58,700 nucleotides of DNA from contig JAFXQR010000094.1 of assembly GCA_017526985.1 (NCBI GenBank), forward strand, positions 1-58,700, read 5' to 3'. The notes beneath the pieces are model-generated. The model had not been told where the DNA came from and did not search any database. It was given only the letters and a program-made list of their open reading frames with translations. A program made the position numbers and the translations under genes. Source of the stretch: Lachnospiraceae bacterium (GTDB lineage: Bacteria; Bacillota; Clostridia; Lachnospirales; Lachnospiraceae). Shown here in pieces: positions 1 through 58,700 of the stretch (its first letter is position 1; every line of letters starts with the position of its first letter).

Positions 1-437
1 CCACCCTCCATCGTCTTACTCATCCCTCCAATGATCGACGAAGCCAGATCGTAGATCTCTTCTTCATTCCTTGCTGTTCTCATCGGATCATACCCGTACT
101 TACTATCCTTGGGTGATATAAGATTTAAGTCGATCACCTCATATCCCCGGCTCTGCATCAGCGGGGTGTATTGTTTTACCAACTTTCGCTTCGTGATCGG
201 AACAACCAGGCTGGTATGATAACTGTGCAGAATTCTTGGCTCCACAATAGAACAGGTCTTTCCGCTTCCGGTTGTTCCAAGAACAATTATGTTGCCGTTG
301 TCATTTTCCATTCTGGCTGGGAATACCGCACCATCTCCAAGGATGGAGAGGTCGGTGTGCTCTGGATAATCCGCCGGCGTCTTGATCTTCGGTAGATCTT
401 TTATGGCTGGTGTTGTAACAAATCCTATCTGGTTCAT
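1..437 (-). CDS. VirD4/TraG-type type IV coupling protein, N-terminal part (cut by the left edge)
   Basis: The first 145 residues are visible before the window ends. A Walker A loop, GTTGSGKT, sits at residues 54-61 after a strand reading NIIVLG, and is followed by a PRILHSYHTSLVV segment as in VirD4/TraG ATPases. These proteins sit at the membrane and feed relaxase-bound DNA into a conjugation channel. No N-terminal membrane helix is visible before the ATPase fold, so this resembles soluble TcpA/TraG-like variants or relies on a separate membrane partner. The ATG overlaps the upstream stop by four bases (ATGA). Together with the MobV relaxase at 32579 it implies mobilization. Walker B lies outside the window. 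Confidence 0.85.
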   Translation of the reverse strand, partial: MNQIGFVTTPAIKDLPKIKTPADYPEHTDLSILGDGAVFPARMENDNGNIIVLGTTGSGKTCSIVEPRILHSYHTSLVVPITKRKLVKQYTPLMQSRGYEVIDLNLISPKDSKYGYDPMRTARNEEEIYDLASSIIGGMSKTMEG

Positions 438-826
438 CTTTGGAAATCCTTTCTTATGCGGTGGATGTTTGCTGCATATTTTTCCGGAATGTTTTCGATC
501 CGTTCTTCTGCCATTGCAAAAAACTGTGCTATTGAACCAACACGCTCGCTTCCCAACAGAAGGTCGTACGCATTCCGGATCATCCATAAAATAAACTCAT
601 ACTGCTCAGCGCCCTTCAAATCGCTGTAGTCTAATGCGATGGATACGAGAAAATCCGTATGTCCCCCAATATGGATGTTTCCTGCAACCGGTCTGCCGGT
701 GCGGTCCTGATATTCCCGCAACTCCTGCATACATACCCCCGGCAGAGCCACACAGATGTCTTCTTTTTGGTCGGCATATTCCTTTCTTCCACAAATCTCC
801 TTCAACATACTTCTGTAGTCCAACAT
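434..826 (-). CDS. hypothetical protein, 130 aa, upstream of the coupling protein
   Basis: A soluble, mixed alpha/beta protein with no recognised motif. Its stop overlaps the ATG of the coupling-protein gene, so the two are translationally coupled and probably act together. The start follows AAAGGAGAGG with a rather long spacing. A terminator hairpin lies just upstream of the ribosome binding site, separating it from the gene before it. It may be an accessory of conjugation, but that rests only on position. Confidence 0.75.
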   Translation of the reverse strand: MLDYRSMLKEICGRKEYADQKEDICVALPGVCMQELREYQDRTGRPVAGNIHIGGHTDFLVSIALDYSDLKGAEQYEFILWMIRNAYDLLLGSERVGSIAQFFAMAEERIENIPEKYAANIHRIRKDFQR

Positions 827-850
827 TTTCTTTGTTCCTCTCCTTTAAAT

Positions 851-891
851 AAAAAAATCTCACAACTTTATTATACCGAATGTTGTGAGAT
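851..891 (-). terminator. intrinsic terminator after the 101-aa membrane protein
   Basis: On the minus strand the arms ATCTCACAAC and GTTGTGAGAT form a 10-bp stem followed by seven T. It lies between the 958-1263 gene and the 434-826 gene. Confidence 0.85.
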
Positions 892-957
892 GATATTAAG
901 GACTTTTTCCGAATTTTTATATTATTTTATAATTGGTATTATTCTTTTGTATAATCG

Positions 958-1263
958 CTACCTCTCTTCTTTTGCTTCCAGGCGGTTTAAGTTCTTCTCT
1001 GAGCAGATGATCGCTGTGAAAGACACCAGAGCAAACGGTATCCATGTTGGTGCATAATACCAGATCACCTGCATCCCATACTGCTTATGGGAGATCACAT
1101 ACAGGATCAGTAAGACACTGATCGTACATGCCATAACGATCCACGCTATGGAATTTGCAATATGGAAGCGGTGCAGAGACTTCTTTGTTTCCTCATCAGG
1201 CTCTGTCGTATGCGATTTTTGTAATACTGCCGCTTCTTTTATCTTGGTATTTTTCTTGCTCAT
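958..1263 (-). CDS. small membrane protein, 101 aa
   Basis: The protein has a charged N-terminal tail of about 33 residues, then two hydrophobic stretches (about residues 35-58 and 66-86) separated by a short loop, and a charged C-terminus. It is likely a two-helix inner membrane protein. The ATG lies two bases past the upstream stop codon, so translation is probably coupled to the 352-aa gene. Conjugation loci often encode such small membrane proteins, but no family is recognised. Confidence 0.75.
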   Translation of the reverse strand: MSKKNTKIKEAAVLQKSHTTEPDEETKKSLHRFHIANSIAWIVMACTISVLLILYVISHKQYGMQVIWYYAPTWIPFALVSFTAIICSEKNLNRLEAKEER

Positions 1264-1264
1264 T

Positions 1265-2323
1265 TTACGCTATCCCCATTTCTTTCTTAAATGTTTCTTC
1301 AAATGCCAATATAGAAAAACGACTGATCGCCATATTCGCTGCCAGCTGTGTCAGAGAGATATTGTCCAAAAGCCCGTCTGTCGGCTGCGCCTGTGTATCA
1401 AATGGCCGGTCATTGCGTACGGTGCCGGATAAAAATACTTTGCCCATCATCCGGACCATATCAATGATCATATATCGCTGAAACACTTTTAACAGAAACA
1501 TATTCTTAGAAACATAATCGTTCTTCCCGGTCTCATCCCGGTACAATACCCGGATTACATCTTTCTTGGTCGGCAGGAACAGATTGATAAAATATGCGTC
1601 TGAGATTGCCTGTACATCTTCAAAGTACAGTCCCTGGTCGGAAAGGTATTTGCAAAATTCATCCCGAAGCTTTAAAGCGTCCTCTAACGGAATGGAATTC
1701 TGCGGACTATCCGCCAGGAGCGCAGACAGGTATGATTTCTTTGGAAAGTTGATCAAAGATCGTATTGCCCGGCGGTAATTCAGTGCTTTTAAAAAAGCAC
1801 GCTTTACATAGAGCGGATTGGTCTGGTAAGTTACTCCGTAAAAGGAAAACACCTCATTTGAGAAGGTCTTTTCCACGCTCTTCTGTAAAAACAGGATCTT
1901 CTCTTCGCTCCGGATGTGGTCGCTGATCGCTTTTGTCACAACATCATCCGACATACTCTCTTCCCGCCAATGCTGCTTTAAGATCCGTTTGCGTTCTGCA
2001 TAACGCAGGCTTTTATTTGGAGCGGAGGACCAATACAGGTCTTTTTCCAGTATCTTTCGGATCAGTTCTTTTCCATCTTCTTTTTCTTCACAGAAATAGA
2101 ACCCTGTCTGTGTAATCTTTACTTCAACCATATGCCGGCTCAAAGCAAACAACAGCCGGTTCTCCGGCTGGGAAGGATCTGGCGGCGTAGATCGCAGTAA
2201 TATAGATTCGCCTTTCTTTAAATAGAAAGACGGCTCGGCTTTTTTATTTTGTATACGGATCAGATATTCTCCGGACTGCTCCGGCTTCTCTTCTTCGTAT
2301 GAAAACCAGTTCTCAATCTTCAT
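1265..2323 (-). CDS. hypothetical protein, 352 aa
   Basis: I do not recognise this family. The start at MKIENW is chosen because GGAGGAATTTT precedes that ATG; the frame stays open 17 codons further upstream without a binding site. The N-terminal 100 residues look beta-rich (EYLIRIQNKK, FYLKKG, VEVKITQTGFYF). The rest is helical and basic, with one aromatic-rich helix (FLLKVFQRYMIIDMVRM). No transmembrane helix is convincing. It opens the unit that continues into the small membrane protein. Confidence 0.75.
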   Translation of the reverse strand: MKIENWFSYEEEKPEQSGEYLIRIQNKKAEPSFYLKKGESILLRSTPPDPSQPENRLLFALSRHMVEVKITQTGFYFCEEKEDGKELIRKILEKDLYWSSAPNKSLRYAERKRILKQHWREESMSDDVVTKAISDHIRSEEKILFLQKSVEKTFSNEVFSFYGVTYQTNPLYVKRAFLKALNYRRAIRSLINFPKKSYLSALLADSPQNSIPLEDALKLRDEFCKYLSDQGLYFEDVQAISDAYFINLFLPTKKDVIRVLYRDETGKNDYVSKNMFLLKVFQRYMIIDMVRMMGKVFLSGTVRNDRPFDTQAQPTDGLLDNISLTQLAANMAISRFSILAFEETFKKEMGIA

Positions 2324-2383
2324 AAAATTCCTCCGACACGGATCTGTATTATAAAAACCATCCCGTAAATCCATGCGGGATAT

Positions 2384-2402
2384 TATTATATGAAAAATAG
2401 AA
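2384..2402 (-). promoter_or_regulatory. element-wide promoter-like motif, copy 1
   Basis: Minus-strand core ATTTTTCATATAATA about 60 bp upstream of the 352-aa gene. A hairpin (ATCCCG with CGGGAT, about 2359-2380) lies between the motif and the ribosome binding site. Confidence 0.65.
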
Positions 2403-2422
2403 AAATTAACATAATATGGTAT

Positions 2423-2451
2423 AAAAAAGCGGAAGACTTTTCATCTTCCGC
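2423..2451 (-). terminator. intrinsic terminator after the first RadC-like gene
   Basis: Minus-strand stem GCGGAAGA / TCTTCCGC with a 7-nt loop and six T, 12 bp past the stop codon at 2463. Confidence 0.9.
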
Positions 2452-2462
2452 AAGATATAGGA

Positions 2463-3449
2463 TCATTCGTAATCCCGGTCATCACTATCCCCAAATTCAA
2501 ACACCGGCATATCATCTTTCTGCTCTTCCGGTGGCAGATCATTCTCTGTAAATGTGATCTTCGGCAGGGTCTTTATTTCCGGTGTATAGATATGCGGTGC
2601 AGGTGTGGAATGGTCGGCATCTACCAAAAGCTCCGCACTCCAGGCGATCTCTTTTCGTTTCCAGTCTTCGTAACAGATCGGCCGAGTCTGGTCTTTGGAA
2701 GTATAGAACTTCCAGCGTTCCATATGCGACTTATCCACGCCTTTTAATTTCCCGCCGAGTGTATAATCAAAAGTAAGATCCGGATCCAGAAAATGCTGTT
2801 TGTCGATCGCATCAAGCCCCCAGATCCGCCTGATCTCCTCATTTGCAATCTGGAAACTGCCTTTTTTGTCGTTTCTGATCGACACCATAAAGAAGGCATT
2901 ATTCTTCTCGTGCAGTACCGCTGTAGAAGTGTCTTCCTTCAGATTGATCGTTACTACATTATTTACTCTAGGTCCCATTCCGATACAGTTATACATCGCA
3001 ATCAGCCTTGCGTCATCCATCGGCACATCCATACAGATCTTTTTTGCTGCAGAAAAGATCGACCGTACCTGCGGTTCGTGATAATCTGTATGGTTAAAGA
3101 CGAACAATACCTGATCTGCTCCGGATAACGCCACGACACGGGAGATATCCTGGAGACTGACCGGATAGTCCTCCTGATCCCAGTCATATTCGTTAACAGC
3201 TACTCCGATAATGCTGCCCATAGCAGAAAGCATGGCAATCGCAAGAGCGTCTTTCTGCTCCGGAATGCAGTTTTGGACCCGGTGAATGATATCACCGTAG
3301 TCAATCCGTTTCTTGATCGTCAGTTTCTGGTCCCGGTCAAAGCGGTAGTCGCCGGAATCAAAACACGGCGTGATCACCGGGATCCTGGAAAGAGAGAACG
3401 GGTCGTTCTCCGCCAGATATGCTTTTTCCTGATCGTTCAATGCTCTCAT
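2463..3449 (-). CDS. degenerate RadC/JAB-like protein, 328 aa
   Basis: A segment around residues 80-180 (VLFVFNHTDYHEP, FSAAKKICMD, DARLIAMYNC) has the layout of the JAB (MPN) fold seen in the adjacent gene, but the metal-binding signature HxHPxxx..Sxx D is reduced to FNHTDYHEP and looks inactive. The C-terminal 100 residues are acidic and proline-rich and look disordered. The start overlaps the stop of the RadC-like gene upstream (ATGA), so the pair is co-translated. A paralogue that has lost catalysis and serves as a partner is one reading; the homology is inferred from layout only. Confidence 0.6.
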   Translation of the reverse strand: MRALNDQEKAYLAENDPFSLSRIPVITPCFDSGDYRFDRDQKLTIKKRIDYGDIIHRVQNCIPEQKDALAIAMLSAMGSIIGVAVNEYDWDQEDYPVSLQDISRVVALSGADQVLFVFNHTDYHEPQVRSIFSAAKKICMDVPMDDARLIAMYNCIGMGPRVNNVVTINLKEDTSTAVLHEKNNAFFMVSIRNDKKGSFQIANEEIRRIWGLDAIDKQHFLDPDLTFDYTLGGKLKGVDKSHMERWKFYTSKDQTRPICYEDWKRKEIAWSAELLVDADHSTPAPHIYTPEIKTLPKITFTENDLPPEEQKDDMPVFEFGDSDDRDYE

Positions 3450-4225
3450 AGGTCACGCTCCTCCGTATAATGCAGACCATCCTGTGCCAGAACGGCTTCC
3501 TTATGGGTCACCCGCATCCCCTGCAGGTCATATTCCATCGCATGATTACTGTTTGCAATGCGTTCCAGCTCGGAGGAGTAATAATGGTTCTCCGGCTCTA
3601 CGCCCAATTCGTAGATCTTCTTTTCTTTTAAGGAATACATCGCTGCAATATTGATCTTACGTTCTTCGTCATAATACTCTGATACGATCACAGAATCCAT
3701 CACTTCGATGCCATACAGCTTCAGATAAGCTGTCATGTGCTGCGCTGCACGAAAATCCTCTACCGACGGGTGAAACTGTTCCCAGACCGATCCCATAAAC
3801 GGGTGGTTATGTACCAGCAGGACCTTCTTTGCATCGGTCAGCATCAGTGCTTTTAAGAATTCCCGGCTGAACAGCTCTACTTTTCCCTGTGCTCCGACAC
3901 CACAGGTATATAATGCCGTCGGGAAAGCATTCTCGTCCATCAGAAGACACATCTGAACTTCCCTTGCCAAAGGAGAGATCTGTTTTCCGACCACTTTAAG
4001 AGCGTCCGCTACTGTAAGGATCGGACTCTGCGCATAGCAGTAGCGTTCCAGGCCGATATGCGTATGATCTGTCGGCAGCCGGTTCTCTTCCCGGTTGATC
4101 TCTAATATCTTTTCCCGTACTCCGGAGCTTTTAAATGCATAGGTCTTTGCTCCTGCATAATCCGATAATGTCGCCATTTTATCATCCTTTAAATGTTCAT
4201 AGATTGAACGGATCTCATCTGCCAT
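3446..4225 (-). CDS. RadC-like JAB-domain protein, 259 aa
   Basis: Residues about 85-190 match the RadC/JAB fold: REVQMCLLMDENAF, a VKVGAQGK-type turn, then LLVHNHPFMG and PSVEDFRAA, which give the zinc motif HNHP..S..D. Family members are metal-dependent JAMM-type enzymes common on plasmids and prophages and often linked to DNA repair, though RadC function is unsettled. The N-terminal 80 residues and a C-terminal tail of about 60 are specific to this protein. The start at MADEIRS follows GGAGGTGGATTT; upstream in-frame codons have no binding site. It is followed in overlap by a degenerate paralogue. Confidence 0.8.
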   Translation of the reverse strand: MADEIRSIYEHLKDDKMATLSDYAGAKTYAFKSSGVREKILEINREENRLPTDHTHIGLERYCYAQSPILTVADALKVVGKQISPLAREVQMCLLMDENAFPTALYTCGVGAQGKVELFSREFLKALMLTDAKKVLLVHNHPFMGSVWEQFHPSVEDFRAAQHMTAYLKLYGIEVMDSVIVSEYYDEERKINIAAMYSLKEKKIYELGVEPENHYYSSELERIANSNHAMEYDLQGMRVTHKEAVLAQDGLHYTEERDL

Positions 4226-4240
4226 AAATCCACCTCCGTA

Positions 4241-4258
4241 CGATATTATATGAGAAAT
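4241..4258 (-). promoter_or_regulatory. element-wide promoter-like motif, copy 2
   Basis: Minus-strand TTATTTCTCATATAAT, with a perfect TATAAT, very close (about 20 bp) to the RadC-like start. The T tract is interrupted by one C compared with other copies. Confidence 0.6.
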
Positions 4259-4274
4259 AAGATCAGAACACAAG

Positions 4275-4304
4275 AAAAAGGACCATCCACAAGGACAGTC
4301 CTTT
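4275..4304 (-). terminator. intrinsic terminator after the 978-aa gene
   Basis: Minus-strand AAAGGAC / GTCCTTT stem with a 14-nt loop and a T-rich tail, located between the 978-aa gene and the next promoter motif. Confidence 0.8.
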
Positions 4305-4329
4305 ACGCCTTCACTATTTTTTCACTATT

Positions 4330-7266
4330 TTACATTCCCATCGCTTTGCTTTCCACAAAGTTCTTTACGGTCTCAAAGGAAGGGTGTACATGGTTTGCCA
4401 GATTCTGTGCGATGTCATCCAGTCCCCGGAAATCTTCACCGTTACCGGCCAGGTGTGATACCAGGATATCCTTTGTATCTACGCCGGCGTGTTTCTCAGC
4501 AAATACTTCCTGGGAACGACCGTATGCAGCCTTCAAAGTCTTGTCATCCATATCGATGCCCAGACGCTCTGCCATCGTATGCACATACTTCATCGACTCT
4601 ACCGCTTTTTCATAACCAAGCATCTCCATCGGCATCATCTTTGCGATCGTACTGTCGGTCTGACGGGCAGCATCCAGAGCATTTAAGAGCACTTTTGCCT
4701 TATCCTCTGTAGAAAGTTTCTGTGCGGACATATACGCTGCGGTAAACGCCGGTGTATGCACATCGAAGCCCTTGACCGGCTCATCCTCAGTAAACCCGGC
4801 TTCCTTCGTCAGGGTACCAAGTGCCTTTTCATTCAGACCAAGGTCTTTGCAGATCGATTCCAGCGCTGCTTTTCCGGCATCTGCCATCTTGTAGAATTCC
4901 GGAGTCTTCTTCAGCTCTTTATGGGACATATTATAGACACTCTCCAAAGCCCGTCTTTGCGGAACACCGCTCTTTACAGCATCTTCCAGCGCCATATTCT
5001 GCATCGGGGAAAGGGTCGCTGCCTGTGCTTCCTTACCCATGATGATCACATGCTTATTATTGAGGTTATTACGCACGGTCTGCTTTGCAGCCAGATTATC
5101 CTGTGCCGCTACCAATTCGTTTGCAATTTCCCCAAGACGTTTCTGGGATTCACCCATTTTTGCTGCTGTATATGCCTCACTACCGAAGTTCTTTGCCGCT
5201 GTAGCGACATTTTCTGCAGCTACCATAGTTTCTCCGACTTTCTTGTATAAATTCAGATAAGCCAGGTTTGCTTTTTCGAAGACATTCAGATGATCTTTAT
5301 TGCTTAAAGCTGCGATCGCTTCGGATTTTTCAGCTTCCAGCTCAAAAGTCTTATGGCGCTGTTTTTCCAGGTCACGACCACGATCACCGAACTCTGCCAT
5401 AATGTTGTGCAGATCTTCACGCTCCTGCTTCAGACCCTCGATCAGCATACCAGCTTTCGCTACCTCACGGTCTGCCTTCTTGATCTGTCTCTCCAGAGAT
5501 TTCTTCTGCATCTGGATGGAAGTCAGCTTAATATCAACTGCAGCCGTCTGCAGCTCTACACCAACCGTTTTGCGTACCACATCCAGGTCGTTCTTGAAGT
5601 TCTTGATCTCGTTCGGAAGATCTTTTGCACCTCTTGCCAGGCCTTCACCAACCTTCTGTGTATACTCGCCGATGGTGATCGGAAGCTTCACAACGTCCAT
5701 TGCCATACCGGAAGCTACCTGGCCGATCATCTCTGCGCTCTGTCCAACCTTCATAAAAGCATCTACAACATTTCCGAGAGCTTCTTTACACGGTTCGATC
5801 TTCTCTGCAGCAAAATCTTTTGCGGCGCTGGCAGCTTCCTTACCCTTCTCAAGTGCTTCTCCAGCCTTCTGTGCAACGAAATCCTTTGCCTGGTTAAGAC
5901 CATTCATCACATCTTCATACGGACTGGTCTTTCCAAACCAGTTCTCGTCGTGCAGGTTCTGGTAGAACTCTTTCATATCTTCCAGACTCTCTGCGTGGTT
6001 AAGATACATCAACGGTTCGTAGAGACGCAGAAATCTCTTTGCATCTTCGCTCGCACGAGACAAGTCGTTCTTTTCTGCCAGCTCGATTGCCTTCAGCATC
6101 TGGCAGGAGTGCATACCGCCGGTAACCGTATCCAAAAACTCTTCGGACTTATCATGAAACTTTTTGTACACACCTGCGATTGCATCGTTTACCTTATCCA
6201 TCAGGTCACGGACATTCATAACCGCATTGCTGAATGCGGTAGCAGCCTTCTTTGCAGCATCTTGGAAGAAGTAGACCACAGAGGTCTTTGCTTTGGATAC
6301 TTCATCCTTTGCTGCGTCCACTACCGCATGGAAATAATTCTGTCTCGCAGTGTGCCATTCTGCTCTTGCCTGCTCCATAGCGGCTCTTGCAGCATCCAGT
6401 TCATCCTGGATACTTCTGGCCGGATCTGCTGCTGTACGGTTAAAATTGATGTAATCGTCAATGGTGTCGTCTTCCACGCCGGCGGTCTTCATTTCTTCGA
6501 CACCATAATTGGTAGCGATCGCCAGAGCATTTACCCTGCTTCCGCACTCGGTGATCTCGTCGCAGAGATCCTGATAGTCGATGGTCGCTTGATGAACCGA
6601 GGCCTCTACCTCGCTCATCTCTTCCAAAGAATTCCGCAGATATTCCGGCATTCTGCTTGCATTGACGCCATTTCTGGCCAGAGCATCCTCGATATCCATA
6701 TCAGCAGCTCTGGTAAGCTCTGCATCGTTCATTTCTCTGGCTTCAAAGATTGCTCCATAGAGGTTCTCACGAAGAGACTGCAGCATGGAATTCTGCTCTT
6801 CCGACAGTGTTCCCGCTTCCTGCGTCTGAAAGATCTCTTTTGCGGAGTATACCATTGTGCCGATCAGATCTGCTCTCTCACGGACACTGATATCCGGATT
6901 TTTCGCACGCTCCATCAGATCGTTTACGATCGTATTGACCACGGATGCAGGATTGTTATCCAGATCATTCTGATCAAAATGAATCCCTGCGCTGCGGACC
7001 GGCTGACTTCCAACATTCAGGTCTCTTGCCAGTGTCTGCATCGTTTTTTGTGCTCCACCGTTTTTGATCATTTCCGCGATATCTTCCATCATATTCTTTA
7101 TCGCCTTTGCGCTGTGGAGCTCGACATTGATCGCCGCCTTGACTCCCTCGATCTGAGCATGGTTCGGATCCCCTTCTAATCCGCTTGCTGCAGAAGAAGC
7201 ATCCCCCAGTATATCTCTGCCATACCCTATAAGATTCTCCAACGCTTTTTCTGTCTCTGTTGCCAT
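4330..7266 (-). CDS. large coiled-coil protein, 978 aa
   Basis: Almost wholly helical and highly charged. It is rich in Ala, Glu, Lys and Met, with several long heptad-like stretches (KSLERQIKKADREVAKAGM, EKGKEAASAAKDFAAEK) and a Val/Lys-rich repeat zone resembling LEA or apolipoprotein-type amphipathic helices around residues 470-580. No transmembrane segment, signal peptide or catalytic motif is seen. The start at MATETEK follows AAGGAGAAAAACT. It is the last gene of a unit with two small genes upstream. A structural or scaffold role (conjugation, or protein bound to DNA or membrane) is possible but unproven. Confidence 0.75.
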   Translation of the reverse strand: MATETEKALENLIGYGRDILGDASSAASGLEGDPNHAQIEGVKAAINVELHSAKAIKNMMEDIAEMIKNGGAQKTMQTLARDLNVGSQPVRSAGIHFDQNDLDNNPASVVNTIVNDLMERAKNPDISVRERADLIGTMVYSAKEIFQTQEAGTLSEEQNSMLQSLRENLYGAIFEAREMNDAELTRAADMDIEDALARNGVNASRMPEYLRNSLEEMSEVEASVHQATIDYQDLCDEITECGSRVNALAIATNYGVEEMKTAGVEDDTIDDYINFNRTAADPARSIQDELDAARAAMEQARAEWHTARQNYFHAVVDAAKDEVSKAKTSVVYFFQDAAKKAATAFSNAVMNVRDLMDKVNDAIAGVYKKFHDKSEEFLDTVTGGMHSCQMLKAIELAEKNDLSRASEDAKRFLRLYEPLMYLNHAESLEDMKEFYQNLHDENWFGKTSPYEDVMNGLNQAKDFVAQKAGEALEKGKEAASAAKDFAAEKIEPCKEALGNVVDAFMKVGQSAEMIGQVASGMAMDVVKLPITIGEYTQKVGEGLARGAKDLPNEIKNFKNDLDVVRKTVGVELQTAAVDIKLTSIQMQKKSLERQIKKADREVAKAGMLIEGLKQEREDLHNIMAEFGDRGRDLEKQRHKTFELEAEKSEAIAALSNKDHLNVFEKANLAYLNLYKKVGETMVAAENVATAAKNFGSEAYTAAKMGESQKRLGEIANELVAAQDNLAAKQTVRNNLNNKHVIIMGKEAQAATLSPMQNMALEDAVKSGVPQRRALESVYNMSHKELKKTPEFYKMADAGKAALESICKDLGLNEKALGTLTKEAGFTEDEPVKGFDVHTPAFTAAYMSAQKLSTEDKAKVLLNALDAARQTDSTIAKMMPMEMLGYEKAVESMKYVHTMAERLGIDMDDKTLKAAYGRSQEVFAEKHAGVDTKDILVSHLAGNGEDFRGLDDIAQNLANHVHPSFETVKNFVESKAMGM

Positions 7267-7291
7267 AGTTTTTCTCCTTTCCCTGGCACTT

Positions 7292-7453
7292 TTATTTTTC
7301 CATATCATTATCCTGCATCAATTCATCCAGAAACGGATTTTGTGCAGGTAATACAGGTTCTTTCTTGATTTCGGTCTCATCTGCGCTTGCAGCTTTTGAA
7401 TCCAGACCATATTTCTTGATCTGATCTTCTGTCAGAATATCTTTTACGATCAT
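7292..7453 (-). CDS. small acidic protein, 53 aa
   Basis: Runs from ATG at 7453 (MIVKDILTEDQIKKYGLDSK) to TAA at 7292. It has an ideal site, GGAAAGGAGG, six bases before the ATG. The peptide is acidic with a proline-containing C-terminal half (PVLPAQNPFLDE) and no known domain. It sits 25 bp upstream of the 978-aa gene and directly after a tandem array of hairpin-forming 27-bp units, which is therefore its leader. Confidence 0.65.
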   Translation of the reverse strand: MIVKDILTEDQIKKYGLDSKAASADETEIKKEPVLPAQNPFLDELMQDNDMEK

Positions 7454-7469
7454 AGTACACCTCCTTTCC

Positions 7470-7574
7470 GGGGCGCAGCAAAGCTGCTGTCCTTTCGGGG
7501 CGCAGCAAAGCTGCTGTCCTTTCGGGGCGCCGCTGTGCGGCTGCCCTTTCGGGGCGCAGCAAAGCTGCTGTCCC
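7470..7574 (-). repeat. four tandem 27-bp hairpin units in the leader of the 53-aa gene
   Basis: Units start at 7470, 7497, 7524 and 7551 with an exact 27-bp period; each begins GGGGCGC and ends near CTTTC. Each contains a small inverted repeat, GCAGC..GCTGC. Unit 3 has GCCGC..GCGGC instead, so both arms changed together, which supports a selected RNA or DNA hairpin. A single unit of the same family occurs at 56892 before another gene. Confidence 0.85.
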
Positions 7575-7886
7575 TTATCTCTCCGGCCCGTCCTGGTCTT
7601 TTACAGTCTCTTCGATCGCAGAGATCATCTCATCAAATGTCATCTGATAGACCTCCTGGCCACTCTCATTTTCATAGCGCTTCATATCTAACCCCTTGGG
7701 GTATCCGGACTGCTGAATATACATATCGTATCTCTGGTCCTCAATCCCGGATGCTACATTAAACTGCAGCAAGATAAAGGGTTCTTCTTTATAGTCAAGA
7801 AACAAAGTTCCAAGCGGTTTCGACATTGCGATCCGGAGCACTTCCCGCAGATCCTGGTCGTCACCGACTTTAATCTGATTTGCCAT
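7575..7886 (-). CDS. hypothetical protein, 103 aa
   Basis: A short soluble alpha/beta protein (KPLGTLFLDYKEEPFILLQF in the middle) with a polar C-terminal tail. No family is recognised. It begins the unit that continues through the 27-bp repeats to the 53-aa and 978-aa genes. A Shine-Dalgarno-like GGGAGGATAAAATT precedes the ATG. Confidence 0.7.
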   Translation of the reverse strand: MANQIKVGDDQDLREVLRIAMSKPLGTLFLDYKEEPFILLQFNVASGIEDQRYDMYIQQSGYPKGLDMKRYENESGQEVYQMTFDEMISAIEETVKDQDGPER

Positions 7887-7918
7887 AATTTTATCCTCCC
7901 ATAAACATAATTTTTCAA

Positions 7919-7938
7919 TGATATATGAAAAATTAAAT
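7919..7938 (-). promoter_or_regulatory. element-wide promoter-like motif, copy 3
   Basis: Minus-strand ATTTTTCATATATCA, 33 bp upstream of the 103-aa gene and directly downstream of a terminator. Confidence 0.65.
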
Positions 7939-7975
7939 AAAAAAAAAACAGAACAGGTTGTTTTTACCTGTTCTG
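7937..7975 (-). terminator. intrinsic terminator after the 141-aa gene
   Basis: Minus-strand 10-bp stem CAGAACAGGT / ACCTGTTCTG with a 7-nt loop, followed by a run of nine or more T. Confidence 0.95.
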
Positions 7976-8023
7976 CAGTCGTATATAAAACAAAAACTAC
8001 TTTCTCTCAGCATTTATTCCGTT

Positions 8024-8449
8024 TTACTCTTTCTCCAACCCAGGGCCAATCAGATCTTCCGGCGGAACAATGTTGTATCGCTTATACTCCTCCATTCCTT
8101 CTTCCGGGTTTTCCACATCCGAAAAAACCATCTTGTAGCCGGCGATAAGCTGCACGCTCTCGTTTGTTACCAGGATATCGCATTGCGGTTTATGAGCATA
8201 ACAGAAGGTTGCTGTCACGGATTGTCCGTCTGTAAGCTTTTCGGAGATTTCTTCCAGCGCCTGGTTATACGGAGCACGGTCGTTTTCTCTGGATAGTGCC
8301 TCCATATTGTTTGCTGCATAGATTGTTATGGAGTTCTCGGTCACCGAGTACCCATCCTTTTGGAACGGTAAAAGCGTATCCCGGATGATCTCTTTTATCT
8401 CCGGAGCCGCTTCTTTTGTATCAAAATACAGTGCCTGCCAGTTTGCCAT
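8024..8449 (-). CDS. hypothetical protein, 141 aa
   Basis: No family recognised. Alternating strands and helices are suggested by GYSVTENSITIYAAN and SVTATFCYAHKPQCDILVT, and no membrane segment is seen. It is the last of four short genes packed with gaps of 2-3 bp (9126, 8740, 8453, 8024), so they are one unit. GGGAGATAAGCT precedes the ATG. Confidence 0.7.
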   Translation of the reverse strand: MANWQALYFDTKEAAPEIKEIIRDTLLPFQKDGYSVTENSITIYAANNMEALSRENDRAPYNQALEEISEKLTDGQSVTATFCYAHKPQCDILVTNESVQLIAGYKMVFSDVENPEEGMEEYKRYNIVPPEDLIGPGLEKE

Positions 8450-8452
8450 AGC

Positions 8453-8737
8453 TTATCTCCCTAAATCTTCTTCTGTTCTGCGATCCAGCTCGTCCAAAAC
8501 TTCTTCTGTCGGCGGGGTTAACACTTTATACTGCGGATGATCCGGCAGCTTCTGCAGAACCCTGGCGATATGATCCAGAGCTGCATCCTTTGGAATACTG
8601 TTTTCCAGTTCTTTTCCTGTCTGGCCATCCAGCGCCCGGAGCAGGAACCTGCCATTATCGTCCATAAAATAAGTGTGACGATTGGTGTAGTCGGGATGCT
8701 GATATTCATAAGAGAATGCGATCTTTTTATCAGACAT
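8453..8737 (-). CDS. hypothetical protein, 94 aa
   Basis: The protein begins KKIAFSYEYQHPDYTNRHTYF, a beta-hairpin-like start, followed by a helix around AALDHIARVLQKLPDHP. No domain is recognised. AAGGAATAAAAATG gives the start. It is the third gene of a tightly packed four-gene unit. Confidence 0.7.
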   Translation of the reverse strand: MSDKKIAFSYEYQHPDYTNRHTYFMDDNGRFLLRALDGQTGKELENSIPKDAALDHIARVLQKLPDHPQYKVLTPPTEEVLDELDRRTEEDLGR

Positions 8738-8739
8738 TT

Positions 8740-9123
8740 TTATTCCTTCTCTCCCTCTCTGCCGCCGCCATACTCTTCTTCGTATTCCTCTACCGCCTGC
8801 TCAATGCACTCATACTCGGTCTGTCCATTGCCTTCACAATAGATGGAGTAGGCTTTTACTCCGATGCAGGCTGCATCCGCTTCGTTGTAGCCAAAGTCAT
8901 TAGCAGCAACACTGGTCATAAAATCGATAACAAATCTCTCGTGTGCTTCAGAATCCTGTTCTCTGCGCCACTCATCATATTCCTGCTCAGTCACCGCTCT
9001 AAAATAAGCGCTCATGTCCGTATCCATGCTGATCACAAAATCCGCCATTGCTCCTTCTGCATCAGGAGCGTCAATCTGGGCAATAATATCTTTGCCATTC
9101 GGAATGATATAATATTTCGCCAT
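8740..9123 (-). CDS. hypothetical protein, 127 aa
   Basis: It starts MAKYYIIPNGKDIIAQIDAPDAE, a pattern typical of small single-domain alpha/beta proteins. The C-terminal 20 residues are almost only Glu, Gly and Tyr and look disordered. The start lies just past the previous stop with only a weak purine-rich site, suggesting coupled translation. No function can be given. Confidence 0.7.
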   Translation of the reverse strand: MAKYYIIPNGKDIIAQIDAPDAEGAMADFVISMDTDMSAYFRAVTEQEYDEWRREQDSEAHERFVIDFMTSVAANDFGYNEADAACIGVKAYSIYCEGNGQTEYECIEQAVEEYEEEYGGGREGEKE

Positions 9124-9125
9124 TT

Positions 9126-9557
9126 TTACTCTGCCACCTTTCCTTCTTCATAGTCCGGTAATGTTTCGTATTCCTGATACAGTCCGTCAATAGTCTCATC
9201 AATAGCCGCCTGAGCCAGCCACTTTTTTCTTAAAAAACCAGTCATATCTTCTTTGCTGTTAAAATCTTTTTCCAAAGAAAGCAGGTATGCTGTTGTCTGA
9301 TATGCTGTATGTTCGTCCACGGTGCCGGCCAAAATGTCGGCGATCTGATTTGCTGTAAAACCTTTGTCCTCCAAATCCTCACGGATCATTTTGTGTAAAC
9401 AATCCGTATAGGTCTGTAGGTTATTTTCAGAATCTGTGCGGCGCTCCACTACATCTGGATTATTTTCCCGAAGAACATGCTCCATGTCCTCGTTGTAGCG
9501 GGAATATTCTTCGCCAAACAAACTGAAAATAAAAGGTTCTTTTATTTCTTCTTCCAT
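9126..9557 (-). CDS. hypothetical acidic protein, 143 aa
   Basis: A mostly helical, Glu/Asp-rich protein without recognisable motif. AAAGGAGG lies ten bases before the ATG. It is the first gene of the four-gene unit driven by the motif at 9587. Confidence 0.7.
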   Translation of the reverse strand: MEEEIKEPFIFSLFGEEYSRYNEDMEHVLRENNPDVVERRTDSENNLQTYTDCLHKMIREDLEDKGFTANQIADILAGTVDEHTAYQTTAYLLSLEKDFNSKEDMTGFLRKKWLAQAAIDETIDGLYQEYETLPDYEEGKVAE

Positions 9558-9586
9558 ACGAACAAACCTCCTTTTTTTTATTTATC

Positions 9587-9605
9587 ATTATATGAAAAAA
9601 TAAGA
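9587..9605 (-). promoter_or_regulatory. element-wide promoter-like motif, copy 4
   Basis: Minus-strand TATTTTTTCATATAATG with a perfect TATAAT, 30 bp upstream of the 143-aa gene. Confidence 0.65.
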
Positions 9606-9631
9606 AAAAAGCCTGCCAAATAATGACAGGC
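9606..9631 (-). terminator. intrinsic terminator after the gene ending at 9639
   Basis: Minus-strand GCCTG / CAGGC stem with an 11-nt loop followed by TTTTTT, eight bases past the stop. Confidence 0.8.
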
Positions 9632-9638
9632 CGTAAGA

Positions 9639-10184
9639 TCATTTATAGTATTTCAGATCATCATCTTCATCTGCTTTTTCATCCAGAACTCCTCTGGTCT
9701 CGTATTTCTGGCGTTCCAGGTCCAAAGCCTTGTACAGCCGCTCCCGCTGCACTTCATACCGGCGAAAATCCGTGCCGAAATCCACATACTCGTACTTTTT
9801 ATGGTATTTGGCATCCGTATAGCCTTTTTGGATCCTCTCGGCAGTATCCAGAATCTTATAAACCCCTTCCTTGCTGCCGGAGACCGGGATCACCTGTGTG
9901 ATCCGCTTGATAAAGCAGTCAAAGTGATGTCCGCCAAGCTCGTAATCCGGGGCTGTTGGCATCTCCGGGTGCATCTTTTTAAGCTCTACATAGATCCCTT
10001 TGTAGAACTGCTCCATCGTATTTGCCAGAATGCTGTACGCCTGGGAGAACATTGGGATCTCTTTGTTATTTACACGGTTGAGAAAGTCCCAGTTGTCTTC
10101 CGAATAATAGGAGAACGGGTTGTTTAACATCGTCTCCCCAAACGGATTTTTCATCTCCATATCCAGGATTGTATTAGAGATCAA
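9639..10184 (-). CDS. hypothetical protein, 181 aa, probable TTG start
   Basis: The TTG at 10184 is chosen because GGAGGG lies eight bases before it inside the end of the upstream gene; the ATG codons nine and eleven residues later lack a site. The protein is helical, with two blocks: MFSQAYSILANTMEQFYKGI and a His/Cys-bearing segment, GGHHFDCFIKRITQVIPV. The C-terminus is very acidic. Family unknown. It overlaps the 104-aa gene by 11 bases. Confidence 0.65.
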   Translation of the reverse strand: MISNTILDMEMKNPFGETMLNNPFSYYSEDNWDFLNRVNNKEIPMFSQAYSILANTMEQFYKGIYVELKKMHPEMPTAPDYELGGHHFDCFIKRITQVIPVSGSKEGVYKILDTAERIQKGYTDAKYHKKYEYVDFGTDFRRYEVQRERLYKALDLERQKYETRGVLDEKADEDDDLKYYK

Positions 10185-10488
10185 AGCGAATTCCCTCCTC
10201 TTCTGTATCATAGATCATCTTTGATACATTGAAGGGTACAACGGAATCCAGGTAATCCTCGGAGATTGCACAGACCGCCAAAAAATCCTCTTCGGATACA
10301 TAGATACGAAGCGGGAGTGTTTTGGTTGTCACCGAACGGGAAAATTTCCCAAGCACCTGTGTCGGGACAAACCCGTATGCGTGGCCGGTCAGAACTTTTT
10401 TCACCTTCGTGACGATCTCTTTTAAGATCGGAAGCTGCTCTTTTGTCGGATCAAATCTGAAATCCACCATATTGTACCCTGTAAACAT
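10174..10488 (-). CDS. hypothetical protein, 104 aa
   Basis: The start at MFTGYNM is preceded by GGAGGAAAAAGAT; an ATG further upstream has no site. It is predicted to be alpha/beta, with VLTGHAYGFVPTQVLGKFSR in the centre. No family is recognised. It is first in a two-gene unit overlapping the 181-aa gene. Confidence 0.65.
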   Translation of the reverse strand: MFTGYNMVDFRFDPTKEQLPILKEIVTKVKKVLTGHAYGFVPTQVLGKFSRSVTTKTLPLRIYVSEEDFLAVCAISEDYLDSVVPFNVSKMIYDTEEEGIRFDL

Positions 10489-10550
10489 ATCTTTTTCCTC
10501 CATACATCCTGTAGGGACCATTGTACAACATCTGGTGCCCCTCTTACAAG

Positions 10551-10575
10551 ATATATGAAAAATAATATTTCACCC
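10551..10575 (-). promoter_or_regulatory. element-wide promoter-like motif, copy 5 (near-consensus)
   Basis: Contains AATATTATTTTTCATATA preceded by GGGTGA on the minus strand, 63 bp upstream of the 104-aa gene. One of the closest copies to the consensus. Confidence 0.75.
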
Positions 10576-10582
10576 TGTAAGA

Positions 10583-11647
10583 TCACAAAAACAGTTTATC
10601 AATATTCCTATCATCCAGAATATCATCATATGCTGCGCCAATTTTCTCTGTCAGAATCTGTTCCAATATAGCATTGGAACGCATATCATCCGGAAGTTTC
10701 CGGACTTCTTGATTAAACTGATCCAGAACGGAGTTAATAAACCGTTCTGCTTCGCCCTCATTCTCCAGTTCAACCTGCGGAAGACTGTATTTTGTTTGCG
10801 GCAAATCAATATCATACTTTACAATATACTTGTCGTTTTTATCAAATTTGGTAAGCTCTGCATGTATTTTAATACCTGTTTTTGTGTATTTTAAATTCAT
10901 TGCTTTATGAAAATATCTATTCGTGTGAGAAGTAGAGCCGCTCCAGTCGCCATTATCGTACTGGCGGAAATACCCGTGGTTGATCGAGAATTCCTTATAA
11001 TCCTTTGATTCCTTTTCTGCTGCTTTAAAGCATTGATTTATCTTTTTAAGGATCGCTGATTTATCACCAAGCGCTTTATCCAGATCAAAGTCCAGATAGG
11101 TCTTATTTACCTCAGCGCCCTCCCGCTGCCCAAAAGTCTCATACCGCTTCTGCAGCATCGTCCATACCAGAAGGTCTTTGGTATCTTCCACGGTCACCCC
11201 GTTCTTATACCAGTCAGATGATCCATTAAGCCATGCGGAAGTCCGGATATCATCTCCGGAAGCATAAGCGCCGTCATCATGCTTGAGCAGTACCTCATGA
11301 TGATAATCGCTTACGATCTCCATCGGCATACGGACAGTGATTGCCTCATCCATGTGGTCTTTGGAGAACTGCCGGAAGAATTCCGGATCCACAAACAGCC
11401 CGCTAACCGGCACCGGGATCTCGATCTCTGCCTGCAGAGTATTGATTGAGAAATCTCTACCATATTTCTGCTTCAGATATTTCGGAAGGTTTTCCTTTAA
11501 TGATTGCATATTCATAACGCCGGAGCTGTTTTCCGCTATTTCAAAAGGAATAATCTCCTCAAACATCATACCATCTGCAAAAACAAGCAGGCCTTTTTCA
11601 GCCGCATCCGTATTTTTATCCGGGCTAAGATTATTCTCTATGATCAT
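10583..11647 (-). CDS. hypothetical protein, 354 aa
   Basis: A large soluble protein with no motif I can assign. It contains a Trp-rich central stretch (TSAWLNGSSDWYKNG, DLLVWTMLQKRYETF), a glycine/serine turn (YDNGDWSGSTSHTNRYFH) and a beta-rich C-terminal third (KYIVKYDIDLPQTKYSLP). Its ATG overlaps the stop of the 77-aa gene. It closes a four-gene unit starting at 12372. Confidence 0.7.
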   Translation of the reverse strand: MIIENNLSPDKNTDAAEKGLLVFADGMMFEEIIPFEIAENSSGVMNMQSLKENLPKYLKQKYGRDFSINTLQAEIEIPVPVSGLFVDPEFFRQFSKDHMDEAITVRMPMEIVSDYHHEVLLKHDDGAYASGDDIRTSAWLNGSSDWYKNGVTVEDTKDLLVWTMLQKRYETFGQREGAEVNKTYLDFDLDKALGDKSAILKKINQCFKAAEKESKDYKEFSINHGYFRQYDNGDWSGSTSHTNRYFHKAMNLKYTKTGIKIHAELTKFDKNDKYIVKYDIDLPQTKYSLPQVELENEGEAERFINSVLDQFNQEVRKLPDDMRSNAILEQILTEKIGAAYDDILDDRNIDKLFL

Positions 11648-11877
11648 TCTTCTCTCTCCTTTTCCATGGAATTATCAATCAACTCTTTTACCAGCTCGAT
11701 GTTAATCCCGTAGACCGGTTCTGAACATTCGAAGAAGCCATAATCTTCTCCATCCTCCCCGGGATCGTACAGGTATTCTTCTTCGAGGTAGCTGATGATC
11801 TCTTCACGAAGCTCGTCAGCCTTATCCACCAGTTCATTCAATTCATTTACTTTTCGTTCCAGTTCTTCCATACTCAT
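11644..11877 (-). CDS. small acidic protein, 77 aa
   Basis: An N-terminal coiled-coil-like helix (ELERKVNELNELVDKADELR) is followed by a very acidic loop (YDPGEDGEDYGFFE). GGAGGATTTCGAGCG precedes the ATG. The 45-bp gap to the 74-aa gene carries a GCCGC/GCGGC hairpin. No family is recognised. Confidence 0.65.
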   Translation of the reverse strand: MSMEELERKVNELNELVDKADELREEIISYLEEEYLYDPGEDGEDYGFFECSEPVYGINIELVKELIDNSMEKEREE

Positions 11878-11922
11878 CGCTCGAAATCCTCCTCCTCTCC
11901 GATGGACGCCGCAGAGCGGCTT

Positions 11923-12147
11923 TCATCGCTCAAAATCATCCTCAATCTCTTCGATATCGTTGCAGCTATTCGGGTCCAGATCGATCTCGCCGTTACCATT
12001 CGGATCAATATCCAGCATATTACTCTGGGTGAGATCCGTATCGATCACATTATTATTGTTCGGATCTGCATCATAACCATACTCTTTTGGTACTGCCTGC
12101 GGATCCTCCAGAAAAGGGACTGCAAGAAAATTCTTATCCAATACCAT
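11923..12147 (-). CDS. small Asn/Asp-rich protein, 74 aa
   Basis: The C-terminal two thirds is built from Asp/Asn-rich segments (DPNNNNVIDTD, DIDPNGNGEIDLDPNS) that resemble calcium-binding EF-hand or dockerin-type loops; this is a resemblance only. There is no signal peptide. AGGAGGTATCATT precedes the ATG. Confidence 0.6.
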   Translation of the reverse strand: MVLDKNFLAVPFLEDPQAVPKEYGYDADPNNNNVIDTDLTQSNMLDIDPNGNGEIDLDPNSCNDIEEIEDDFER

Positions 12148-12159
12148 AATGATACCTCC

Positions 12160-12372
12160 TTATTCTTTATCCATACCTTCTTTCGCCAGCTCTTTCTGGC
12201 AGTGCAGGTAATAATTTACGGACTCACTCAGCCACTCCGGTATAGCTACCCTGTTCTTTTCCGCATCCTGGACAAATCGTACCAGTTCCCGCATCAGATC
12301 GTCCTTCAACCGAATGTGAATATCCTTATCCGGGTTGTCATATTCAAAAATCCGTTCTTCTCCTAAAATCAT
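12160..12372 (-). CDS. small protein, possible ribbon-helix-helix DNA binder, 70 aa
   Basis: The centre reads DIHIRLKDDLMRELVRFVQD, a strand followed by two helices, the layout of MetJ/Arc-type ribbon-helix-helix repressors. The start at MILGEER is chosen because GGAGGGTAAAAAG precedes it; the ATG five codons upstream lacks a site. It is the first gene of its unit, a usual place for an autoregulator. The assignment is tentative. Confidence 0.55.
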   Translation of the reverse strand: MILGEERIFEYDNPDKDIHIRLKDDLMRELVRFVQDAEKNRVAIPEWLSESVNYYLHCQKELAKEGMDKE

Positions 12373-12407
12373 CTTTTTACCCTCCATAAGGGGTGAATAG
12401 CTTCTGG

Positions 12408-12427
12408 TAATATATGAAAAATCAAAT
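12408..12427 (-). promoter_or_regulatory. element-wide promoter-like motif, copy 6
   Basis: Minus-strand ATTTTTCATATATTA, 36 bp upstream of the 70-aa gene and right after a terminator. Confidence 0.65.
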
Positions 12428-12457
12428 AAAAAAGGCCCGGAAAATCTTCCGAACCTT
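12428..12457 (-). terminator. intrinsic terminator after the HD-domain gene
   Basis: Minus-strand nested stem AAGGTTCGGAA / TTCCGGGCCTT followed by TTTTTT. Confidence 0.85.
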
Positions 12458-12483
12458 GGCTTATTTTTATGCCGGCTGTCTTC

Positions 12484-13272
12484 TTACGACGAAGTGAGTC
12501 CACCTTTGAGCTCTTCCAGCTCTTTTTTGAGAGCAGCGATCTCGTCATCTTTCTCTGCAAGCTTCTCTTCGTACAGATCGACGATCGTTTCGGTACATTC
12601 CGTGAGAGAGACGATTTTTGATTTGAGGATGGTCACACCGCTTGACAGCTCCGGGTAGTTCTGTTTTGCGTAGCTGGATAGCGGATAGATATACTGGCGG
12701 GTCTCATCCACATATTTGTGAAGCTTTTCGAGCTTCATATTGTAAAGATCCTCCACATTATGGCTGCGGTCAGACATCTTGATCAGCAGAGCGATCTTGT
12801 TCTTCTTGATGCGGTTAAAATAGTCGTTGAGCTCGTACTCGTCCGCACCGGAATGCTTACTGAGCAGCGTGATGACTTCGTAGACCTCTTTCGGGAAGCC
12901 ATAGTCCGTCACGAGTTCGATCCCGCCCTTCGGGAAATACTGCTCTGCATCTTCAAGAGCATCGTGGAGAATGGCGGATGTATACAGCACATCGAGCTCA
13001 TCGTGTGCCATCGGCAGGCGCAGCGCCGCAAGTGTATTACACACTTTGAGCACATGGAGGATGTACGGAAGATGTACTTTCTTGCCATTCACCAGAGCAA
13101 GCCCTTTTCTGTGCTGCCCATCATGCAATTTCCTTGCAAGAGGCAGGGCTTTTAAAAGGTTGATATACTCACCCTCTACCGCCATTCCCTTGAGAAAAAG
13201 GTAGGATTTGATGTAGAGATACTCCTCCTCTACATTATAGCTTTCAATGATAGGAACAAGTTTCTTCTCCAT
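12484..13272 (-). CDS. HD-domain (p)ppGpp hydrolase-like protein, 262 aa
   Basis: The HD signature of RelA/SpoT and MESH1 enzymes is clear: LARKLHDGQHRKG near residue 48, HVLKVC near 72, AILHDALED near 98 and LLIKMSDRSHNVEDL near 160, giving the metal ligands H..HD..D. Such domains remove pyrophosphate from the alarmone (p)ppGpp. The synthetase and TGS domains of full RelA/SpoT are absent; instead a coiled coil (EEKLAEKDDEIAALKKELEEL) ends the protein. AGGAGG precedes the ATG. The nearest promoter motif is 589 bp upstream, beyond the 36-bp-repeat CRISPR array, so the array may form its 5-prime leader. Confidence 0.85.
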   Translation of the reverse strand: MEKKLVPIIESYNVEEEYLYIKSYLFLKGMAVEGEYINLLKALPLARKLHDGQHRKGLALVNGKKVHLPYILHVLKVCNTLAALRLPMAHDELDVLYTSAILHDALEDAEQYFPKGGIELVTDYGFPKEVYEVITLLSKHSGADEYELNDYFNRIKKNKIALLIKMSDRSHNVEDLYNMKLEKLHKYVDETRQYIYPLSSYAKQNYPELSSGVTILKSKIVSLTECTETIVDLYEEKLAEKDDEIAALKKELEELKGGLTSS

Positions 13273-13289
13273 AACGTAGCCTCCTTTCT

Positions 13290-13588
13290 ATTTTGTACCA
13301 ATGCTATTTCATAGGGGTCTAAAACTTCCTCTGTAATGCCGATTTCCTGGTGACGTTTTATACCCATGCTATTTTATAAGGGTCTAAAACAACGCTGTCT
13401 ATCAGATATTGAAGCATCAATTTTATACCCATGCTATTTCATAAGGCGTCTAAAACGAGCTACTTCTTGACGATGAAGTCCAGAATATTTTACACCCATG
13501 TTGTTTTGTAGGGTTCTAAAACTTTCAATGCCGCAAGAAATATCGCCACAAGGTTTTGTACCCGTGTAAAATACTACTTCTCCAAAAC
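13290..13588. CRISPR. CRISPR mini-array, five 36-bp repeats, type not assigned, no effector in window
   Basis: Repeats lie at 13290-13325, 13355-13390, 13420-13456 (one extra base), 13487-13522 and 13553-13588, with spacers of 29, 29, 30 and 30 bp, all different. On the plus strand repeats read GTTTTATACCCATGC... and end GGGTCTAAAAC. The fifth keeps its ends and its first 15 bases but has diverged inside, typical of a terminal repeat. The sequence is unrelated to the I-E repeats nearby. Terminal GTTTT/AAAAC and an inner ATGTTGTTTTG recall type II repeats; the CCC...GGG stem and CTAAAAC end recall type VI-D. I could not find a tracrRNA anti-repeat, Cas9 or Cas13. Direction of transcription is unresolved. 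Confidence 0.85.
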
Positions 13589-13852
13589 CTCGATCATCCT
13601 GTTTTGGAATATTGGTTATTAAAGAACACAGGTTTTAGTGAGTGAATACAGAAAACAACAAAGCTGACTTTTATCTGCCTCCTCACTATCCGGCCGCAAA
13701 ACCGGCCGCCACCGATACCTATTTGTATCAGTGAACCACTGTTTTTCCACAATGGATGAAGGAATTATAACACTATCCCACAAAGGGATTTTCTTCAAAG
13801 ACGCTGATTTTATCAGCTTTCCTTCGTACTAAGGTTTCAAAAGACAAAACCT
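13582..13852 (-). other. non-coding stretch with a chain of about eight hairpins
   Basis: No ORF is present. Inverted repeats follow one another: CCAAAAC/GTTTTGG (13582-13607), TAGTGAG/CTCACTA (13636-13688), CGGCCG/CGGCCG (13691-13708), GATAC/GTATC (13714-13729), CAGTG/CACTG with TTTTT on the plus strand (13729-13746), ATCCC/GGGAT (13775-13789), GCTGAT/ATCAGC (13803-13817) and AGGTTT/AAACCT (13832-13852). A near-consensus promoter motif at 13861 points into it leftward. It may be a structured RNA preceding the 36-bp-repeat array, or a rightward terminator of that array. The strand given is that of the promoter motif. Confidence 0.55.
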
Positions 13853-13860
13853 AAGTTCTC

Positions 13861-13886
13861 AATTATATGAAAAATAATATTTCACC
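13861..13886 (-). promoter_or_regulatory. element-wide promoter-like motif, copy 7 (near-consensus)
   Basis: Minus-strand GGTGAA followed by the 20-base core AATATTATTTTTCATATAAT, with a perfect TATAAT. It overlaps the end of the 69-aa gene and faces the hairpin chain, the 36-bp-repeat array and the HD gene. Confidence 0.75.
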
Positions 13887-14091
13887 ATAATAAGAAATGT
13901 TCCGGAATATGTCTCGTTATAGCATCTGCGATAAATGCTTCTATCTCCGGTAGTATTTCGTCATTCCCGGTTTCCAACTGTTCCAGATACCACTCCGCCA
14001 GGCAGGCGGTCTCCGGAGATTTATACCGGGGGACCCTGGAGCAGACATTTTTGATGATCTTTAATTGATCAACGATCTTTTTTTTCTTCAT
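13882..14091 (-). CDS. small protein 69 aa (orfC), paralogue of the ORF next to cas1
   Basis: Shares QLxIIKNVCSRVPRYKxPE and AxWYLxQ with the 67-aa ORF at 25358, and both end PEHFL(L)W. The ATG overlaps the stop of the 230-aa gene upstream (ATGA) and has no strong site, so it should be translated by coupling. Helical, with one conserved Cys and a basic RVPRYK patch. No known family. The two copies bracket the whole I-E locus. Confidence 0.7.
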   Translation of the reverse strand: MKKKKIVDQLKIIKNVCSRVPRYKSPETACLAEWYLEQLETGNDEILPEIEAFIADAITRHIPEHFLLW

Positions 14092-14780
14092 TTTTCTGAA
14101 AAATACTTCTCGTAGTACCAAATCTTCTGACTTTTTGCCAGATCATAATTCTCTTTTGCTTTTGGAAAAGCATCAATATACGCCTGCAAAAGAGCTTTTG
14201 CTGTTTCTACTTCTTTTTCCATAAAAAAGCCCTCCAGCTCAAAATAACCACTTATCTTCAAAATATATGGCGCATAAGGATACTCATTTTGATAAGTAAA
14301 AGCTTTATCCGGAAATTCTAGTTTTAGAAGAGCACAAACCTCTTCCATTCGCTCTGTCAGGTCCAGTTCATCCTCAATCGCCTGTTTAAATACCAATGAC
14401 GAATAGCAGGCGCCAAGTTCGTCAATCAACGGTGTTGACCAGTCTGCCGTATCAATAATTTCCCTATATCTTCTTCCATGTCTGCGTAACATAATCTTGT
14501 AGGTACTATGAAAAGCACCGGGAATCATAATCAGACGGACATCTATATTTTGCCCCAATTCTTCGATATCGATCTTTCTGGACAAAATCTGGTCACGAAT
14601 CTTAATTAAAATCTGGTCACGGATTTCAATAACTCCTGCACATCCAAAGCTAAAACGCTCTCCAGTAAGAATAGATCTGTCATTCATACTTGTAACATCA
14701 ACTCCAAGAAGCTTTGCGTAATGCCACTTTGGAAAATGTTTTTCATATTTATGCTCTATCTTTTGTTCTGTTTTATTCAT
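14088..14780 (-). CDS. hypothetical protein, 230 aa (orfB), behind the cas operon
   Basis: A soluble protein of unknown family. An internal duplication, EIRDQILIKIRDQILSRKI, is visible around residues 52-70. A basic segment (IMLRRHGRRYREII) follows. The C-terminal third is helical and acidic. GGAGGTAAATAG precedes the ATG. It lies between the orfA gene (14-bp gap) and orfC (overlap), so the three genes form the tail of the transcript that comes from cas3. An accessory or anti-CRISPR-type role is possible only from context. Confidence 0.65.
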   Translation of the reverse strand: MNKTEQKIEHKYEKHFPKWHYAKLLGVDVTSMNDRSILTGERFSFGCAGVIEIRDQILIKIRDQILSRKIDIEELGQNIDVRLIMIPGAFHSTYKIMLRRHGRRYREIIDTADWSTPLIDELGACYSSLVFKQAIEDELDLTERMEEVCALLKLEFPDKAFTYQNEYPYAPYILKISGYFELEGFFMEKEVETAKALLQAYIDAFPKAKENYDLAKSQKIWYYEKYFSEK

Positions 14781-14793
14781 CTATTTACCTCCA

Positions 14794-15075
14794 TTATGCA
14801 GTCTTCTTCTGTTTCGCCTTATAATTAAAGGCCCGTTTCGCATTCTGTACGGTCTTATAGCCATAACCCTGCGCATCATCCACGATACGTCCATCTTTAT
14901 GCAGCAGCACATACGGGTTTTTATCTGCTTTTACAAGCTCCGGATCATAATGCACTAAAATCTCCGGATATCGCTTTGTATTTGATCTTCTGTTTCTGCA
15001 TTTCGAACGCAGCATCTGTTGACAGTATTCATGATAATTCCCCATATGTATGGGGTAAGGTTCTTCAATGCTCAT
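14794..15075 (-). CDS. small basic protein, 93 aa (orfA), N-terminus encoded by a CRISPR repeat
   Basis: The only good site, AGGAG ten bases before ATG 15075, lies inside a 33-bp I-E spacer. Residues 6-15 (PYPIHMGNYH) are read from an I-E repeat at 15032-15060. The body is basic (SKCRNRRSNTKRYPEIL) and ends in GYKTVQNAKRAFNYKAKQKK, suggesting nucleic-acid binding. Either the mini-array inserted into the 5-prime end of an older gene, or the array supplied a new start. An internal ATG at 15015 would give a 73-aa form but has no binding site. Confidence 0.55.
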   Translation of the reverse strand: MSIEEPYPIHMGNYHEYCQQMLRSKCRNRRSNTKRYPEILVHYDPELVKADKNPYVLLHKDGRIVDDAQGYGYKTVQNAKRAFNYKAKQKKTA

Positions 15076-15182
15076 TCCACGCAATCTCCTTTGGGGCAAT
15101 CCTCATATATATGGGGTAAAGCAAGACGGTATCATTCTATTTTTTACATAAATAGGGTAATCCTCATATGTATGGGGTAAAG
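15032..15182 (-). CRISPR. type I-E mini-array, three repeats, downstream of cas3
   Basis: Repeats at 15155-15182, 15094-15121 and 15032-15060 (29 bp, one extra T) are variants of the main I-E repeat (AATCCTCATATGTATGGGG core). Both spacers are exactly 33 bp, the I-E standard. Transcription direction, by analogy with known I-E repeats ending GATTATCC, is leftward, the same as the cas operon that ends 30 bp upstream. The first spacer to the left contains the start of orfA. Confidence 0.85.
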
Positions 15183-15211
15183 AGGTGTAATTTGTGGATT
15201 TCATAAGCATT

Positions 15212-17932
15212 TTAATCCGTATTCTTTACAAATTCCAGTCCGTCTTCTGTTAATATCATGCAATACTCACCGTTATCCACACAAAGGTCTTTTGCTGTAA
15301 AAACAGCAATATCTTCCAGCCATTTAATGCCGGTATCTACCCGCTGCGCTTCAAAATCTTTTAAACGAGACAAACTTACGGAAGAGATCACATTCTTTTG
15401 CATAATCTGCTGCATCTCATCATAGGTGTATTCTTCTTTCAGTTCCGGGAGAATACAGATCGTTTCCGAAGGATAACTCTCATCCCTCGTCTTTGGAATC
15501 AGCGGATCAAAACGATGATACGCATCATCAGTGCCTTTGGTGGTAATCACTACATCTTTTGTCGGGCTCTCGATCACATGTCTACCGGCAGCAATCTGTT
15601 TTCCAAATTCACTCTCGATCTCGGTGTTATCATACACAGCATCAATCAGTCTGCGGACATCTGCGATTGTATCAATACCGGATAAACCTTGCAGCACTTC
15701 TTCAGTGGCAGACAGGATATTTTTCTCATAAATCCTGCCAAGGTTGCCGTATTTCTCCGGGCATAGGATAACAAACGGCTCTGAAATCGTGGAGTGTTCA
15801 CGCACTGTCCCAATATCGGAATGCCGCCATAGCCGCCCCATTCTCTGGATCAGCAGATCATCCGGGGCCAGGGCTGTGATCATCTTGTCAAAATCCACAT
15901 CCAGGGATTGCTCGATGATCGAGGTTGCTACAACGATCAGCTTTTTTGGACGACCGCTTCGGTCTTTTCCGCAGTATTTCAGCAGTTTTTCGATCTTTCC
16001 GGCTTTATGCCGGATCGTATCCCGGCCGTGGTACAAAAATACTTCGCCGTCTGTGGTCTCCCTCTGCAGTCTGCGGTATAAGTGGAAAGCAGTATCTACC
16101 GTAGGGGCAATCAATGCAAGGCAGCCCTCTGCAAAAGCCTTTGCCTCCCACATCATCGTTTCTTCTATATCTTTTACCCGCTGTACCGCAACCGGAATCT
16201 TTCTTCCGGGCATTGCAATCTCGGTTTCTGTTAATTCCTTTTCTTCTACGGTGCTGACCAGCGGATATGCGTCCGAAATTTCCGTACCTGAATACCCTGC
16301 TGCCTTAAATAATATCTTTTTTGTCTTGGTAGGCAGTGTTGCTGACAAAAGAACCACCGGAACTTTAAAAAACCGGCACCAGCGGATCAATGTTTCCAGT
16401 TCTTTTAGCATATAGGCATCGTAGGCGTGGATCTCATCAATCACCACAACCTTGTCAGATAGCCCCAAAAGCCCGATGCACGAGTACCGAAAAGACAAAA
16501 CGGATTTTAGGATCTGATCAACCGTACCAACTGCAAACGGATACAACCCCTGGTGTCTGGTCTTGCTTGTCCACAATTCCTTCGGGATTCGGCTCATATC
16601 GTCATTGCTCCAGACCATAGAGGAGTCCAGTTCCGGGATGGGGATATCAAAACCTGCCTTTATAGCCAGATCATGCATACGTTTTGCCAAACCTTTTGCT
16701 GTGGAAGTCGTCGGGGCTGCAAAATAAATACCACCCTTAAAACCATACTGTCGGATCGCTGCGATCAGCGCCGCCTCGGTTTTTCCGCACCCGCAGGGGG
16801 ATTCGATCAGCATCAGTCTTGAATGCTCTGCTTTCTGGCCGTAAACCGCTTCCTGCAGTTGATTTCGGTCAAAAGAAAACACGCTGGCCCAGCTGGCATT
16901 TTGGAGCCGGTCTTTAATCGAAATATGAGCCAGATGGTTATTTTGGATAAACCGCTCCGCTGCAGTATCTAAATCTGTAGTTTCTCTTCGGATCTCTTCC
17001 CATCTGGAGCCGGAAACGATCCAGTCTGTAGTCACCATAATAGACAGGATCAGATAGGTAAAGCCGTTAATCCCGCTCTGGCCGGTTATGGAAAACAGTT
17101 TTTCGGAAAAGACCCAGCGCTCTGAAATACGCTCGATCAATTCCTGCTGCACACACACCCATGCTTCCCAGCGTCCAGGTTCCGTTTTGGGCGGCATTCC
17201 CTCACTGATCTTTCGTGTTGTGCGCTTCCCCTGGTGATGAAACAGGATCAGATCGGAATAAATGGCAGCACCTTTTGCAGGAAAGCCGCTCTTTACAAGC
17301 CAGTCTCGGAGGATTTCGGTAGAGTATCTTTCGTGACGGATCTTTTCATCTTCCGGAAGGATATTTCCGGCAAGCATCAGTTTTACACAGGCATCTGCAG
17401 CGTCGCTCCCGGCCTCTGCAAGGCTCTTCTGAAACCCGGGATGTGCCTTCCCGATATCATGCAGGGCGCATAGCCAGGCAATAGAGCTGATCAGTTCATC
17501 TTTTGGTATTGTAAAGCGCTCCGACATTGTTTCGATCGCAGGAGCACCAATACCGTAGCGCATCAGGGCTTCTGCCACTACTCCGGCTTCCATTAAATGA
17601 TCGATCAGTTTTTTTGATGGTTTTGCATACAGATCCGAAACCGAAATCCCGTCTGATCGGATATATGGCAGCAGCAATCCGTCAAAATCTTCAAAACCGG
17701 CAGTATCTTTTGTTGTGCTTTCATAGGTAAAACCCTGCTCAGATTGGCTGGAATATACGATAAGTGCATTCGTATTTGTTTCTTTGATCTTCTTCCACAG
17801 AATTTCCCGGACTCCGGAAGAAATCGTTCCGCAAAACACATTTGCACGCAGTTCATACAGATATCTGCGGAGTTTTCCACGAACCGCATCCGATGGATTT
17901 TTCAGACACACCACACAAAGATTTTTTCTCAA
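15212..17932 (-). CDS. cas3: CRISPR-associated helicase/nuclease Cas3, type I-E, 906 aa
   Basis: Cas3 degrades DNA marked by Cascade. The N-terminal HD nuclease is present (WLCALHDIGKAHPGFQ near residue 135). The helicase has Walker A CGCGKTEAAL, the DExH-like box VVVIDEIHAYD, motif III LLSATLP and motif VI RMGRLWRH. Length is usual for I-E. The TTG start at 17932 is supported by GGAGG eight bases upstream. A hairpin lies in the 55-bp gap after cas6e, so cas3 may be expressed at lower level than the Cascade genes. All key motifs appear intact. Confidence 0.95.
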   Translation of the reverse strand: MRKNLCVVCLKNPSDAVRGKLRRYLYELRANVFCGTISSGVREILWKKIKETNTNALIVYSSQSEQGFTYESTTKDTAGFEDFDGLLLPYIRSDGISVSDLYAKPSKKLIDHLMEAGVVAEALMRYGIGAPAIETMSERFTIPKDELISSIAWLCALHDIGKAHPGFQKSLAEAGSDAADACVKLMLAGNILPEDEKIRHERYSTEILRDWLVKSGFPAKGAAIYSDLILFHHQGKRTTRKISEGMPPKTEPGRWEAWVCVQQELIERISERWVFSEKLFSITGQSGINGFTYLILSIMVTTDWIVSGSRWEEIRRETTDLDTAAERFIQNNHLAHISIKDRLQNASWASVFSFDRNQLQEAVYGQKAEHSRLMLIESPCGCGKTEAALIAAIRQYGFKGGIYFAAPTTSTAKGLAKRMHDLAIKAGFDIPIPELDSSMVWSNDDMSRIPKELWTSKTRHQGLYPFAVGTVDQILKSVLSFRYSCIGLLGLSDKVVVIDEIHAYDAYMLKELETLIRWCRFFKVPVVLLSATLPTKTKKILFKAAGYSGTEISDAYPLVSTVEEKELTETEIAMPGRKIPVAVQRVKDIEETMMWEAKAFAEGCLALIAPTVDTAFHLYRRLQRETTDGEVFLYHGRDTIRHKAGKIEKLLKYCGKDRSGRPKKLIVVATSIIEQSLDVDFDKMITALAPDDLLIQRMGRLWRHSDIGTVREHSTISEPFVILCPEKYGNLGRIYEKNILSATEEVLQGLSGIDTIADVRRLIDAVYDNTEIESEFGKQIAAGRHVIESPTKDVVITTKGTDDAYHRFDPLIPKTRDESYPSETICILPELKEEYTYDEMQQIMQKNVISSVSLSRLKDFEAQRVDTGIKWLEDIAVFTAKDLCVDNGEYCMILTEDGLEFVKNTD

Positions 17933-17952
17933 AATAACTTACCTCCGGAAGA

Positions 17953-17980
17953 AAAGCAGGTATGGTTTTCCACACCTGCT
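17953..17980 (-). terminator. hairpin between cas6e and cas3, possible attenuating terminator
   Basis: Minus-strand AGCAGGT / ACCTGCT with an inner GTGG/CCAT extension, followed by TTTTC, which is a short T run. Partial termination here would lower cas3 relative to Cascade. Confidence 0.6.
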
Positions 17981-17987
17981 ATCTGTT

Positions 17988-18578
17988 TTATCCCTTACAG
18001 AGCAACAGCCCCATTCCGTAGCACTTGCAGTCGCCGAAGCCTTTTGCAACCGCTTCTCTGTACTTCTGCAGATCTGTGATCTTACCGGTGCCGGTAAAAT
18101 ACGCCCCACGGATCTTCTTGCCGTTCTTGATCAGCATATTATCGATGTGATCCTCGATGATTGTGATATTCGACATAAACGGTGACAGTTTCTTCTCCAG
18201 CCATTCTTTTCTCTCCGCCGGATCGATCAGGAACTGCTTTTTACTCTTATTGCTATCCGGACAGAAGATTGTCTTGTTCGGCGAGCAAAAGATGTTGAAT
18301 GTCACCGGCCGGTCCCCTGGATCACCTGTCTCAAAACTCTTAAGCAGTTCCATTCCGGCCCGCTTAATATTTTTCTCCGGAAAAGTGTCTTTTGACTGTA
18401 CATACAGGTAAATTGCTTCCGGGCCCTTGATGATGCGGTACAGGATCTGCGCATCTGCGCGGTCTGTATGTACCTGGCTGGTCAGCCAATGATGGATATA
18501 ATCGCCATCATCAAAATCCATCATATACTCTGCATTCTTTATGGTATCAGCAGTTGCTCTCAAGACAGTCATATACAT
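17988..18578 (-). CDS. cas6e: Cas6e/CasE crRNA-processing endoribonuclease, 196 aa
   Basis: Cas6e cuts at the base of repeat hairpins to release crRNAs. The C-terminus carries the family glycine-rich loop (GFGDCKCYGMGLLLCKG) that binds the repeat, and RGAYFTGTGKITD matches the strand before it. Two histidines near residue 30 (IHHW) are candidates for the catalytic His. The ATG lies within the end of cas5e (32-base overlap) behind a GGAGG. Size is typical. Confidence 0.9.
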   Translation of the reverse strand: MYMTVLRATADTIKNAEYMMDFDDGDYIHHWLTSQVHTDRADAQILYRIIKGPEAIYLYVQSKDTFPEKNIKRAGMELLKSFETGDPGDRPVTFNIFCSPNKTIFCPDSNKSKKQFLIDPAERKEWLEKKLSPFMSNITIIEDHIDNMLIKNGKKIRGAYFTGTGKITDLQKYREAVAKGFGDCKCYGMGLLLCKG

Positions 18579-19110
18579 CTTCCATTTCCTCCATTTCTTC
18601 TTCTGTAAGGATCTTTCCGTCCGTTACGATCGGGATCGACGGCAGGCAGTTCTTCCTGCCAAGATATGGATCCCATACCGGATCCCAGAATGCTTCCCGG
18701 ATCTTTTTAAGCAGATCTTCATCTTCTGAGCCGATATACGCTTCAAAAGCGTAATCACACAGGTACTCCACGGTTTTTATGATCGTAAATTCCTCTTCGC
18801 CACCTTTTATCTTAACAAACTTCTCAAACTCGCCGGGCTTATCCTTGATCGGCATACCGCTTACGGTCTGAAAATCACGGATCACACAGCCACGCTGTAG
18901 CGTACGGTATTTCATTTTCAGATTCAGAAGATCTTTTAACCGCCTATCCCGTCTTGGGATCCCCATAACGCAGCCGATCATTCCGGCCAAAGCATTCTTG
19001 GTCGGGCAGTGTTCGGTTTTGTAGTATCCGCCGGAGACGGATACTGCAAGACCACTTGTGGATGCATAATACTGCATCACACCCTTTAAGTTCAGTGTCA
19101 GATACCTCAT
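18547..19110 (-). CDS. cas5e: Cascade subunit Cas5e/CasD, 187 aa
   Basis: Matches Cas5e in order: YLTLNLKGVMQYYAST, then CPTKNALAGMIGCVMGIPR, and near the C-terminus PYLGRKNCLPSIP. Cas5e holds the 5-prime handle of the crRNA. It is slightly short compared with usual members (about 220-250 aa). The start overlaps the cas7 stop (ATGA), indicating coupled, stoichiometric synthesis. Confidence 0.92.
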   Translation of the reverse strand: MRYLTLNLKGVMQYYASTSGLAVSVSGGYYKTEHCPTKNALAGMIGCVMGIPRRDRRLKDLLNLKMKYRTLQRGCVIRDFQTVSGMPIKDKPGEFEKFVKIKGGEEEFTIIKTVEYLCDYAFEAYIGSEDEDLLKKIREAFWDPVWDPYLGRKNCLPSIPIVTDGKILTEEEMEEMEDVYDCLESNC

Positions 19111-20372
19111 GCGAGCCTCTCTGTTTCTGCCATTACGGCTGCTGCCAGTTCATCCAGATTACGGATCACCTTTACTCCGGCTTCCTCAAAGGCTTTCTCG
19201 TACTTGGAATACTTTTCGGGATCCAGGAACACATAGCGATTGATCTCTCCACGGCGCCAAGCGGTGTTCTTTGCAAATGCCAGGAGCTGTTCAATACCCT
19301 GCTCCATAACACTTTTATTTTCCTTCACACGGATCACATTGGAGAAGTCCTCATACACGGTGTTTCCACCCTTGATCGATTCCAGATAGAGGATACCCGG
19401 TGCTGCGCCGGTCACCATACGCTTGGAAGAACCGGACGGTACCGCCATTGCGAAGGCTTCCACATAGTCGGAGATCAGTTCCTTCATTTTACTCATCCGT
19501 TCATCTTCACCCATCGGGATAACTCCGCCGGTCGGATTAAGCTCCAGATTTCTCTTGAGCGTTGTCACATCAATACCGGTCTTGGAATACATTGTGTTGG
19601 AGTACAGCCAGCCGGAAGTCATTGCATCGGCTCTCGGAATGCTGCGCTCTCTGGATGCGAAATCTTCGATCGTACCAAAGAACGGATCTTCCGATTTAAT
19701 CCCCTGTGTCATATGAGATGCTGTGATGAAATCATCTTCCGGACGATATTCGTCGATGGAGTAGGTTTCACCCTTATAGACCGCACTGTCAATGGTTCCA
19801 AGCACACCACTGGTCGCCATCGTACCAAACAGCGCTTTATCCGCCGTCAGTCTTACATTTCTCAAGGCTTGCTCTGCAGCGGCCTTATATGCATCCTGTT
19901 TGGAATTCTCCGGAACGGCAATTACGGCGTTGATCACATTCCAGAGTTCGTACGGCGAGGTTACGGTGATCGTACGTCCCTTTGCACCATCCTTGTCGTC
20001 TGCAGCTCCGGCACTGCTTCTTTCGTTCCAGCTGCAGTCCAGGATCGCATCCTTGCCGCTCTTCTTATCGTCCTTCTTTCTCGGCTGGCACAGAATGTTA
20101 CCGTAGTAGTCGATCTTGTCTGCCGGAATAGTACCATCCTCCGCCATTTTGGTGAGCATCGCCTCTACCAGGTCTTCCAGATGGGAGGAACGGATCGTAT
20201 CCACGGTATCTCCCATATACTCTTTGATTGCACGAGTCAGACATCCGGAAGAGATCCTTGCGCGGACCGTACCGCCAACCACCACCTGCTTTGCATCTCC
20301 GGAATCATCACGATTCGGCAGAGACGGATCATACGCTTTCAACAAAAATGCTGTCATCATGTTTTTCTTCAT
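19107..20372 (-). CDS. cas7e: Cascade backbone subunit Cas7e/CasC, 421 aa
   Basis: The start has the typical NRDDSGDAKQVVVGGTVRAR followed by ISSGCLTRAIKEYM, the RNA-binding signature of Cas7e that coats the crRNA. Further family-like segments are RITVTSPYELW and the C-terminal region near NRYVFLDPEKY. It is longer than the E. coli protein (about 360). AAAGGAG precedes the ATG. Six copies normally assemble per Cascade. Confidence 0.93.
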   Translation of the reverse strand: MKKNMMTAFLLKAYDPSLPNRDDSGDAKQVVVGGTVRARISSGCLTRAIKEYMGDTVDTIRSSHLEDLVEAMLTKMAEDGTIPADKIDYYGNILCQPRKKDDKKSGKDAILDCSWNERSSAGAADDKDGAKGRTITVTSPYELWNVINAVIAVPENSKQDAYKAAAEQALRNVRLTADKALFGTMATSGVLGTIDSAVYKGETYSIDEYRPEDDFITASHMTQGIKSEDPFFGTIEDFASRERSIPRADAMTSGWLYSNTMYSKTGIDVTTLKRNLELNPTGGVIPMGEDERMSKMKELISDYVEAFAMAVPSGSSKRMVTGAAPGILYLESIKGGNTVYEDFSNVIRVKENKSVMEQGIEQLLAFAKNTAWRRGEINRYVFLDPEKYSKYEKAFEEAGVKVIRNLDELAAAVMAETERLA

Positions 20373-20414
20373 AACTTTTCTCCTTTTTTTGCTGTTGTTT
20401 ATATATGTAAAAAC

Positions 20415-21002
20415 TTATTTAACCACTTCTTCGTTTTCTACGACTTCTTTGGAGAATTCTTTGATCTTCTCATCATCTCCGTAGTACGCAGTGATCGTTC
20501 TTGCCCACTTGTGTCTGGAGTAATGCTCTTTTTCATCCCAGAACTTCAGATCTGTGAGCAGCGATACATAGTCCAGTGCCTCATTGGAATACAATTCCTT
20601 GGCCGCACGTCTTGCCAGACGGACGAACTGCGAAACAAACTGTCCACTTTCAAAATCTGTATCCAAAAGTCTGCTGATCCGTCGATCGGTAGAGTCTGTA
20701 TCGTTCCACATCCGGTGCAGCAGGGTTTCAAACTTCACATGCTTACGGTCTGCGTCACTGGGTTTTTCCATCTCGCAAAACATACATGCCACCAGATAGT
20801 AGACTTCTTCATATGCAGACGGGATCTGCGCATTAGTCAATGTCCGAAATGACATATATGCCGGGAAATCATCGGTTGTCTTTCGGCCAAACATCTTGCG
20901 AAGATCGTGAATTTTCTGATTTCTGGCATTCAGTTGGGCATACAAATTCTTTACGAATCGTATATCCAGCTCTTTTACCTCAAGTTTCTGTGCTTCTGTC
21001 AT
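20415..21002 (-). CDS. cse2: Cascade small subunit Cse2/CasB, 195 aa
   Basis: A helical, basic protein between cas8e and cas7, the fixed place of cse2. A segment YVSLLTDLKFWDEKEHYSRHKWAR near the C-terminus resembles the conserved Cse2 end. The start at MTEAQKL is preceded by GGAGGAAGAGTG and overlaps the end of cas8e by 23 bases; an earlier in-frame start lacks a site. Cse2 forms the dimer in the belly of Cascade and stabilises the R-loop. Confidence 0.85.
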   Translation of the reverse strand: MTEAQKLEVKELDIRFVKNLYAQLNARNQKIHDLRKMFGRKTTDDFPAYMSFRTLTNAQIPSAYEEVYYLVACMFCEMEKPSDADRKHVKFETLLHRMWNDTDSTDRRISRLLDTDFESGQFVSQFVRLARRAAKELYSNEALDYVSLLTDLKFWDEKEHYSRHKWARTITAYYGDDEKIKEFSKEVVENEEVVK

Positions 21003-22701
21003 CACTCTTCCTCCTCTTCTTTCCGACGGATACTGCTTCACAGTTTTCCTTCTCGTTTTGCAGCGCTTTCACCAGTTTCGCTTCTGCGATATACGCCCGG
21101 ATCAGATCATGTGCGTTTCTTGTGTAATGCTCATAGATCTTGATCGTCTTTTTGATCATACGATCCATTGCTTTGGCAATAGAGTTTTCTTCCTGCAGAT
21201 CGTTTGTGAAATTCCTGAAGAAATCATCCTCTATCCAGTTGGAAAGATCCGAATACGCATTATTCCGAATGGTCTGGTTTAAAACCGGAGACTTCTTATC
21301 TACTTTCTTTTCCGGCAGTGTCAACGCTTCTGTCAGGTACCTGCGAAGTATTATCTTTACGTTTGCGTAGAAGTTCTGGTACTTCTTTGCCATCTCATTT
21401 TTCAGCGGATCCCGAAGAAGCATCCAGGTCTTTGCGTTATGCCCACTGATCACGCCTGCGTTCGCTATCGTAGTACGATATGCGTTCGTAAACTCACGGA
21501 AGTAGATCACAACCCTGGTATTATCAGACACATTTTCTTCCAGTAGTCTGCAGGACAGTCTTTTATCCGCCAAAACTCTGGTAGCCTCGATACACATCTT
21601 GGAAGCCATGTCTGACTGGTAATGGAAGCAGTAATATGGTCTTTCCCGGTCATCCTTGCTGTTTTCCTTCTTCGTTTTCTTCGGATCCGCATCCAGAATG
21701 ATCGTATAGGGATCATCGTGGTAGAGCCAGAGTTTTTCCGCAAATTCCGGTGCAATTGTATGTTTTGCGATCTCTTCAAACTGATCTGCATAACAGTCGT
21801 TTTCTTTTTTGGAGTTCGCAATGCGGTTGCGGATCACATTCACCGGGTTACCATTCTCATCGTGCTCCACACAGAGGAAAGAGATGGCTGGCATGAAGGA
21901 ACATACCAGCAGATTGTTCGGAAGTGTAGAAGCATCCATCTGTTCCACATCCTTCGGACGATCCAGCTCCCATCCAGGCATATCTGCAATCCGGTCTTCA
22001 TCATCTTCATCCGGTCTTGAACTGCTCTCCAGGGGTACTATATTCAGAAGGATTGATTCTGCCAGAGTATCACCTTTCAGTTCCAGGAAAATGGTCTCCT
22101 TTTTCCGGATGGAGTTTTCTTTATAATGCTTTCCGAAATTGGATGTCCCGACACAAGCCATATAGAGTAAGAAATACGCATATTCCTCTTTACTCATATC
22201 ATACTGGTCGAGTATTTCCTTCTTGGTAGGATCTGCTGTTCTGACCCTGCCAAACAGTTTGTTGTTTCCATCCGGTGCATACGGTCCCCAGGTCCGGTAC
22301 TCGCCAACCAACCGTTCTTTTTCCGGGAACTCATTCAGTGCCGTATTCTGCAGAAACGGATGCTCGCTGTCATACAAGTCAAAACGGTCGTACCACTCAT
22401 CCAGATACTCACGGATCGTATCTGAATACAATCCATTTCGTCTGAGATCTTCTGCGTAATCCAGCTGCTTTGCAGCATAATTATTCTTCTCTTTGTAATA
22501 TGCGCTCATAACAATCGTAGAAAGGAAACGCATTGTAGCCATCCGGTACAAAGGGCAGCGGTCATTCCGAAACTCCGGTGACAGCAATTCCTGAATCTTT
22601 TCCGCATCCTGCATGGCAGTCCGGATCCCGATCTTTGCTCTGGTACCATCCAAATACCTTACCGGCAACCAGGGCATATCGATCAAATTTGTGATTGCCA
22701 T
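20980..22701 (-). CDS. cas8e: Cascade large subunit Cas8e/Cse1/CasA, 573 aa
   Basis: The opening NLIDMPWLPVRYLDGT is the classic Cse1 N-terminus. Further matches include the CPLYRMATMRFLSTIV region and WGPYAPDGNNKLFG, where the family has its PAM-sensing loop. Cse1 recognises the PAM and recruits Cas3. It is the first gene of the interference operon, behind two copies of the element promoter motif. AAAGGAGAAGATATT precedes the ATG. Length fits (about 500-570). Confidence 0.93.
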   Translation of the reverse strand: MAITNLIDMPWLPVRYLDGTRAKIGIRTAMQDAEKIQELLSPEFRNDRCPLYRMATMRFLSTIVMSAYYKEKNNYAAKQLDYAEDLRRNGLYSDTIREYLDEWYDRFDLYDSEHPFLQNTALNEFPEKERLVGEYRTWGPYAPDGNNKLFGRVRTADPTKKEILDQYDMSKEEYAYFLLYMACVGTSNFGKHYKENSIRKKETIFLELKGDTLAESILLNIVPLESSSRPDEDDEDRIADMPGWELDRPKDVEQMDASTLPNNLLVCSFMPAISFLCVEHDENGNPVNVIRNRIANSKKENDCYADQFEEIAKHTIAPEFAEKLWLYHDDPYTIILDADPKKTKKENSKDDRERPYYCFHYQSDMASKMCIEATRVLADKRLSCRLLEENVSDNTRVVIYFREFTNAYRTTIANAGVISGHNAKTWMLLRDPLKNEMAKKYQNFYANVKIILRRYLTEALTLPEKKVDKKSPVLNQTIRNNAYSDLSNWIEDDFFRNFTNDLQEENSIAKAMDRMIKKTIKIYEHYTRNAHDLIRAYIAEAKLVKALQNEKENCEAVSVGKKRRKSDDRSTET

Positions 22702-22737
22702 AATATCTTCTCCTTTATTTTTTTTGTTGTTTATGTC

Positions 22738-22760
22738 ATTATATGAAAAATAAAATTTTT
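22738..22760 (-). promoter_or_regulatory. element-wide promoter-like motif, copy 8 (cas operon, proximal)
   Basis: Minus-strand TTTATTTTTCATATAATG with a perfect TATAAT, 37 bp upstream of cas8e. Confidence 0.7.
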
Positions 22761-22776
22761 CGTTTTAATTTGTAAT

Positions 22777-22852
22777 GGAAAGTCCCTAAAAAGGGTGTGT
22801 TTCTGTTGCCAGAATATTTTCTCAGAATAATCCTCTAAAAGAGGTAAGTCTT
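22777..22852 (-). repeat. two degenerate I-E repeat-like hairpins in the cas promoter region
   Basis: GAATAATCCTC..AAAA..GAGGTAAG at 22825 keeps the outer bases of the I-E repeat but has a shortened core. A weaker one, GTCCCT..AAAA..AGGGTG, begins near 22777. They lie between the two promoter motifs, in line with the array trailer end. They may be decayed repeats or sites for Cas6e or a regulator. Confidence 0.45.
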
Positions 22853-22859
22853 TCTATCC

Positions 22860-22883
22860 CTATATGAAAAATAATATTTTACT
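22860..22883 (-). promoter_or_regulatory. element-wide promoter-like motif, copy 9 (cas operon, distal)
   Basis: Minus-strand AATATTATTTTTCATATAG directly after the last array repeat, 159 bp upstream of cas8e. Confidence 0.7.
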
Positions 22884-22888
22884 GCAAA

Positions 22889-24324
22889 AGACAATCCTCA
22901 TACATATGAGGTAAAACCATATTGACAATAGCAATCAATCGTAATATGCGGATAATCCCCGTATACATGGGGTAGAGTGCCAAACGGCGATATGGTGTAA
23001 CGGCCATATAGGATAACCCCCGTATACACGGGGTAGAGGTAATTCAATACCCTCCTTGTGCGGACCGATAGGGATAATCCCCGTATACACGGGGTAGAGT
23101 CTTCACCATAGAAGATCTGCGGGTTTTTGATGGGATAATCCCCATGTATACGGGGTTGAGTCTGCCAGACTTTTATCAAAATCTCGGCTGTACGAATAAT
23201 CCCCATATGCATGGAGTAAAGTTCAGGTATTTCCCGCACCAGCCGATGATCTCTGGATAATCCCCACATACATGTGGTGAAGGACGACCTGGAAGGCCAG
23301 GACGCCATAGATGCTGGATAATCCCTATACATATGGGGGGAAGGAGCTATTCGTTGTCCCCGGGTGCTTCATCGGAGGATAATCCCCATATGTTATGGAG
23401 TGGAACCTGCATACAGCTTCAAAAGCTCCCGCACCACCGGAGAATCCCCATGTAACATGAGGTAGAGTCCCCTAATTGTATATATACCGCTGACAGTAAC
23501 GGATAATCCCCATATATATGGGGTGAAGTAGAGCAGCGGTGGTATGGACATAGGTTCAACCAGGACAATCCCCATATACATGGAGTGAAGCGTAAGAGAC
23601 GGCTGGATATCCATCCCCCGCCACGGATAATCCCCATATATGTGGGGTAAAAATGGATCGATGTACATTTTCGGCACTGGAAGAAGGATAATCCCCGTAT
23701 ATATGGGGTGAAGGTGATGGACGTAAAAGATCTGTTGAAAGAACTGGGATAATCCCCATACATGTGGGGTGAAGGTTTAGGGAAAGGGCAGCTACTACTG
23801 TATTCAGGGATAATCCTCATATATATGGGGTAAAGAAAAAAGGTGCAATAAGAATCCCTATATGGAGAGGATAATCCCCGTATATATGGGGTGAAGGATG
23901 CCTTTCTCGGATTACCATCCAAAAAGAACGGATAATCCCCGTATATACGGGGTAGAGGCTGGATATCTGCGTTTGCAGAAATGCCTGGTTGGATAATCCC
24001 CATATACATGGAGTGAAGCATCTTCGCCTGCAGCACGTCCATCAGATCCGCGGATAATCCCCATATACATGGAGTGAAGTTTTTTTCTGTAGTATTGTTT
24101 ATGCTGTCTATTAGGATAATCCCCATATACATGGAGTGAAGGGCTCTCCCGAGTGCCGAGTTGCCCATTTTTCAGGATAATCCCCATATACATGGAGTGA
24201 AGTTGGCGGTGTAAAGATCGGCAGTGGTTTGTCCAGGATAATCCCCATATACATGGAGTGAAGTCACCGTTGTTGTCGTATACCGGCTTCAGATCGGGAT
24301 AATCCCCATATACATGGAGTGAAG
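22889..24324 (-). CRISPR. type I-E CRISPR array, 24 repeats and 23 spacers
   Basis: Repeats of 28 bp (GGATAATCCCC...GTGAAG on the plus strand) recur every 61-62 bp, starting at 22889, 22950, 23011, 23072, 23133, 23194, 23255, 23316, 23377, 23439, 23501, 23563, 23625, 23686, 23747, 23808, 23869, 23930, 23991, 24052, 24114, 24175, 24236 and 24297. Spacers are about 33-34 bp. The six repeats at the high-coordinate end are identical and repeats decay toward 22889, so the leader is on the cas1 side and transcription is leftward. That matches the I-E sense ending GATTATCC. A promoter motif sits 78 bp upstream of the first repeat. Confidence 0.98.
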
Positions 24325-24426
24325 AGTTATATTTTATGGGCTTTTCAGCCATTTTCTATCTAAAAATTCCAAAATTTTAGGAATTTTAATGCAACTCGTT
24401 GATAATATATGAAAAATAATTTTTAC
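24325..24426 (-). promoter_or_regulatory. leader of the I-E array with promoter motif (copy 10)
   Basis: An AT-rich stretch of about 100 bp between the first repeat and the cas1 stop. It holds a motif copy (ATTATTTTTCATATATTAT, 24402-24426) and an inverted repeat, AAAATTCC / GGAATTTT, near 24364-24387 that could be an IHF-like bend or a Cas1 docking site. The function of the inverted repeat is inference. Confidence 0.75.
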
Positions 24427-25338
24427 TTACGAGTCAGCATAATTTATGCCGGATTTTACATATTGTTTCGGATCCCATAACTGAAGATCTGCCTCTATAC
24501 TTTTTGTAGATTCTTCTGGATAAAACAGTTTCAGTAGATCTTTTACAATTCTCGTCATCAGCCGTTTTTCTGTAATCTGTCTCCGGAAAGCCAGCAGCAT
24601 TTTATGACGATCATAAGACCCATTATGAGCAAGTGCAAATGCCAGAGGGATAGTTATCTCCTCTTTATACAGATCCGCAATATCGAATGTAAACGATTGT
24701 GTGTGGCCTGTATGGATGAACCCGATCATTGGCGAGAACCCAAGAGATACAATTGCTGCCGTCACAATAGCATATAAAGTATGGTTAAGAGCAGTCAGAT
24801 ATTGATTTACAATATCCTGTGAGAAAAAATCATCCGGTTTATACGATCTTCCACTCCAATCCACATCATACTCTTCTGCACAGCGAAGATAGCAGTCTTT
24901 TACTCTCTGACCTTCAATACCTCGTAGTTCTTCTATGGATTTTGTTTTTAACCGGCTGTCCGGGTATCGGATCTCGTACATTTTATGTACCACATCCAGA
25001 TGAAGCTGTTTATTTTCGTGGAATCTTATCTGCTGCAGCATATTTTTGGAACGATTTGTTGCCGGTTCTCCATAGGCATAAAACACGGAAAGGTCTGTTC
25101 CGGAAAAACAGATAGAACAGCCTGCGGATGCGATATTACATACGGCTTTATGCGTGATCGATGTTCCGGGACCTAAAATCAGACAATTGATGGTTGTGAT
25201 CGGAACTTCAATGGCTTTATCCCCACGCAAAACCTGTATACCATATTCCGTCTGTTCGATTCTCGCTTTATCGATATACAGGAAAGAAATACGGTCTTCC
25301 GTGCGTGTCAAAAGGTGTTTGTTCTTTTCATCCAGCAT
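24427..25338 (-). CDS. cas1: CRISPR integrase Cas1, type I-E, 303 aa
   Basis: Clear Cas1e: RISFLYIDKARIEQ, LGPGTSITHKAV, YAYGEPATNRSKNML, then the three metal ligands in ELRGIEG (Glu), GFIHTGHT (His) and FTFDIADLYKEE (Asp). Cas1e with Cas2 inserts new spacers at the leader. It looks intact. AAGGAGATTTTGCG precedes the ATG. No cas2e follows: the stop runs directly into the leader. No promoter motif lies immediately upstream, only orfC-prime and the topoisomerase terminator. Confidence 0.96.
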   Translation of the reverse strand: MLDEKNKHLLTRTEDRISFLYIDKARIEQTEYGIQVLRGDKAIEVPITTINCLILGPGTSITHKAVCNIASAGCSICFSGTDLSVFYAYGEPATNRSKNMLQQIRFHENKQLHLDVVHKMYEIRYPDSRLKTKSIEELRGIEGQRVKDCYLRCAEEYDVDWSGRSYKPDDFFSQDIVNQYLTALNHTLYAIVTAAIVSLGFSPMIGFIHTGHTQSFTFDIADLYKEEITIPLAFALAHNGSYDRHKMLLAFRRQITEKRLMTRIVKDLLKLFYPEESTKSIEADLQLWDPKQYVKSGINYADS

Positions 25339-25357
25339 CGCAAAATCTCCTTATTAT

Positions 25358-25561
25358 TTACCACAAAAAGTGCTCCGGCAGATACCGGTCGGCAACATTT
25401 TTGATGAACTGCTCGGTTTCCTGCTCCTCTGCCCTATGGGTAATAGCCTGCTTTAAGTACCAGTCAGCCATAGCTGCGATTTCCGGGTGCTTATACCTCG
25501 GTACCCTGCTGCAGACATTCTTTATGATTGTCAATTGTCGGATCTGTTCTGCTTCTGTCAT
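25358..25561 (-). CDS. small protein 67 aa (orfC-prime), upstream of cas1
   Basis: Paralogue of the 69-aa orfC at 13882, sharing QLTIIKNVCSRVPRYKHPE, AxWYLKQ and the PEHFLW end. It ends 19 bp before cas1, in the same direction, in the slot where an adaptation partner might be expected. At 67 residues it is far below Cas2e (about 95), with no ferredoxin-like strand pattern, so I do not call it Cas2. There is no clear ribosome binding site. Confidence 0.6.
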   Translation of the reverse strand: MTEAEQIRQLTIIKNVCSRVPRYKHPEIAAMADWYLKQAITHRAEEQETEQFIKNVADRYLPEHFLW

Positions 25562-25573
25562 TTTACGAAAAAT

Positions 25574-25602
25574 GCGCCCCTTGTTATAAAGAGGCGCTTA
25601 CT
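25574..25602 (-). terminator. intrinsic terminator after topB
   Basis: Minus-strand GCGCC / GGCGC stem with a 15-nt loop, followed by ATTTTTC, nine bases past the topB stop. It would limit read-through into orfC-prime and cas1. Confidence 0.8.
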
Positions 25603-25610
25603 ATTGATCT

Positions 25611-27716
25611 TTATTTCTCAAACTCCATATCAAAATGGATGCTCTTGCCGCTTGCTTTCGTGCCGTCCTTCTTGGTGTAGGAGAACTCTTCTATCTTACC
25701 GGGTTTTAATGTCGCATTGTATTTGGTGCCCTTCTTGGAAACCAGACCCTTTACATGGATCGCTTCACCCTTCAGCACCTTCTTCCACTCAGCGTTTGTG
25801 AGTTCTTTGCCGAAAACCTTGCCGAACATCACACCGCATTTACCGCTGCAGTATGGACCATACTGGCCGACCGTCACTGCACTCTTGCAGGACGGGCATT
25901 CACCGAGCGTCTCTTTAGCAGCTCCATCTTTTCCGCCGGAAGACTTTCCACCCTTGCCTTTCAGCTTGCTCTCAAAGGACTGGAAGTTCGCATCCTTAAT
26001 CTTCTGTACAGAATCTTCCATCTTACTGAATAATGTCTCTTCGACTTCTTTGTAATCCAGCTTTCCGGTACGGATATGGTCCAGCATATCTTCCCACTTA
26101 CCGGACTCTACCGGCTTAAACAGGTCGATATCTTTGCAGGCCGCATAGATCGAAAGCGCTTTCTCGGTTGCCACAAAAGAATCTTTCTCTTTCTTAATGT
26201 AGCCGTTTGCGATACACTCTTTGATGATGTTCGCACGGGTTGCCGGAGTACCGATCTTGTACTTCACCGCGCCGTCTTCGCCCTCGTACTTCTCCGGCGT
26301 CTCCATCGCTTTGATTAAAGAACCGTCGTTATAGCGGGACGGTTTCTTATTTACCAGTTCCTTTGCAAAGAACTCGATCGGATGGATATTCTGACCCTTC
26401 TCGAACTTAATCCCGCTGCCGGCCTTCATCTCGTACTTCGGGTTCAGAATCAGCTCATACCCCGGCGTTACATCGAAGGATTCGGAGAAGATGTACGGGT
26501 CTTTGGTGCCGGAAGGAACGCCGGAAACCTTTACACTCATCGTATCCTTTACATTACCAAACATTGCCAGGAAACGGCGGCAGATCACTTCGTACAGAGC
26601 TTCCTGGTCTGCGGAAGCATTCTTCGGAAGACCTTCGCCGGTCGGAATGACTGCGGTATGGCCCTCGGATGCGATTGCCTTGTCGTTCGCATAGATCTTA
26701 TCCTTCAGAACATCACCAGGATCCCTTACCAGAAGATCGGTGCTCACATCCACTTCCTTTAAAATCTTCTTTGCGATATAGCCAATATCTACCTGGGAAG
26801 AGATATATTCGCATCCGGTTCTCGGATAAGATGTTGCTTTTGCTTCGTACAGGCTCTGCAGCACTTCCAGGGTTTTGTCACCGGACCACTTCATACGGGT
26901 ATGCATCTCGGTCTGCAGTGTGGACAGTTTGAACAGCTTCGGCGCTTTGGAGTGCTTCAGTTCATATTTTGCTTCCGCAATATCTGCATATTCCGTCTTC
27001 GGAACGGCCGCTATTGCAAGCTCCGGTGTATCAAATGCCTGATCCAGGACAAATTCACAGCCTTTGTAGTTAAACGCCGGCTTATAGGTCTTCTTTTCCT
27101 GGTAATTTAAGATCTCCAGTTCACGCTGCGCTACCAAGGCGATGATCGCTGCTTTTACACGGCCGGTCTGACAGAGTTCACCAGTCTTACAGGAGATCAC
27201 GCCGGTACCGTTCATACCAAACTGGTAATCTGCGTGCTGACGTACCAGCGCCGCCTCATACAGATGATCGAAATCACGGTCATCCTGCAGGTTTTTAAGA
27301 GCACCCAGGATAGCGCTCTCTACCAGGTCATTGGTCCAGAAACGCTTTACCGGAAGCGAGCTGTTTACAAAATCCAACACCAGTCGTACCAGAAGCTCGC
27401 CTTCCTGGTCCGGGTCGCCGGCGTGGATGATAAAATCATATCCACCGCTTTTTACCGCCTTGCGGATATTGTTCACCAGTTCATTCTTTCCGGGATTTAC
27501 CTTATATTCAAACGGATAATCCTCCGGAAAACTGCTGATACTCCAGCGGCCGTATTTTTCTGCATTAACTTCCTTCGGCAGCTTCAGTCCAACCAGATGT
27601 CCGGCCTGTGCTGTAAAATCGATGTCAATACCGATCTCTGCCTTGTGGCTGTTGTATACTTTCTGAATTTCCCTCATCAGGGAAGGTTTCTCTGCGATCA
27701 AAAGTGCTTTTGCCAT
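25611..27716 (-). CDS. topB: DNA topoisomerase III (TopB/plasmid TraE-type), 701 aa
   Basis: A type IA topoisomerase: N-terminal TOPRIM (LLIAEKPSLMREI; later IIHAGDPDQEGELLVR with the DxDxE metal motif) and the active tyrosine in TSYPRTGCEYIS near residue 300. After it come GEGLPKNASADQ and GTPATRANIIKECIANGYI, as in TopB. The C-terminus carries one four-Cys zinc ribbon (ECPSCKSAV...YCSGKCGVMF). Large conjugative elements often carry such enzymes to resolve replication intermediates. AAAGGAGATAAGACAGCT precedes the ATG. Confidence 0.95.
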   Translation of the reverse strand: MAKALLIAEKPSLMREIQKVYNSHKAEIGIDIDFTAQAGHLVGLKLPKEVNAEKYGRWSISSFPEDYPFEYKVNPGKNELVNNIRKAVKSGGYDFIIHAGDPDQEGELLVRLVLDFVNSSLPVKRFWTNDLVESAILGALKNLQDDRDFDHLYEAALVRQHADYQFGMNGTGVISCKTGELCQTGRVKAAIIALVAQRELEILNYQEKKTYKPAFNYKGCEFVLDQAFDTPELAIAAVPKTEYADIAEAKYELKHSKAPKLFKLSTLQTEMHTRMKWSGDKTLEVLQSLYEAKATSYPRTGCEYISSQVDIGYIAKKILKEVDVSTDLLVRDPGDVLKDKIYANDKAIASEGHTAVIPTGEGLPKNASADQEALYEVICRRFLAMFGNVKDTMSVKVSGVPSGTKDPYIFSESFDVTPGYELILNPKYEMKAGSGIKFEKGQNIHPIEFFAKELVNKKPSRYNDGSLIKAMETPEKYEGEDGAVKYKIGTPATRANIIKECIANGYIKKEKDSFVATEKALSIYAACKDIDLFKPVESGKWEDMLDHIRTGKLDYKEVEETLFSKMEDSVQKIKDANFQSFESKLKGKGGKSSGGKDGAAKETLGECPSCKSAVTVGQYGPYCSGKCGVMFGKVFGKELTNAEWKKVLKGEAIHVKGLVSKKGTKYNATLKPGKIEEFSYTKKDGTKASGKSIHFDMEFEK

Positions 27717-27780
27717 AGCTGTCTTATCTCCTTTAATTTTGTCTGCAGCCCAAACACGATAACCGGGCTCATATAGTAAT

Positions 27781-27820
27781 GGGAGCGGTGGTTTTCCGCG
27801 TCCAAATGAACTTGTTCATT
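27781..27820 (-). promoter_or_regulatory. leader module of topB: palindrome plus GC hairpin
   Basis: Just downstream of the promoter motif lies the near-palindrome AATGAACTTGTTCATT (27805-27820), then a GC hairpin, GGACGCGGAAAACCACCGC on the minus strand (27785-27803), followed by CATTACTATA. The same order occurs before the genes at 38325 and 40886. Confidence 0.65.
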
Positions 27821-27844
27821 ACTATATGAAAAATAATATTTCCC
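27821..27844 (-). promoter_or_regulatory. element-wide promoter-like motif, copy 11 (topB)
   Basis: Minus-strand AATATTATTTTTCATATAGT, 105 bp upstream of topB. Confidence 0.7.
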
Positions 27845-27845
27845 G

Positions 27846-27874
27846 ACAGAAAAAAACAGATCACAGGGATCTGT
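27846..27874 (-). terminator. intrinsic terminator after the 102-aa gene
   Basis: Although 27861 is the stop position of the 102-aa gene, the hairpin ACAGATC / GATCTGT (27856-27874) straddles it and is followed by TTTTTT on the minus strand. Confidence 0.8.
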
Positions 27875-28169
27875 CTTTTTCTTCTTCCGGCCACAATTTC
27901 TCTGAAAGGATCTTGTAGGCTTCAAAATAAGTTTCCATATCCGTCTTTGGAGCCAGATCTGCATCTTTCACAAAAGACTGAACGGTATCTTTCACCCCAT
28001 TTCGATAACCGTATTCACACATCCAGCGTACAAGATCCGCAAAACCAGTTTGCTCTTCCGGCGTACCATCCAAAACCTTTGGATAAAAACGCTCTGCAAT
28101 TTCACGGATATCGTCGCCAGTAGGGGAAGAGTATTTGTTTAAAACCGGCGGGATTGCTGTTTTCTTCAT
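27861..28169 (-). CDS. hypothetical protein, 102 aa
   Basis: A helical soluble protein (DDIREIAERFYPKVLDG, FADLVRWMCEYGYRNGVK) with no assigned family. Its terminal codons lie in the terminator stem. AAGGAGTGAAAAATT precedes the ATG. It is the last gene of the five-gene unit starting at 31879. Confidence 0.7.
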   Translation of the reverse strand: MKKTAIPPVLNKYSSPTGDDIREIAERFYPKVLDGTPEEQTGFADLVRWMCEYGYRNGVKDTVQSFVKDADLAPKTDMETYFEAYKILSEKLWPEEEKDRSL

Positions 28170-28175
28170 AATTTT

Positions 28176-28508
28176 TCACTCCTTACTCTCTTTTAAGATT
28201 TGAATTTCTTCTTTTGCAGCAGAAAGTTCCGTCTCCAGCTCCTTAACACGGTTCTGATACCACGACAGATCGTGTTCCGGAGCGATATTTTCTGCTTTAC
28301 CGACGCTGCGGAAGGAGAAATTGTAATTCGGGTAGTCCTTTCCCTGCTGATAATACTTGTTTTTCCGCACCACCAGGCGTACTTCTCCGGACAGGTCCTT
28401 TAAATCGGAAATTGGGAATGGCTGCGATACAAAGTTTTGGTATTCCGGTTTCCACCACAGTCCTTCCCAACTGGTCGATTTCTTTTCCTGTACTTCGATC
28501 TTTCCCAT
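28176..28508 (-). CDS. hypothetical protein, 110 aa, C-terminal coiled coil
   Basis: The first 80 residues suggest a small beta domain (EVRLVVRKNKYYQQGKDYPN, YNFSFRSVG) and the last 30 form a heptad coiled coil (NRVKELETELSAAKEEIQIL). AAGGAGAGGTTTT precedes the ATG. It lies between the GGDEF gene and the 102-aa gene. Confidence 0.7.
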   Translation of the reverse strand: MGKIEVQEKKSTSWEGLWWKPEYQNFVSQPFPISDLKDLSGEVRLVVRKNKYYQQGKDYPNYNFSFRSVGKAENIAPEHDLSWYQNRVKELETELSAAKEEIQILKESKE

Positions 28509-28519
28509 AAAACCTCTCC

Positions 28520-30634
28520 TTAGATATAGATATGGCGGAAGATATTGATCCCTTTGATGCTATGGATGTCCTTCTCGGAACGGAAGCGGCCGGAAAGCAG
28601 GCCATCCGCGATCTCTTTGAACAGATCCGTCACTTCGTCATAATACTCATCGGAACCAAAATACTGGGATCCGCCTTCCCAGACCACATAAAGATAGGAA
28701 TAATCGATCATACCGTTCTGGCTCGTGATCAGATTGAAAAACTCATCCATATCTGTGATCACAAACAGACTGTTAAAGTTCGGATCAGCGATCAGGATCG
28801 CCCGGATCTCCGAAGACTTCTTCTGGATCTGGCGGATAATATCCTTTGTGCTGGTCGGATCTGCCTGCGTGTGTTTTTTCTGGATCTTACTCTTTAGCGC
28901 CTGCTGTTCCTTCGGAAGCAGTTCGTCGTGATCCTTTTGCGGCTTTTCCTGCTTTACCTCTTCCTTTGGCTGCTCTTCTCTGGCGTTCAGTTCCGGATGG
29001 GACTGCTTATACGCCTTCTTATTCCGGTACATAGAAGCATCGGCTGCCTTTATGATATCATCGATAGATACTTTACCATCCCCGATCGCAAAACCGATTG
29101 ACATTGCGTGCGGGATATGCTTCTCATTCTTCTTGAACAGATCCTGCAGGTCGTTATGAATCTTAGCGGCATTTTCCGTGATCATATCCTGTGTACCACG
29201 CTTCTGCTTCTGCAGGATAACAACGAATTCATCGCCGCCGATACGGTAAGCTTTGTCCTCGCCAAAATACTTCTGGATGATCGATGCACAGTTCTTGATC
29301 AGCAGATCGCCATCCTGGTGGGAGTATTTATCATTTACATACTTCAGATTGTTTATATCAAAGAATACTACAGCAATCTGGTTACCGCAGGTCTTGATCG
29401 TCTCGTGATATGCCCTGGAGTTCAGCATACCGGTAGAATCGTCATGCAGCGCAATATATTTCCAGTCCGGCTCGTCTGCAACCGCCACCGAGGCTGCTGC
29501 CGCAGGCTTGGTCTTTGCGGGTTTCTCCCGTACCGGTTTGGCGGGTTTTGCCTGCTTTTCCGGCTTCTGGAGCAGGGAAAAGATGGACTTCTTTTCTGGC
29601 TTCGCCATACGAGCGCTCTGCACTCTTTCTGGCTGCGCCATACGAGTGCTTTGCACTCTTTCCGGAGTCTTTTCCTCTTTGGGCTGTTTCGCCACAACCA
29701 GCTCCGGCTTCTTCTCTTCTTCTTTCTTTGCGGCAGCAGGTTTTGTCTCTTCCAGAGGTTTTTCGGTCTCTTCTTCCGAAGGCTTTACAGCCCCTTTTGC
29801 CAAAGGCTTTGCATCCCCTTCTTTTTCCGGCTCTCCAAAAGATACATCCGCAAATGCATCTGCCAGTTCGTCTTCGATGGACGCATCAGAGATGCTTTCA
29901 TCTTCAATGGGCGCATCAGAGATGCTGTCATCTTCCGCTTCTTCGGAAGACATACCTTCCATACCTTCCGAAAGGTCAAAATCAAAGGTTGGCTCCTCCG
30001 GTTCTTCCGTAACCGGTTCGAATTCTGCCTGGGCTTCGATCTGTTCCTCAACAGACTCCGGGGCTGCAGTCTCTTCCGGCACCACAGTCTCCGGCTGCTC
30101 TTTCTCCGGCTCTGCAGCAGGTGTCTTTGGCTGGATCTCCTGCTCGATAACTTCTTCCAGGGGTTTCTGGGTCTTTGGTTTCTTTCGGAAAACCTTCGTC
30201 AATTTTCCAAAGAAAGTATTCTCTTTGGCAAGACGCTCTTCTTCCTCTTCCCGAAGGCGCTCTTCTTCTTCCCGTTTTAAGCGTTCCGCCTTTGCTTTCT
30301 GTTCTGCTTCGTAACGCTTTCGGTTATAGTCTTCTTCTACAGAAGCAAGACGCTTCTGATAGGCTTCTTCCTCCTGGCGCAGATATTCTTCACGCTGCTT
30401 ACGTTCCCTTTCGATTTCATCCGACATTTCCTGGTCAGCGCCGGAGTTGATCTCACGCAGCAGCTCATTGATGTTATTCTCTTCTTCTTCGTCATTTACC
30501 TGGGAATCGTCAATACCAAGTCCGGAGATGGATTGGTCGTCATCCGTATATAATCCGGCTTCGTCATCATCCGGCATCGGTTCTCCGAATTCTGCAGCCT
30601 CTTCTGCAGCGCTGAAATTAAATAGTTTCTCCAT
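28520..30634 (-). CDS. GGDEF-domain protein with long charged N-terminus, 704 aa
   Basis: Residues about 395-555 form a complete GGDEF domain: VVFFDINNLKYVND, DGDLLIKNCASII and YRIGGDEFVVILQ, so the active-site loop for cyclic-di-GMP synthesis is intact. Before it lie about 380 residues of acidic, Pro/Glu/Lys-rich low-complexity sequence, with a coiled coil (YLRQEEEAYQKRLASVEED) and no membrane helix. A C-terminal domain of about 115 residues (LFVITDMDEFFNLIT, YLYVVWEGGS) is unassigned. A second messenger enzyme on a mobile element is uncommon. It lies upstream of small hypothetical genes and after a membrane protein in one unit. Confidence 0.88.
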   Translation of the reverse strand: MEKLFNFSAAEEAAEFGEPMPDDDEAGLYTDDDQSISGLGIDDSQVNDEEEENNINELLREINSGADQEMSDEIERERKQREEYLRQEEEAYQKRLASVEEDYNRKRYEAEQKAKAERLKREEEERLREEEEERLAKENTFFGKLTKVFRKKPKTQKPLEEVIEQEIQPKTPAAEPEKEQPETVVPEETAAPESVEEQIEAQAEFEPVTEEPEEPTFDFDLSEGMEGMSSEEAEDDSISDAPIEDESISDASIEDELADAFADVSFGEPEKEGDAKPLAKGAVKPSEEETEKPLEETKPAAAKKEEEKKPELVVAKQPKEEKTPERVQSTRMAQPERVQSARMAKPEKKSIFSLLQKPEKQAKPAKPVREKPAKTKPAAAASVAVADEPDWKYIALHDDSTGMLNSRAYHETIKTCGNQIAVVFFDINNLKYVNDKYSHQDGDLLIKNCASIIQKYFGEDKAYRIGGDEFVVILQKQKRGTQDMITENAAKIHNDLQDLFKKNEKHIPHAMSIGFAIGDGKVSIDDIIKAADASMYRNKKAYKQSHPELNAREEQPKEEVKQEKPQKDHDELLPKEQQALKSKIQKKHTQADPTSTKDIIRQIQKKSSEIRAILIADPNFNSLFVITDMDEFFNLITSQNGMIDYSYLYVVWEGGSQYFGSDEYYDEVTDLFKEIADGLLSGRFRSEKDIHSIKGINIFRHIYI

Positions 30635-30657
30635 AGGTTCTGTCCTCTCGTTTCATT

Positions 30658-31299
30658 TTAAAAACTGGTCAAGAAATACAGGATCGTTGTGATCAGATAG
30701 CCGGCCGGAAGATAATATACCAGACGGTCGTGTTTAACCACGATATCTTTCTTCTGAAACTGCGCTTTCTTCTCTCTTGCAGACGCCCGGATCTCTCCCG
30801 GCATAAACAATGCTGCAGCAAGCACAAAGCTCAGCACCGGGTAAACAAAGTTGAATTCACGGAAATAGACCCCGTGACGGCTTCCGATCAGGCCGCTTGC
30901 GATGATTAAAAACATGTTTTCCATATCCTGCGTCTTAAATACCCGAAATATCGAGATCATCCCAAGGAATACCGCAAAGCCGATGAACGGTGCAAACGGG
31001 ATATTCCGTTTTAAGATCAGACTGAATAAAAAGAACAGCGCTATCACTCCTGCGGATACTGCCCATTTCCATCTTGTAAGAGAAGCTGCCCAGTCACGAA
31101 GGCTCTGTATCGGCCGAAATGCTTTCACGGAAGCAACAATGTGCTGGATCGTCATTCTCTCTTTTACGACCGGTGTCTTATCGGTGTTACGCAGCACAAA
31201 GTACCATAATGCCAGAGACACCAAAAGGCAGGGCACTGCAAGAAACAGTTCCTTCATCATCACTGCGACATCAACATCTTCAAATCCGGTTATTGGCAT
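30658..31299 (-). CDS. multi-pass membrane protein, 213 aa
   Basis: Five or six hydrophobic helices are visible: LFLAVPCLLVSLALWYFVL, WAVSAGVIALFFLFSLIL, FIGFAVFLGMISIF, MFLIIASGLIG, VYPVLSFVLAAALFM and LPAGYLITTILYFL. Basic loops (SAREKKAQFQKKD) favour a cytoplasmic position. AAGGGGAAGAT precedes the ATG. Family unknown. It could be a conjugation-channel or anchor component alongside the GGDEF protein. Confidence 0.75.
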   Translation of the reverse strand: MPITGFEDVDVAVMMKELFLAVPCLLVSLALWYFVLRNTDKTPVVKERMTIQHIVASVKAFRPIQSLRDWAASLTRWKWAVSAGVIALFFLFSLILKRNIPFAPFIGFAVFLGMISIFRVFKTQDMENMFLIIASGLIGSRHGVYFREFNFVYPVLSFVLAAALFMPGEIRASAREKKAQFQKKDIVVKHDRLVYYLPAGYLITTILYFLTSF

Positions 31300-31312
31300 A
31301 TCTTCCCCTTTC

Positions 31313-31879
31313 TTACGCTACCTGAAATACATAGCGCATAAATTCCTTTTCTTCGTTCGTCATTGTGGAATTGTCCACCCCAAGATCAAAATCGGAAATT
31401 CCGATCAGGTGCTTGTTCACCAGTTCTTCTACCTTCTCTTCTCCGTAACGCTCACGGAATGGTTCTGAGAAACTGCACAAAGCATCCCAGTCAATACGAA
31501 GTCCGGCTCTCGGGTTGCGGAGTGTTTTGAACATCCGAAGCCGCTGGGATTCGGAAGGCGGGAGTCCAATTTCCCGAAGTGTATCGGCGATACGGATCGT
31601 ATCTTCTTTCTTCAAAGTATCTTCCCACGCCTTTTCGTTCTGTTTTCGTTCCGATACCTCTTTCCGGCCGTATAATCGGAGCAGCTCTTCTCTTACCGGG
31701 TTATTCTGTGTCAGCACTCCATCTTCTACCGTTTTATCTTCCGGTGCATACCATCCGTTCTGTCTCTGCTCAAAGATCGAACCACGGATATAGACCGCAC
31801 CTTTCTTTCTCACATCGATCTTCTGGTAGAAATCAACAACCAAACGATCTTCTGCCACTGTTTTTGTACGAACCGCCAT
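31313..31879 (-). CDS. hypothetical protein, 188 aa
   Basis: First gene of the unit running to 27861. It is basic in its N-terminal half (RLVVDFYQKIDVRKKGAVYIRG) and helical and acidic later. No domain is recognised. AAAGGAGCGGTATTCAAAT precedes the ATG. Confidence 0.7.
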   Translation of the reverse strand: MAVRTKTVAEDRLVVDFYQKIDVRKKGAVYIRGSIFEQRQNGWYAPEDKTVEDGVLTQNNPVREELLRLYGRKEVSERKQNEKAWEDTLKKEDTIRIADTLREIGLPPSESQRLRMFKTLRNPRAGLRIDWDALCSFSEPFRERYGEEKVEELVNKHLIGISDFDLGVDNSTMTNEEKEFMRYVFQVA

Positions 31880-31931
31880 ATTTGAATACCGCTCCTTTCT
31901 GCTACTGGAATGATCGTTCTATGTTCTTGTA

Positions 31932-31957
31932 ACTATATATGAAAAACAATATTTTCC
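31932..31957 (-). promoter_or_regulatory. element-wide promoter-like motif, copy 12
   Basis: Minus-strand AATATTGTTTTTCATATATA, 53 bp upstream of the 188-aa gene. It drives the last leftward unit before the divergent junction. Confidence 0.65.
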
Positions 31958-32527
31958 TTTTTCAGAAATTTTTCAAGGACACTATGGAGCAAACAAAGAC
32001 GAACAGAAATGCAGAACAAGTATATAGCAATACAAAAGATAACAGCATAAAGAGAGGTACAAACCATTAACAACAAAGACATACCCTAATATCTATATAA
32101 AGCATTTTATGTTTCAAAAGCATACTTAGGTATCTATATAATAGCCTTATACCTCTCCATAGGGCTTATTCCTCACTTTCTACCCTATCATCACAAAAAT
32201 ATATCCTCATGACTCACCCTAACTCTCTTATAGATATGTATTTTATATCGGATTTTTGGGGTAGTAGCATAATTACTAAACAACAATATGGATTATTGTG
32301 CAACATTAACAAAGGCTGGAGGTTATGGAGGTATATATTTGTGTGCAAAAAATTCGCTCTATCGGATTTTTGGGGTACATAATAATGTTGTTGCGTAAAG
32401 TATAAAATAGAATGGAATCTGCTATCGGATTTTTGGGGTATAGGGTATTGTTGTTTTGTAAAGGGTGAAATAAAATAGTCCCTCCCTATCGGATTTTTGG
32501 GGTAGCCCCAAACCATATTCTGATTTT
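31958..32527. other. gene-free divergent junction, AT-rich, candidate oriT/oriV
   Basis: About 570 bp between divergent genes. The left half has two TATCTATATAA boxes (near 32090 and 32130). The right half has the four 18-bp repeats listed separately. A 100-codon leftward reading frame here (32214-32516) only reads the repeats as LLPQKSD/VPQKSD and has no binding site. The position beside the MobV gene makes an origin of transfer or replication plausible. Confidence 0.5.
32246..32504. repeat. four 18-bp direct repeats upstream of the relaxase gene (iteron-like)
   Basis: TATCGGATTTTTGGGGTA occurs perfectly at 32246-32263, 32360-32377, 32423-32440 and 32487-32504. The last three are 63-64 bp apart, and the sequence between them is partly conserved (TTGTTGTT, then GTAAAG, then AAAATAG), so the unit is longer than the perfect core. 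Identity over all 18 bases suggests binding by a protein. Confidence 0.85.
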
Positions 32528-32544
32528 GTTATTTTTCATATACT
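32528..32544 (+). promoter_or_regulatory. element-wide promoter-like motif, copy 13 (relaxase gene)
   Basis: Plus-strand TTATTTTTCATATACT, 35 bp upstream of the MobV ATG. It proves the motif orientation follows the gene. Confidence 0.7.
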
Positions 32545-32578
32545 TATAGATTTATTACGCAAGTACGGAGGGAATAAA

Positions 32579-33790
32579 ATGGGTGAATATTATGCGGTGC
32601 TGGAACTGCAAAAACTGCATGGAATGGGCTCGATCAAATCATTGGAGGTTCATAACCATCGTGAGACGACCAAGAATATGCAGCATGTGGATCCGAACCT
32701 GACTTATCTGAATAAGATCATTGTGTCTACCGGCGGGCCGTCTTACTGTGACCGCTGGAAAGAGATCCTGCGTGATCGGGAAGCATCCACTGGAAAGGAT
32801 ATTACTGTCCGCCGGAATTCTGTTACGGCAATCTCTGCGGTTACCGCTATGTCTCCCGGGGCGGAAAAAGCGCTGGGTATCGATCTGGATAGATGGTGTG
32901 AAAAGAATCGGGAATGGTTTGAAGAGAAATTCGGGGCGGAGAATATCATTGCGATGGAACTGCATCTGGACGAAGTAGATGATACGCCGACCGGCGGACG
33001 CCGTGGAGCCCATCTGCACACTCTGATCATTCCGCTGGATGAACGGGATCATCTGTGTGCCAGATCTTTTATGGGCACCCGTATGCAGATGCGCGACCTG
33101 CAGACCTCTTATGGCAAAGCGATGGAAGAATTTGGTCTGGTGCGTGGAGAGCGAAATTCCAAAATCAAGCATACGGAACGCAAACGCTGGTATAATACGG
33201 TGAGCGGTATTTTAAAAGAGCCGGCACCGAGGATCCAGGACGGCGAGACGATGGAGAACTATCTGGAGCGTCTGGATACCGTATTTCAGGACCGTATGGC
33301 AGCAGCACAGAAGGAAGTAGATAAATGGGTGAAAAAATATGCCAGATCCGAGACCAGGCAGGCACAGATCTTTGGGGAGTATGCTTATGCGGTTAATCTG
33401 CAGCATCTTCTGGAAGAGAGTTATGGCGGAGATATGCGTCTTGTGAATGAGCGGCTCAAACAGTATCAGATCCTGGAGAAAGCGGTTCCCCGGAAGAACC
33501 TGGATATGATGCTCGATAAGATGATCGAGAAGTATCCGCCGGAAAACAACATCTCTTTCTACCGCCGGGGAAAGAAGAAGAAGCATGCAAAATGGGAGTC
33601 ACTTCCGGATGAGAGTACGACCACAACCACCTCTTCTGCTCCGACCGGCAATGAACATATTTTTGACGACGACGAGTACGATGGTAAAGGAAAATATGAC
33701 CCGTCAGGCGAAGATAATAGGATCGAAGAGAACACCCAGGAGAGCGAATTCGTGTTTACCAGCGCTACCGGCGAAGAACTTGATGATTAA
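32579..33790 (+). CDS. MobV/Pre-type relaxase, 403 aa
   Basis: Motif I is HNHRET at residues 25-30 followed by N-rich spacing (HVDPNLTYLN), as in MobV/Pre plasmid recombination enzymes. Motif III is GAHLHTLIIPLDERDHL followed by ARSFMG, supplying the HxH metal ligands. The enzyme nicks oriT and starts mobilization. The C-terminal 70 residues are acidic and Ser/Thr-rich (STTTTTSSAPTGNEH). ACGGAGGGAATAAA precedes the ATG. With the coupling protein at the left edge it supports a transmissible element. The oriT should lie just upstream. Confidence 0.92.
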   Translation: MGEYYAVLELQKLHGMGSIKSLEVHNHRETTKNMQHVDPNLTYLNKIIVSTGGPSYCDRWKEILRDREASTGKDITVRRNSVTAISAVTAMSPGAEKALGIDLDRWCEKNREWFEEKFGAENIIAMELHLDEVDDTPTGGRRGAHLHTLIIPLDERDHLCARSFMGTRMQMRDLQTSYGKAMEEFGLVRGERNSKIKHTERKRWYNTVSGILKEPAPRIQDGETMENYLERLDTVFQDRMAAAQKEVDKWVKKYARSETRQAQIFGEYAYAVNLQHLLEESYGGDMRLVNERLKQYQILEKAVPRKNLDMMLDKMIEKYPPENNISFYRRGKKKKHAKWESLPDESTTTTTSSAPTGNEHIFDDDEYDGKGKYDPSGEDNRIEENTQESEFVFTSATGEELDD

Positions 33791-33984
33791 CTACTAAAGA
33801 GTTTATTACGCAAAACCGTTTTGAAAGGTCAGTTTGCATTCTTGGGCTGCCGGTGGGATTTTTAACATAATATTGGTAACGATTTTTTAAAGAATGTGAC
33901 CGGTATATTGGTCACATTTTTAATTACCGATTATTAAGGTTTTAACCAATTTTCATCATTTGTGTAATAAACTCTTAATAGTAG
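33791..33984. repeat. long imperfect inverted repeat after the relaxase gene
   Basis: The left arm, CTACTA..AGAGTTTATTACGCAAA (33791-33814), matches the complement of the right arm (33959-33984) with one mismatch and a short insertion. An inner pair (GGTAACGATT / ATTACCGATTATT) and the terminator hairpin are nested in the middle. TTTATTACGCAA recurs once more at 32551-32562 before the relaxase gene. No ORF is inside. It may be a single-strand origin, a recombination site or a small non-autonomous element. Confidence 0.7.
33893..33923 (+). terminator. intrinsic terminator after the relaxase gene
   Basis: AATGTGACC / GGTCACATT stem with an 8-nt loop and a T run, inside the long inverted repeat. 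Confidence 0.8.
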
Positions 33985-34040
33985 ACAAACTTTCACCCTA
34001 ATCTTCACTTTTATACATTTTTTCATACGCAGAAAAACGG

Positions 34041-34063
34041 TAAATATTATTTTTCATATATTA
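34041..34063 (+). promoter_or_regulatory. element-wide promoter-like motif, copy 14 (HNH cassette)
   Basis: Plus-strand AATATTATTTTTCATATATT, 35 bp upstream of the HNH gene. Confidence 0.75.
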
Positions 34064-34097
34064 GTACAAACAATAATTTTACGGAAGGAGATATTCG

Positions 34098-35174
34098 ATG
34101 GAGCAGAAACTCGAACGACAAAAGATCGTTGAGCGGGAAGATTTTACCTATGACGAACGCAAACGGATCGCATTAAAATCCGACGACCACTGCTGTCATT
34201 GTGGAAAACTCTCCTACTTTGGCTTTGGGGCTACCGTAGATCACTTTGTCCCTCTTTCCAAAGGCGGGGTGAATCGTGACATCAATATGGTAATGTTGTG
34301 CGAAACCTGCAACAAATACAAGAACAACAAGATTATTTCTCCCGAAGATTATCTTCCGTATCTGAAAAAAGAAGAGCTGGAGAAGCTGCAGGGGTATTTC
34401 GAGAGTTATATCCAGTCCTTTGAGTTTATTTCCCGCAACAACGTACTTTCCTGTGACGAATATGTGATCCGGGTGTGCAATCAAATCAACCGCAAACATA
34501 TCTATGATGATGATCTGGACAAATACAGCGCAAAACACCTGCTGCAGAAAGCCACGATGGACGATATCGACTGGCTGACCGATTACATCACGGGTTATCT
34601 AAAAAAGCGCGATGGTCTGGACAGTCCGGAAGCCGTAAGATACAATGTGGAATTCTGGCTGAAATTTGGCTGCATCTACTATATCAAAGGCGTAGACGGC
34701 GTAAAAGTGGTCACCACTCTCACCTTCTGCCGGAACGAGCGGTTTATCTTTGAAGAATCTGAAGATTACCAGAAAACACCGCCGGGAGTGATCCGGATGC
34801 TCTTATTCCCGAAATATTCCAACGACCGTGGACTGACTCTTACCTGCGGGCTGATCAAGCAGATCAACGGAGTGATCGCATTGGAGCAGGATCTCGGGCA
34901 GGTTCCGGTGGATATCATTTTCCTGGATAAAGAAACACTGGCCTATAAAGTATTTAGTGTTTTGGATCTCGAATATAAATGCGGGAGTGCCTGGAAGATC
35001 TCTCACGCCAACCTGTATTTCAAGCCGGATTATAAAGAGGTCTCACCACAGGAAGATGAGGCATTGATCTCATTTTTCAACAAAACAGAGAATGTGATCG
35101 ACGAAGTAGACGATTATCTAAAGAAGCATCCGGAAATATCCTGGATGCGGGATGAAATCATCCATTCAATGTAA
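34098..35174 (+). CDS. HNH endonuclease-domain protein, 358 aa
   Basis: The HNH fold is near the N-terminus (about residues 33-80): CCHCGKL, then ATVDHFVPLSKGGVNRD, then MLCETCNKYKNNK. The four cysteines of a zinc-stabilised HNH domain and the catalytic DH are present. The remaining 270 residues are unlike known restriction enzymes I can recall and may form a specificity or partner domain. GGAAGGAGATATTCG precedes the ATG. It opens a four-gene rightward cassette with an HTH protein, so a small defence or homing module is possible. Confidence 0.85.
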   Translation: MEQKLERQKIVEREDFTYDERKRIALKSDDHCCHCGKLSYFGFGATVDHFVPLSKGGVNRDINMVMLCETCNKYKNNKIISPEDYLPYLKKEELEKLQGYFESYIQSFEFISRNNVLSCDEYVIRVCNQINRKHIYDDDLDKYSAKHLLQKATMDDIDWLTDYITGYLKKRDGLDSPEAVRYNVEFWLKFGCIYYIKGVDGVKVVTTLTFCRNERFIFEESEDYQKTPPGVIRMLLFPKYSNDRGLTLTCGLIKQINGVIALEQDLGQVPVDIIFLDKETLAYKVFSVLDLEYKCGSAWKISHANLYFKPDYKEVSPQEDEALISFFNKTENVIDEVDDYLKKHPEISWMRDEIIHSM

Positions 35175-35189
35175 CTAAGGAGAAAACAA

Positions 35190-35468
35190 ATGAACCGAGT
35201 TGTCGTAGCAAAAAATCTGATCGATCTGCAGAAAGACCTGGAGAAAGTCTATGGCCTGAACGAAGACGGAAAAGAGACTTTTCGGATTGCGATCAACACT
35301 ATTTTGGCGATCGGGCAGATTGAGGAACAGATCACCGATGAAGTCCAGGAAGCCCTGGATCACTTTGAGGAGTATGCAAACGGGAAAAATGTATCCGACC
35401 AGTTCTGCTTTGGTCTGATGCGGGCAAAAGATATCATCAATCAATATTTGGAGGAGAAAGAGGTATGA
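35190..35468 (+). CDS. hypothetical protein, 92 aa
   Basis: A helical, acidic protein (KNLIDLQKDLEKVYGLNED, IEEQITDEVQEALDHFEEYA). The start follows AAGGAGAAAACAA, 15 bp after the HNH gene, and its stop overlaps the start of the HTH gene. Family unknown. Confidence 0.7.
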   Translation: MNRVVVAKNLIDLQKDLEKVYGLNEDGKETFRIAINTILAIGQIEEQITDEVQEALDHFEEYANGKNVSDQFCFGLMRAKDIINQYLEEKEV

Positions 35469-35824
35469 TCCCTATCAGAAGAGGAAGAGACTATAATAAA
35501 AACAAGGAGATCGATCACCAGCTGGCAGATCAGATTGCTATGGAAAACGAAATGATCGGAAGCAAGGTTGGCCGGCCATCCAAAAAGCCGTCCGAAGAGC
35601 GCCTTGGAGAGCTGTATGAGAACTATACGATCGCACAGATCGCTGACCTTTATGGCGTAGACCGCAAGACGGTCAGCAACTGGCTGCGCAGCTACCGTCA
35701 GAATAACGACCTGACCAATAAGGAAGCGGCAGAGATCATCAGCGAGATCCGTGCGAAATACCGCAGCGGCTCCAGAAAGGCAAATGCACTGGATATGGCG
35801 ATCTGCAGACTAAAGGAGAACTGA
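35465..35824 (+). CDS. helix-turn-helix DNA-binding protein, 119 aa
   Basis: Residues about 48-75 (YTIAQIADLYGVDRKTVSNWLRSYRQ) form a typical HTH of the homeodomain-like/transposase type. A KVGRPSKKPSEE linker before it looks like an AT-hook (GRP). GGAGGAGAAAGAGGT precedes the ATG and overlaps the previous gene. It may regulate the cassette or recognise DNA for the HNH nuclease. Confidence 0.8.
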   Translation: MIPIRRGRDYNKNKEIDHQLADQIAMENEMIGSKVGRPSKKPSEERLGELYENYTIAQIADLYGVDRKTVSNWLRSYRQNNDLTNKEAAEIISEIRAKYRSGSRKANALDMAICRLKEN

Positions 35825-35827
35825 TCT

Positions 35828-36505
35828 ATGCGGATATTCAGCATCGATTGGGATTATTTCCAGGTAGTTGGTCCGGATCTGGTCCGCTTATACCCGGAGG
35901 GCTATGATAAGCCAACGGAAGAAAGTATTTTGGACTGGAGACGGATTTACCGACGGCACCCGGGGGTTTATCGTGTGGATATCAACCGCCGGGAGTATAA
36001 TCTGTTGATCGATCTTTTGGAGAAGCAGGATCCGCATATTCCGGTAATGATCCGCCAGAGCCACATCCATATCTATGACTTCATCCACTCTCTCACCAGC
36101 AAAAACCAGAAGATCGATCTGGTGAATGTGGATATGCATCACGATCTCTTAAATGATACTCCATACCTGGACTGCGGCAACTGGATCATGGCTCTGATCA
36201 AAGAAGATATGATCAACAAGAACTCTCTGCGATGGGTATCCAACCCTATCTCGCTGTTTGCCTATGGGCTAAAACACCTGTCTGCAGACGAAAACAAATT
36301 AAAGAAAGTTCTCTCTCTTTGGAATATCTCAGGCGGACTAAAATATCTGGATAATACAAAGTTCGATGCGATTTATATTGCCAGGTCAGATCCGTGGAGC
36401 CCGCCGCACCTGGATATGTATTTCGAACAATTATTGGTAACAATGCGAGACCTGTTCCCAAATCTTTCTATCGACGATTCGGTAGACCTTCCGAGGATCA
36501 TCTGA
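35828..36505 (+). CDS. UPF0489-like protein (arginase/deacetylase-type fold suspected), 225 aa
   Basis: Opens MRIFSIDWDYFQVVGPD and has IDLVNVDMHHDLL with DCGNWIMALI shortly after. The Asp/His pattern resembles metal-binding loops in UPF0489 (C5orf22-like) and ureohydrolase-like folds. A late DAIYIARSDPWSPPHLDMYF segment also looks conserved. Substrate is unknown. It follows the HTH gene by three bases behind AAAGGAGAACTGATCT. Assignment is from motif layout only. Confidence 0.55.
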   Translation: MRIFSIDWDYFQVVGPDLVRLYPEGYDKPTEESILDWRRIYRRHPGVYRVDINRREYNLLIDLLEKQDPHIPVMIRQSHIHIYDFIHSLTSKNQKIDLVNVDMHHDLLNDTPYLDCGNWIMALIKEDMINKNSLRWVSNPISLFAYGLKHLSADENKLKKVLSLWNISGGLKYLDNTKFDAIYIARSDPWSPPHLDMYFEQLLVTMRDLFPNLSIDDSVDLPRII

Positions 36506-36611
36506 TCCTATTTCCCCCGCTTCCGGAGTCCGGATATCGATCTACATCCACACCCCTATTGGACCGGAGCGAAGAATAACCAGATCGTTACGGTCACCAC
36601 ACTCAAGTAAA

Positions 36612-36652
36612 GCAAAAAAGCCGTATTCTACAAAAAGGTTACGGCTTTTTAT
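36612..36652. terminator. bidirectional terminator between convergent units
   Basis: AAAAAGCCGT and ACGGCTTTTT form a perfect 10-bp stem with T runs on both strands, between the rightward cassette (ends 36505) and the leftward gene ending at 36732. Confidence 0.92.
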
Positions 36653-36731
36653 TACAAACGGTATACAATCAAAGTCACAATGTGTGGCTGGTTGCGTTTA
36701 TTCATCTTGGTAGAATATCCTATAGAATATT

Positions 36732-37478
36732 TTAGTCTTCTTTCTTCAAATTCTCGATCGATTGGTGCAGCCGTTTTAAAACATCCAGCACAGAATGGTA
36801 TTCTTCTTCCAGATTATGGAATCGGACCATACTGTCGTTGTATGCGTGTACCAGGTCTTTCGCAACCGGCATATAGTCCGATTCTTTTAGCAGTCCCGGG
36901 ATCTCTATCGCCGGCACGACAATCTTCCGCTCCTGGATCTGCAAATCAACCCCTTTTTTCGGAGCGGGATCCTTTTGCAGTGGCTGTTTTGTGGTCTGTG
37001 TATTTCCGGAACCACAAAAAGCCATTGTTTTGCTATTAACCAGCCTCGGTTTCTGATGAATATGGAATAGGTTCAGAAAATGGTCATAGGCATCCTTAAA
37101 ACCACGGATATATTCCAGATCTGCCTGGGACGGTTCCCGGAAGAATGCGTTGAAGAAATTCTTGGATACCAGAAACTGTTTTCTGGCTGCGTCCATATCA
37201 CCCTGTACTGTATGAAACAGGTAATACTGACACATCGACCGGCAGTTGGATCGCATTGTGGCGATTTCATCTGCGGACAGCTCTGACATCGTACGCTGAT
37301 CGTTCTCGCTCTTTAATACCTTGATCCGCCAGCGGACAGAAGTTAGGCTGCGCTTTAAATTCCGGGCCATCTGGGTATCTGTGATTACTCCGGCATTGAC
37401 CCAGTTGAAAAGCATACGATCTTCATTCGTGGTCCAGGCAGTATCTTTTTCGATAAAATTCAGATTCAGGTTGCTCAT
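36732..37478 (-). CDS. Myb/SANT-like DNA-binding protein, 248 aa
   Basis: The N-terminal 45 residues (TAWTTNEDRMLFNWVNAG...SLTSVRWRIKVLK) have the W..E...L...V........A..L.R....V..R layout of Myb/SANT-like HTH domains. A middle segment, FKDAYDHFLNLFHI, matches AFQEAYDHFRDIYGV of the gene upstream, so the two are paralogues. The C-terminus is a coiled coil (FHNLEEEYHSVLDVLKRLHQ). Eight bases separate the pair. Confidence 0.7.
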   Translation of the reverse strand: MSNLNLNFIEKDTAWTTNEDRMLFNWVNAGVITDTQMARNLKRSLTSVRWRIKVLKSENDQRTMSELSADEIATMRSNCRSMCQYYLFHTVQGDMDAARKQFLVSKNFFNAFFREPSQADLEYIRGFKDAYDHFLNLFHIHQKPRLVNSKTMAFCGSGNTQTTKQPLQKDPAPKKGVDLQIQERKIVVPAIEIPGLLKESDYMPVAKDLVHAYNDSMVRFHNLEEEYHSVLDVLKRLHQSIENLKKED

Positions 37479-37485
37479 AAATACC

Positions 37486-38325
37486 TCACAATTTTAACGG
37501 CACAAGCGCTTTAGACAGCTTATCAATGTTGTTTTTGCACTCCAGATATTCTCTGGAGATCTGCTGATACCAGTCCAGCGTACGGTTATATTCATCCACT
37601 AACGGCTTTGCGATCTCCATATAATTTGCAGGATCTGCCGGCAGGAAAGTCTTTTCCGTGACGGACGCTGTACTCCCCGTGGCAGACACTTCATTCTCAC
37701 TAACAGGAGCCGCATTTCTTACAGGAGCCTGCGGAGTGATTTTTGTTCCAACCGTAACAGCCCGTTTTCTGTCTGCGGAGTTTCTCACACCGCCCTGCTT
37801 CCAGCCATTCTCGTGAACAGCATCGGATATCATCCTGGTGCTGACATTGATTTTTTTTGAAATGGCCGTCAGCGTCATATTCTGCTCGCAGTACATCTTC
37901 CGGATCTTTGCAAGATCTTCTTCGGATAGTACCAGCCGGCCAGCATCCACCCCGTAGATGTCTCTGAAATGGTCATAAGCCTCCTGGAAGGCTGCGATCA
38001 CACTGCGGTCTCTTACGGATGGCGAATATGCCATATGTGTATAGAAATTCGTAGAGATCCCGAATTTCTGGCAGGCTGCCGCTGCGCTCTTTTCCGGTTC
38101 GTGGTTCATATAATACTCACACATCCGGCGGAAGTATGCGTGTTTCTCTTCGATCGATAGTTTTTCAAAAGCCTCGTCATCCAAACGGGCGATCTTTTTA
38201 ACCACACCACCGATACTCCGGCCGAGTTTCGCTGCGATCTCTTTCCTCGAAATATTATCCTTGATTGCCTGCTTCAGATAAACAAGCTCCTCTTTGCTCC
38301 AGGCTGTTTTGCTTACATCACTCAT
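37486..38325 (-). CDS. Myb/SANT-like DNA-binding protein, 279 aa
   Basis: The N-terminal Myb-like domain TAWSKEELVYLKQAIKDN...EIAAKLGRSIGGVVKKI is followed by a second HTH-like segment, MTLTAISKKINVSTRMISDAV, near residues 165-185. There is a linker with Ala/Val repeats and a C-terminal coiled coil. Two DNA-binding regions in one protein suggest a regulator or a partition-type adaptor. CGGAGGGCAAAT precedes the ATG. Its long leader carries the palindrome and GC hairpins. Confidence 0.72.
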   Translation of the reverse strand: MSDVSKTAWSKEELVYLKQAIKDNISRKEIAAKLGRSIGGVVKKIARLDDEAFEKLSIEEKHAYFRRMCEYYMNHEPEKSAAAACQKFGISTNFYTHMAYSPSVRDRSVIAAFQEAYDHFRDIYGVDAGRLVLSEEDLAKIRKMYCEQNMTLTAISKKINVSTRMISDAVHENGWKQGGVRNSADRKRAVTVGTKITPQAPVRNAAPVSENEVSATGSTASVTEKTFLPADPANYMEIAKPLVDEYNRTLDWYQQISREYLECKNNIDKLSKALVPLKL

Positions 38326-38403
38326 ATTTGCCCTCCGTTAGAACTATTGTTATTACTGCTCTTTTAATGACAGTATTCCTATAAACCTTTGTTATTACTA
38401 TAT

Positions 38404-38485
38404 GGGGACGGTGTTTTTCCGCGTCCATAGTTATATGAAAGCGGTGCTTTTTCCGCGCCCGTATAACTACAGACTTGTCTGTAGT
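38404..38485 (-). promoter_or_regulatory. leader module of the Myb-like genes: palindrome plus two GC hairpins
   Basis: Directly after the promoter motif comes the perfect palindrome CTACAGACTTGTCTGTAG (38468-38485), then GGCGCGGAAAAAGCACCGC and GGACGCGGAAAAACACCGTC (minus strand), each followed by ATATA. Same order as at topB and at 40886. Confidence 0.7.
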
Positions 38486-38508
38486 TATATGAAAAATAAT
38501 ATTTACCC
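38483..38508 (-). promoter_or_regulatory. element-wide promoter-like motif, copy 15
   Basis: Minus-strand AATATTATTTTTCATATAAC, 158 bp upstream of the 279-aa gene. Confidence 0.7.
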
Positions 38509-38513
38509 GAAGA

Positions 38514-38546
38514 TAAAAAAAACGGAACAGCATTTCTGCCATTCCG
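38514..38546 (-). terminator. intrinsic terminator after the DUF5688-type gene
   Basis: Minus-strand CGGAATGGCAG / CTGTTCCG stem followed by eight T. Confidence 0.88.
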
Positions 38547-38567
38547 CTTTGCTTGCCATCTTTTAAC

Positions 38568-39512
38568 TTAGTCCAGATCGAGATCTTTATCTTCCGCAAC
38601 AGTGACTTCTTTGGTTTGTATATCATAGTGATATACACTATCTGTCAGCACTTCGTCCGGCTTTACTTCGTTGGCGTTAACTTCTTTGACCATAACGAAC
38701 AGTTCATCGATCGGCATCTGTACTTTGCTCTCCGGGATTACGATCAGTTCGTGGATCGAAGAAGGGATGATCATAAAACCCTCTCCAAATCCTTCCGCTA
38801 CTTTATCCAAAGACTCCGGATCCAAAAGGAAAGATGCGCCATAGAGACGGTCCGGAGTTGTAACAATATGCATCGGGTCTTCCTCCGGAGGGATATCCGG
38901 CAGCATTACTGCCGGATATCCTATACTCTTTAACACTTCGACCATCCCCAGATCATCCATTCCTTTTTCACGCTGGTTGATGATCGCCAGACGGAAAAGC
39001 TGATCCTCATCTACACCATAGTGCTGCATCAGGCTTTTGCTGATCGTAACACTTGCAGATCCTTTTTCTTCAAACAGATCTGCAATATCAATGTGGTAGG
39101 TCACAGACATATCCAGAAATTGCCTGGATACTGCATTCTGCAGGAATGCTTCATTCCCCTCGGTAGCGATCACACGGGGATAGATCCGGAATTTTACTTT
39201 TTCAAAATCAGCAATCACATCCGTGATATCTTTCACGGAAACCTCGGGACCAAGCTGATATTCTTTGTATTTTTTCTCAATTTCCATAACTGCATCTCTT
39301 GCAGAGATTTTTCCGGTCTGATAGCCGCTATAGTAATCATCCAGATATACTGTCGGGGAAATACTGCCGCCTTCCGGATGGATCGTGATACCGGTCCAGA
39401 TCGCATTGTTTTTAGGAACCTTATGAATGGTGACTTCGCAGCCTTCTGCGATCGGAAGCTGTTCAATCTCTTTCTTTACATACTGTGCAAAATCATCAAG
39501 TGACATACTCAT
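38568..39512 (-). CDS. DUF5688-family protein, 314 aa
   Basis: The segments GKISARDAVMEIEKKY, DVIADFEKVKFRIYPRVI and the C-terminal YGASFLLDPESLDKVAEGFG followed by MIIPSSIHELIVIPES fit DUF5688, a family I know mainly from Lachnospiraceae plasmids and integrative elements. Function is unknown. No membrane helix. The start is at MSMSLDD behind GGAGGAAGTATAAAA; the extension to 39542 lacks a site. Confidence 0.8.
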   Translation of the reverse strand: MSMSLDDFAQYVKKEIEQLPIAEGCEVTIHKVPKNNAIWTGITIHPEGGSISPTVYLDDYYSGYQTGKISARDAVMEIEKKYKEYQLGPEVSVKDITDVIADFEKVKFRIYPRVIATEGNEAFLQNAVSRQFLDMSVTYHIDIADLFEEKGSASVTISKSLMQHYGVDEDQLFRLAIINQREKGMDDLGMVEVLKSIGYPAVMLPDIPPEEDPMHIVTTPDRLYGASFLLDPESLDKVAEGFGEGFMIIPSSIHELIVIPESKVQMPIDELFVMVKEVNANEVKPDEVLTDSVYHYDIQTKEVTVAEDKDLDLD

Positions 39513-39571
39513 TTTTATACTTCCTCCTTTTTTGTGTGGCACAAAACTGTGTGCTTATTATCTTTTTTTCG

Positions 39572-39591
39572 CTATTATATGAAAAATTGCC
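39572..39591 (-). promoter_or_regulatory. element-wide promoter-like motif, copy 16
   Basis: Minus-strand AATTTTTCATATAATAG with a perfect TATAAT, 60 bp upstream of the DUF5688-type gene. Confidence 0.65.
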
Positions 39592-39623
39592 GGAAAAACC
39601 CGGTGCCTTTTTATAACACCGGG
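39592..39623 (-). terminator. intrinsic terminator after the 200-aa gene
   Basis: Minus-strand 7-bp stem CCCGGTG / CACCGGG with an 11-nt loop and TTTTT. Confidence 0.9.
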
Positions 39624-39635
39624 CCATACAATTCT

Positions 39636-40238
39636 TTACTTTTTTGAGCCTTTCTTCACAGAATCCTTCGTGGTCTCCTCCGGCTGCTCTGCCGCCGGTT
39701 CACCTGTTTCTGTGTTGTCCGGCTCCGCCTTTGCGGTTTCTGTCTTTGCAGCATCCTTATCCGCTTTAGCCTGATCCTGATCGAGCAAATCATATTCGCC
39801 ACGCAGGAAGATCTGATCGTAAACCTTCGGAGCCAGGATCCTTCTCAGATAGGACACTGCCAGACCCGCCACCGGACTAAAGGTGTCTTTTGCGCCAACC
39901 TTTGCTTCCGTCCTTACTCCGTCCTCCCACAGCACGATCGTGGTGCCATTCTTTGCAGACTGGATCACCTTTTTCGGCATAAGGTGCATCGTATCCTTCT
40001 TGTCTTCCTTCAACATCTCTACAACCGTATACATACAGCGCAGGGACTCTTCCATCGATTTGCAGTTCTCGGTCATATCGCTTACCTGCTCTTCCAGACT
40101 GCCGTTATCTGCGATCAGAGCCTCCCTCTCCTCCGTCAGTCTGAAGATCAGCTTTGCCTGCTGCTCTACTTTGTTCTGCAGTTCTGCGATCTGGACTGTG
40201 TTCCTGGTAAGCTGTTTTTTCATTTTCTTTTTCTTCAT
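39636..40238 (-). CDS. phage/plasmid-type protein with coiled coil, 200 aa
   Basis: The N-terminal 90 residues are a coiled coil (IAELQNKVEQQAKLIFRLTE). The middle NGTTIVLWEDGVRTEAK followed by GLAVSYLRRIL resembles a short module common in phage proteins (TIVFW-DGTKT, then GLA-AI). The C-terminal 45 residues are a charged Ala/Glu/Thr/Lys tail. GAGAGGTAAATAGC precedes the ATG. It is a single-gene unit with its own promoter motif and terminator. Role unknown. Confidence 0.7.
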   Translation of the reverse strand: MKKKKMKKQLTRNTVQIAELQNKVEQQAKLIFRLTEEREALIADNGSLEEQVSDMTENCKSMEESLRCMYTVVEMLKEDKKDTMHLMPKKVIQSAKNGTTIVLWEDGVRTEAKVGAKDTFSPVAGLAVSYLRRILAPKVYDQIFLRGEYDLLDQDQAKADKDAAKTETAKAEPDNTETGEPAAEQPEETTKDSVKKGSKK

Positions 40239-40279
40239 GCTATTTACCTCTCATCTTTTTAGCATAACCTCTGTTACAG

Positions 40280-40305
40280 GATTATATGAAAAATTATATT
40301 TCACT
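40280..40305 (-). promoter_or_regulatory. element-wide promoter-like motif, copy 17
   Basis: Minus-strand AGTGAAATATAATTTTTCAT then ATAAT; perfect TATAAT, 42 bp upstream of the 200-aa gene. Confidence 0.7.
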
Positions 40306-40445
40306 ATTTTGGGACTTTTTCGCTCTGAAATACATAATACACGAACAGTTGTTCTATGTCAAGCGCTTACAGTACACTTTATTGGACATTTTGGGCACTT
40401 TGATAGCCATAAGAGAGATTTATTAGACACTTCTGTCGCTTAAAA

Positions 40446-40886
40446 TTATGGCATATATTTATCGTACAAAGATACCTTCAGCAAGTAATAAGTCGATTTT
40501 TCTTCCTCCGGGATCATCTTTTCAATCATAAAAAGAAAATCATCCTGTTCTTCAATGCTGTTTTCAGAAACCGATTTTTCAGAAAGAAGTCCGGATATGG
40601 AAACGCCACGGAAGTAAATATCCCGGATCTGCGTAAAAGTCTCCGGATTTTCCTGCATGATCGCCCTTGTGCTCTTTTTGCTGTCGTAGAGAGTTTGTTT
40701 GTTTGCAATATCTTCTGCCAGCTCTTTTACTGCCGCATTTGCTAGTGTCATCCGCATATCCGCTTCCTCATTCATACCACGAACAATAAAGCTGCGCAGT
40801 ACAAAAACGGAAACACCGAGTGTGATCAGAAGGCAGATAAAGTGTATTGGATTTTTCCGGATCTTTTCTGCAATCGCCTGAAACAT
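40446..40886 (-). CDS. single-pass membrane protein, 146 aa
   Basis: Starts MFQAIAEKIRKNPIHF, then one hydrophobic helix (ICLLITLGVSVFVL, about residues 17-33), then a long polar domain, probably outside the cell. GGAGGATAGAAAG fixes the start; the extension to 40964 has no site. Single gene with a palindrome/hairpin leader. About 130 bp without features follow its stop. Confidence 0.72.
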   Translation of the reverse strand: MFQAIAEKIRKNPIHFICLLITLGVSVFVLRSFIVRGMNEEADMRMTLANAAVKELAEDIANKQTLYDSKKSTRAIMQENPETFTQIRDIYFRGVSISGLLSEKSVSENSIEEQDDFLFMIEKMIPEEEKSTYYLLKVSLYDKYMP

Positions 40887-40908
40887 CTTTCTATCCTCCA
40901 AGGTTATA

Positions 40909-40985
40909 TGGGAGCGGCGCCTTTCCGCATCCGTGAGTATATTGGAGCAGTTCTGCCGCGTCATATTCTACAGGCTTGCCTGTAG
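40909..40985 (-). promoter_or_regulatory. leader module of the 146-aa gene: palindrome plus two GC hairpins
   Basis: Perfect palindrome CTACAGGCTTGCCTGTAG (40968-40985) next to the promoter motif, then GACGCGGCAGAACTGCTCC and GGATGCGGAAAGGCGCCGCT (minus strand), each followed by AATATA or CATATA. The palindrome keeps its symmetry although two positions differ from the copy at 38468. Confidence 0.7.
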
Positions 40986-41007
40986 ATATATGAAAAATAA
41001 AAATTCG
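40984..41007 (-). promoter_or_regulatory. element-wide promoter-like motif, copy 18
   Basis: Minus-strand TTTTTATTTTTCATATATC, 98 bp upstream of the 146-aa gene. Confidence 0.65.
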
Positions 41008-41106
41008 CTTGTCAAGGTTCTTTATTACTTAACCGAAAGAAAATCTGATTTATTAAGTAAAAAATCGGGAAAATCTCAGAAAAAATACCTAGACTTACGA
41101 AGAACA

Positions 41107-41143
41107 GAAAAAGACCATCCATCCATTTAGAAAGATGGCCTTT
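41107..41143 (-). terminator. intrinsic terminator after recJ
   Basis: Minus-strand GGCCATC / GATGGTC stem with an inner hairpin-prone loop, followed by TTTTTC. Confidence 0.8.
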
Positions 41144-41166
41144 ATTGTTACATTGAATGGGCCAAA

Positions 41167-42804
41167 TCAGCTCAGCTCCAGATCTTCCGCAGTCGGATCA
41201 TACACTCCGTCGGCATTAAGTGTCGGTGTCTCGATCCCCATATAGTTTGTTCCGGAGATCCTGCCATACAGACCAAAGGATCTTGGATTGCTCAGATCAC
41301 TCTCATCGTGCCGCCAATGGGTGATCTTATAAGCTTCGTCATTCTCGTTCTTCCCCTGGATACACAGATGATTCTTCTCTGCCCCGATCATACGAACATC
41401 ATCCCGCATCATATCAATACTGATATCAAACAGCGGGGCCGGATTTCCTTCCCCAAACGGCAGGTAATCCTGCAGCAGCTGATAGATCTCCGGGATCTGA
41501 TCTTTTGTGGTATGCCAGCGGTTGGAAGGAACTACTTCTGCTGCTACAACGGGCCGTTCGCACGGAACATTCTTCGCTATCTCAAACTTCTCTCTCGTCA
41601 GCTTCATACCGGCTGCTCCAGGGTGTCCACCCATACTGATAAAAGTACCTTCGTCAAGGGAATTCAGATATTCAAACAAATTTACGCCTTCGACAGATCT
41701 TCCGGAGCCTTTTAAGATATTCGGGTCATCCGCAATATTGGTCAGTACGATCGCCGGCATTTTATATTCTTCCACCAGGGATCCGGCCAGAATACCAACA
41801 ATACCTTCATGCAGGTTCGGCAGCGCCACCCAGAGCATGCTGTTCTCCTGCAGATGGTTGTCCTCCACATACTGCTTTACGATCCCGTACTGCTCTTCTT
41901 TTAACGCCCGTCTCTGCAGGTTCAGATTTACCAGACGCTCCAGCTGCTCCTGCGTCGGGTTTAACAGGTATTTTAAAGACTCGGTTGCTCCGTTATCCAG
42001 AAGGCGGCCGCCGGCATTTAAGCACGGGCCGATATAGAAGCCAAAGGAATCTTCCGTTGCAAAATCCGGGTTCTGCTTTAACCCCTTCATAATATTCTTC
42101 AGAGGCTCCGGAGCGGTACCGTTGCGGAAATCCTGCAAGGCTTTCTTTACCAGGCCCCAGTTACCGCCATTGAGTTCCATGCAGTCTGCTACGGTTGCCA
42201 GACCGGCATAGGTCTGCAGCTCGTGCGCCAGAGACTCGGAAACCATCTGCTCTGCAAGCTTAAACGCAATCGCAGCTCCACACCATTTGGTAAAGGAAAA
42301 ACCACGGTCGCACCCCGGGACTACCGGATCGATCGCCATCGTGACATTCGGGATCCTGCAGCCTTCTTTTAACTCGTGATGGTCGGTCATCAGAACGGTA
42401 TAACCGTCTTTTTCCAGGCCTTCCAAAAGATCTGCAGCCGAAATACCATTATCCACGGTGATCACGACAGATCCCTTCGGACATTTCTCTTTGATCTCAT
42501 TTACGATATTCTGGTTCATACCATAACCTTCGGAAAAACGCCTCGGCAGTCTGGCATAGATTGGCTTTCCGGGACAAACTTCTTTGATCGCTTTTATTGT
42601 CTCAAAAGCCGCACACACACCATCCACATCATAGTCTCCAACGATGGCGACTTTTGGCGCATTCTTTATATGTCTCCAGAATTCCGATACCAGATCGCCG
42701 TCCAGATAAAACGGACTGTGCAGCCATTCCTGCAGTGTCTGCGGGCTGGCGTGCAGCTGGTTCTGCAGTTCCTGTTGTAACCGCTCCGGGTTATATCGTT
42801 TCAT
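41167..42804 (-). CDS. recJ: RecJ-like single-strand-specific exonuclease (DHH family), 545 aa
   Basis: DHH motifs in order: VAIVGDYDVDGVCAAFE, VVITVDNGISAAD, VLMTDHHELKEG, and MAIDPVVPGC; then the DHHA1 motif MGGHPGAAGMKL. Metal ligands look complete. RecJ degrades 5-prime single strands in recombination and repair. It is shorter than E. coli RecJ at the C-terminus. The start at MKRYNPE follows AAGGAGATGTTT; the frame is open 29 codons further without a site. It pairs with the surface-protein gene in one unit. Confidence 0.93.
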   Translation of the reverse strand: MKRYNPERLQQELQNQLHASPQTLQEWLHSPFYLDGDLVSEFWRHIKNAPKVAIVGDYDVDGVCAAFETIKAIKEVCPGKPIYARLPRRFSEGYGMNQNIVNEIKEKCPKGSVVITVDNGISAADLLEGLEKDGYTVLMTDHHELKEGCRIPNVTMAIDPVVPGCDRGFSFTKWCGAAIAFKLAEQMVSESLAHELQTYAGLATVADCMELNGGNWGLVKKALQDFRNGTAPEPLKNIMKGLKQNPDFATEDSFGFYIGPCLNAGGRLLDNGATESLKYLLNPTQEQLERLVNLNLQRRALKEEQYGIVKQYVEDNHLQENSMLWVALPNLHEGIVGILAGSLVEEYKMPAIVLTNIADDPNILKGSGRSVEGVNLFEYLNSLDEGTFISMGGHPGAAGMKLTREKFEIAKNVPCERPVVAAEVVPSNRWHTTKDQIPEIYQLLQDYLPFGEGNPAPLFDISIDMMRDDVRMIGAEKNHLCIQGKNENDEAYKITHWRHDESDLSNPRSFGLYGRISGTNYMGIETPTLNADGVYDPTAEDLELS

Positions 42805-42817
42805 AAACATCTCCTTT

Positions 42818-43774
42818 TTAGTAATAGCTGTTCTTTTTCTTGATATAGATAAAGCATCCTGCTCCGATAACAGCGGCCAAAACACCGACAATGATCGGAA
42901 TGTAGTTCATTTTCTTTTCTACTGGCTCCGATTCCTCTACGGTAACTTCCGAAGAAGTCTGTCTTACCGGACCATCTGCCGGAGTAAACTCTACGGTCGG
43001 AGTCGGTTCCTCTGCCGTCTCAACACCTGTGGATACCGCCAGAGCATCGATGAATTCCGGAGTGTCTGTACTCTGTACCTGGTAGTCATCGGAAGCCTGG
43101 ATCGCAGCATTGCGCTCTCCATAATTGCTCTTTGCCCAGGTGATATACTCTTCCAGCACTGCCGGATCATTCATCCAGGATTTCTCCCCGCCGTACGCAT
43201 ATACCACTCTCGGAGCGCTATGCTCTGCAATATGGATCACATCCCTGCGTCCGCTCTCGATATCGCCTTCTTCATAGAACCCTTCTCCGATCATCGGGGA
43301 AGTAAACTGACTGGTCAGAACACGGACATTGTTATTATCGATCGCATCCGGAGCAGAGAAACAGTAATCCTGATCCATCTCCAGCGGAAGGTCAAAGCGA
43401 ACGATATCGCCGTATTCCAGAGACTCTACCACATCCGTCATCGCCGGGATAAAGTCGTAACACAGATGCACTACCTGATAATCCTCCGGGATATCCGTGA
43501 ACACATCGAAGACATAATAGATCTTCTCGTTATTCCAGGTCGCATTCTCTTTCTGGATATAAAAATACAGGGTGGATGCGATATTGTCCTTCGGATTGGT
43601 ATTTCCGTTAATATACCAGTATTCCCGGTCACCCTCATCCGGAACGCCGTTACCGTTGGTATCTTCCACACCGGTATCATAATCCTCCCGCTCATAAGCG
43701 GCTGCAGAGATCGGAGATAAAAGTACCGATGCACTTGTCAGTCCGGTCAATAATCGAATAATATGTTTTTTCAT
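42818..43774 (-). CDS. secreted, membrane-anchored surface protein, 318 aa
   Basis: A signal peptide (KKHIIRLLTGLTSASVLLSPISAAA) is followed by a calcium-loop-like DTNGNGVPDEGD (dockerin/thrombospondin type 3 style), a beta-rich ectodomain, a Thr/Pro/Glu-rich stalk, and a C-terminal helix (IPIIVGVLAAVIGAGCFIYI) ending in KKKNSYY. No LPxTG is seen, so it is anchored by its helix. It could act in cell contact during transfer or in surface exclusion; that is inference. Confidence 0.82.
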   Translation of the reverse strand: MKKHIIRLLTGLTSASVLLSPISAAAYEREDYDTGVEDTNGNGVPDEGDREYWYINGNTNPKDNIASTLYFYIQKENATWNNEKIYYVFDVFTDIPEDYQVVHLCYDFIPAMTDVVESLEYGDIVRFDLPLEMDQDYCFSAPDAIDNNNVRVLTSQFTSPMIGEGFYEEGDIESGRRDVIHIAEHSAPRVVYAYGGEKSWMNDPAVLEEYITWAKSNYGERNAAIQASDDYQVQSTDTPEFIDALAVSTGVETAEEPTPTVEFTPADGPVRQTSSEVTVEESEPVEKKMNYIPIIVGVLAAVIGAGCFIYIKKKNSYY

Positions 43775-43811
43775 AATGGTCTCCCTTCTTAAATATGAGA
43801 AATACTTTCAG

Positions 43812-43837
43812 AAATATATGAAAAATAATATTTTATG
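43812..43837 (-). promoter_or_regulatory. element-wide promoter-like motif, copy 19
   Basis: Minus-strand AATATTATTTTTCATATATT, 38 bp upstream of the surface-protein gene; it serves that gene and recJ. Confidence 0.72.
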
Positions 43838-43839
43838 AT

Positions 43840-44400
43840 TTAGAACAGCCATATTTTCAGCATTTCCCAGAGCCCAAAACAATCTCCGGCAGCCAGATAA
43901 GAAATCAAAATAACCAGGATCGTAAACACCCAGGTTAAAACCACTGCCCCTTTACTCTCCGATGGTATCCCTCCCAGCCGGATATTCCAGGCTCCGAAGA
44001 AAACAGGGATACCTTTCGGATTAAACGCATCCAAAAACAGGTGAGATAAGGTCCCCAGGAAAAACCCCAGCATTGGCGGAAAATATAAATAAGACAGGAT
44101 CAATCCTGCCGAGTGCAGCAGCGGGTCATGCAGGATCCAGCGATGGTCAAAGCCCTTCTTTCCAAAGAATTTGCCAACCCTTCCGATCAGGGTCGATACC
44201 GGCTTTGTCAGTTGGCCGACGTGGGATCTTGGATTGTCCATATCCGGCGCAATCCCGCCCAGAAGACCTCCCATAACCAGCAGTGTTACGGTTGCCGGAG
44301 TATGTTCGATCTGCAGACCGAGGTTTATGAAATTGTCCAGATTGACCGCAACGCCGGCAGATACCGCCCCGGCAAACATAAAATGGCAATTCCCGTTCAA
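43840..44400 (-). CDS. YdjM-like metal-dependent membrane hydrolase, 186 aa
   Basis: YdjM/DUF457-type layout: MNGNCHFMFAGAVSAG at the start, GGLLGGIAPDMDNPRSHVG in the middle (His and Asp ligands), then HRWILHDPLLHSAGL and LSHLFLDAFNPKGI, all with hydrophobic helices between. Members are predicted membrane-bound hydrolases sometimes induced with DNA damage. The TTG start at 44400 is supported by GGAG nine bases upstream. Single-gene unit. Confidence 0.82.
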   Translation of the reverse strand: MNGNCHFMFAGAVSAGVAVNLDNFINLGLQIEHTPATVTLLVMGGLLGGIAPDMDNPRSHVGQLTKPVSTLIGRVGKFFGKKGFDHRWILHDPLLHSAGLILSYLYFPPMLGFFLGTLSHLFLDAFNPKGIPVFFGAWNIRLGGIPSESKGAVVLTWVFTILVILISYLAAGDCFGLWEMLKIWLF

Positions 44401-44425
44401 GTTTTTACGCTCCTATGGTTTATAC

Positions 44426-44444
44426 TGTTATATGAGAAATTAGG
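44426..44444 (-). promoter_or_regulatory. element-wide promoter-like motif, copy 20
   Basis: Minus-strand AATTTCTCATATAACA, 26 bp upstream of the TTG start of the YdjM-like gene; one T replaced by C in the T tract. Confidence 0.6.
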
Positions 44445-44452
44445 AAATTGCA

Positions 44453-44484
44453 CATTAAAAAAGCACCCCGAAGGATGCTTTTTG
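44453..44484 (-). terminator. intrinsic terminator after the 74-aa gene
   Basis: AAAAAGCATCC / GGTGCTTTTTT on the minus strand with a TTCG-type loop. The opposite strand also ends in five T, so it could work both ways. Confidence 0.88.
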
Positions 44485-44495
44485 TGACCTTTTAC

Positions 44496-44720
44496 CTATC
44501 GTGTTCTTTTATCCGCATTTTGGATACTCCTGTTTCGCATAGCCTCATTGGCATCGATCTGAGCTGCGATCTCTCTTTCCAGCTTTTTTTTTGATGACTC
44601 CGCATCCGGCCTTTTATCTGCCGGAACGGGGATTACTCTTACTTTACCGCCGCTTCTTTCCATAGCTTTTGTTGATACGGTTCTTATACTCACAGTTTTT
44701 CGCCTCTGCTTTACTGGCAC
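44496..44720 (-). CDS. small basic protein, 74 aa, GTG start
   Basis: Rich in Arg and Lys (MPVKQRRKTVSIRTVSTKAM, ESSKKKLEREIAAQIDANEA). The GTG overlaps the end of the zinc-ribbon gene by ten bases, with only a weak site, so coupling is likely. A nucleic-acid-binding or disordered adaptor is possible. Confidence 0.55.
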   Translation of the reverse strand: MPVKQRRKTVSIRTVSTKAMERSGGKVRVIPVPADKRPDAESSKKKLEREIAAQIDANEAMRNRSIQNADKRTR

Positions 44721-45094
44721 CAGACCAGGATAGCGATAAAACCGATCAGCATAAACACGGTCACATAGAGCCTGAAAATAAGACCCATCTTGTTCGATGA
44801 GATCTTTCGGTCCTCCGCCAGTTCAAGATTATTCTGCGGTATGCAATTCTTAACCACTTCTGCTATCTGCTTTTCGCCCTGCAGTGTGTCAGCAGCAAGC
44901 TCTACACCGGACTGGTTCATATAGCCGCCAATGCGGTCTTTCGGATCCATTTCCCGGTCGTTATCGACCACTCCGGCTGCGAATTCGTGTCCGCAGGATT
45001 TGCACTTATACAGACTTTTTTCTTTATCGAAATCAAAAGAAAAGATCACTCCGTCGCAGACCGGACAGGTATTGGACTGAATAATGCCGCTCAT
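44711..45094 (-). CDS. zinc-ribbon protein with C-terminal membrane anchor, 127 aa
   Basis: The N-terminus has CPVCDGVIFSF...YKCKSCGHEF, a four-Cys zinc ribbon; the last 20 residues (FRLYVTVFMLIGFIAILVW) form a tail-anchor helix. GGAGGTATAACCT precedes the ATG. Middle gene of a three-gene unit. Confidence 0.8.
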   Translation of the reverse strand: MSGIIQSNTCPVCDGVIFSFDFDKEKSLYKCKSCGHEFAAGVVDNDREMDPKDRIGGYMNQSGVELAADTLQGEKQIAEVVKNCIPQNNLELAEDRKISSNKMGLIFRLYVTVFMLIGFIAILVWCQ

Positions 45095-45097
45095 AGG

Positions 45098-45460
45098 TTA
45101 TACCTCCTTTTCCCACTCTTCAATCTTTCTTTCCATCAATACGATTGCCGTAGCCAGCGCCAAATACATCGGATCAGCCTTGGCAAATGACCTCTGGTGG
45201 TTCTTTAACAGCGCCAGCTCCTCCCGGATCTTTTGCAAATGCTCCAGCTCGGGCCACTTACCGTCCGGCTCCGGTTTTCTCTCTTCGAAATCGGATTCAA
45301 ACCATCCTTCATCATTCTCATCATATACGATAAATTCGTCGGAAAATTCCGCATCCCCGCACAAAGCGGCAGCCACACTAGCCGTATGCCTGGTCCCGTT
45401 GATCCAGAAGGTATCTCCGGCTTTCAGATTTCTCATTTCCTCTCTGGAAGTGTTTTTCAT
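45098..45460 (-). CDS. hypothetical protein, 120 aa
   Basis: The first half suggests a small beta barrel (NLKAGDTFWINGTRHTASVA, EFIVYDENDEGWFES), the second a helix pair (HLQKIREELALLKNHQR, LALATAIVLMERKIEEWEKE). GGAGAAGCCTGAG precedes the ATG. No family is recognised. First gene of the unit with the zinc-ribbon protein. Confidence 0.7.
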   Translation of the reverse strand: MKNTSREEMRNLKAGDTFWINGTRHTASVAAALCGDAEFSDEFIVYDENDEGWFESDFEERKPEPDGKWPELEHLQKIREELALLKNHQRSFAKADPMYLALATAIVLMERKIEEWEKEV

Positions 45461-45502
45461 CTCAGGCTTCTCCTTTGAAATAGTATGATCAATATTCTCT
45501 GT

Positions 45503-45528
45503 TTTTATATGAAAAAAGATATTTCACT
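45503..45528 (-). promoter_or_regulatory. element-wide promoter-like motif, copy 21
   Basis: Minus-strand AGTGAAATATCTTTTTTCAT then ATAAAA, 43 bp upstream of the 120-aa gene. Confidence 0.65.
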
Positions 45529-45529
45529 A

Positions 45530-45561
45530 AATAAAAAACAGGTAGGAAATACTCCTACCTG
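45530..45561 (-). terminator. intrinsic terminator after the six-gene unit 49524-45572
   Basis: Minus-strand perfect 8-bp stem CAGGTAGG / CCTACCTG with a 7-nt loop and TTTTTT. Confidence 0.93.
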
Positions 45562-45571
45562 CTGTTGTCGA

Positions 45572-45973
45572 TCAAAGATCTTTACCCTCTTTATCTTTGT
45601 CTTCCAAAGACGCATCTTCGATGCTTTCTTCGAGAGACGCTGTTTCACACCTCCCCTGCTCTACAGCGTCCCAGGTCTGATCTCCATCGTGTGCTTCTGT
45701 CCGATCCGGATAGAATTCCTTAAATCTCCGGTGAAAATCCACACCATCCACGATCTCACCCTTTAAATACAGGAGTTTTTGCCATACCATCCGTCCATCC
45801 AGCGAGTAATCAACTTCGATATCAAACCGGTTGTTCACAGGGTCAGCATAAGACTGGTCTTCGATCCTGTAGATCCCCGCATCCTTAATACCAGCATTAT
45901 CCATATATTCCTTTATCTTGCTGGTGATATCTGCTGCAATATCCACCGGAAAGCCCCATTCGATAAATTTCAT
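45572..45973 (-). CDS. hypothetical protein, 133 aa
   Basis: Starts MKFIEWGFPVDIAADITSKIKEYM behind GGGGGTGTGATT; an upstream in-frame GTG would add two residues. Predicted alpha/beta domain followed by an acidic tail with repeated ASLEE/ASLED. Family unknown. Last gene of its unit. Confidence 0.65.
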   Translation of the reverse strand: MKFIEWGFPVDIAADITSKIKEYMDNAGIKDAGIYRIEDQSYADPVNNRFDIEVDYSLDGRMVWQKLLYLKGEIVDGVDFHRRFKEFYPDRTEAHDGDQTWDAVEQGRCETASLEESIEDASLEDKDKEGKDL

Positions 45974-45984
45974 AATCACACCCC

Positions 45985-46506
45985 CTATTCTCTCTCTTGC
46001 CCATCTTCGTCCTGATCGTAAGGTATACCGGAACGCTCTTTGATCAGATTATCAATATACTCTTTAAAGAGTGCATTGTTTTCTTCACGGTAATAAAAAT
46101 TGATATCTAACTCACCCTCAAACCAGTCAAGAACGGTTTTGGGAACTGTATCCGCCACTTCATCCATTGAAAGGCTTCGGACCACTTTATCCATTGACAG
46201 ACTTCGGACATTTTCTCGCACCTGCTTACGGATATGGTCAGCCAGTACACCTACCTGTCTTTCGATCTCCCGGTATACGGATCTGCTCGCCTCATCGAGT
46301 TCCTTATAGGTTTCTGTCTCAAAATGATCCAGAAGATAGCAGAGATTCGGAAATTCCTTTCTCGCCCCGTTATTCCACATAGGGATGTCCTCATCCCCTT
46401 CCTTCGAATGCATGGTGATTTTAAAATCATGTACATACTCTCCTCTGGTCATATATACGTTTTCGTCAACAATAACTGCTTCAAACGGCTTCCAATCTCT
46501 GCTCAT
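45985..46506 (-). CDS. hypothetical protein, 173 aa, with internal duplication
   Basis: Starts MSRDWKPFEAVIVDENVYM behind a GGGAG site. VRSLSMDKV/VRSLSMDEV (about residues 105-122) is a tandem duplication of about 27 bp visible at DNA level near 46160-46210. It is helical elsewhere. No known domain. Confidence 0.65.
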   Translation of the reverse strand: MSRDWKPFEAVIVDENVYMTRGEYVHDFKITMHSKEGDEDIPMWNNGARKEFPNLCYLLDHFETETYKELDEASRSVYREIERQVGVLADHIRKQVRENVRSLSMDKVVRSLSMDEVADTVPKTVLDWFEGELDINFYYREENNALFKEYIDNLIKERSGIPYDQDEDGQERE

Positions 46507-46548
46507 GAAGATATTCTCCCTCATTGTCGGACAATATATATTTCTTCA

Positions 46549-47103
46549 TCAGATTTCCTTTTCTTCCCCTATCTCTCTTGTGCGTGCCAGCCAGTTTTCG
46601 ATAAAGACCTTTACTTCGGAATGCTCATAATCGCTTGCCTTTTTCATATCTTTTTCGTGGCTGTATGTGCTGATCCCGATGCTCTCATCACATAACGCCA
46701 GATTGCTCGATATAGCAGTAAAACATTTATCCCCAAAGGATATCCGCTCACCAACCGTCAGGTTCTCCATATGCAGTACCGGGCGGATCTTACAGGCACA
46801 ATAGACAGAATCCGGAAAGATCTCGCCATTTTGGGGCATATCTTCCGTCTTTCTTTTAACTGTTCCGTCAGTATCAATATAATGTCCCGTGTTTTCATCT
46901 ACTAACAATGTTCCATAACCTCTGTGCGGTTCCTCTTCACGAAGCCACCAGCGGCAGGAACCACTATCTTTACGAACAAGAGCAGTGATATGATCCCTGT
47001 TCTGTTTATATTCGTCCGCTGTAAGGAGTGTTATGGAATAGACCGGTTTTCCCTCATCCGTATAGTATTCTGTTGTTTTTCCTTCCATTATTGCTATTCC
47101 CAT
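46549..47103 (-). CDS. DUF6273-like protein, 184 aa
   Basis: ITLLTADEYKQN, then SCRWWLREEEPHRGYGTLLVD, then KIRPVLHMENLTVGERISFGDKCF follow the layout of DUF6273-type domains (..LLS..E......WWLRS.....GVRPAL.i......GD). It is a paralogue of the gene at 48712. There is no signal peptide, so it should act inside the cell. Start uncertain: ATG 47103 has no clear site, ATG 47088 has a weak GGGAA. Confidence 0.6.
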   Translation of the reverse strand: MGIAIMEGKTTEYYTDEGKPVYSITLLTADEYKQNRDHITALVRKDSGSCRWWLREEEPHRGYGTLLVDENTGHYIDTDGTVKRKTEDMPQNGEIFPDSVYCACKIRPVLHMENLTVGERISFGDKCFTAISSNLALCDESIGISTYSHEKDMKKASDYEHSEVKVFIENWLARTREIGEEKEI

Positions 47104-47877
47104 TTATCTGCCATGACCTGTATCTTCTATTTCCGCTTCTTTTAGAAGAGGGCTGATATAATCCTCAAAAATATCGGGTTTGTTTTTACTGATAATAGAT
47201 AAATACTTATCCTTCTCCTGCTGTTCATTCTTCTCAAAATAATCCGTCAGAGTTTTGTTGATTACTCCGCATACCAGAGGGTGTTCATCCCACACAGCAT
47301 CCATTTCATCTGTAAATGTTGGGAAGTTACCTATACGCAGACCGTTTTCATCAATGAAAACCTCCGCATCTATATACAAGCTGCGTTCCTTGTATTCCCC
47401 AACCTTGATCCGCATCCAGCCATCCACATGATAATAATCCGGATCCGCTGTTCTCTCAACATAGGCGTTAGCATCATATTCCCACTGATCGGGGCTGTAT
47501 AATACCGGCTCGTCTTTGCTGCGTGACCGGGACTCATTAAGAATCGTCAGTGTGTCCAGCACATCATCGGATATTTTCTCCCACCCTTCGAATTTTCTAT
47601 CGCCGCCAAGATGAATTTTCCCATCTTTTACTTCACGGCCAAACACAGTATCCGCAAATACTCTCTTCTCATCCTCCGTCATAGGACGGTAGTATTCGGA
47701 AACTTCATTCCAATTGCACGCCAGTTCTTTCAAGCGCAGCCCTCCGAATTTCTGGTAGCGGTCCAGTGTGCAAATATCACCCTCAACGCACACAACTCTT
47801 GCGCAAATATCAAAGACTTTATTGAATTCATTGTCGCGCTGCGGCGCACAGATCAGAAGATCATTTTTATGAACCAT
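47104..47877 (-). CDS. hypothetical protein, 257 aa
   Basis: Starts MVHKNDLLICAPQRDNEFNK behind AAAGGAGAGAATACG; the ORF is open further upstream without a site. Trp/Tyr/Asp-rich, with YYHVDGWMRIKVGEYKERSL in the middle and an acidic C-terminus. Not recognised. The stop is directly followed by the ATG of the next gene. Confidence 0.68.
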   Translation of the reverse strand: MVHKNDLLICAPQRDNEFNKVFDICARVVCVEGDICTLDRYQKFGGLRLKELACNWNEVSEYYRPMTEDEKRVFADTVFGREVKDGKIHLGGDRKFEGWEKISDDVLDTLTILNESRSRSKDEPVLYSPDQWEYDANAYVERTADPDYYHVDGWMRIKVGEYKERSLYIDAEVFIDENGLRIGNFPTFTDEMDAVWDEHPLVCGVINKTLTDYFEKNEQQEKDKYLSIISKNKPDIFEDYISPLLKEAEIEDTGHGR

Positions 47878-47890
47878 CGTATTCTCTCCT

Positions 47891-48709
47891 TTATTCTTTT
47901 TCAGCCTCCAGGGCGCGTCGGTCAACAATTTCACCTTCTTCGCAATAGAAATCTTCCGGACGCTCCCGGATTTCATCTGCTAAAGTTGCGATTGTATCAT
48001 CTGAAAGGCTAAACACATAGGTTTCCTTCTCATCCCGGGCCCTTCGAAGATCATACCCGCCGGGATCTGCGTACGGATCGAATCCGACAAAATCCTCCAA
48101 ATGCTCCTCAATAAAATCCAAGAGGAGCTCTGTGTCGTCCTTCCTTATATCTTCCCGATCCTCGTCTTCATCATCATACTCTTCATAATCAAAAGGATTT
48201 TCACTCTCGATACTTTCCAGTTCGGATTCTGTGATTCTAAGAACATCATTCGTTTTTGCAAGATAGTCATGAATATTACCATTCTGTACTGCCGATTCGT
48301 ATTGCTCACAAATATTATCGCCACGAAAATCGTATTCAAATGATTCGTACATTTTATGCATTTCTTCTTTGAAAAGCTGTTCTGCTTTTACTGCATCCAC
48401 AGCTTTGATCAAATAATACTCGTCTTCTCCGACATCAATTTTCCTGCCGGTGTAAAATTCCGGTGCGCAGATAGCAGAATAGATCCCAAAACCCTTTTCC
48501 TCCTGCTCACCAATTTCTTCCCTAAACTGCTTCTCATAGTTCTTTGCCATATCTTCGTGTCCAAGAAGCCGCAGCAGTTCGATCTGTGCCTCGATCTCAC
48601 CCGTATATTCCCCAGCGTGGCCACTCTCATTGATATGGTAATTCAATTCGTCGTCACAAAACGCAACGATTTTCTGTTCCAGTTCGGTTGATATATGGAT
48701 CGTCTTCAT
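47891..48709 (-). CDS. hypothetical acidic protein, 272 aa
   Basis: Glu/Asp make up a large share, with a run YEEYDDEDEDREDIRKDD near residue 185. The N-terminus (MKTIHISTELEQKIVAFCDDE) is a short helical domain. GGAGCTGTAAGT precedes the ATG, overlapping the end of the upstream gene. Acidic accessory proteins of this type are sometimes DNA mimics, but nothing here shows that. Confidence 0.68.
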   Translation of the reverse strand: MKTIHISTELEQKIVAFCDDELNYHINESGHAGEYTGEIEAQIELLRLLGHEDMAKNYEKQFREEIGEQEEKGFGIYSAICAPEFYTGRKIDVGEDEYYLIKAVDAVKAEQLFKEEMHKMYESFEYDFRGDNICEQYESAVQNGNIHDYLAKTNDVLRITESELESIESENPFDYEEYDDEDEDREDIRKDDTELLLDFIEEHLEDFVGFDPYADPGGYDLRRARDEKETYVFSLSDDTIATLADEIRERPEDFYCEEGEIVDRRALEAEKE

Positions 48710-48711
48710 AC

Positions 48712-49524
48712 TTACAGCTCCTTATCTTCATCCTGTTCATCAACCTCTTTCAGATCATATTCCCTCGCAAACTTATCCACATCAAATTCACAGGACACCC
48801 GATACACCAAAAGATCGGAGTCACCGGCTGCCATCTCTTCATAATCAACCTCACATGCTCCTGTATAGGTGATATAGTCTTTGAGATTGATATCATCCAA
48901 ATGATCCGCAGCGCCGTCCCCGAAACGCTCATTCAGTTCTTCTGCAACGCTTTCAATCGCCGGATCACCCTGCCCAATCTGGCTTACAACAGCATCCACA
49001 ACATCGTATCGTCCTGCTTTGGGAACTGTTGCATAATTAAATATGCTGTTCGCATCCGTATAGATTGAAATATCAAAACAGATTGGTTCTTTTCTCTCTT
49101 TGATTCGGGTGAACCAATCATCGACATATTTTTTAACATCAGATTCTTCGTAAACATTAGCGCCTTCTGCTCTCCAATCTTTTCGAAAAGCACATTTTCC
49201 AATAATATCATTGCATAAAGCATAGCGATCAGAGATGATCGTAAAGCCATGATCTCCGAATGTGATAGTATCTCCGATTCCGAGATTGGTGGACTCCAGG
49301 TTGGTAATTTTCAAAGCGGGGCGCACACCAAAGCTGAGTTTCACATTGTAACCACTGATGCCGACAAAGCCGTCATCGCCGTACACGCACGCCGCAGTGA
49401 GAGCATAGCGGCCGCGCGAACCAAGCCACCAGTTATCTGATGCTTTTAACATATCTCCATTCAACTGCTCTGCTTCTTCTACAGAGAGCAGTGTGGCGCC
49501 TGTAATTTCCAATTTGTTATTCAT
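48712..49524 (-). CDS. DUF6273-like protein with acidic C-terminal domain, 270 aa
   Basis: ATLLSVEEAEQLNGDMLKAS, NWWLGSRGRYALTAACVYGD and KLSFGVRPALKITN follow the DUF6273 pattern more closely than the paralogue at 46549. Shared later segments are ALCD/ALCN and the KKYVDDWFTR region. The last 110 residues form a different acidic domain. It opens the six-gene unit. AAAGAAGAACAAGTGT precedes the ATG. Confidence 0.68.
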   Translation of the reverse strand: MNNKLEITGATLLSVEEAEQLNGDMLKASDNWWLGSRGRYALTAACVYGDDGFVGISGYNVKLSFGVRPALKITNLESTNLGIGDTITFGDHGFTIISDRYALCNDIIGKCAFRKDWRAEGANVYEESDVKKYVDDWFTRIKERKEPICFDISIYTDANSIFNYATVPKAGRYDVVDAVVSQIGQGDPAIESVAEELNERFGDGAADHLDDINLKDYITYTGACEVDYEEMAAGDSDLLVYRVSCEFDVDKFAREYDLKEVDEQDEDKEL

Positions 49525-49557
49525 ACACTTGTTCTTCTTTCTGCAAAGTATCTTTTG

Positions 49558-49581
49558 ATAATATATGAGAAATAATTATAG
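49558..49581 (-). promoter_or_regulatory. element-wide promoter-like motif, copy 22
   Basis: Minus-strand AATTATTTCTCATATATTAT, 34 bp upstream of the 270-aa gene. Confidence 0.62.
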
Positions 49582-49625
49582 AAAATCGGTTTATGATACA
49601 GATTCGATAGACATAGTAATGCGCC

Positions 49626-49980
49626 CTACAATATGAAATCTGTTTCCTCCTTAATACTCTCCAGTAGCGGTTGTTTCTGCCCCAATAGCTGCTTAAAAGA
49701 GTTCTTTGCGTCCTCTATATTACTATCAATCCAGGAGAAATCTATCGTATCTTTGTCTTTGAAAATATGGCGCATTGCATCTGGTTTGACTGATCCCTGT
49801 CGTCAAGTTAGCTACTCCTATTGCCGTACATATTGTACCAACTATTGTAAAAAGCGTGACCTCCACGGGAGCCGTATCCACACTATGTTTTTTCTCTATC
49901 TTGGAACAAAAATCGCTGATCTGGTCCGCAGCCTTTCGGATCTCCGCAGGGTCGTTTTTCGCAAACAGGTATTTTATATA
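49626..49980 (-). pseudogene. decayed small gene with a frameshift and no start codon
   Basis: A good AAAGGAG site is followed by codons KYLFAKNDPAEIRKAADQIS and a hydrophobic helix (VTLFTIVGTICTAIGVANLT) but no ATG, GTG or TTG at the right distance. Near 49805 the frame must shift by one to continue into DAMRHIFKDKDTIDFSWIDS and DAKNSFKQLLGQKQPLLES, ending TAG at 49626. The two parts together would make about 115 residues. It could also be two unrelated fragments, or contain a sequencing error. Confidence 0.5.
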
Positions 49981-50022
49981 GCCTCTCCTTTTTTGGTGAT
50001 CTGTGTTTTTTTTTGTATCTAT

Positions 50023-50050
50023 ACCTATATGCAAAATAATATTTCACCAC
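50023..50050 (-). promoter_or_regulatory. element-wide promoter-like motif, copy 23
   Basis: Minus-strand GGTGAAATATTATTTTGCAT then ATAGG; one T-to-G change in the T tract. It faces the decayed gene. Confidence 0.62.
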
Positions 50051-50052
50051 AT

Positions 50053-50087
50053 AAGAAGGACCCTGCCTTTCTAGCAGAGTCCTTCTT
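50053..50087 (-). terminator. intrinsic terminator after the 974-aa gene
   Basis: Minus-strand AAGAAGGACTCTGC / GCAGGGTCCTTCTT, a long stem with one mismatch; only a short T tail. Confidence 0.85.
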
Positions 50088-50092
50088 GCTCT

Positions 50093-53017
50093 TTACAGAT
50101 CCAGGCCACCGTCGCCGTCGGTCGGTTCCATACCCATATTGCGTACCTCGTCGGTTAAAATCCGGCCGTCTGCCTGCAGTGCCTCCGGACGCTGGATAAT
50201 ATTTGCCACATCCGGGTTCTGTGCGATCGCTACATCATACTCTTCCTGGGTTATATCCTTCAGTTCCCGAATTACGAAGCCGTTCCTCTGGATTGCATCC
50301 ATACGCAGCTCCGGATAGATAAACTGGAACTTCCGGATCATTGCCGGGTTTTGTTCTACTGCTACTCTTGCTACCGGCTCTTCCACACGCTTCATCGAAA
50401 GCACCAGATCCGGCTTACGGTTTATGGCAGCCATCTGTGCGGAAAGCGTCGGTCGGTTGATCAGAAGCAATACATCCGGATCCTGGCGTACTGCAGCCAG
50501 CTGAAGCTCCGGTGACGGGTTCTTTAACAGCGATGCGATCTTTGGTGCCTGCTGTACGGCAATCATCTTAAACTCTTCGGTCAGACGATCCGCCGGGATA
50601 AAACGGTATGCGTAGCCGTTCTGTGCCAGTGCCGTACGGATATTATCATCAGACGGATTTTGGATCGCAGAGATCAGAAGTCCATTTCTCTCCAGTGCCG
50701 CATTGAGCAGCCCAGGATCAGGGTTCTGGATGGTCTTCAAATAAGACGGATCCTCTGTTACAAAAGCGGCCTGCAATTCAACCGTCGGATTCTGGATCTG
50801 ACGGGCAATATCTCTGGTCTTCGGATTCTCAAACAGCTTCATCTGTACTTCCGGATCCGGATGTTCCAGAGTAAGGATCGCTTCCGGATGGGTTGCCATT
50901 ACGGAAAGCTGCATCTCTTTGCTCGGATTATCCCGGAAGGACTCCGCCAGACGGATACGCTCTTCAATACTTCTGGAGCAGTCGTTCAGCATAAAGGAGA
51001 AATCCTTGGAAGCCAGCGCATCCCATTTCGTCGGTTCATCACCCGGGTTGGTGATCTTAAGACCGTTTGTATTTACGGTGTATTTTACCATATTTGCACG
51101 ATGGGTTCTCTTATCCTCGCGCTTCATTACTCTGGCAATACTACCGTTAGAAGTATGATAATCTGAATATACATGGCGGTCTGCCAGGGTCGTCGGCATT
51201 GTTGCAGCCGGATCACGCTTCAGATCGATCGGGGTTCCAATACCACTCCAGGCCTGATCTTTTGCTTCTACATATCCCATACCGATATGCACGTTCTTGT
51301 ATGGTAACGCCTCGATATAGGCCTCGATAATATTGGTCAGTTTACCGGCGGAAGGATCATGATGATACTCGATATTATCGAATACAAACAAATCTTTTGC
51401 TTCATCTGTCCAAACAAAGCCCTGTGCCTGGATCTGACCGGTCTTGTCTTCTACTACCACACAAGCGGCAAACGGATCGGTTGTATATTTCCATACGCAG
51501 GCTTCACCGGCGTTACCAAAATGCTGGCAGCAGTGTGTATTTTCCGTATAAGCTACGGAAAAGTTCCGAAGATCATCCGGCTTTAACATATAGATCTTAT
51601 ACGGCCCCTGCTCTACAACAATATTACGGCCACGGATCGCTGTCTCATTATCTTTGAATTTGTAACCATACTTTCTTTCATAGGATTGGCGATCCTTATC
51701 TGCACGCTCATTTACAGCGACCTGATACAGATGCGCAGCATCCTGCTCAATATCAAACTGCTTGATCTTTTCACATACAGAGAACAGTTTTACGGTATCT
51801 GCCACCGAATCACCTTTATGTTCTTTAATCCAGTCCACGAAGCCTTTTTTATCCAGCTCTTTTAAGCTGTCCACCGACATATAGGTCGCCAGGGCCTGCA
51901 GCATCTTCTGCGGAACATCCTGAAGAGGCATTTTTGTTGCCAGCCAGATGAGCGCCGGATTTCTGGTCTGTGCCACGGAGATCTTTGTTTCTTTCGGCTG
52001 TCCGTCTTTTCCGGGCTCCATAAAGGAATATACGGTTGCCTGCAGAGAAGTACGATTGAAGCTTTTTACTGCATCCTCGATCTCTTTGTCAGAAAATTCG
52101 ACAGTTTTATGTTCTACGACATCTTCCTGCACATCGTATTTTGCACGAATCAGACCGGTAATAAATTCCGGAATGATCGGAGAGCGGTCAAAACCATACT
52201 GCTTTTTGAATTCTGCCTTAAAACGGTCTAAAAATTCCGGAACACGGCTATGAATTCTTGCTGCAATCACATCAGACGCTTTTGCTCTGTGAGCCACCTT
52301 GTTATAGAGGTCTTCTGTCAACACCGCTCCTTTACAGGAAGCCGTTTCCAGATCTCTCTTCATCTGCAGTACATCCTGCGGCGGAAGGATCTGCCGGCGA
52401 ACCAGCTGTTTTTCATAGTCGGTAAAGCGCTGATAGAACCGGATATCGTCCTCTGTCGGCAAAGGATTGTTTTTTGCAACGGATCCGACACCGAAGTTAC
52501 GATACAGATCATTACCGGCATTCGACATTGCAGTCAGTTCTTTTAAGCTCAGATCTTTGTTTTTGTAAAGCGTCGGCATTACTCCGGAAGAAAGGGCGAT
52601 ATGACGGCGTACGATCTCCCGATGATCCTCTTTTGTCATATTCAGGCGTACCGGCTTGATCTCAAAGCCTTCATATTTGTTACCCCACTGATACTGTTCG
52701 TATGCACGGAATAAACCTTTGCGCTGTCCGTAACCATCCTGCTGCACCATTGCCTCTTCCCGATTTGCGATCTGATCCGGCTGCAGGATACCATTTGCCC
52801 CGGTACCGGAATGCTCCGGCATATTATCGGATTCCAGACGCACTGCGCCGTTTCCGTTTTTAAAGCACTGGATATTGGTCGATACCGGATCCGGGATCTC
52901 TCCACGCTGCAGCTGTTCAAAAACATCCGACAACGACATAGTGGAATTGATCACCAGAAGCAGATCATCCGATAAACAGTATTCGGACTCCATTTCTTTT
53001 TCATTGAAAATGATCAT
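50093..53017 (-). CDS. large protein with C-terminal NP-type helical repeats, 974 aa
   Basis: From about residue 690 a roughly 22-residue repeat recurs (HPDPEVQMKLFENP, NPTVELQAAFVTEDP, NPDPGLLNAALERNG, NPSPELQLAAVRQDP, RPTLSAQMAAINRKP), similar to DUF4116-type solenoids. A central domain (about 470-620), YKIYMLKPDDLRNFSVAY with CCQHFGNAGEACVWKYTT, IQAQGFVWTDEA and FVFDNIEYHHD, is Cys/His-rich and could be enzymatic, similar in style to PcfJ-like plasmid proteins. No membrane helix. GGAGGTATATT precedes the ATG. It forms a single-gene unit with its own promoter motif and terminator. Confidence 0.75.
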   Translation of the reverse strand: MIIFNEKEMESEYCLSDDLLLVINSTMSLSDVFEQLQRGEIPDPVSTNIQCFKNGNGAVRLESDNMPEHSGTGANGILQPDQIANREEAMVQQDGYGQRKGLFRAYEQYQWGNKYEGFEIKPVRLNMTKEDHREIVRRHIALSSGVMPTLYKNKDLSLKELTAMSNAGNDLYRNFGVGSVAKNNPLPTEDDIRFYQRFTDYEKQLVRRQILPPQDVLQMKRDLETASCKGAVLTEDLYNKVAHRAKASDVIAARIHSRVPEFLDRFKAEFKKQYGFDRSPIIPEFITGLIRAKYDVQEDVVEHKTVEFSDKEIEDAVKSFNRTSLQATVYSFMEPGKDGQPKETKISVAQTRNPALIWLATKMPLQDVPQKMLQALATYMSVDSLKELDKKGFVDWIKEHKGDSVADTVKLFSVCEKIKQFDIEQDAAHLYQVAVNERADKDRQSYERKYGYKFKDNETAIRGRNIVVEQGPYKIYMLKPDDLRNFSVAYTENTHCCQHFGNAGEACVWKYTTDPFAACVVVEDKTGQIQAQGFVWTDEAKDLFVFDNIEYHHDPSAGKLTNIIEAYIEALPYKNVHIGMGYVEAKDQAWSGIGTPIDLKRDPAATMPTTLADRHVYSDYHTSNGSIARVMKREDKRTHRANMVKYTVNTNGLKITNPGDEPTKWDALASKDFSFMLNDCSRSIEERIRLAESFRDNPSKEMQLSVMATHPEAILTLEHPDPEVQMKLFENPKTRDIARQIQNPTVELQAAFVTEDPSYLKTIQNPDPGLLNAALERNGLLISAIQNPSDDNIRTALAQNGYAYRFIPADRLTEEFKMIAVQQAPKIASLLKNPSPELQLAAVRQDPDVLLLINRPTLSAQMAAINRKPDLVLSMKRVEEPVARVAVEQNPAMIRKFQFIYPELRMDAIQRNGFVIRELKDITQEEYDVAIAQNPDVANIIQRPEALQADGRILTDEVRNMGMEPTDGDGGLDL

Positions 53018-53060
53018 AATATACCTCCGTTAAAATCTTCTGCAGATTTTCTTTCTCTTT

Positions 53061-53083
53061 ATCTATATGAAAAATTCTATTTG
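53061..53083 (-). promoter_or_regulatory. element-wide promoter-like motif, copy 24
   Basis: Minus-strand AATAGAATTTTTCATATAGA, 44 bp upstream of the 974-aa gene. Confidence 0.65.
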
Positions 53084-53149
53084 AAAGTGATAGAAAGAAG
53101 TTTCCTGGTGTTACAAAGTAGCACAGCAGACCGAAAATGGCAGCACACT

Positions 53150-53186
53150 TGGTAAAAGATAAGGACGAGCCGTAAAGCCCGTCCTT
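53150..53186 (-). terminator. intrinsic terminator after the helicase gene
   Basis: Minus-strand AAGGACGGGC / GCTCGTCCTT stem with a 6-nt loop, followed by a T-rich stretch. Confidence 0.82.
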
Positions 53187-53215
53187 TTGCTGTTTTTGTT
53201 AGACACCGAACTATT

Positions 53216-56128
53216 TTACGGGGTGCGTTCCCCGCTATCCCTCTGATCCAGAACATTTCTTACGATCGCTCTTGCCACATTTCCGGAAATGCGGTTGCTG
53301 CCTTCTTTTTCCGAATTCCGGCCAAAGGTCGGCAGATTAGACTCTTTTGCAGCATCCTTAATACGGTCTGCTTTCTCTGCAGCTCTTACCCGCTCATCCT
53401 CGGCGTAGTTATAATCCCACGCCTTTCCGAGCATCTGGTAGGTGCCTTTTAAGAACTCGTTATAAGTTCTGGAGAATACACCATTCTTCTGATCATTGAT
53501 CTCATGAACAATGTATTTTCCGGTCACCACCAGCTCTTCTCTGGCACGGGTTGCGCCTACAAACCACTTACGGATCTGCTCATCATACTCGCCATTTGCC
53601 TGATAAGTCGTCGGGCGGTCGTGATATTTCTGGTCGTCCAGCTTGTCCACACAAAGGAAAGTAGTATCCCACTCCAGACCTTTGGAGGAGTGGATCGTTG
53701 TCAGGCAGACACCATCATAACGGCCCTCACGCTTGAAGGTAGAGTCTTTTCCGTAGATCTTGAAGTCTTCCATAAACTCACAGATCTCATCTAAGTCTTT
53801 GCAGCCGTCGATCTTGCTCAAAAAATCCTGGTAACACTCATCATGCTCTTCCAGATCCAGGGCTTTTGCGAATTCCATAAAGGATTCCTTGGTCTTCTCG
53901 CACTGCATCACATCTTCCCGGAAGGATTCTGCGATCTCCTCAAGCTCACCACCGTTCTTACCACGAAGCGCACCGCCGGAAACCACATTACGGTAATCCA
54001 GAAAGCCCTGTGTAGAACGACCCATAAAAGCATCGTAGAATGTTGTCAGAGCACACACACGGGAGTTTTGGGTAACCAGGATCGGGCTCTTTAAGGTGGA
54101 CGGAACTCCGAGCTTGGTCAGAGCATCCGCAACACCGGACAGCTCAAAACGGTCGGACATAATCACCGCAATATCGTGGTTACCGGCGTCCCAGCGCTCT
54201 TTTACCTGTTTTGCGATCCATTCATATTCCTGTTTTTCGGAATAGAATCCCTGTACGCCCGGCATATTACCTTCCGGTTTGGTTGCGATCAGCTCTTTAT
54301 TTACCTTCACACGAGCAAGATCGTTTACCTTGTTCGCATAATCGATCGTGCGGCGGTTGGATCTGTGGTTCTCTACCAGGGAAAAGTCATCAAAGCGGCC
54401 AAAATAGGAACCGAAATTCACCATATATTCCGGAGAAGTATGGCGGAATGCGAAGATCGACTGGGAATCGTCTCCGACACACATCAGCGACTTAAACTGC
54501 GGGATATCGATCATCTTCTGTAAAAGCTGAATCTGCGGAAGGTCGGTATCCTGGAACTCATCCACAATGATATGCTCATACCCCATCTCTTCGAACAGAT
54601 GCGGATTGATCTGCAGCAGCTGGTTCACGTACAGCAGCTGGTCATCAAATTCCAGAAAACCACGCTCTTTCATCTGGATATTGTACTCGTCGCACATCAT
54701 AAAGAGATAATCCAGATCATTCGGGGTATACATCGAATTCCATGCAGGCGGGTAGTTATCTCTGGTATACCCCTCTTTCTTGATCAGTGCAAAATCATCC
54801 GTTGCACGGACAAACGCTACTTTGGAAGTGCTCCTGCGGTAGATCTTCTGTGCTGCAGAAGAATACGACCATGCGGAGATCTTTGGAAACTGATCCAGGA
54901 TACGGTTGATGATCGAACGCTGTGTTTCGCCAGGGACAACTCTCGGCATACGGTCAAATCCGAGCAGCTCATAGTTGAACTTGTCCGGGTTATTATGCTG
55001 CGGAGCGCAGATAATATCCTGACAAAAAGCATTGAATGTCGAAGATGTAAACTTATCCGGATCTACCGGGACCCCGGCTGCTGCAGAATATGCTACTGCT
55101 CTTGCTGTCATTTCGCCGGCACCTGCGTTGGTAAACGTAAGCAGGCAGATCTTCTCCGGATCAGCGCCGTTCTTTACCAGTTCTGCTACACGAAGAGATA
55201 CTACCAGTGTTTTTCCGGAACCCGGACCTGCATTTACACGGGCAATACCACGGTCATAATTAACTACATTTCTCTGATCATTTGACAGACGAACCTCACC
55301 TGCCGGACGGACTGCTTCCGAAGCCGGAGCCGGGATCGGAGGCTCTTCAAAATGGCAGATATTATTCATCGCACAGCCGGCACAGTCCTCCGGGGAGCAT
55401 CCGGTGTGCTCATTTTCCTGCTTCGTTTTCTGGATCTCTTCACGGATAGCTTCTTTTCTCGGTTCGTCGAAGTATTCCTCTGCGATCTTATTCAGGTTGT
55501 CACTGCTGTCATCATACGGATAATTTACACGGCCGTCTCCGACTGCAGAAAACGCCATCTTCTCATAAGCATCTGTTTTCTCACCAAGATAGAGATACTG
55601 GATCACGACCTTCTTATTTGTGCCTTCCGCCAGCTTCTCTCCGGCAAGACCAAAGCAGTATGCTTCCGGAGATTTCAAAGCCTCCGAAGCCAGAGATGGA
55701 TTGTAACGCCCGGTCTTGATCTTGCACATATAGATATTCTCTTCATCTTCGGTCACATAGTCCGGTTTTACTTCTACCTGCTCGCCGAAATAATCCACAG
55801 CGATCGGTCCGGCCTCTGTCAGCTGGTTGGCAAAGCGGATATTTCCGTTAGACCGGTTGCGCTCCCAATCTGTAAAACGCACAATACGACGGGATGCGGT
55901 AGACAGCCAGGCTTCTTTCTGGTTGATATTCTCCCAGATATGTCCTCTGGCATCCAGAGTATTTGCCAATTCTCCACGGACATCCGTGATCGGTTCGCCC
56001 ATCAGCATACGCCGGATCACGGATTTCTGCGCTACTGCAAGGTTCAATGCTTCCGAGCTCTGCGTAATGCTGGCATTCGGATTAAACTCGCAGGAATCGC
56101 TTTTTCTCAACTGTGATGATGTTCTCAT
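53216..56128 (-). CDS. nuclease-UvrD/Rep-type superfamily 1 helicase fusion, 970 aa
   Basis: The helicase half (from about residue 285) has VNAGPGSGKTLVVSLRVAEL (Walker A), LLTFTNAGAGEMTARA, IIVDEFQDTDLPQIQLL (Walker B), CVGDDSQSIFAFRHTSP, and VCLTTIHSSKGLEWDTTFL with VGATRAREELVV. Before it, VEVKPDYVTEDEENIYMCKIKTG resembles a PD-(D/E)XK core, and CSPEDCAGCAMNNIC looks like a Cys cluster as in AddB or Cas4 Fe-S nucleases. This predicts coupled unwinding and cutting of DNA. The classic Glu-x-Lys is only partly kept (KIK). CAGGAGGAAAAAGA precedes the ATG. Confidence 0.9.
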   Translation of the reverse strand: MRTSSQLRKSDSCEFNPNASITQSSEALNLAVAQKSVIRRMLMGEPITDVRGELANTLDARGHIWENINQKEAWLSTASRRIVRFTDWERNRSNGNIRFANQLTEAGPIAVDYFGEQVEVKPDYVTEDEENIYMCKIKTGRYNPSLASEALKSPEAYCFGLAGEKLAEGTNKKVVIQYLYLGEKTDAYEKMAFSAVGDGRVNYPYDDSSDNLNKIAEEYFDEPRKEAIREEIQKTKQENEHTGCSPEDCAGCAMNNICHFEEPPIPAPASEAVRPAGEVRLSNDQRNVVNYDRGIARVNAGPGSGKTLVVSLRVAELVKNGADPEKICLLTFTNAGAGEMTARAVAYSAAAGVPVDPDKFTSSTFNAFCQDIICAPQHNNPDKFNYELLGFDRMPRVVPGETQRSIINRILDQFPKISAWSYSSAAQKIYRRSTSKVAFVRATDDFALIKKEGYTRDNYPPAWNSMYTPNDLDYLFMMCDEYNIQMKERGFLEFDDQLLYVNQLLQINPHLFEEMGYEHIIVDEFQDTDLPQIQLLQKMIDIPQFKSLMCVGDDSQSIFAFRHTSPEYMVNFGSYFGRFDDFSLVENHRSNRRTIDYANKVNDLARVKVNKELIATKPEGNMPGVQGFYSEKQEYEWIAKQVKERWDAGNHDIAVIMSDRFELSGVADALTKLGVPSTLKSPILVTQNSRVCALTTFYDAFMGRSTQGFLDYRNVVSGGALRGKNGGELEEIAESFREDVMQCEKTKESFMEFAKALDLEEHDECYQDFLSKIDGCKDLDEICEFMEDFKIYGKDSTFKREGRYDGVCLTTIHSSKGLEWDTTFLCVDKLDDQKYHDRPTTYQANGEYDEQIRKWFVGATRAREELVVTGKYIVHEINDQKNGVFSRTYNEFLKGTYQMLGKAWDYNYAEDERVRAAEKADRIKDAAKESNLPTFGRNSEKEGSNRISGNVARAIVRNVLDQRDSGERTP

Positions 56129-56143
56129 TCTTTTTCCTCCTGT

Positions 56144-56519
56144 TTATTCTTTTTCTTTCTCTTCAAAATCATCCGGGGAGATCCGGGAAAGCTGCTCTCC
56201 CATCTTTTTTACCGAGCCGCCGGAGAGGATGTGCTCAGCAACATTGTTGTACTCATTGAATATGGCCGTTACCGCCTTTTCAAGCACTTCTTCGGAAGTA
56301 TCTGCTGGAATCTGTGTGCAGTAGGATGCATCATCTACTGCTTCCCAGTCTGCAGACTGCCTGGAATATACATCAAAACGGAGCAGGTTGATGTCTTCCG
56401 GATCGTTCGGATTATAGTCACCGCAAGTGCCTTCTCCGATATTTACCAGCTACACCCGGATCTTATCATTCTCCGCCCGGATAACGGTCTCTTTATCAAT
56501 ATTTTTTTGTGATCGTCAT
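56144..56519 (-). pseudogene. decayed gene of about 124 codons with a frameshift and an internal stop
   Basis: ATG 56519 overlaps the upstream stop (ATGA) behind GGAGG, but translation stops after MTITKKY at an A7 run. Removing one A opens NIDKETVIRAENDKIRV, which then meets TAG near 56452. Beyond it, LVNIGEGTCGDYNPNDPEDI and NLLRFDVYSRQSADWEAVDD run open to TAA 56144. Two independent lesions suggest true decay. The intact form looks like a conserved plasmid or phage protein of unknown function. Confidence 0.75.
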
Positions 56520-56872
56520 CCTCTTTCCTCCCCTTGTACTGCTCTTCGGAACTCTTCTGCCAGTTCTCCAGGACTCTCTAAGCGTCTGGCATAGAACATA
56601 TCCATAAAAAGATCTCTATGATCCATCCAGGTATGATCGATAAACTCTTCGTACAGTCCACCCTCCAGTGCTGCATTCTCTGAATGGAAATTACAGTCTT
56701 CCAGAAGATCGAAAATCTTCTGCCGGTAGTCCGGCTCATCCCGGTGCAGCTTTGCCAGATTAGCAAGATCATCCTCACCAAGACTGAATTTCAGCCGGTA
56801 AGACAGATCACTGCCGTTCGCTACCAGATCGAAAGTTTTCTTAAAATCCGCACGGATCTGCATTTCTCTCAT
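56516..56872 (-). CDS. hypothetical protein, 118 aa
   Basis: Starts MREMQIRADFKKTFDL behind GGAAAGGAGCTTGTTTT. A helical, charged soluble protein (YRQKIFDLLEDCNFHSENAA, HTWMDHRDLFMDMFYARRLE). No family is recognised. First gene of the unit leading to the helicase. A 27-bp-type GC hairpin forms its leader. Confidence 0.7.
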   Translation of the reverse strand: MREMQIRADFKKTFDLVANGSDLSYRLKFSLGEDDLANLAKLHRDEPDYRQKIFDLLEDCNFHSENAALEGGLYEEFIDHTWMDHRDLFMDMFYARRLESPGELAEEFRRAVQGEERG

Positions 56873-56891
56873 AAAACAAGCTCCTTTCCAA

Positions 56892-56918
56892 GGGGCGCGG
56901 CGTAGCTGCCGCCCTTTC
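56892..56918 (-). repeat. single GC-rich hairpin unit of the 7470 family in a gene leader
   Basis: GGGGCGCGGCGTAGCTGCC then GCCCTTTC; it keeps the 27-bp length and the GGGGCGC..CTTTC ends of the tandem units at 7470 while the stem bases differ. It sits directly before the Shine-Dalgarno of the 118-aa gene. Confidence 0.65.
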
Positions 56919-56935
56919 CTGCAATGTTTTCTTCT

Positions 56936-56957
56936 AATATATGAAAAATAGAAATTA
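56936..56957 (-). promoter_or_regulatory. element-wide promoter-like motif, copy 25
   Basis: Minus-strand TTTCTATTTTTCATATATTA, 64 bp upstream of the 118-aa gene. Confidence 0.65.
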
Positions 56958-56982
56958 AAAAGCCGGATGCTTCTCCGGCCTT
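56957..56982 (-). terminator. intrinsic terminator after the 71-aa gene
   Basis: Minus-strand GCCGG / CCGGC stem with an 8-nt loop (AAAGGCCGG side) followed by TTTTTAAT. Confidence 0.88.
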
Positions 56983-57019
56983 TATTCTCTCTTATAGGAA
57001 ATGGCATTTTGCTCTCCTG

Positions 57020-57235
57020 CTATGCAGAAACCCTGTTATTTTGCAGTTCATGATAAGCTTTCGTAAGCCGCCAGAACTCCAGTTCTAACAAAGCGTAGTC
57101 CATTGCAACTGTCTCCGGGTAGTTCTGGCACTCTTTTGTTAGTTCATCCACCCTCTGCAGCAGTTCTTCCGTACTCGGGTTCGCCAATTTTTCAATGGAT
57201 TCCATCATGATCTCGTCATTTTCTATCTTTTTCAT
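57020..57235 (-). CDS. small helical protein, 71 aa
   Basis: Starts MKKIENDEIMMESIEKLANP behind GGAGGAACTGTAT. Fully helical with a heptad pattern (EELLQRVDELTKECQNYPET). It could be a small regulator or antitoxin-like protein, but nothing specific is seen. It is divergent from the gene at 57369. Confidence 0.65.
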   Translation of the reverse strand: MKKIENDEIMMESIEKLANPSTEELLQRVDELTKECQNYPETVAMDYALLELEFWRLTKAYHELQNNRVSA

Positions 57236-57265
57236 ATACAGTTCCTCCTGTTCGAATGATTTTTG

Positions 57266-57284
57266 CACAGCGCTGTGTTATAAT
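57266..57284. promoter_or_regulatory. palindrome next to TATAAT in the divergent intergenic region
   Basis: The perfect 12-bp palindrome CACAGCGCTGTG (57266-57277) lies one base before a plus-strand TATAAT (57279-57284), about 85 bp upstream of ATG 57369. This arrangement fits an operator that blocks the promoter of the rightward gene. No element-wide motif is present here. An imperfect hairpin (CGAATGAAC / GTTTGTTCG, 57319-57341) follows in the leader. Confidence 0.6.
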
Positions 57285-57368
57285 GTAATTGTAGTGCTGT
57301 AAAGGAAAAATGTCAGTACGAATGAACTACGAGTTTGTTCGGATTTCGTTGTAAAAATGGAGGTAGAA

Positions 57369-58700
57369 ATGTCAGATAAAAAGAAAAAACAAGGTAAAGT
57401 GATCGTAAATGGCATTGAGCGTGATATTATACCAACAAAAATGTCAGATTTCCGACAATTTTCTACCCCAACATTGTCGGAACTGGCATCCTCTAAAAGC
57501 CCGGATGCAGAGGTAAATCCTGTAAAGTCGGAAATGATACTGAAAAAGTCGGAAAAATCGGAAAAATCGGAAAAGTCGGAGGAGCTGGCAAAGTCGGAAA
57601 AAGTCGGAAATGCAACCGACCAGGACACTCTTTTGGTTTGTCACTTATTGTATACCCTTCTAAAAGAGACTTTTGGTGCAGTTAATTTTGGAGATGAAAA
57701 ATGGCCGGTTAGTTGTAAACCGAAAACAGAAACAAAATGGCCGCCATTTGGAAGAGACTATTTTAGAACCAGAGCACTTGAAGATGGAGATAAAAAGCCA
57801 AAAGATCCTCCGATTAACCAAAATTGTGCCAAAAACCTGCACACATTGTTTTATCACGCTTTAAGCAGAAATATGAGTTATTCTCCGGAAACAATAAGCC
57901 AGAATTTGAGCAATACTATTCGGAAAATTTTTTCAGCCAATTTTGACTATATGGTATATTATGGAGATGATTCAGAAGAAATACGGAACAAAAAGCGTGA
58001 TTATTGGGTAATTCTGATCGATAATATCGCATCTCGTTTTCAGGGAAGAATGGAGTATAAAAAAGAGGATTTAGAGATTTTATCCAAGGACGCTTTCAAT
58101 TTTTCAGAGTTTTTTAGAGAAAATACAAAAGGAACTTATACATACAGCTTGCTCCCCCAAAAACAGATACCGGAGGAATCGTCGGAAAGAAACATACAGC
58201 CACAAAGAGATCCAAATACAGATAATAGCGAACCAATCGGGAAAGATATAAAATGTTTGTATTTTTTAGCACCAACCCTTGTAAACATAAAAAATCTTAT
58301 AGAGACTTACTTTTCTCATTCACGGTTGTGCTTTTTTGAACTTCCGGTTATAAGATTGATTGCTTCTCCGGAAAGAGGAGATTTAGATAGTGATCGTTAT
58401 TGCGTTTTCCGAAAAGAAGGCTCTGAAAAATACATTTATAACATCGAAGAGGCTGCAGAGTATAGTAAAAAGGGACGGTTATTTTACGCTTATGGTACTA
58501 TAGCTGAATTTCAGCGTGTAAAACCATATATACCAAATATCAAATTAGTCGTTCCTGTACCGGAAAGATTAACCGAGATGGTTAATGAACTGGCTATAAA
58601 GCGCTTTGATGACAAGGTTTTGGACAAAGATTTCAAACAATTTCATAAAAACATAACAGTTTTATCGAATATGAAATATGACGATACTTACTATCTTCGC
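57369..58700 (+). CDS. unknown protein, N-terminal 444 residues (runs off the right edge)
   Basis: Open from ATG 57369, behind GGAGGTAGAA, to the end of the window. An in-frame ATG at 57357 would add four residues. Residues about 55-80 are Lys-Ser-Glu repeats (SEKSEKSEKSEE). Later LLVCHLLYTLLKETFGAVNF, WPPFGRDYFRTRALEDGD and NLHTLFYHALSRNMSYSPET suggest a helical domain. It differs from its neighbours: rightward, its own operator-like promoter, and more AT-rich. A replication initiator is a guess based on the internal TCGGA repeats; no Rep motif is recognised. Confidence 0.7.
   Translation, partial: MSDKKKKQGKVIVNGIERDIIPTKMSDFRQFSTPTLSELASSKSPDAEVNPVKSEMILKKSEKSEKSEKSEELAKSEKVGNATDQDTLLVCHLLYTLLKETFGAVNFGDEKWPVSCKPKTETKWPPFGRDYFRTRALEDGDKKPKDPPINQNCAKNLHTLFYHALSRNMSYSPETISQNLSNTIRKIFSANFDYMVYYGDDSEEIRNKKRDYWVILIDNIASRFQGRMEYKKEDLEILSKDAFNFSEFFRENTKGTYTYSLLPQKQIPEESSERNIQPQRDPNTDNSEPIGKDIKCLYFLAPTLVNIKNLIETYFSHSRLCFFELPVIRLIASPERGDLDSDRYCVFRKEGSEKYIYNIEEAAEYSKKGRLFYAYGTIAEFQRVKPYIPNIKLVVPVPERLTEMVNELAIKRFDDKVLDKDFKQFHKNITVLSNMKYDDTYYLR
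57450..57612 (+). repeat. inverted pair and seven TCGGA repeats inside the 5-prime end of the right-edge gene
   Basis: TTCCGACAAT (57450-57459) and ATTGTCGGAA (57473-57482) form a perfect 10-bp inverted repeat. Then TCGGA(A/G) recurs at 57528, 57549, 57558, 57567, 57576, 57594 and 57604, mostly 9 bp apart. The repeats encode the SEK run, so they could be only coding microrepeats; the inverted pair sharing the same TCGGA word argues for protein binding. Confidence 0.6.

What the first reader, a model, noticed from the sequence alone, without database searches (positions are those of the whole stretch)
13290..13588. Orphan five-repeat CRISPR array of a second type beside a complete I-E system
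Seen: 36-bp repeats with 29-30-bp unique spacers and a decayed terminal repeat, unrelated to the I-E repeats. Known: GTTTT/AAAAC ends and an inner ATGTTGTTTTG are typical of type II; a CCC..GGG stem with a CTAAAAC end is typical of type VI-D (Cas13d) repeats as I recall them. Inference: the array depends on an effector supplied in trans by the host or another element, or it has been kept for its spacers (decoy or regulatory guides). No Cas9, Cas13 or tracrRNA is visible here.
Basis: partly seen in the sequence, partly recalled or inferred. Interest (0 to 1): 0.8.

Follow-up and report, generated by a model that had tools for sequence, protein, structure and literature searches.

The report
Effector-less Cas12f-type guide RNA cassette
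A small CRISPR array on a mobile element, first taken for a Cas9- or Cas13-type array, lies beside a helper RNA of the miniature Cas12f kind but has no Cas12f gene with it, so it looks like a guide-only cassette that either borrows a protein from elsewhere or is a leftover of a lost system.

Summary
The array is real: five 36-37-nt repeats with four unique 29-30-nt spacers at 13290-13588. It is most likely neither type II nor VI-D. The closest repeats found are mini-arrays on Enterococcus plasmids (32/36); in seven plasmid loci examined a Cas12f-like gene (V-F1, V-U3 lineage) lies beside them. Such loci carry a tracrRNA beside the array. A covariance model of its core, built without the window, hits the window at 13709-13627, minus strand, directly beside the array (34.0 bits, E 9.5e-8; next best in the window 9.9). 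All 14 modelled pairs form, and the tail pairs with the 'decayed' repeat better than 500 of 500 shuffles. So the array probably reads on the minus strand and that repeat is its first. No Cas12f gene is in the window; the one strong family match in the host genome is a TnpB. Best reading: a guide-only V-F cassette that uses, or has lost, a Cas12f; which is undecided. No convincing spacer target was found. New variant of a known kind.

The parts
13627..13709 (-). tracrRNA core of the Cas12f (V-F1/V-U3) kind: hairpin I plus stem II
   Evidence: Covariance model R1, built from 7 Cas12f-locus sequences without the window: 34.0 bits, E 9.5e-8, full length, all 14 pairs standard
13589..13634 (-). tracrRNA tail with a two-part anti-repeat (13634-13600)
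   Evidence: Duplex with repeat 13553-13588: -22.1 kcal/mol, 0 of 500 shuffles as good; weaker with the other repeats (-9.1 to -13.6)
13710..13765 (-). predicted 5' hairpins of the same transcript (inferred)
   Evidence: Stretch 13553-13765 minus folds at -71.6 kcal/mol, z -5.41, 0 of 200 shuffles
13553..13588 (-). repeat 5 of the finding; first repeat in the minus reading, matched to the tracrRNA tail
13523..13552 (-). spacer 4, 30 nt (first guide)
   Evidence: no exact match of its first 19 letters in viral contigs
13487..13522 (-). repeat 4; 32 of 36 identical to a repeat on an E. faecium plasmid
13457..13486 (-). spacer 3, 30 nt
   Evidence: best partial match 22/30
13420..13456 (-). repeat 3, 37 nt (one inserted base)
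13391..13419 (-). spacer 2, 29 nt
   Evidence: best partial match 21/29
13355..13390 (-). repeat 2
13326..13354 (-). spacer 1, 29 nt
   Evidence: no exact match of its first 19 letters in viral contigs
13290..13325 (-). repeat 1; last repeat in the minus reading, 17 nt before the start codon of the HD gene
14088..14780 (-). 230-aa gene of unknown family, the nearest annotated-size gene on the side where the effector gene stands in related loci; not Cas12f
   Evidence: No Pfam match at 0.001, no PADLOC match at 0.1; no Cas12f HMM match in the window
12484..13272 (-). HD-domain-like protein gene directly downstream of the array
   Evidence: Pfam HD E 8.5e-4, under the curated cut-off

Best explanation
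This is a type V-F (Cas12f1, V-U3 lineage) guide RNA cassette without its effector gene. Minus-strand transcription of about 13765 to 13290 would give a tracrRNA followed by four repeat-spacer units. The tracrRNA tail pairs with the repeats, and a Cas12f protein supplied in trans by the host or a co-resident element would use the four guides against DNA of competing elements. Shown: array, tracrRNA core, its pairing with the first repeat, absence of an effector in the window. Inferred: transcription and its strand, processing, a trans-acting Cas12f, the targets. I put the type and strand at about 0.88 and functional use in trans at about 0.5.
For: Model R1 from five divergent groups of Cas12f loci (window left out; pairs covary) hits beside the array at E 9.5e-8 with filters off and with default filters. 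The best of 44 control loci (461,686 bases, default filters) is 12.5 bits; with filters off on 7 of them (89,598 bases) 13.1 bits. The window's row forms all 14 pairs, two by types not seen in the other seven rows (C-G at columns 7-18, A-U at 32-76). The tail pairs with repeat 5, 0 of 500 shuffles as good. The order tracrRNA-then-repeats is that of L138 (one repeat), L139, L152 and the Enterococcus plasmids and of minimal loci described in passages of PMC7229846. Repeat match up to 32/36. The RNA is strongly folded (z -5.41). Intact pairs and a matched anti-repeat suggest selection.
Against: No Cas12f in the window. In the host genome the only match at E 1e-20 or better is a TnpB with a zinc finger and no array; the genome is 92% complete. 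Strong Cas12u3 matches (E 1e-90 or better) are in only 2 of 299 family genomes, while Cas9 is over the cut-off in 25 of 200. No spacer has a convincing target. Only 1 of 397 family genomes has this repeat, its own. Repeats differ from each other. One promoter-like site lies upstream on the minus strand (13915-13887), no more than chance (2 in all, shuffles 3.2), and three terminator-like hairpins face the plus strand (expected 0.7). Pairing of the tail with repeats 1-4 is weak, and repeat 5 is next to the tail, so that pairing could be a plain local hairpin. In L156 the core lies beyond the repeats, not before them. R1 scores up to 24.3 bits inside ordinary reading frames over 160 genomes. I picked the region to model after seeing its likeness to the window.
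Confidence: 0.52

Rival explanations
1. Relic: the element once held a whole V-F locus and lost the cas12f gene; tracrRNA and array are decaying remains without function.
For: Effector missing; a 230-aa gene of unknown family stands nearest on that side. Repeats diverge, one carries an insertion; no targets found.
Against: All 14 core pairs intact, tail matched to repeat 5, no trace of a cas12f fragment. Two Enterococcus plasmid loci (L106, L108) hold two tracrRNA cores each, so extra modules do persist.
Confidence: 0.33
2. RNA decoy: the cassette makes tracrRNA and crRNA-like RNA that ties up a rival Cas12f, an RNA-type anti-CRISPR.
For: Repeat-like RNAs on mobile elements do this for other types (PMC10651486, passages read); diverged repeats fit.
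Against: Those are solitary repeat units; here are four spacers and a tracrRNA, which would make an active guide. The passages read name no V-F case.
Confidence: 0.08
3. Orphan type II-A array used by a host Cas9, like the orphan CRISPR2 of E. faecalis (search listing).
For: Repeat 2 is up to 27/36 like family II repeats; Cas9 is over the cut-off in 25 of 200 family genomes, among them a same-genus one whose repeat is 25/36 like repeat 2.
Against: No Cas9 over cut-off in the own genome. The likely anti-repeat of the same-genus Cas9 locus pairs at -27.2 with its own repeat and at -6.9 to -13.2 with these on the minus strand, -3.7 to -10.2 on the plus strand. A V-F tracrRNA core stands beside the array.
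Confidence: 0.05
4. Orphan type VI-D (Cas13d) array.
For: A VI-D-like pattern of the repeat, scanned over the genome collection, hit one locus, a Cas13d locus; up to 27/36 identity.
Against: No Cas13d in the own genome and only one weak match (17.8 bits) in 291 of the class; a tracrRNA core is present on the other strand.
Confidence: 0.02

Closest known systems
Subtype V-F1 CRISPR-Cas12f loci (V-U3 lineage), PMC7229846 (passages read)
   Same: tracrRNA beside the array, same core fold, 36-nt repeats, about 30-nt spacers
   Different: no effector gene here
Mini-arrays on Enterococcus plasmids (114 of 72,556 plasmid records match one such array at E up to 0.1; ten loci looked at, one of them, L094, a chance match)
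   Same: repeat up to 32/36, tracrRNA core, order of tracrRNA and array
   Different: related Cas12f-like genes lie beside the arrays in L093, L096, L097, L105, L107, L109 and L110; in L107 and L109 a RuvC residue and the C-terminus are lost
Virus- and plasmid-borne CRISPR mini-arrays (review PMC11656645, abstract and passages)
   Same: short array on a mobile element, host effector in trans proposed
   Different: this one has a tracrRNA core beside it; no matching host system found
Plasmid-borne V-M (Cas12m) systems (PMC11656645, passages)
   Same: type V on mobile elements, inter-plasmid conflict
   Different: those carry the effector
RNA anti-CRISPRs (PMC10651486, passages)
   Same: repeat-derived RNA on a mobile element without its cas genes
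   Different: those are solitary repeats; here four spacers plus tracrRNA

Membership tests
V-F1 (Cas12f1/V-U3) CRISPR-Cas system | Cas12f effector gene at the locus | tested here: not met
   No HMM match in the window, best E 3.5; own genome only a TnpB
V-F1 (Cas12f1/V-U3) CRISPR-Cas system | tracrRNA core of this lineage next to the array | tested here: met
   34.0 bits, E 9.5e-8
V-F1 (Cas12f1/V-U3) CRISPR-Cas system | anti-repeat pairing between tracrRNA and repeats | tested here: inconclusive
   Share of 500 shuffles as good: repeat 5 0; repeat 2 0.046; repeats 1, 3, 4 0.35, 0.12, 0.11. Seven known loci also mixed, 0.002 to 0.83
V-F1 (Cas12f1/V-U3) CRISPR-Cas system | array of about 36-nt repeats and 30-nt spacers | tested here: met
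V-F1 (Cas12f1/V-U3) CRISPR-Cas system | crRNA made and used by Cas12f | not testable with these tools
   needs RNA sequencing and an assay
Type II-A orphan array | Cas9 in the genome | tested here: not met
   No match over the cut-off; one weak stretch, 26.1 bits, with stops; genome 92% complete
Type II-A orphan array | repeat pairs with a Cas9 tracrRNA | tested here: not met
   One Cas9 locus tested, same genus: -6.9 to -13.2 (minus) against -27.2 for its own repeat
Type VI-D | Cas13d in the genome | tested here: not met
   0 matches
Type VI-D | repeat of VI-D sequence | tested here: inconclusive
   Up to 27/36 to L009, tied with type II repeats
RNA anti-CRISPR (Racr) | solitary repeat matching the host's CRISPR type | tested here: not met
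   Five repeats; no V-F system found in the host genome

The most novel reading that the evidence does not exclude
A self-contained guide-only type V-F module (tracrRNA plus array) that mobile elements carry without cas12f and that reprogrammes a Cas12f, perhaps a naturally dead one such as those on enterococcal plasmids, belonging to another element in the same cell.
Probability: 0.35. Interest if true: 0.75.

Novelty: new variant of a known kind. Interest (0 to 1): 0.52.

Why it matters
Typing this orphan array by its repeat alone gave the wrong type and strand; the adjacent tracrRNA core decided it. If the cassette works in trans, mobile elements can carry guides without the effector, and searching for V-F tracrRNA cores away from cas12f genes would show how common that is. 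It also points to enterococcal plasmids that pair CRISPR arrays with an apparently dead Cas12f.

Tried and rejected
Repeat comparison alone: tied between type II and VI-D, so it could not decide. Cas13d in 291 genomes of the class: one match of 17.8 bits, E 6.3e-4, not convincing. The HD gene as a marker of sister elements: best relative in the family 42% identical, 195 bits; no tracrRNA hit in the 20 of 30 HD loci scanned; a 64% relative on a 290-kb viral contig, no repeat-like stretch over 22/36 in the 12.7 kb held. R1 over 160 genomes: apart from G009, two hits of 24.3 and 22.5 bits (L160, L161), both inside long reading frames (717 and 313 aa), so taken as chance. The same search missed the window's own match, probably because of its stricter filters, so its zeros prove little; the HMM contained a wrong ORF for L139; repeated; the 'anti-repeat' was an array repeat; repeated. 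Of the many chance-level matches of the array in 100 family genomes only L164-L168 were looked at. Partial spacer matches L162, L166, L168, L169 (20-22 letters) judged chance, as was L164 (26/36 to repeat 2; tracrRNA score 7.8 bits or less). Cas9 loci: 20 fetched, arrays kept from 16; none found by my script in L045, L055, L058, L060, and two stretches of N in L049 dropped.

Full report
Observation. The five repeats and four spacers are present at 13290-13588, and no other place in the window reaches 22 of 35 matches to repeat 2. A 101-base query finds the array at this one place in the whole genome G000 (4.09 Mb, 220 contigs, 92.5% complete), and 0 of the other 396 family genomes searched have the repeat with up to 3 mismatches.

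Type by repeat alone fails. Twenty Cas9 loci of the host family were fetched; a script kept one array repeat from each of 16 (two of them plainly unlike the rest), and four VI-D repeats were added (one after PMC8869480, passages read; three from L009). Repeat 2 reaches at most 27/36 for both types. A VI-D-like pattern scanned over the genome collection hit one locus, L009, beside a Cas13d gene. The host genome has no Cas13d and no Cas9 over the cut-off, although 25 of 200 family genomes have Cas9 over it.

The lead. A permissive blastn of the array (E up to 10) found 87 plasmid records, 74 of them Enterococcus, and 5 phage records. Of four Enterococcus places opened, two hold mini-arrays (L093, L097), one a single repeat (L096) and one is a chance match (L094); the best repeat matches repeat 4 at 32/36. 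The L093 array finds 114 plasmid records at E up to 0.1, all Enterococcus, 85 over at least 80% of the query; six more were opened. In seven loci (L093, L096, L097, L105, L107, L109, L110) related genes of 278-408 aa lie beside the array. The L107 protein matches PADLOC Cas12f (E 5.8e-45) and Cas12u3 (E 4.7e-43) and Cas12f and TnpB structures. L106 has no annotation and the gene in L108 was not compared.

The tracrRNA. Searching Cas12u3 gave 20 of 299 family genomes at E 1e-20, the top two at 1.5e-116 (G009, L138) and 1.4e-90 (G266, L139), the other 18 at 2.9e-47 or weaker, and 4 of 245 class genomes at E 1e-40, the top at 1.7e-118 (G421, L152). tblastn gave a Bacillus arachidis plasmid (L156). 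In these loci and in the Enterococcus plasmids a stretch near the repeats holds hairpin I and stem II. In L138 only one repeat follows; in L156 the core lies about 0.4 kb after the gene with repeats between, so the order differs there. Seven sequences aligned without the window show 94.8% paired cells (0 of 500 shuffles as high), 7 of 14 pairs changed on both sides (5 of 500 shuffles as high), 13 further pair types (36 of 500) and no slid version above 50.5%. The model R1 hits the window at 13709-13627 minus with 34.0 bits, E 9.5e-8, with all pairs standard; the next hit has 9.9 bits with filters off, none appears with default filters. Among 44 control loci (461,686 bases, default filters) the best is 12.5 bits; with filters off on 7 of these (89,598 bases) 13.1. 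Over 160 family genomes two hits inside reading frames reach 24.3 and 22.5 bits. With the window added to the alignment all its 14 pairs are standard, with two pair types not seen in the other rows. Cautions: three of the seven sequences are close E. faecium copies; E-values of the model are rough; and I chose the stretch after noticing its likeness to the window.

Anti-repeat. The tail 13634-13600 pairs with repeat 5 at -22.1 kcal/mol (0 of 500 shuffles as good), with repeat 2 at -13.1 (0.046), and less clearly with repeats 3, 4 and 1 (0.12, 0.11, 0.35). Of seven known loci, L156 and L139 gave 0.002 and 0.010 and the five others 0.10 to 0.83, so the test is weak. Repeat 5 adjoins the tail, so a local hairpin is a plainer reading of that pairing. 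The minus strand 13765-13553 folds with z -5.41. One minus-strand promoter-like site (13915-13887) is no more than chance, and three terminator-like hairpins face the plus strand.

Missing effector. A Cas12f HMM finds nothing in the window (best E 3.5) while scoring the host TnpB at 81 bits; L138 and L152 also score but are part of the HMM. The host match at G000:C47 carries a zinc finger, reads as a TnpB and has no array that my script saw in the 13 kb fetched. The genes 14088-14780 and 14794-15099 have no family match at E 0.001.

Targets. First 19 letters of each guide in viral contigs: 0, 1, 1 and 0 hits for spacers 1, 2, 3 and 4; the two hits extend to only 21/29 and 22/30. In 100 family genomes the array gave chance-level matches, of which the five best outside the own genome were looked at. 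A hint from relatives: one spacer of the L108 plasmid array is 30/30 identical to two contigs filed as Listeria phages, one of which encodes a RepA_N plasmid replication protein (Pfam E 4.6e-28); this fits plasmid-against-plasmid targeting.

Reading. Type V-F1 tracrRNA-array cassette, minus strand, without effector: about 0.88. Use in trans against relic: open, with a mild lean to use because the core pairs and the anti-repeat are kept. Known work: Cas12f V-U3 loci without adaptation genes in Clostridia and Bacilli (PMC7229846, abstract and passages), mini-arrays and V-F enrichment on plasmids (PMC11656645, abstract and passages), RNA anti-CRISPRs (PMC10651486, passages). The orphan CRISPR2 of E. 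faecalis is cited from the search listing only. Searches (no paper; 8; 12 listed of 106; 12 listed of 13; 5) listed none that I recognised as describing a tracrRNA-array module of this kind without effector; I did not open most of them, and the library holds open-access papers only.

Noticed in passing
L107:1778-3004, L109:1710-2882 (Enterococcus plasmids): Cas12f-like proteins beside mini-arrays lack the RuvC-I aspartate in the alignment (FADLCS/FTDLCS against VDLG) and end before the zinc finger and RuvC-III: apparently natural dead Cas12f (motif names recalled).
   Followed up: partly
L106 and L108: Two tracrRNA cores with arrays in tandem on one plasmid, each core over 72 bits.
   Followed up: partly
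L108:1947-1976: Spacer 30/30 identical to contigs filed as Listeria phages LM 4-14-1 and LM 4-11-1; the first encodes a RepA_N plasmid replication protein.
   Followed up: partly
L095, L098-L104: Streptococcal satellite phage Javan208 and seven viral contigs carry one to four related repeats, in several cases beside an integrase-like gene, without Cas12f and without a tracrRNA hit; some spacers look palindromic.
   Followed up: partly
15212-17932: Cas2 and Cas3 domains fused in one 906-aa I-E protein.
   Followed up: no
15000-15100 and 23000-24300: Further repeats of period 61-62, probably I-E arrays.
   Followed up: no
53216-56128: UvrD-like helicase with a PD-(D/E)XK stretch, PADLOC GajB-like.
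   Followed up: no
L138:1160-2530: Cas12f frame in G009 is interrupted by a stop before the zinc finger, while its tracrRNA core scores 51.5 bits (in the model by construction).
   Followed up: no
L009: Cas13d locus in a Ruminiclostridium MAG with varied repeats.
   Followed up: no
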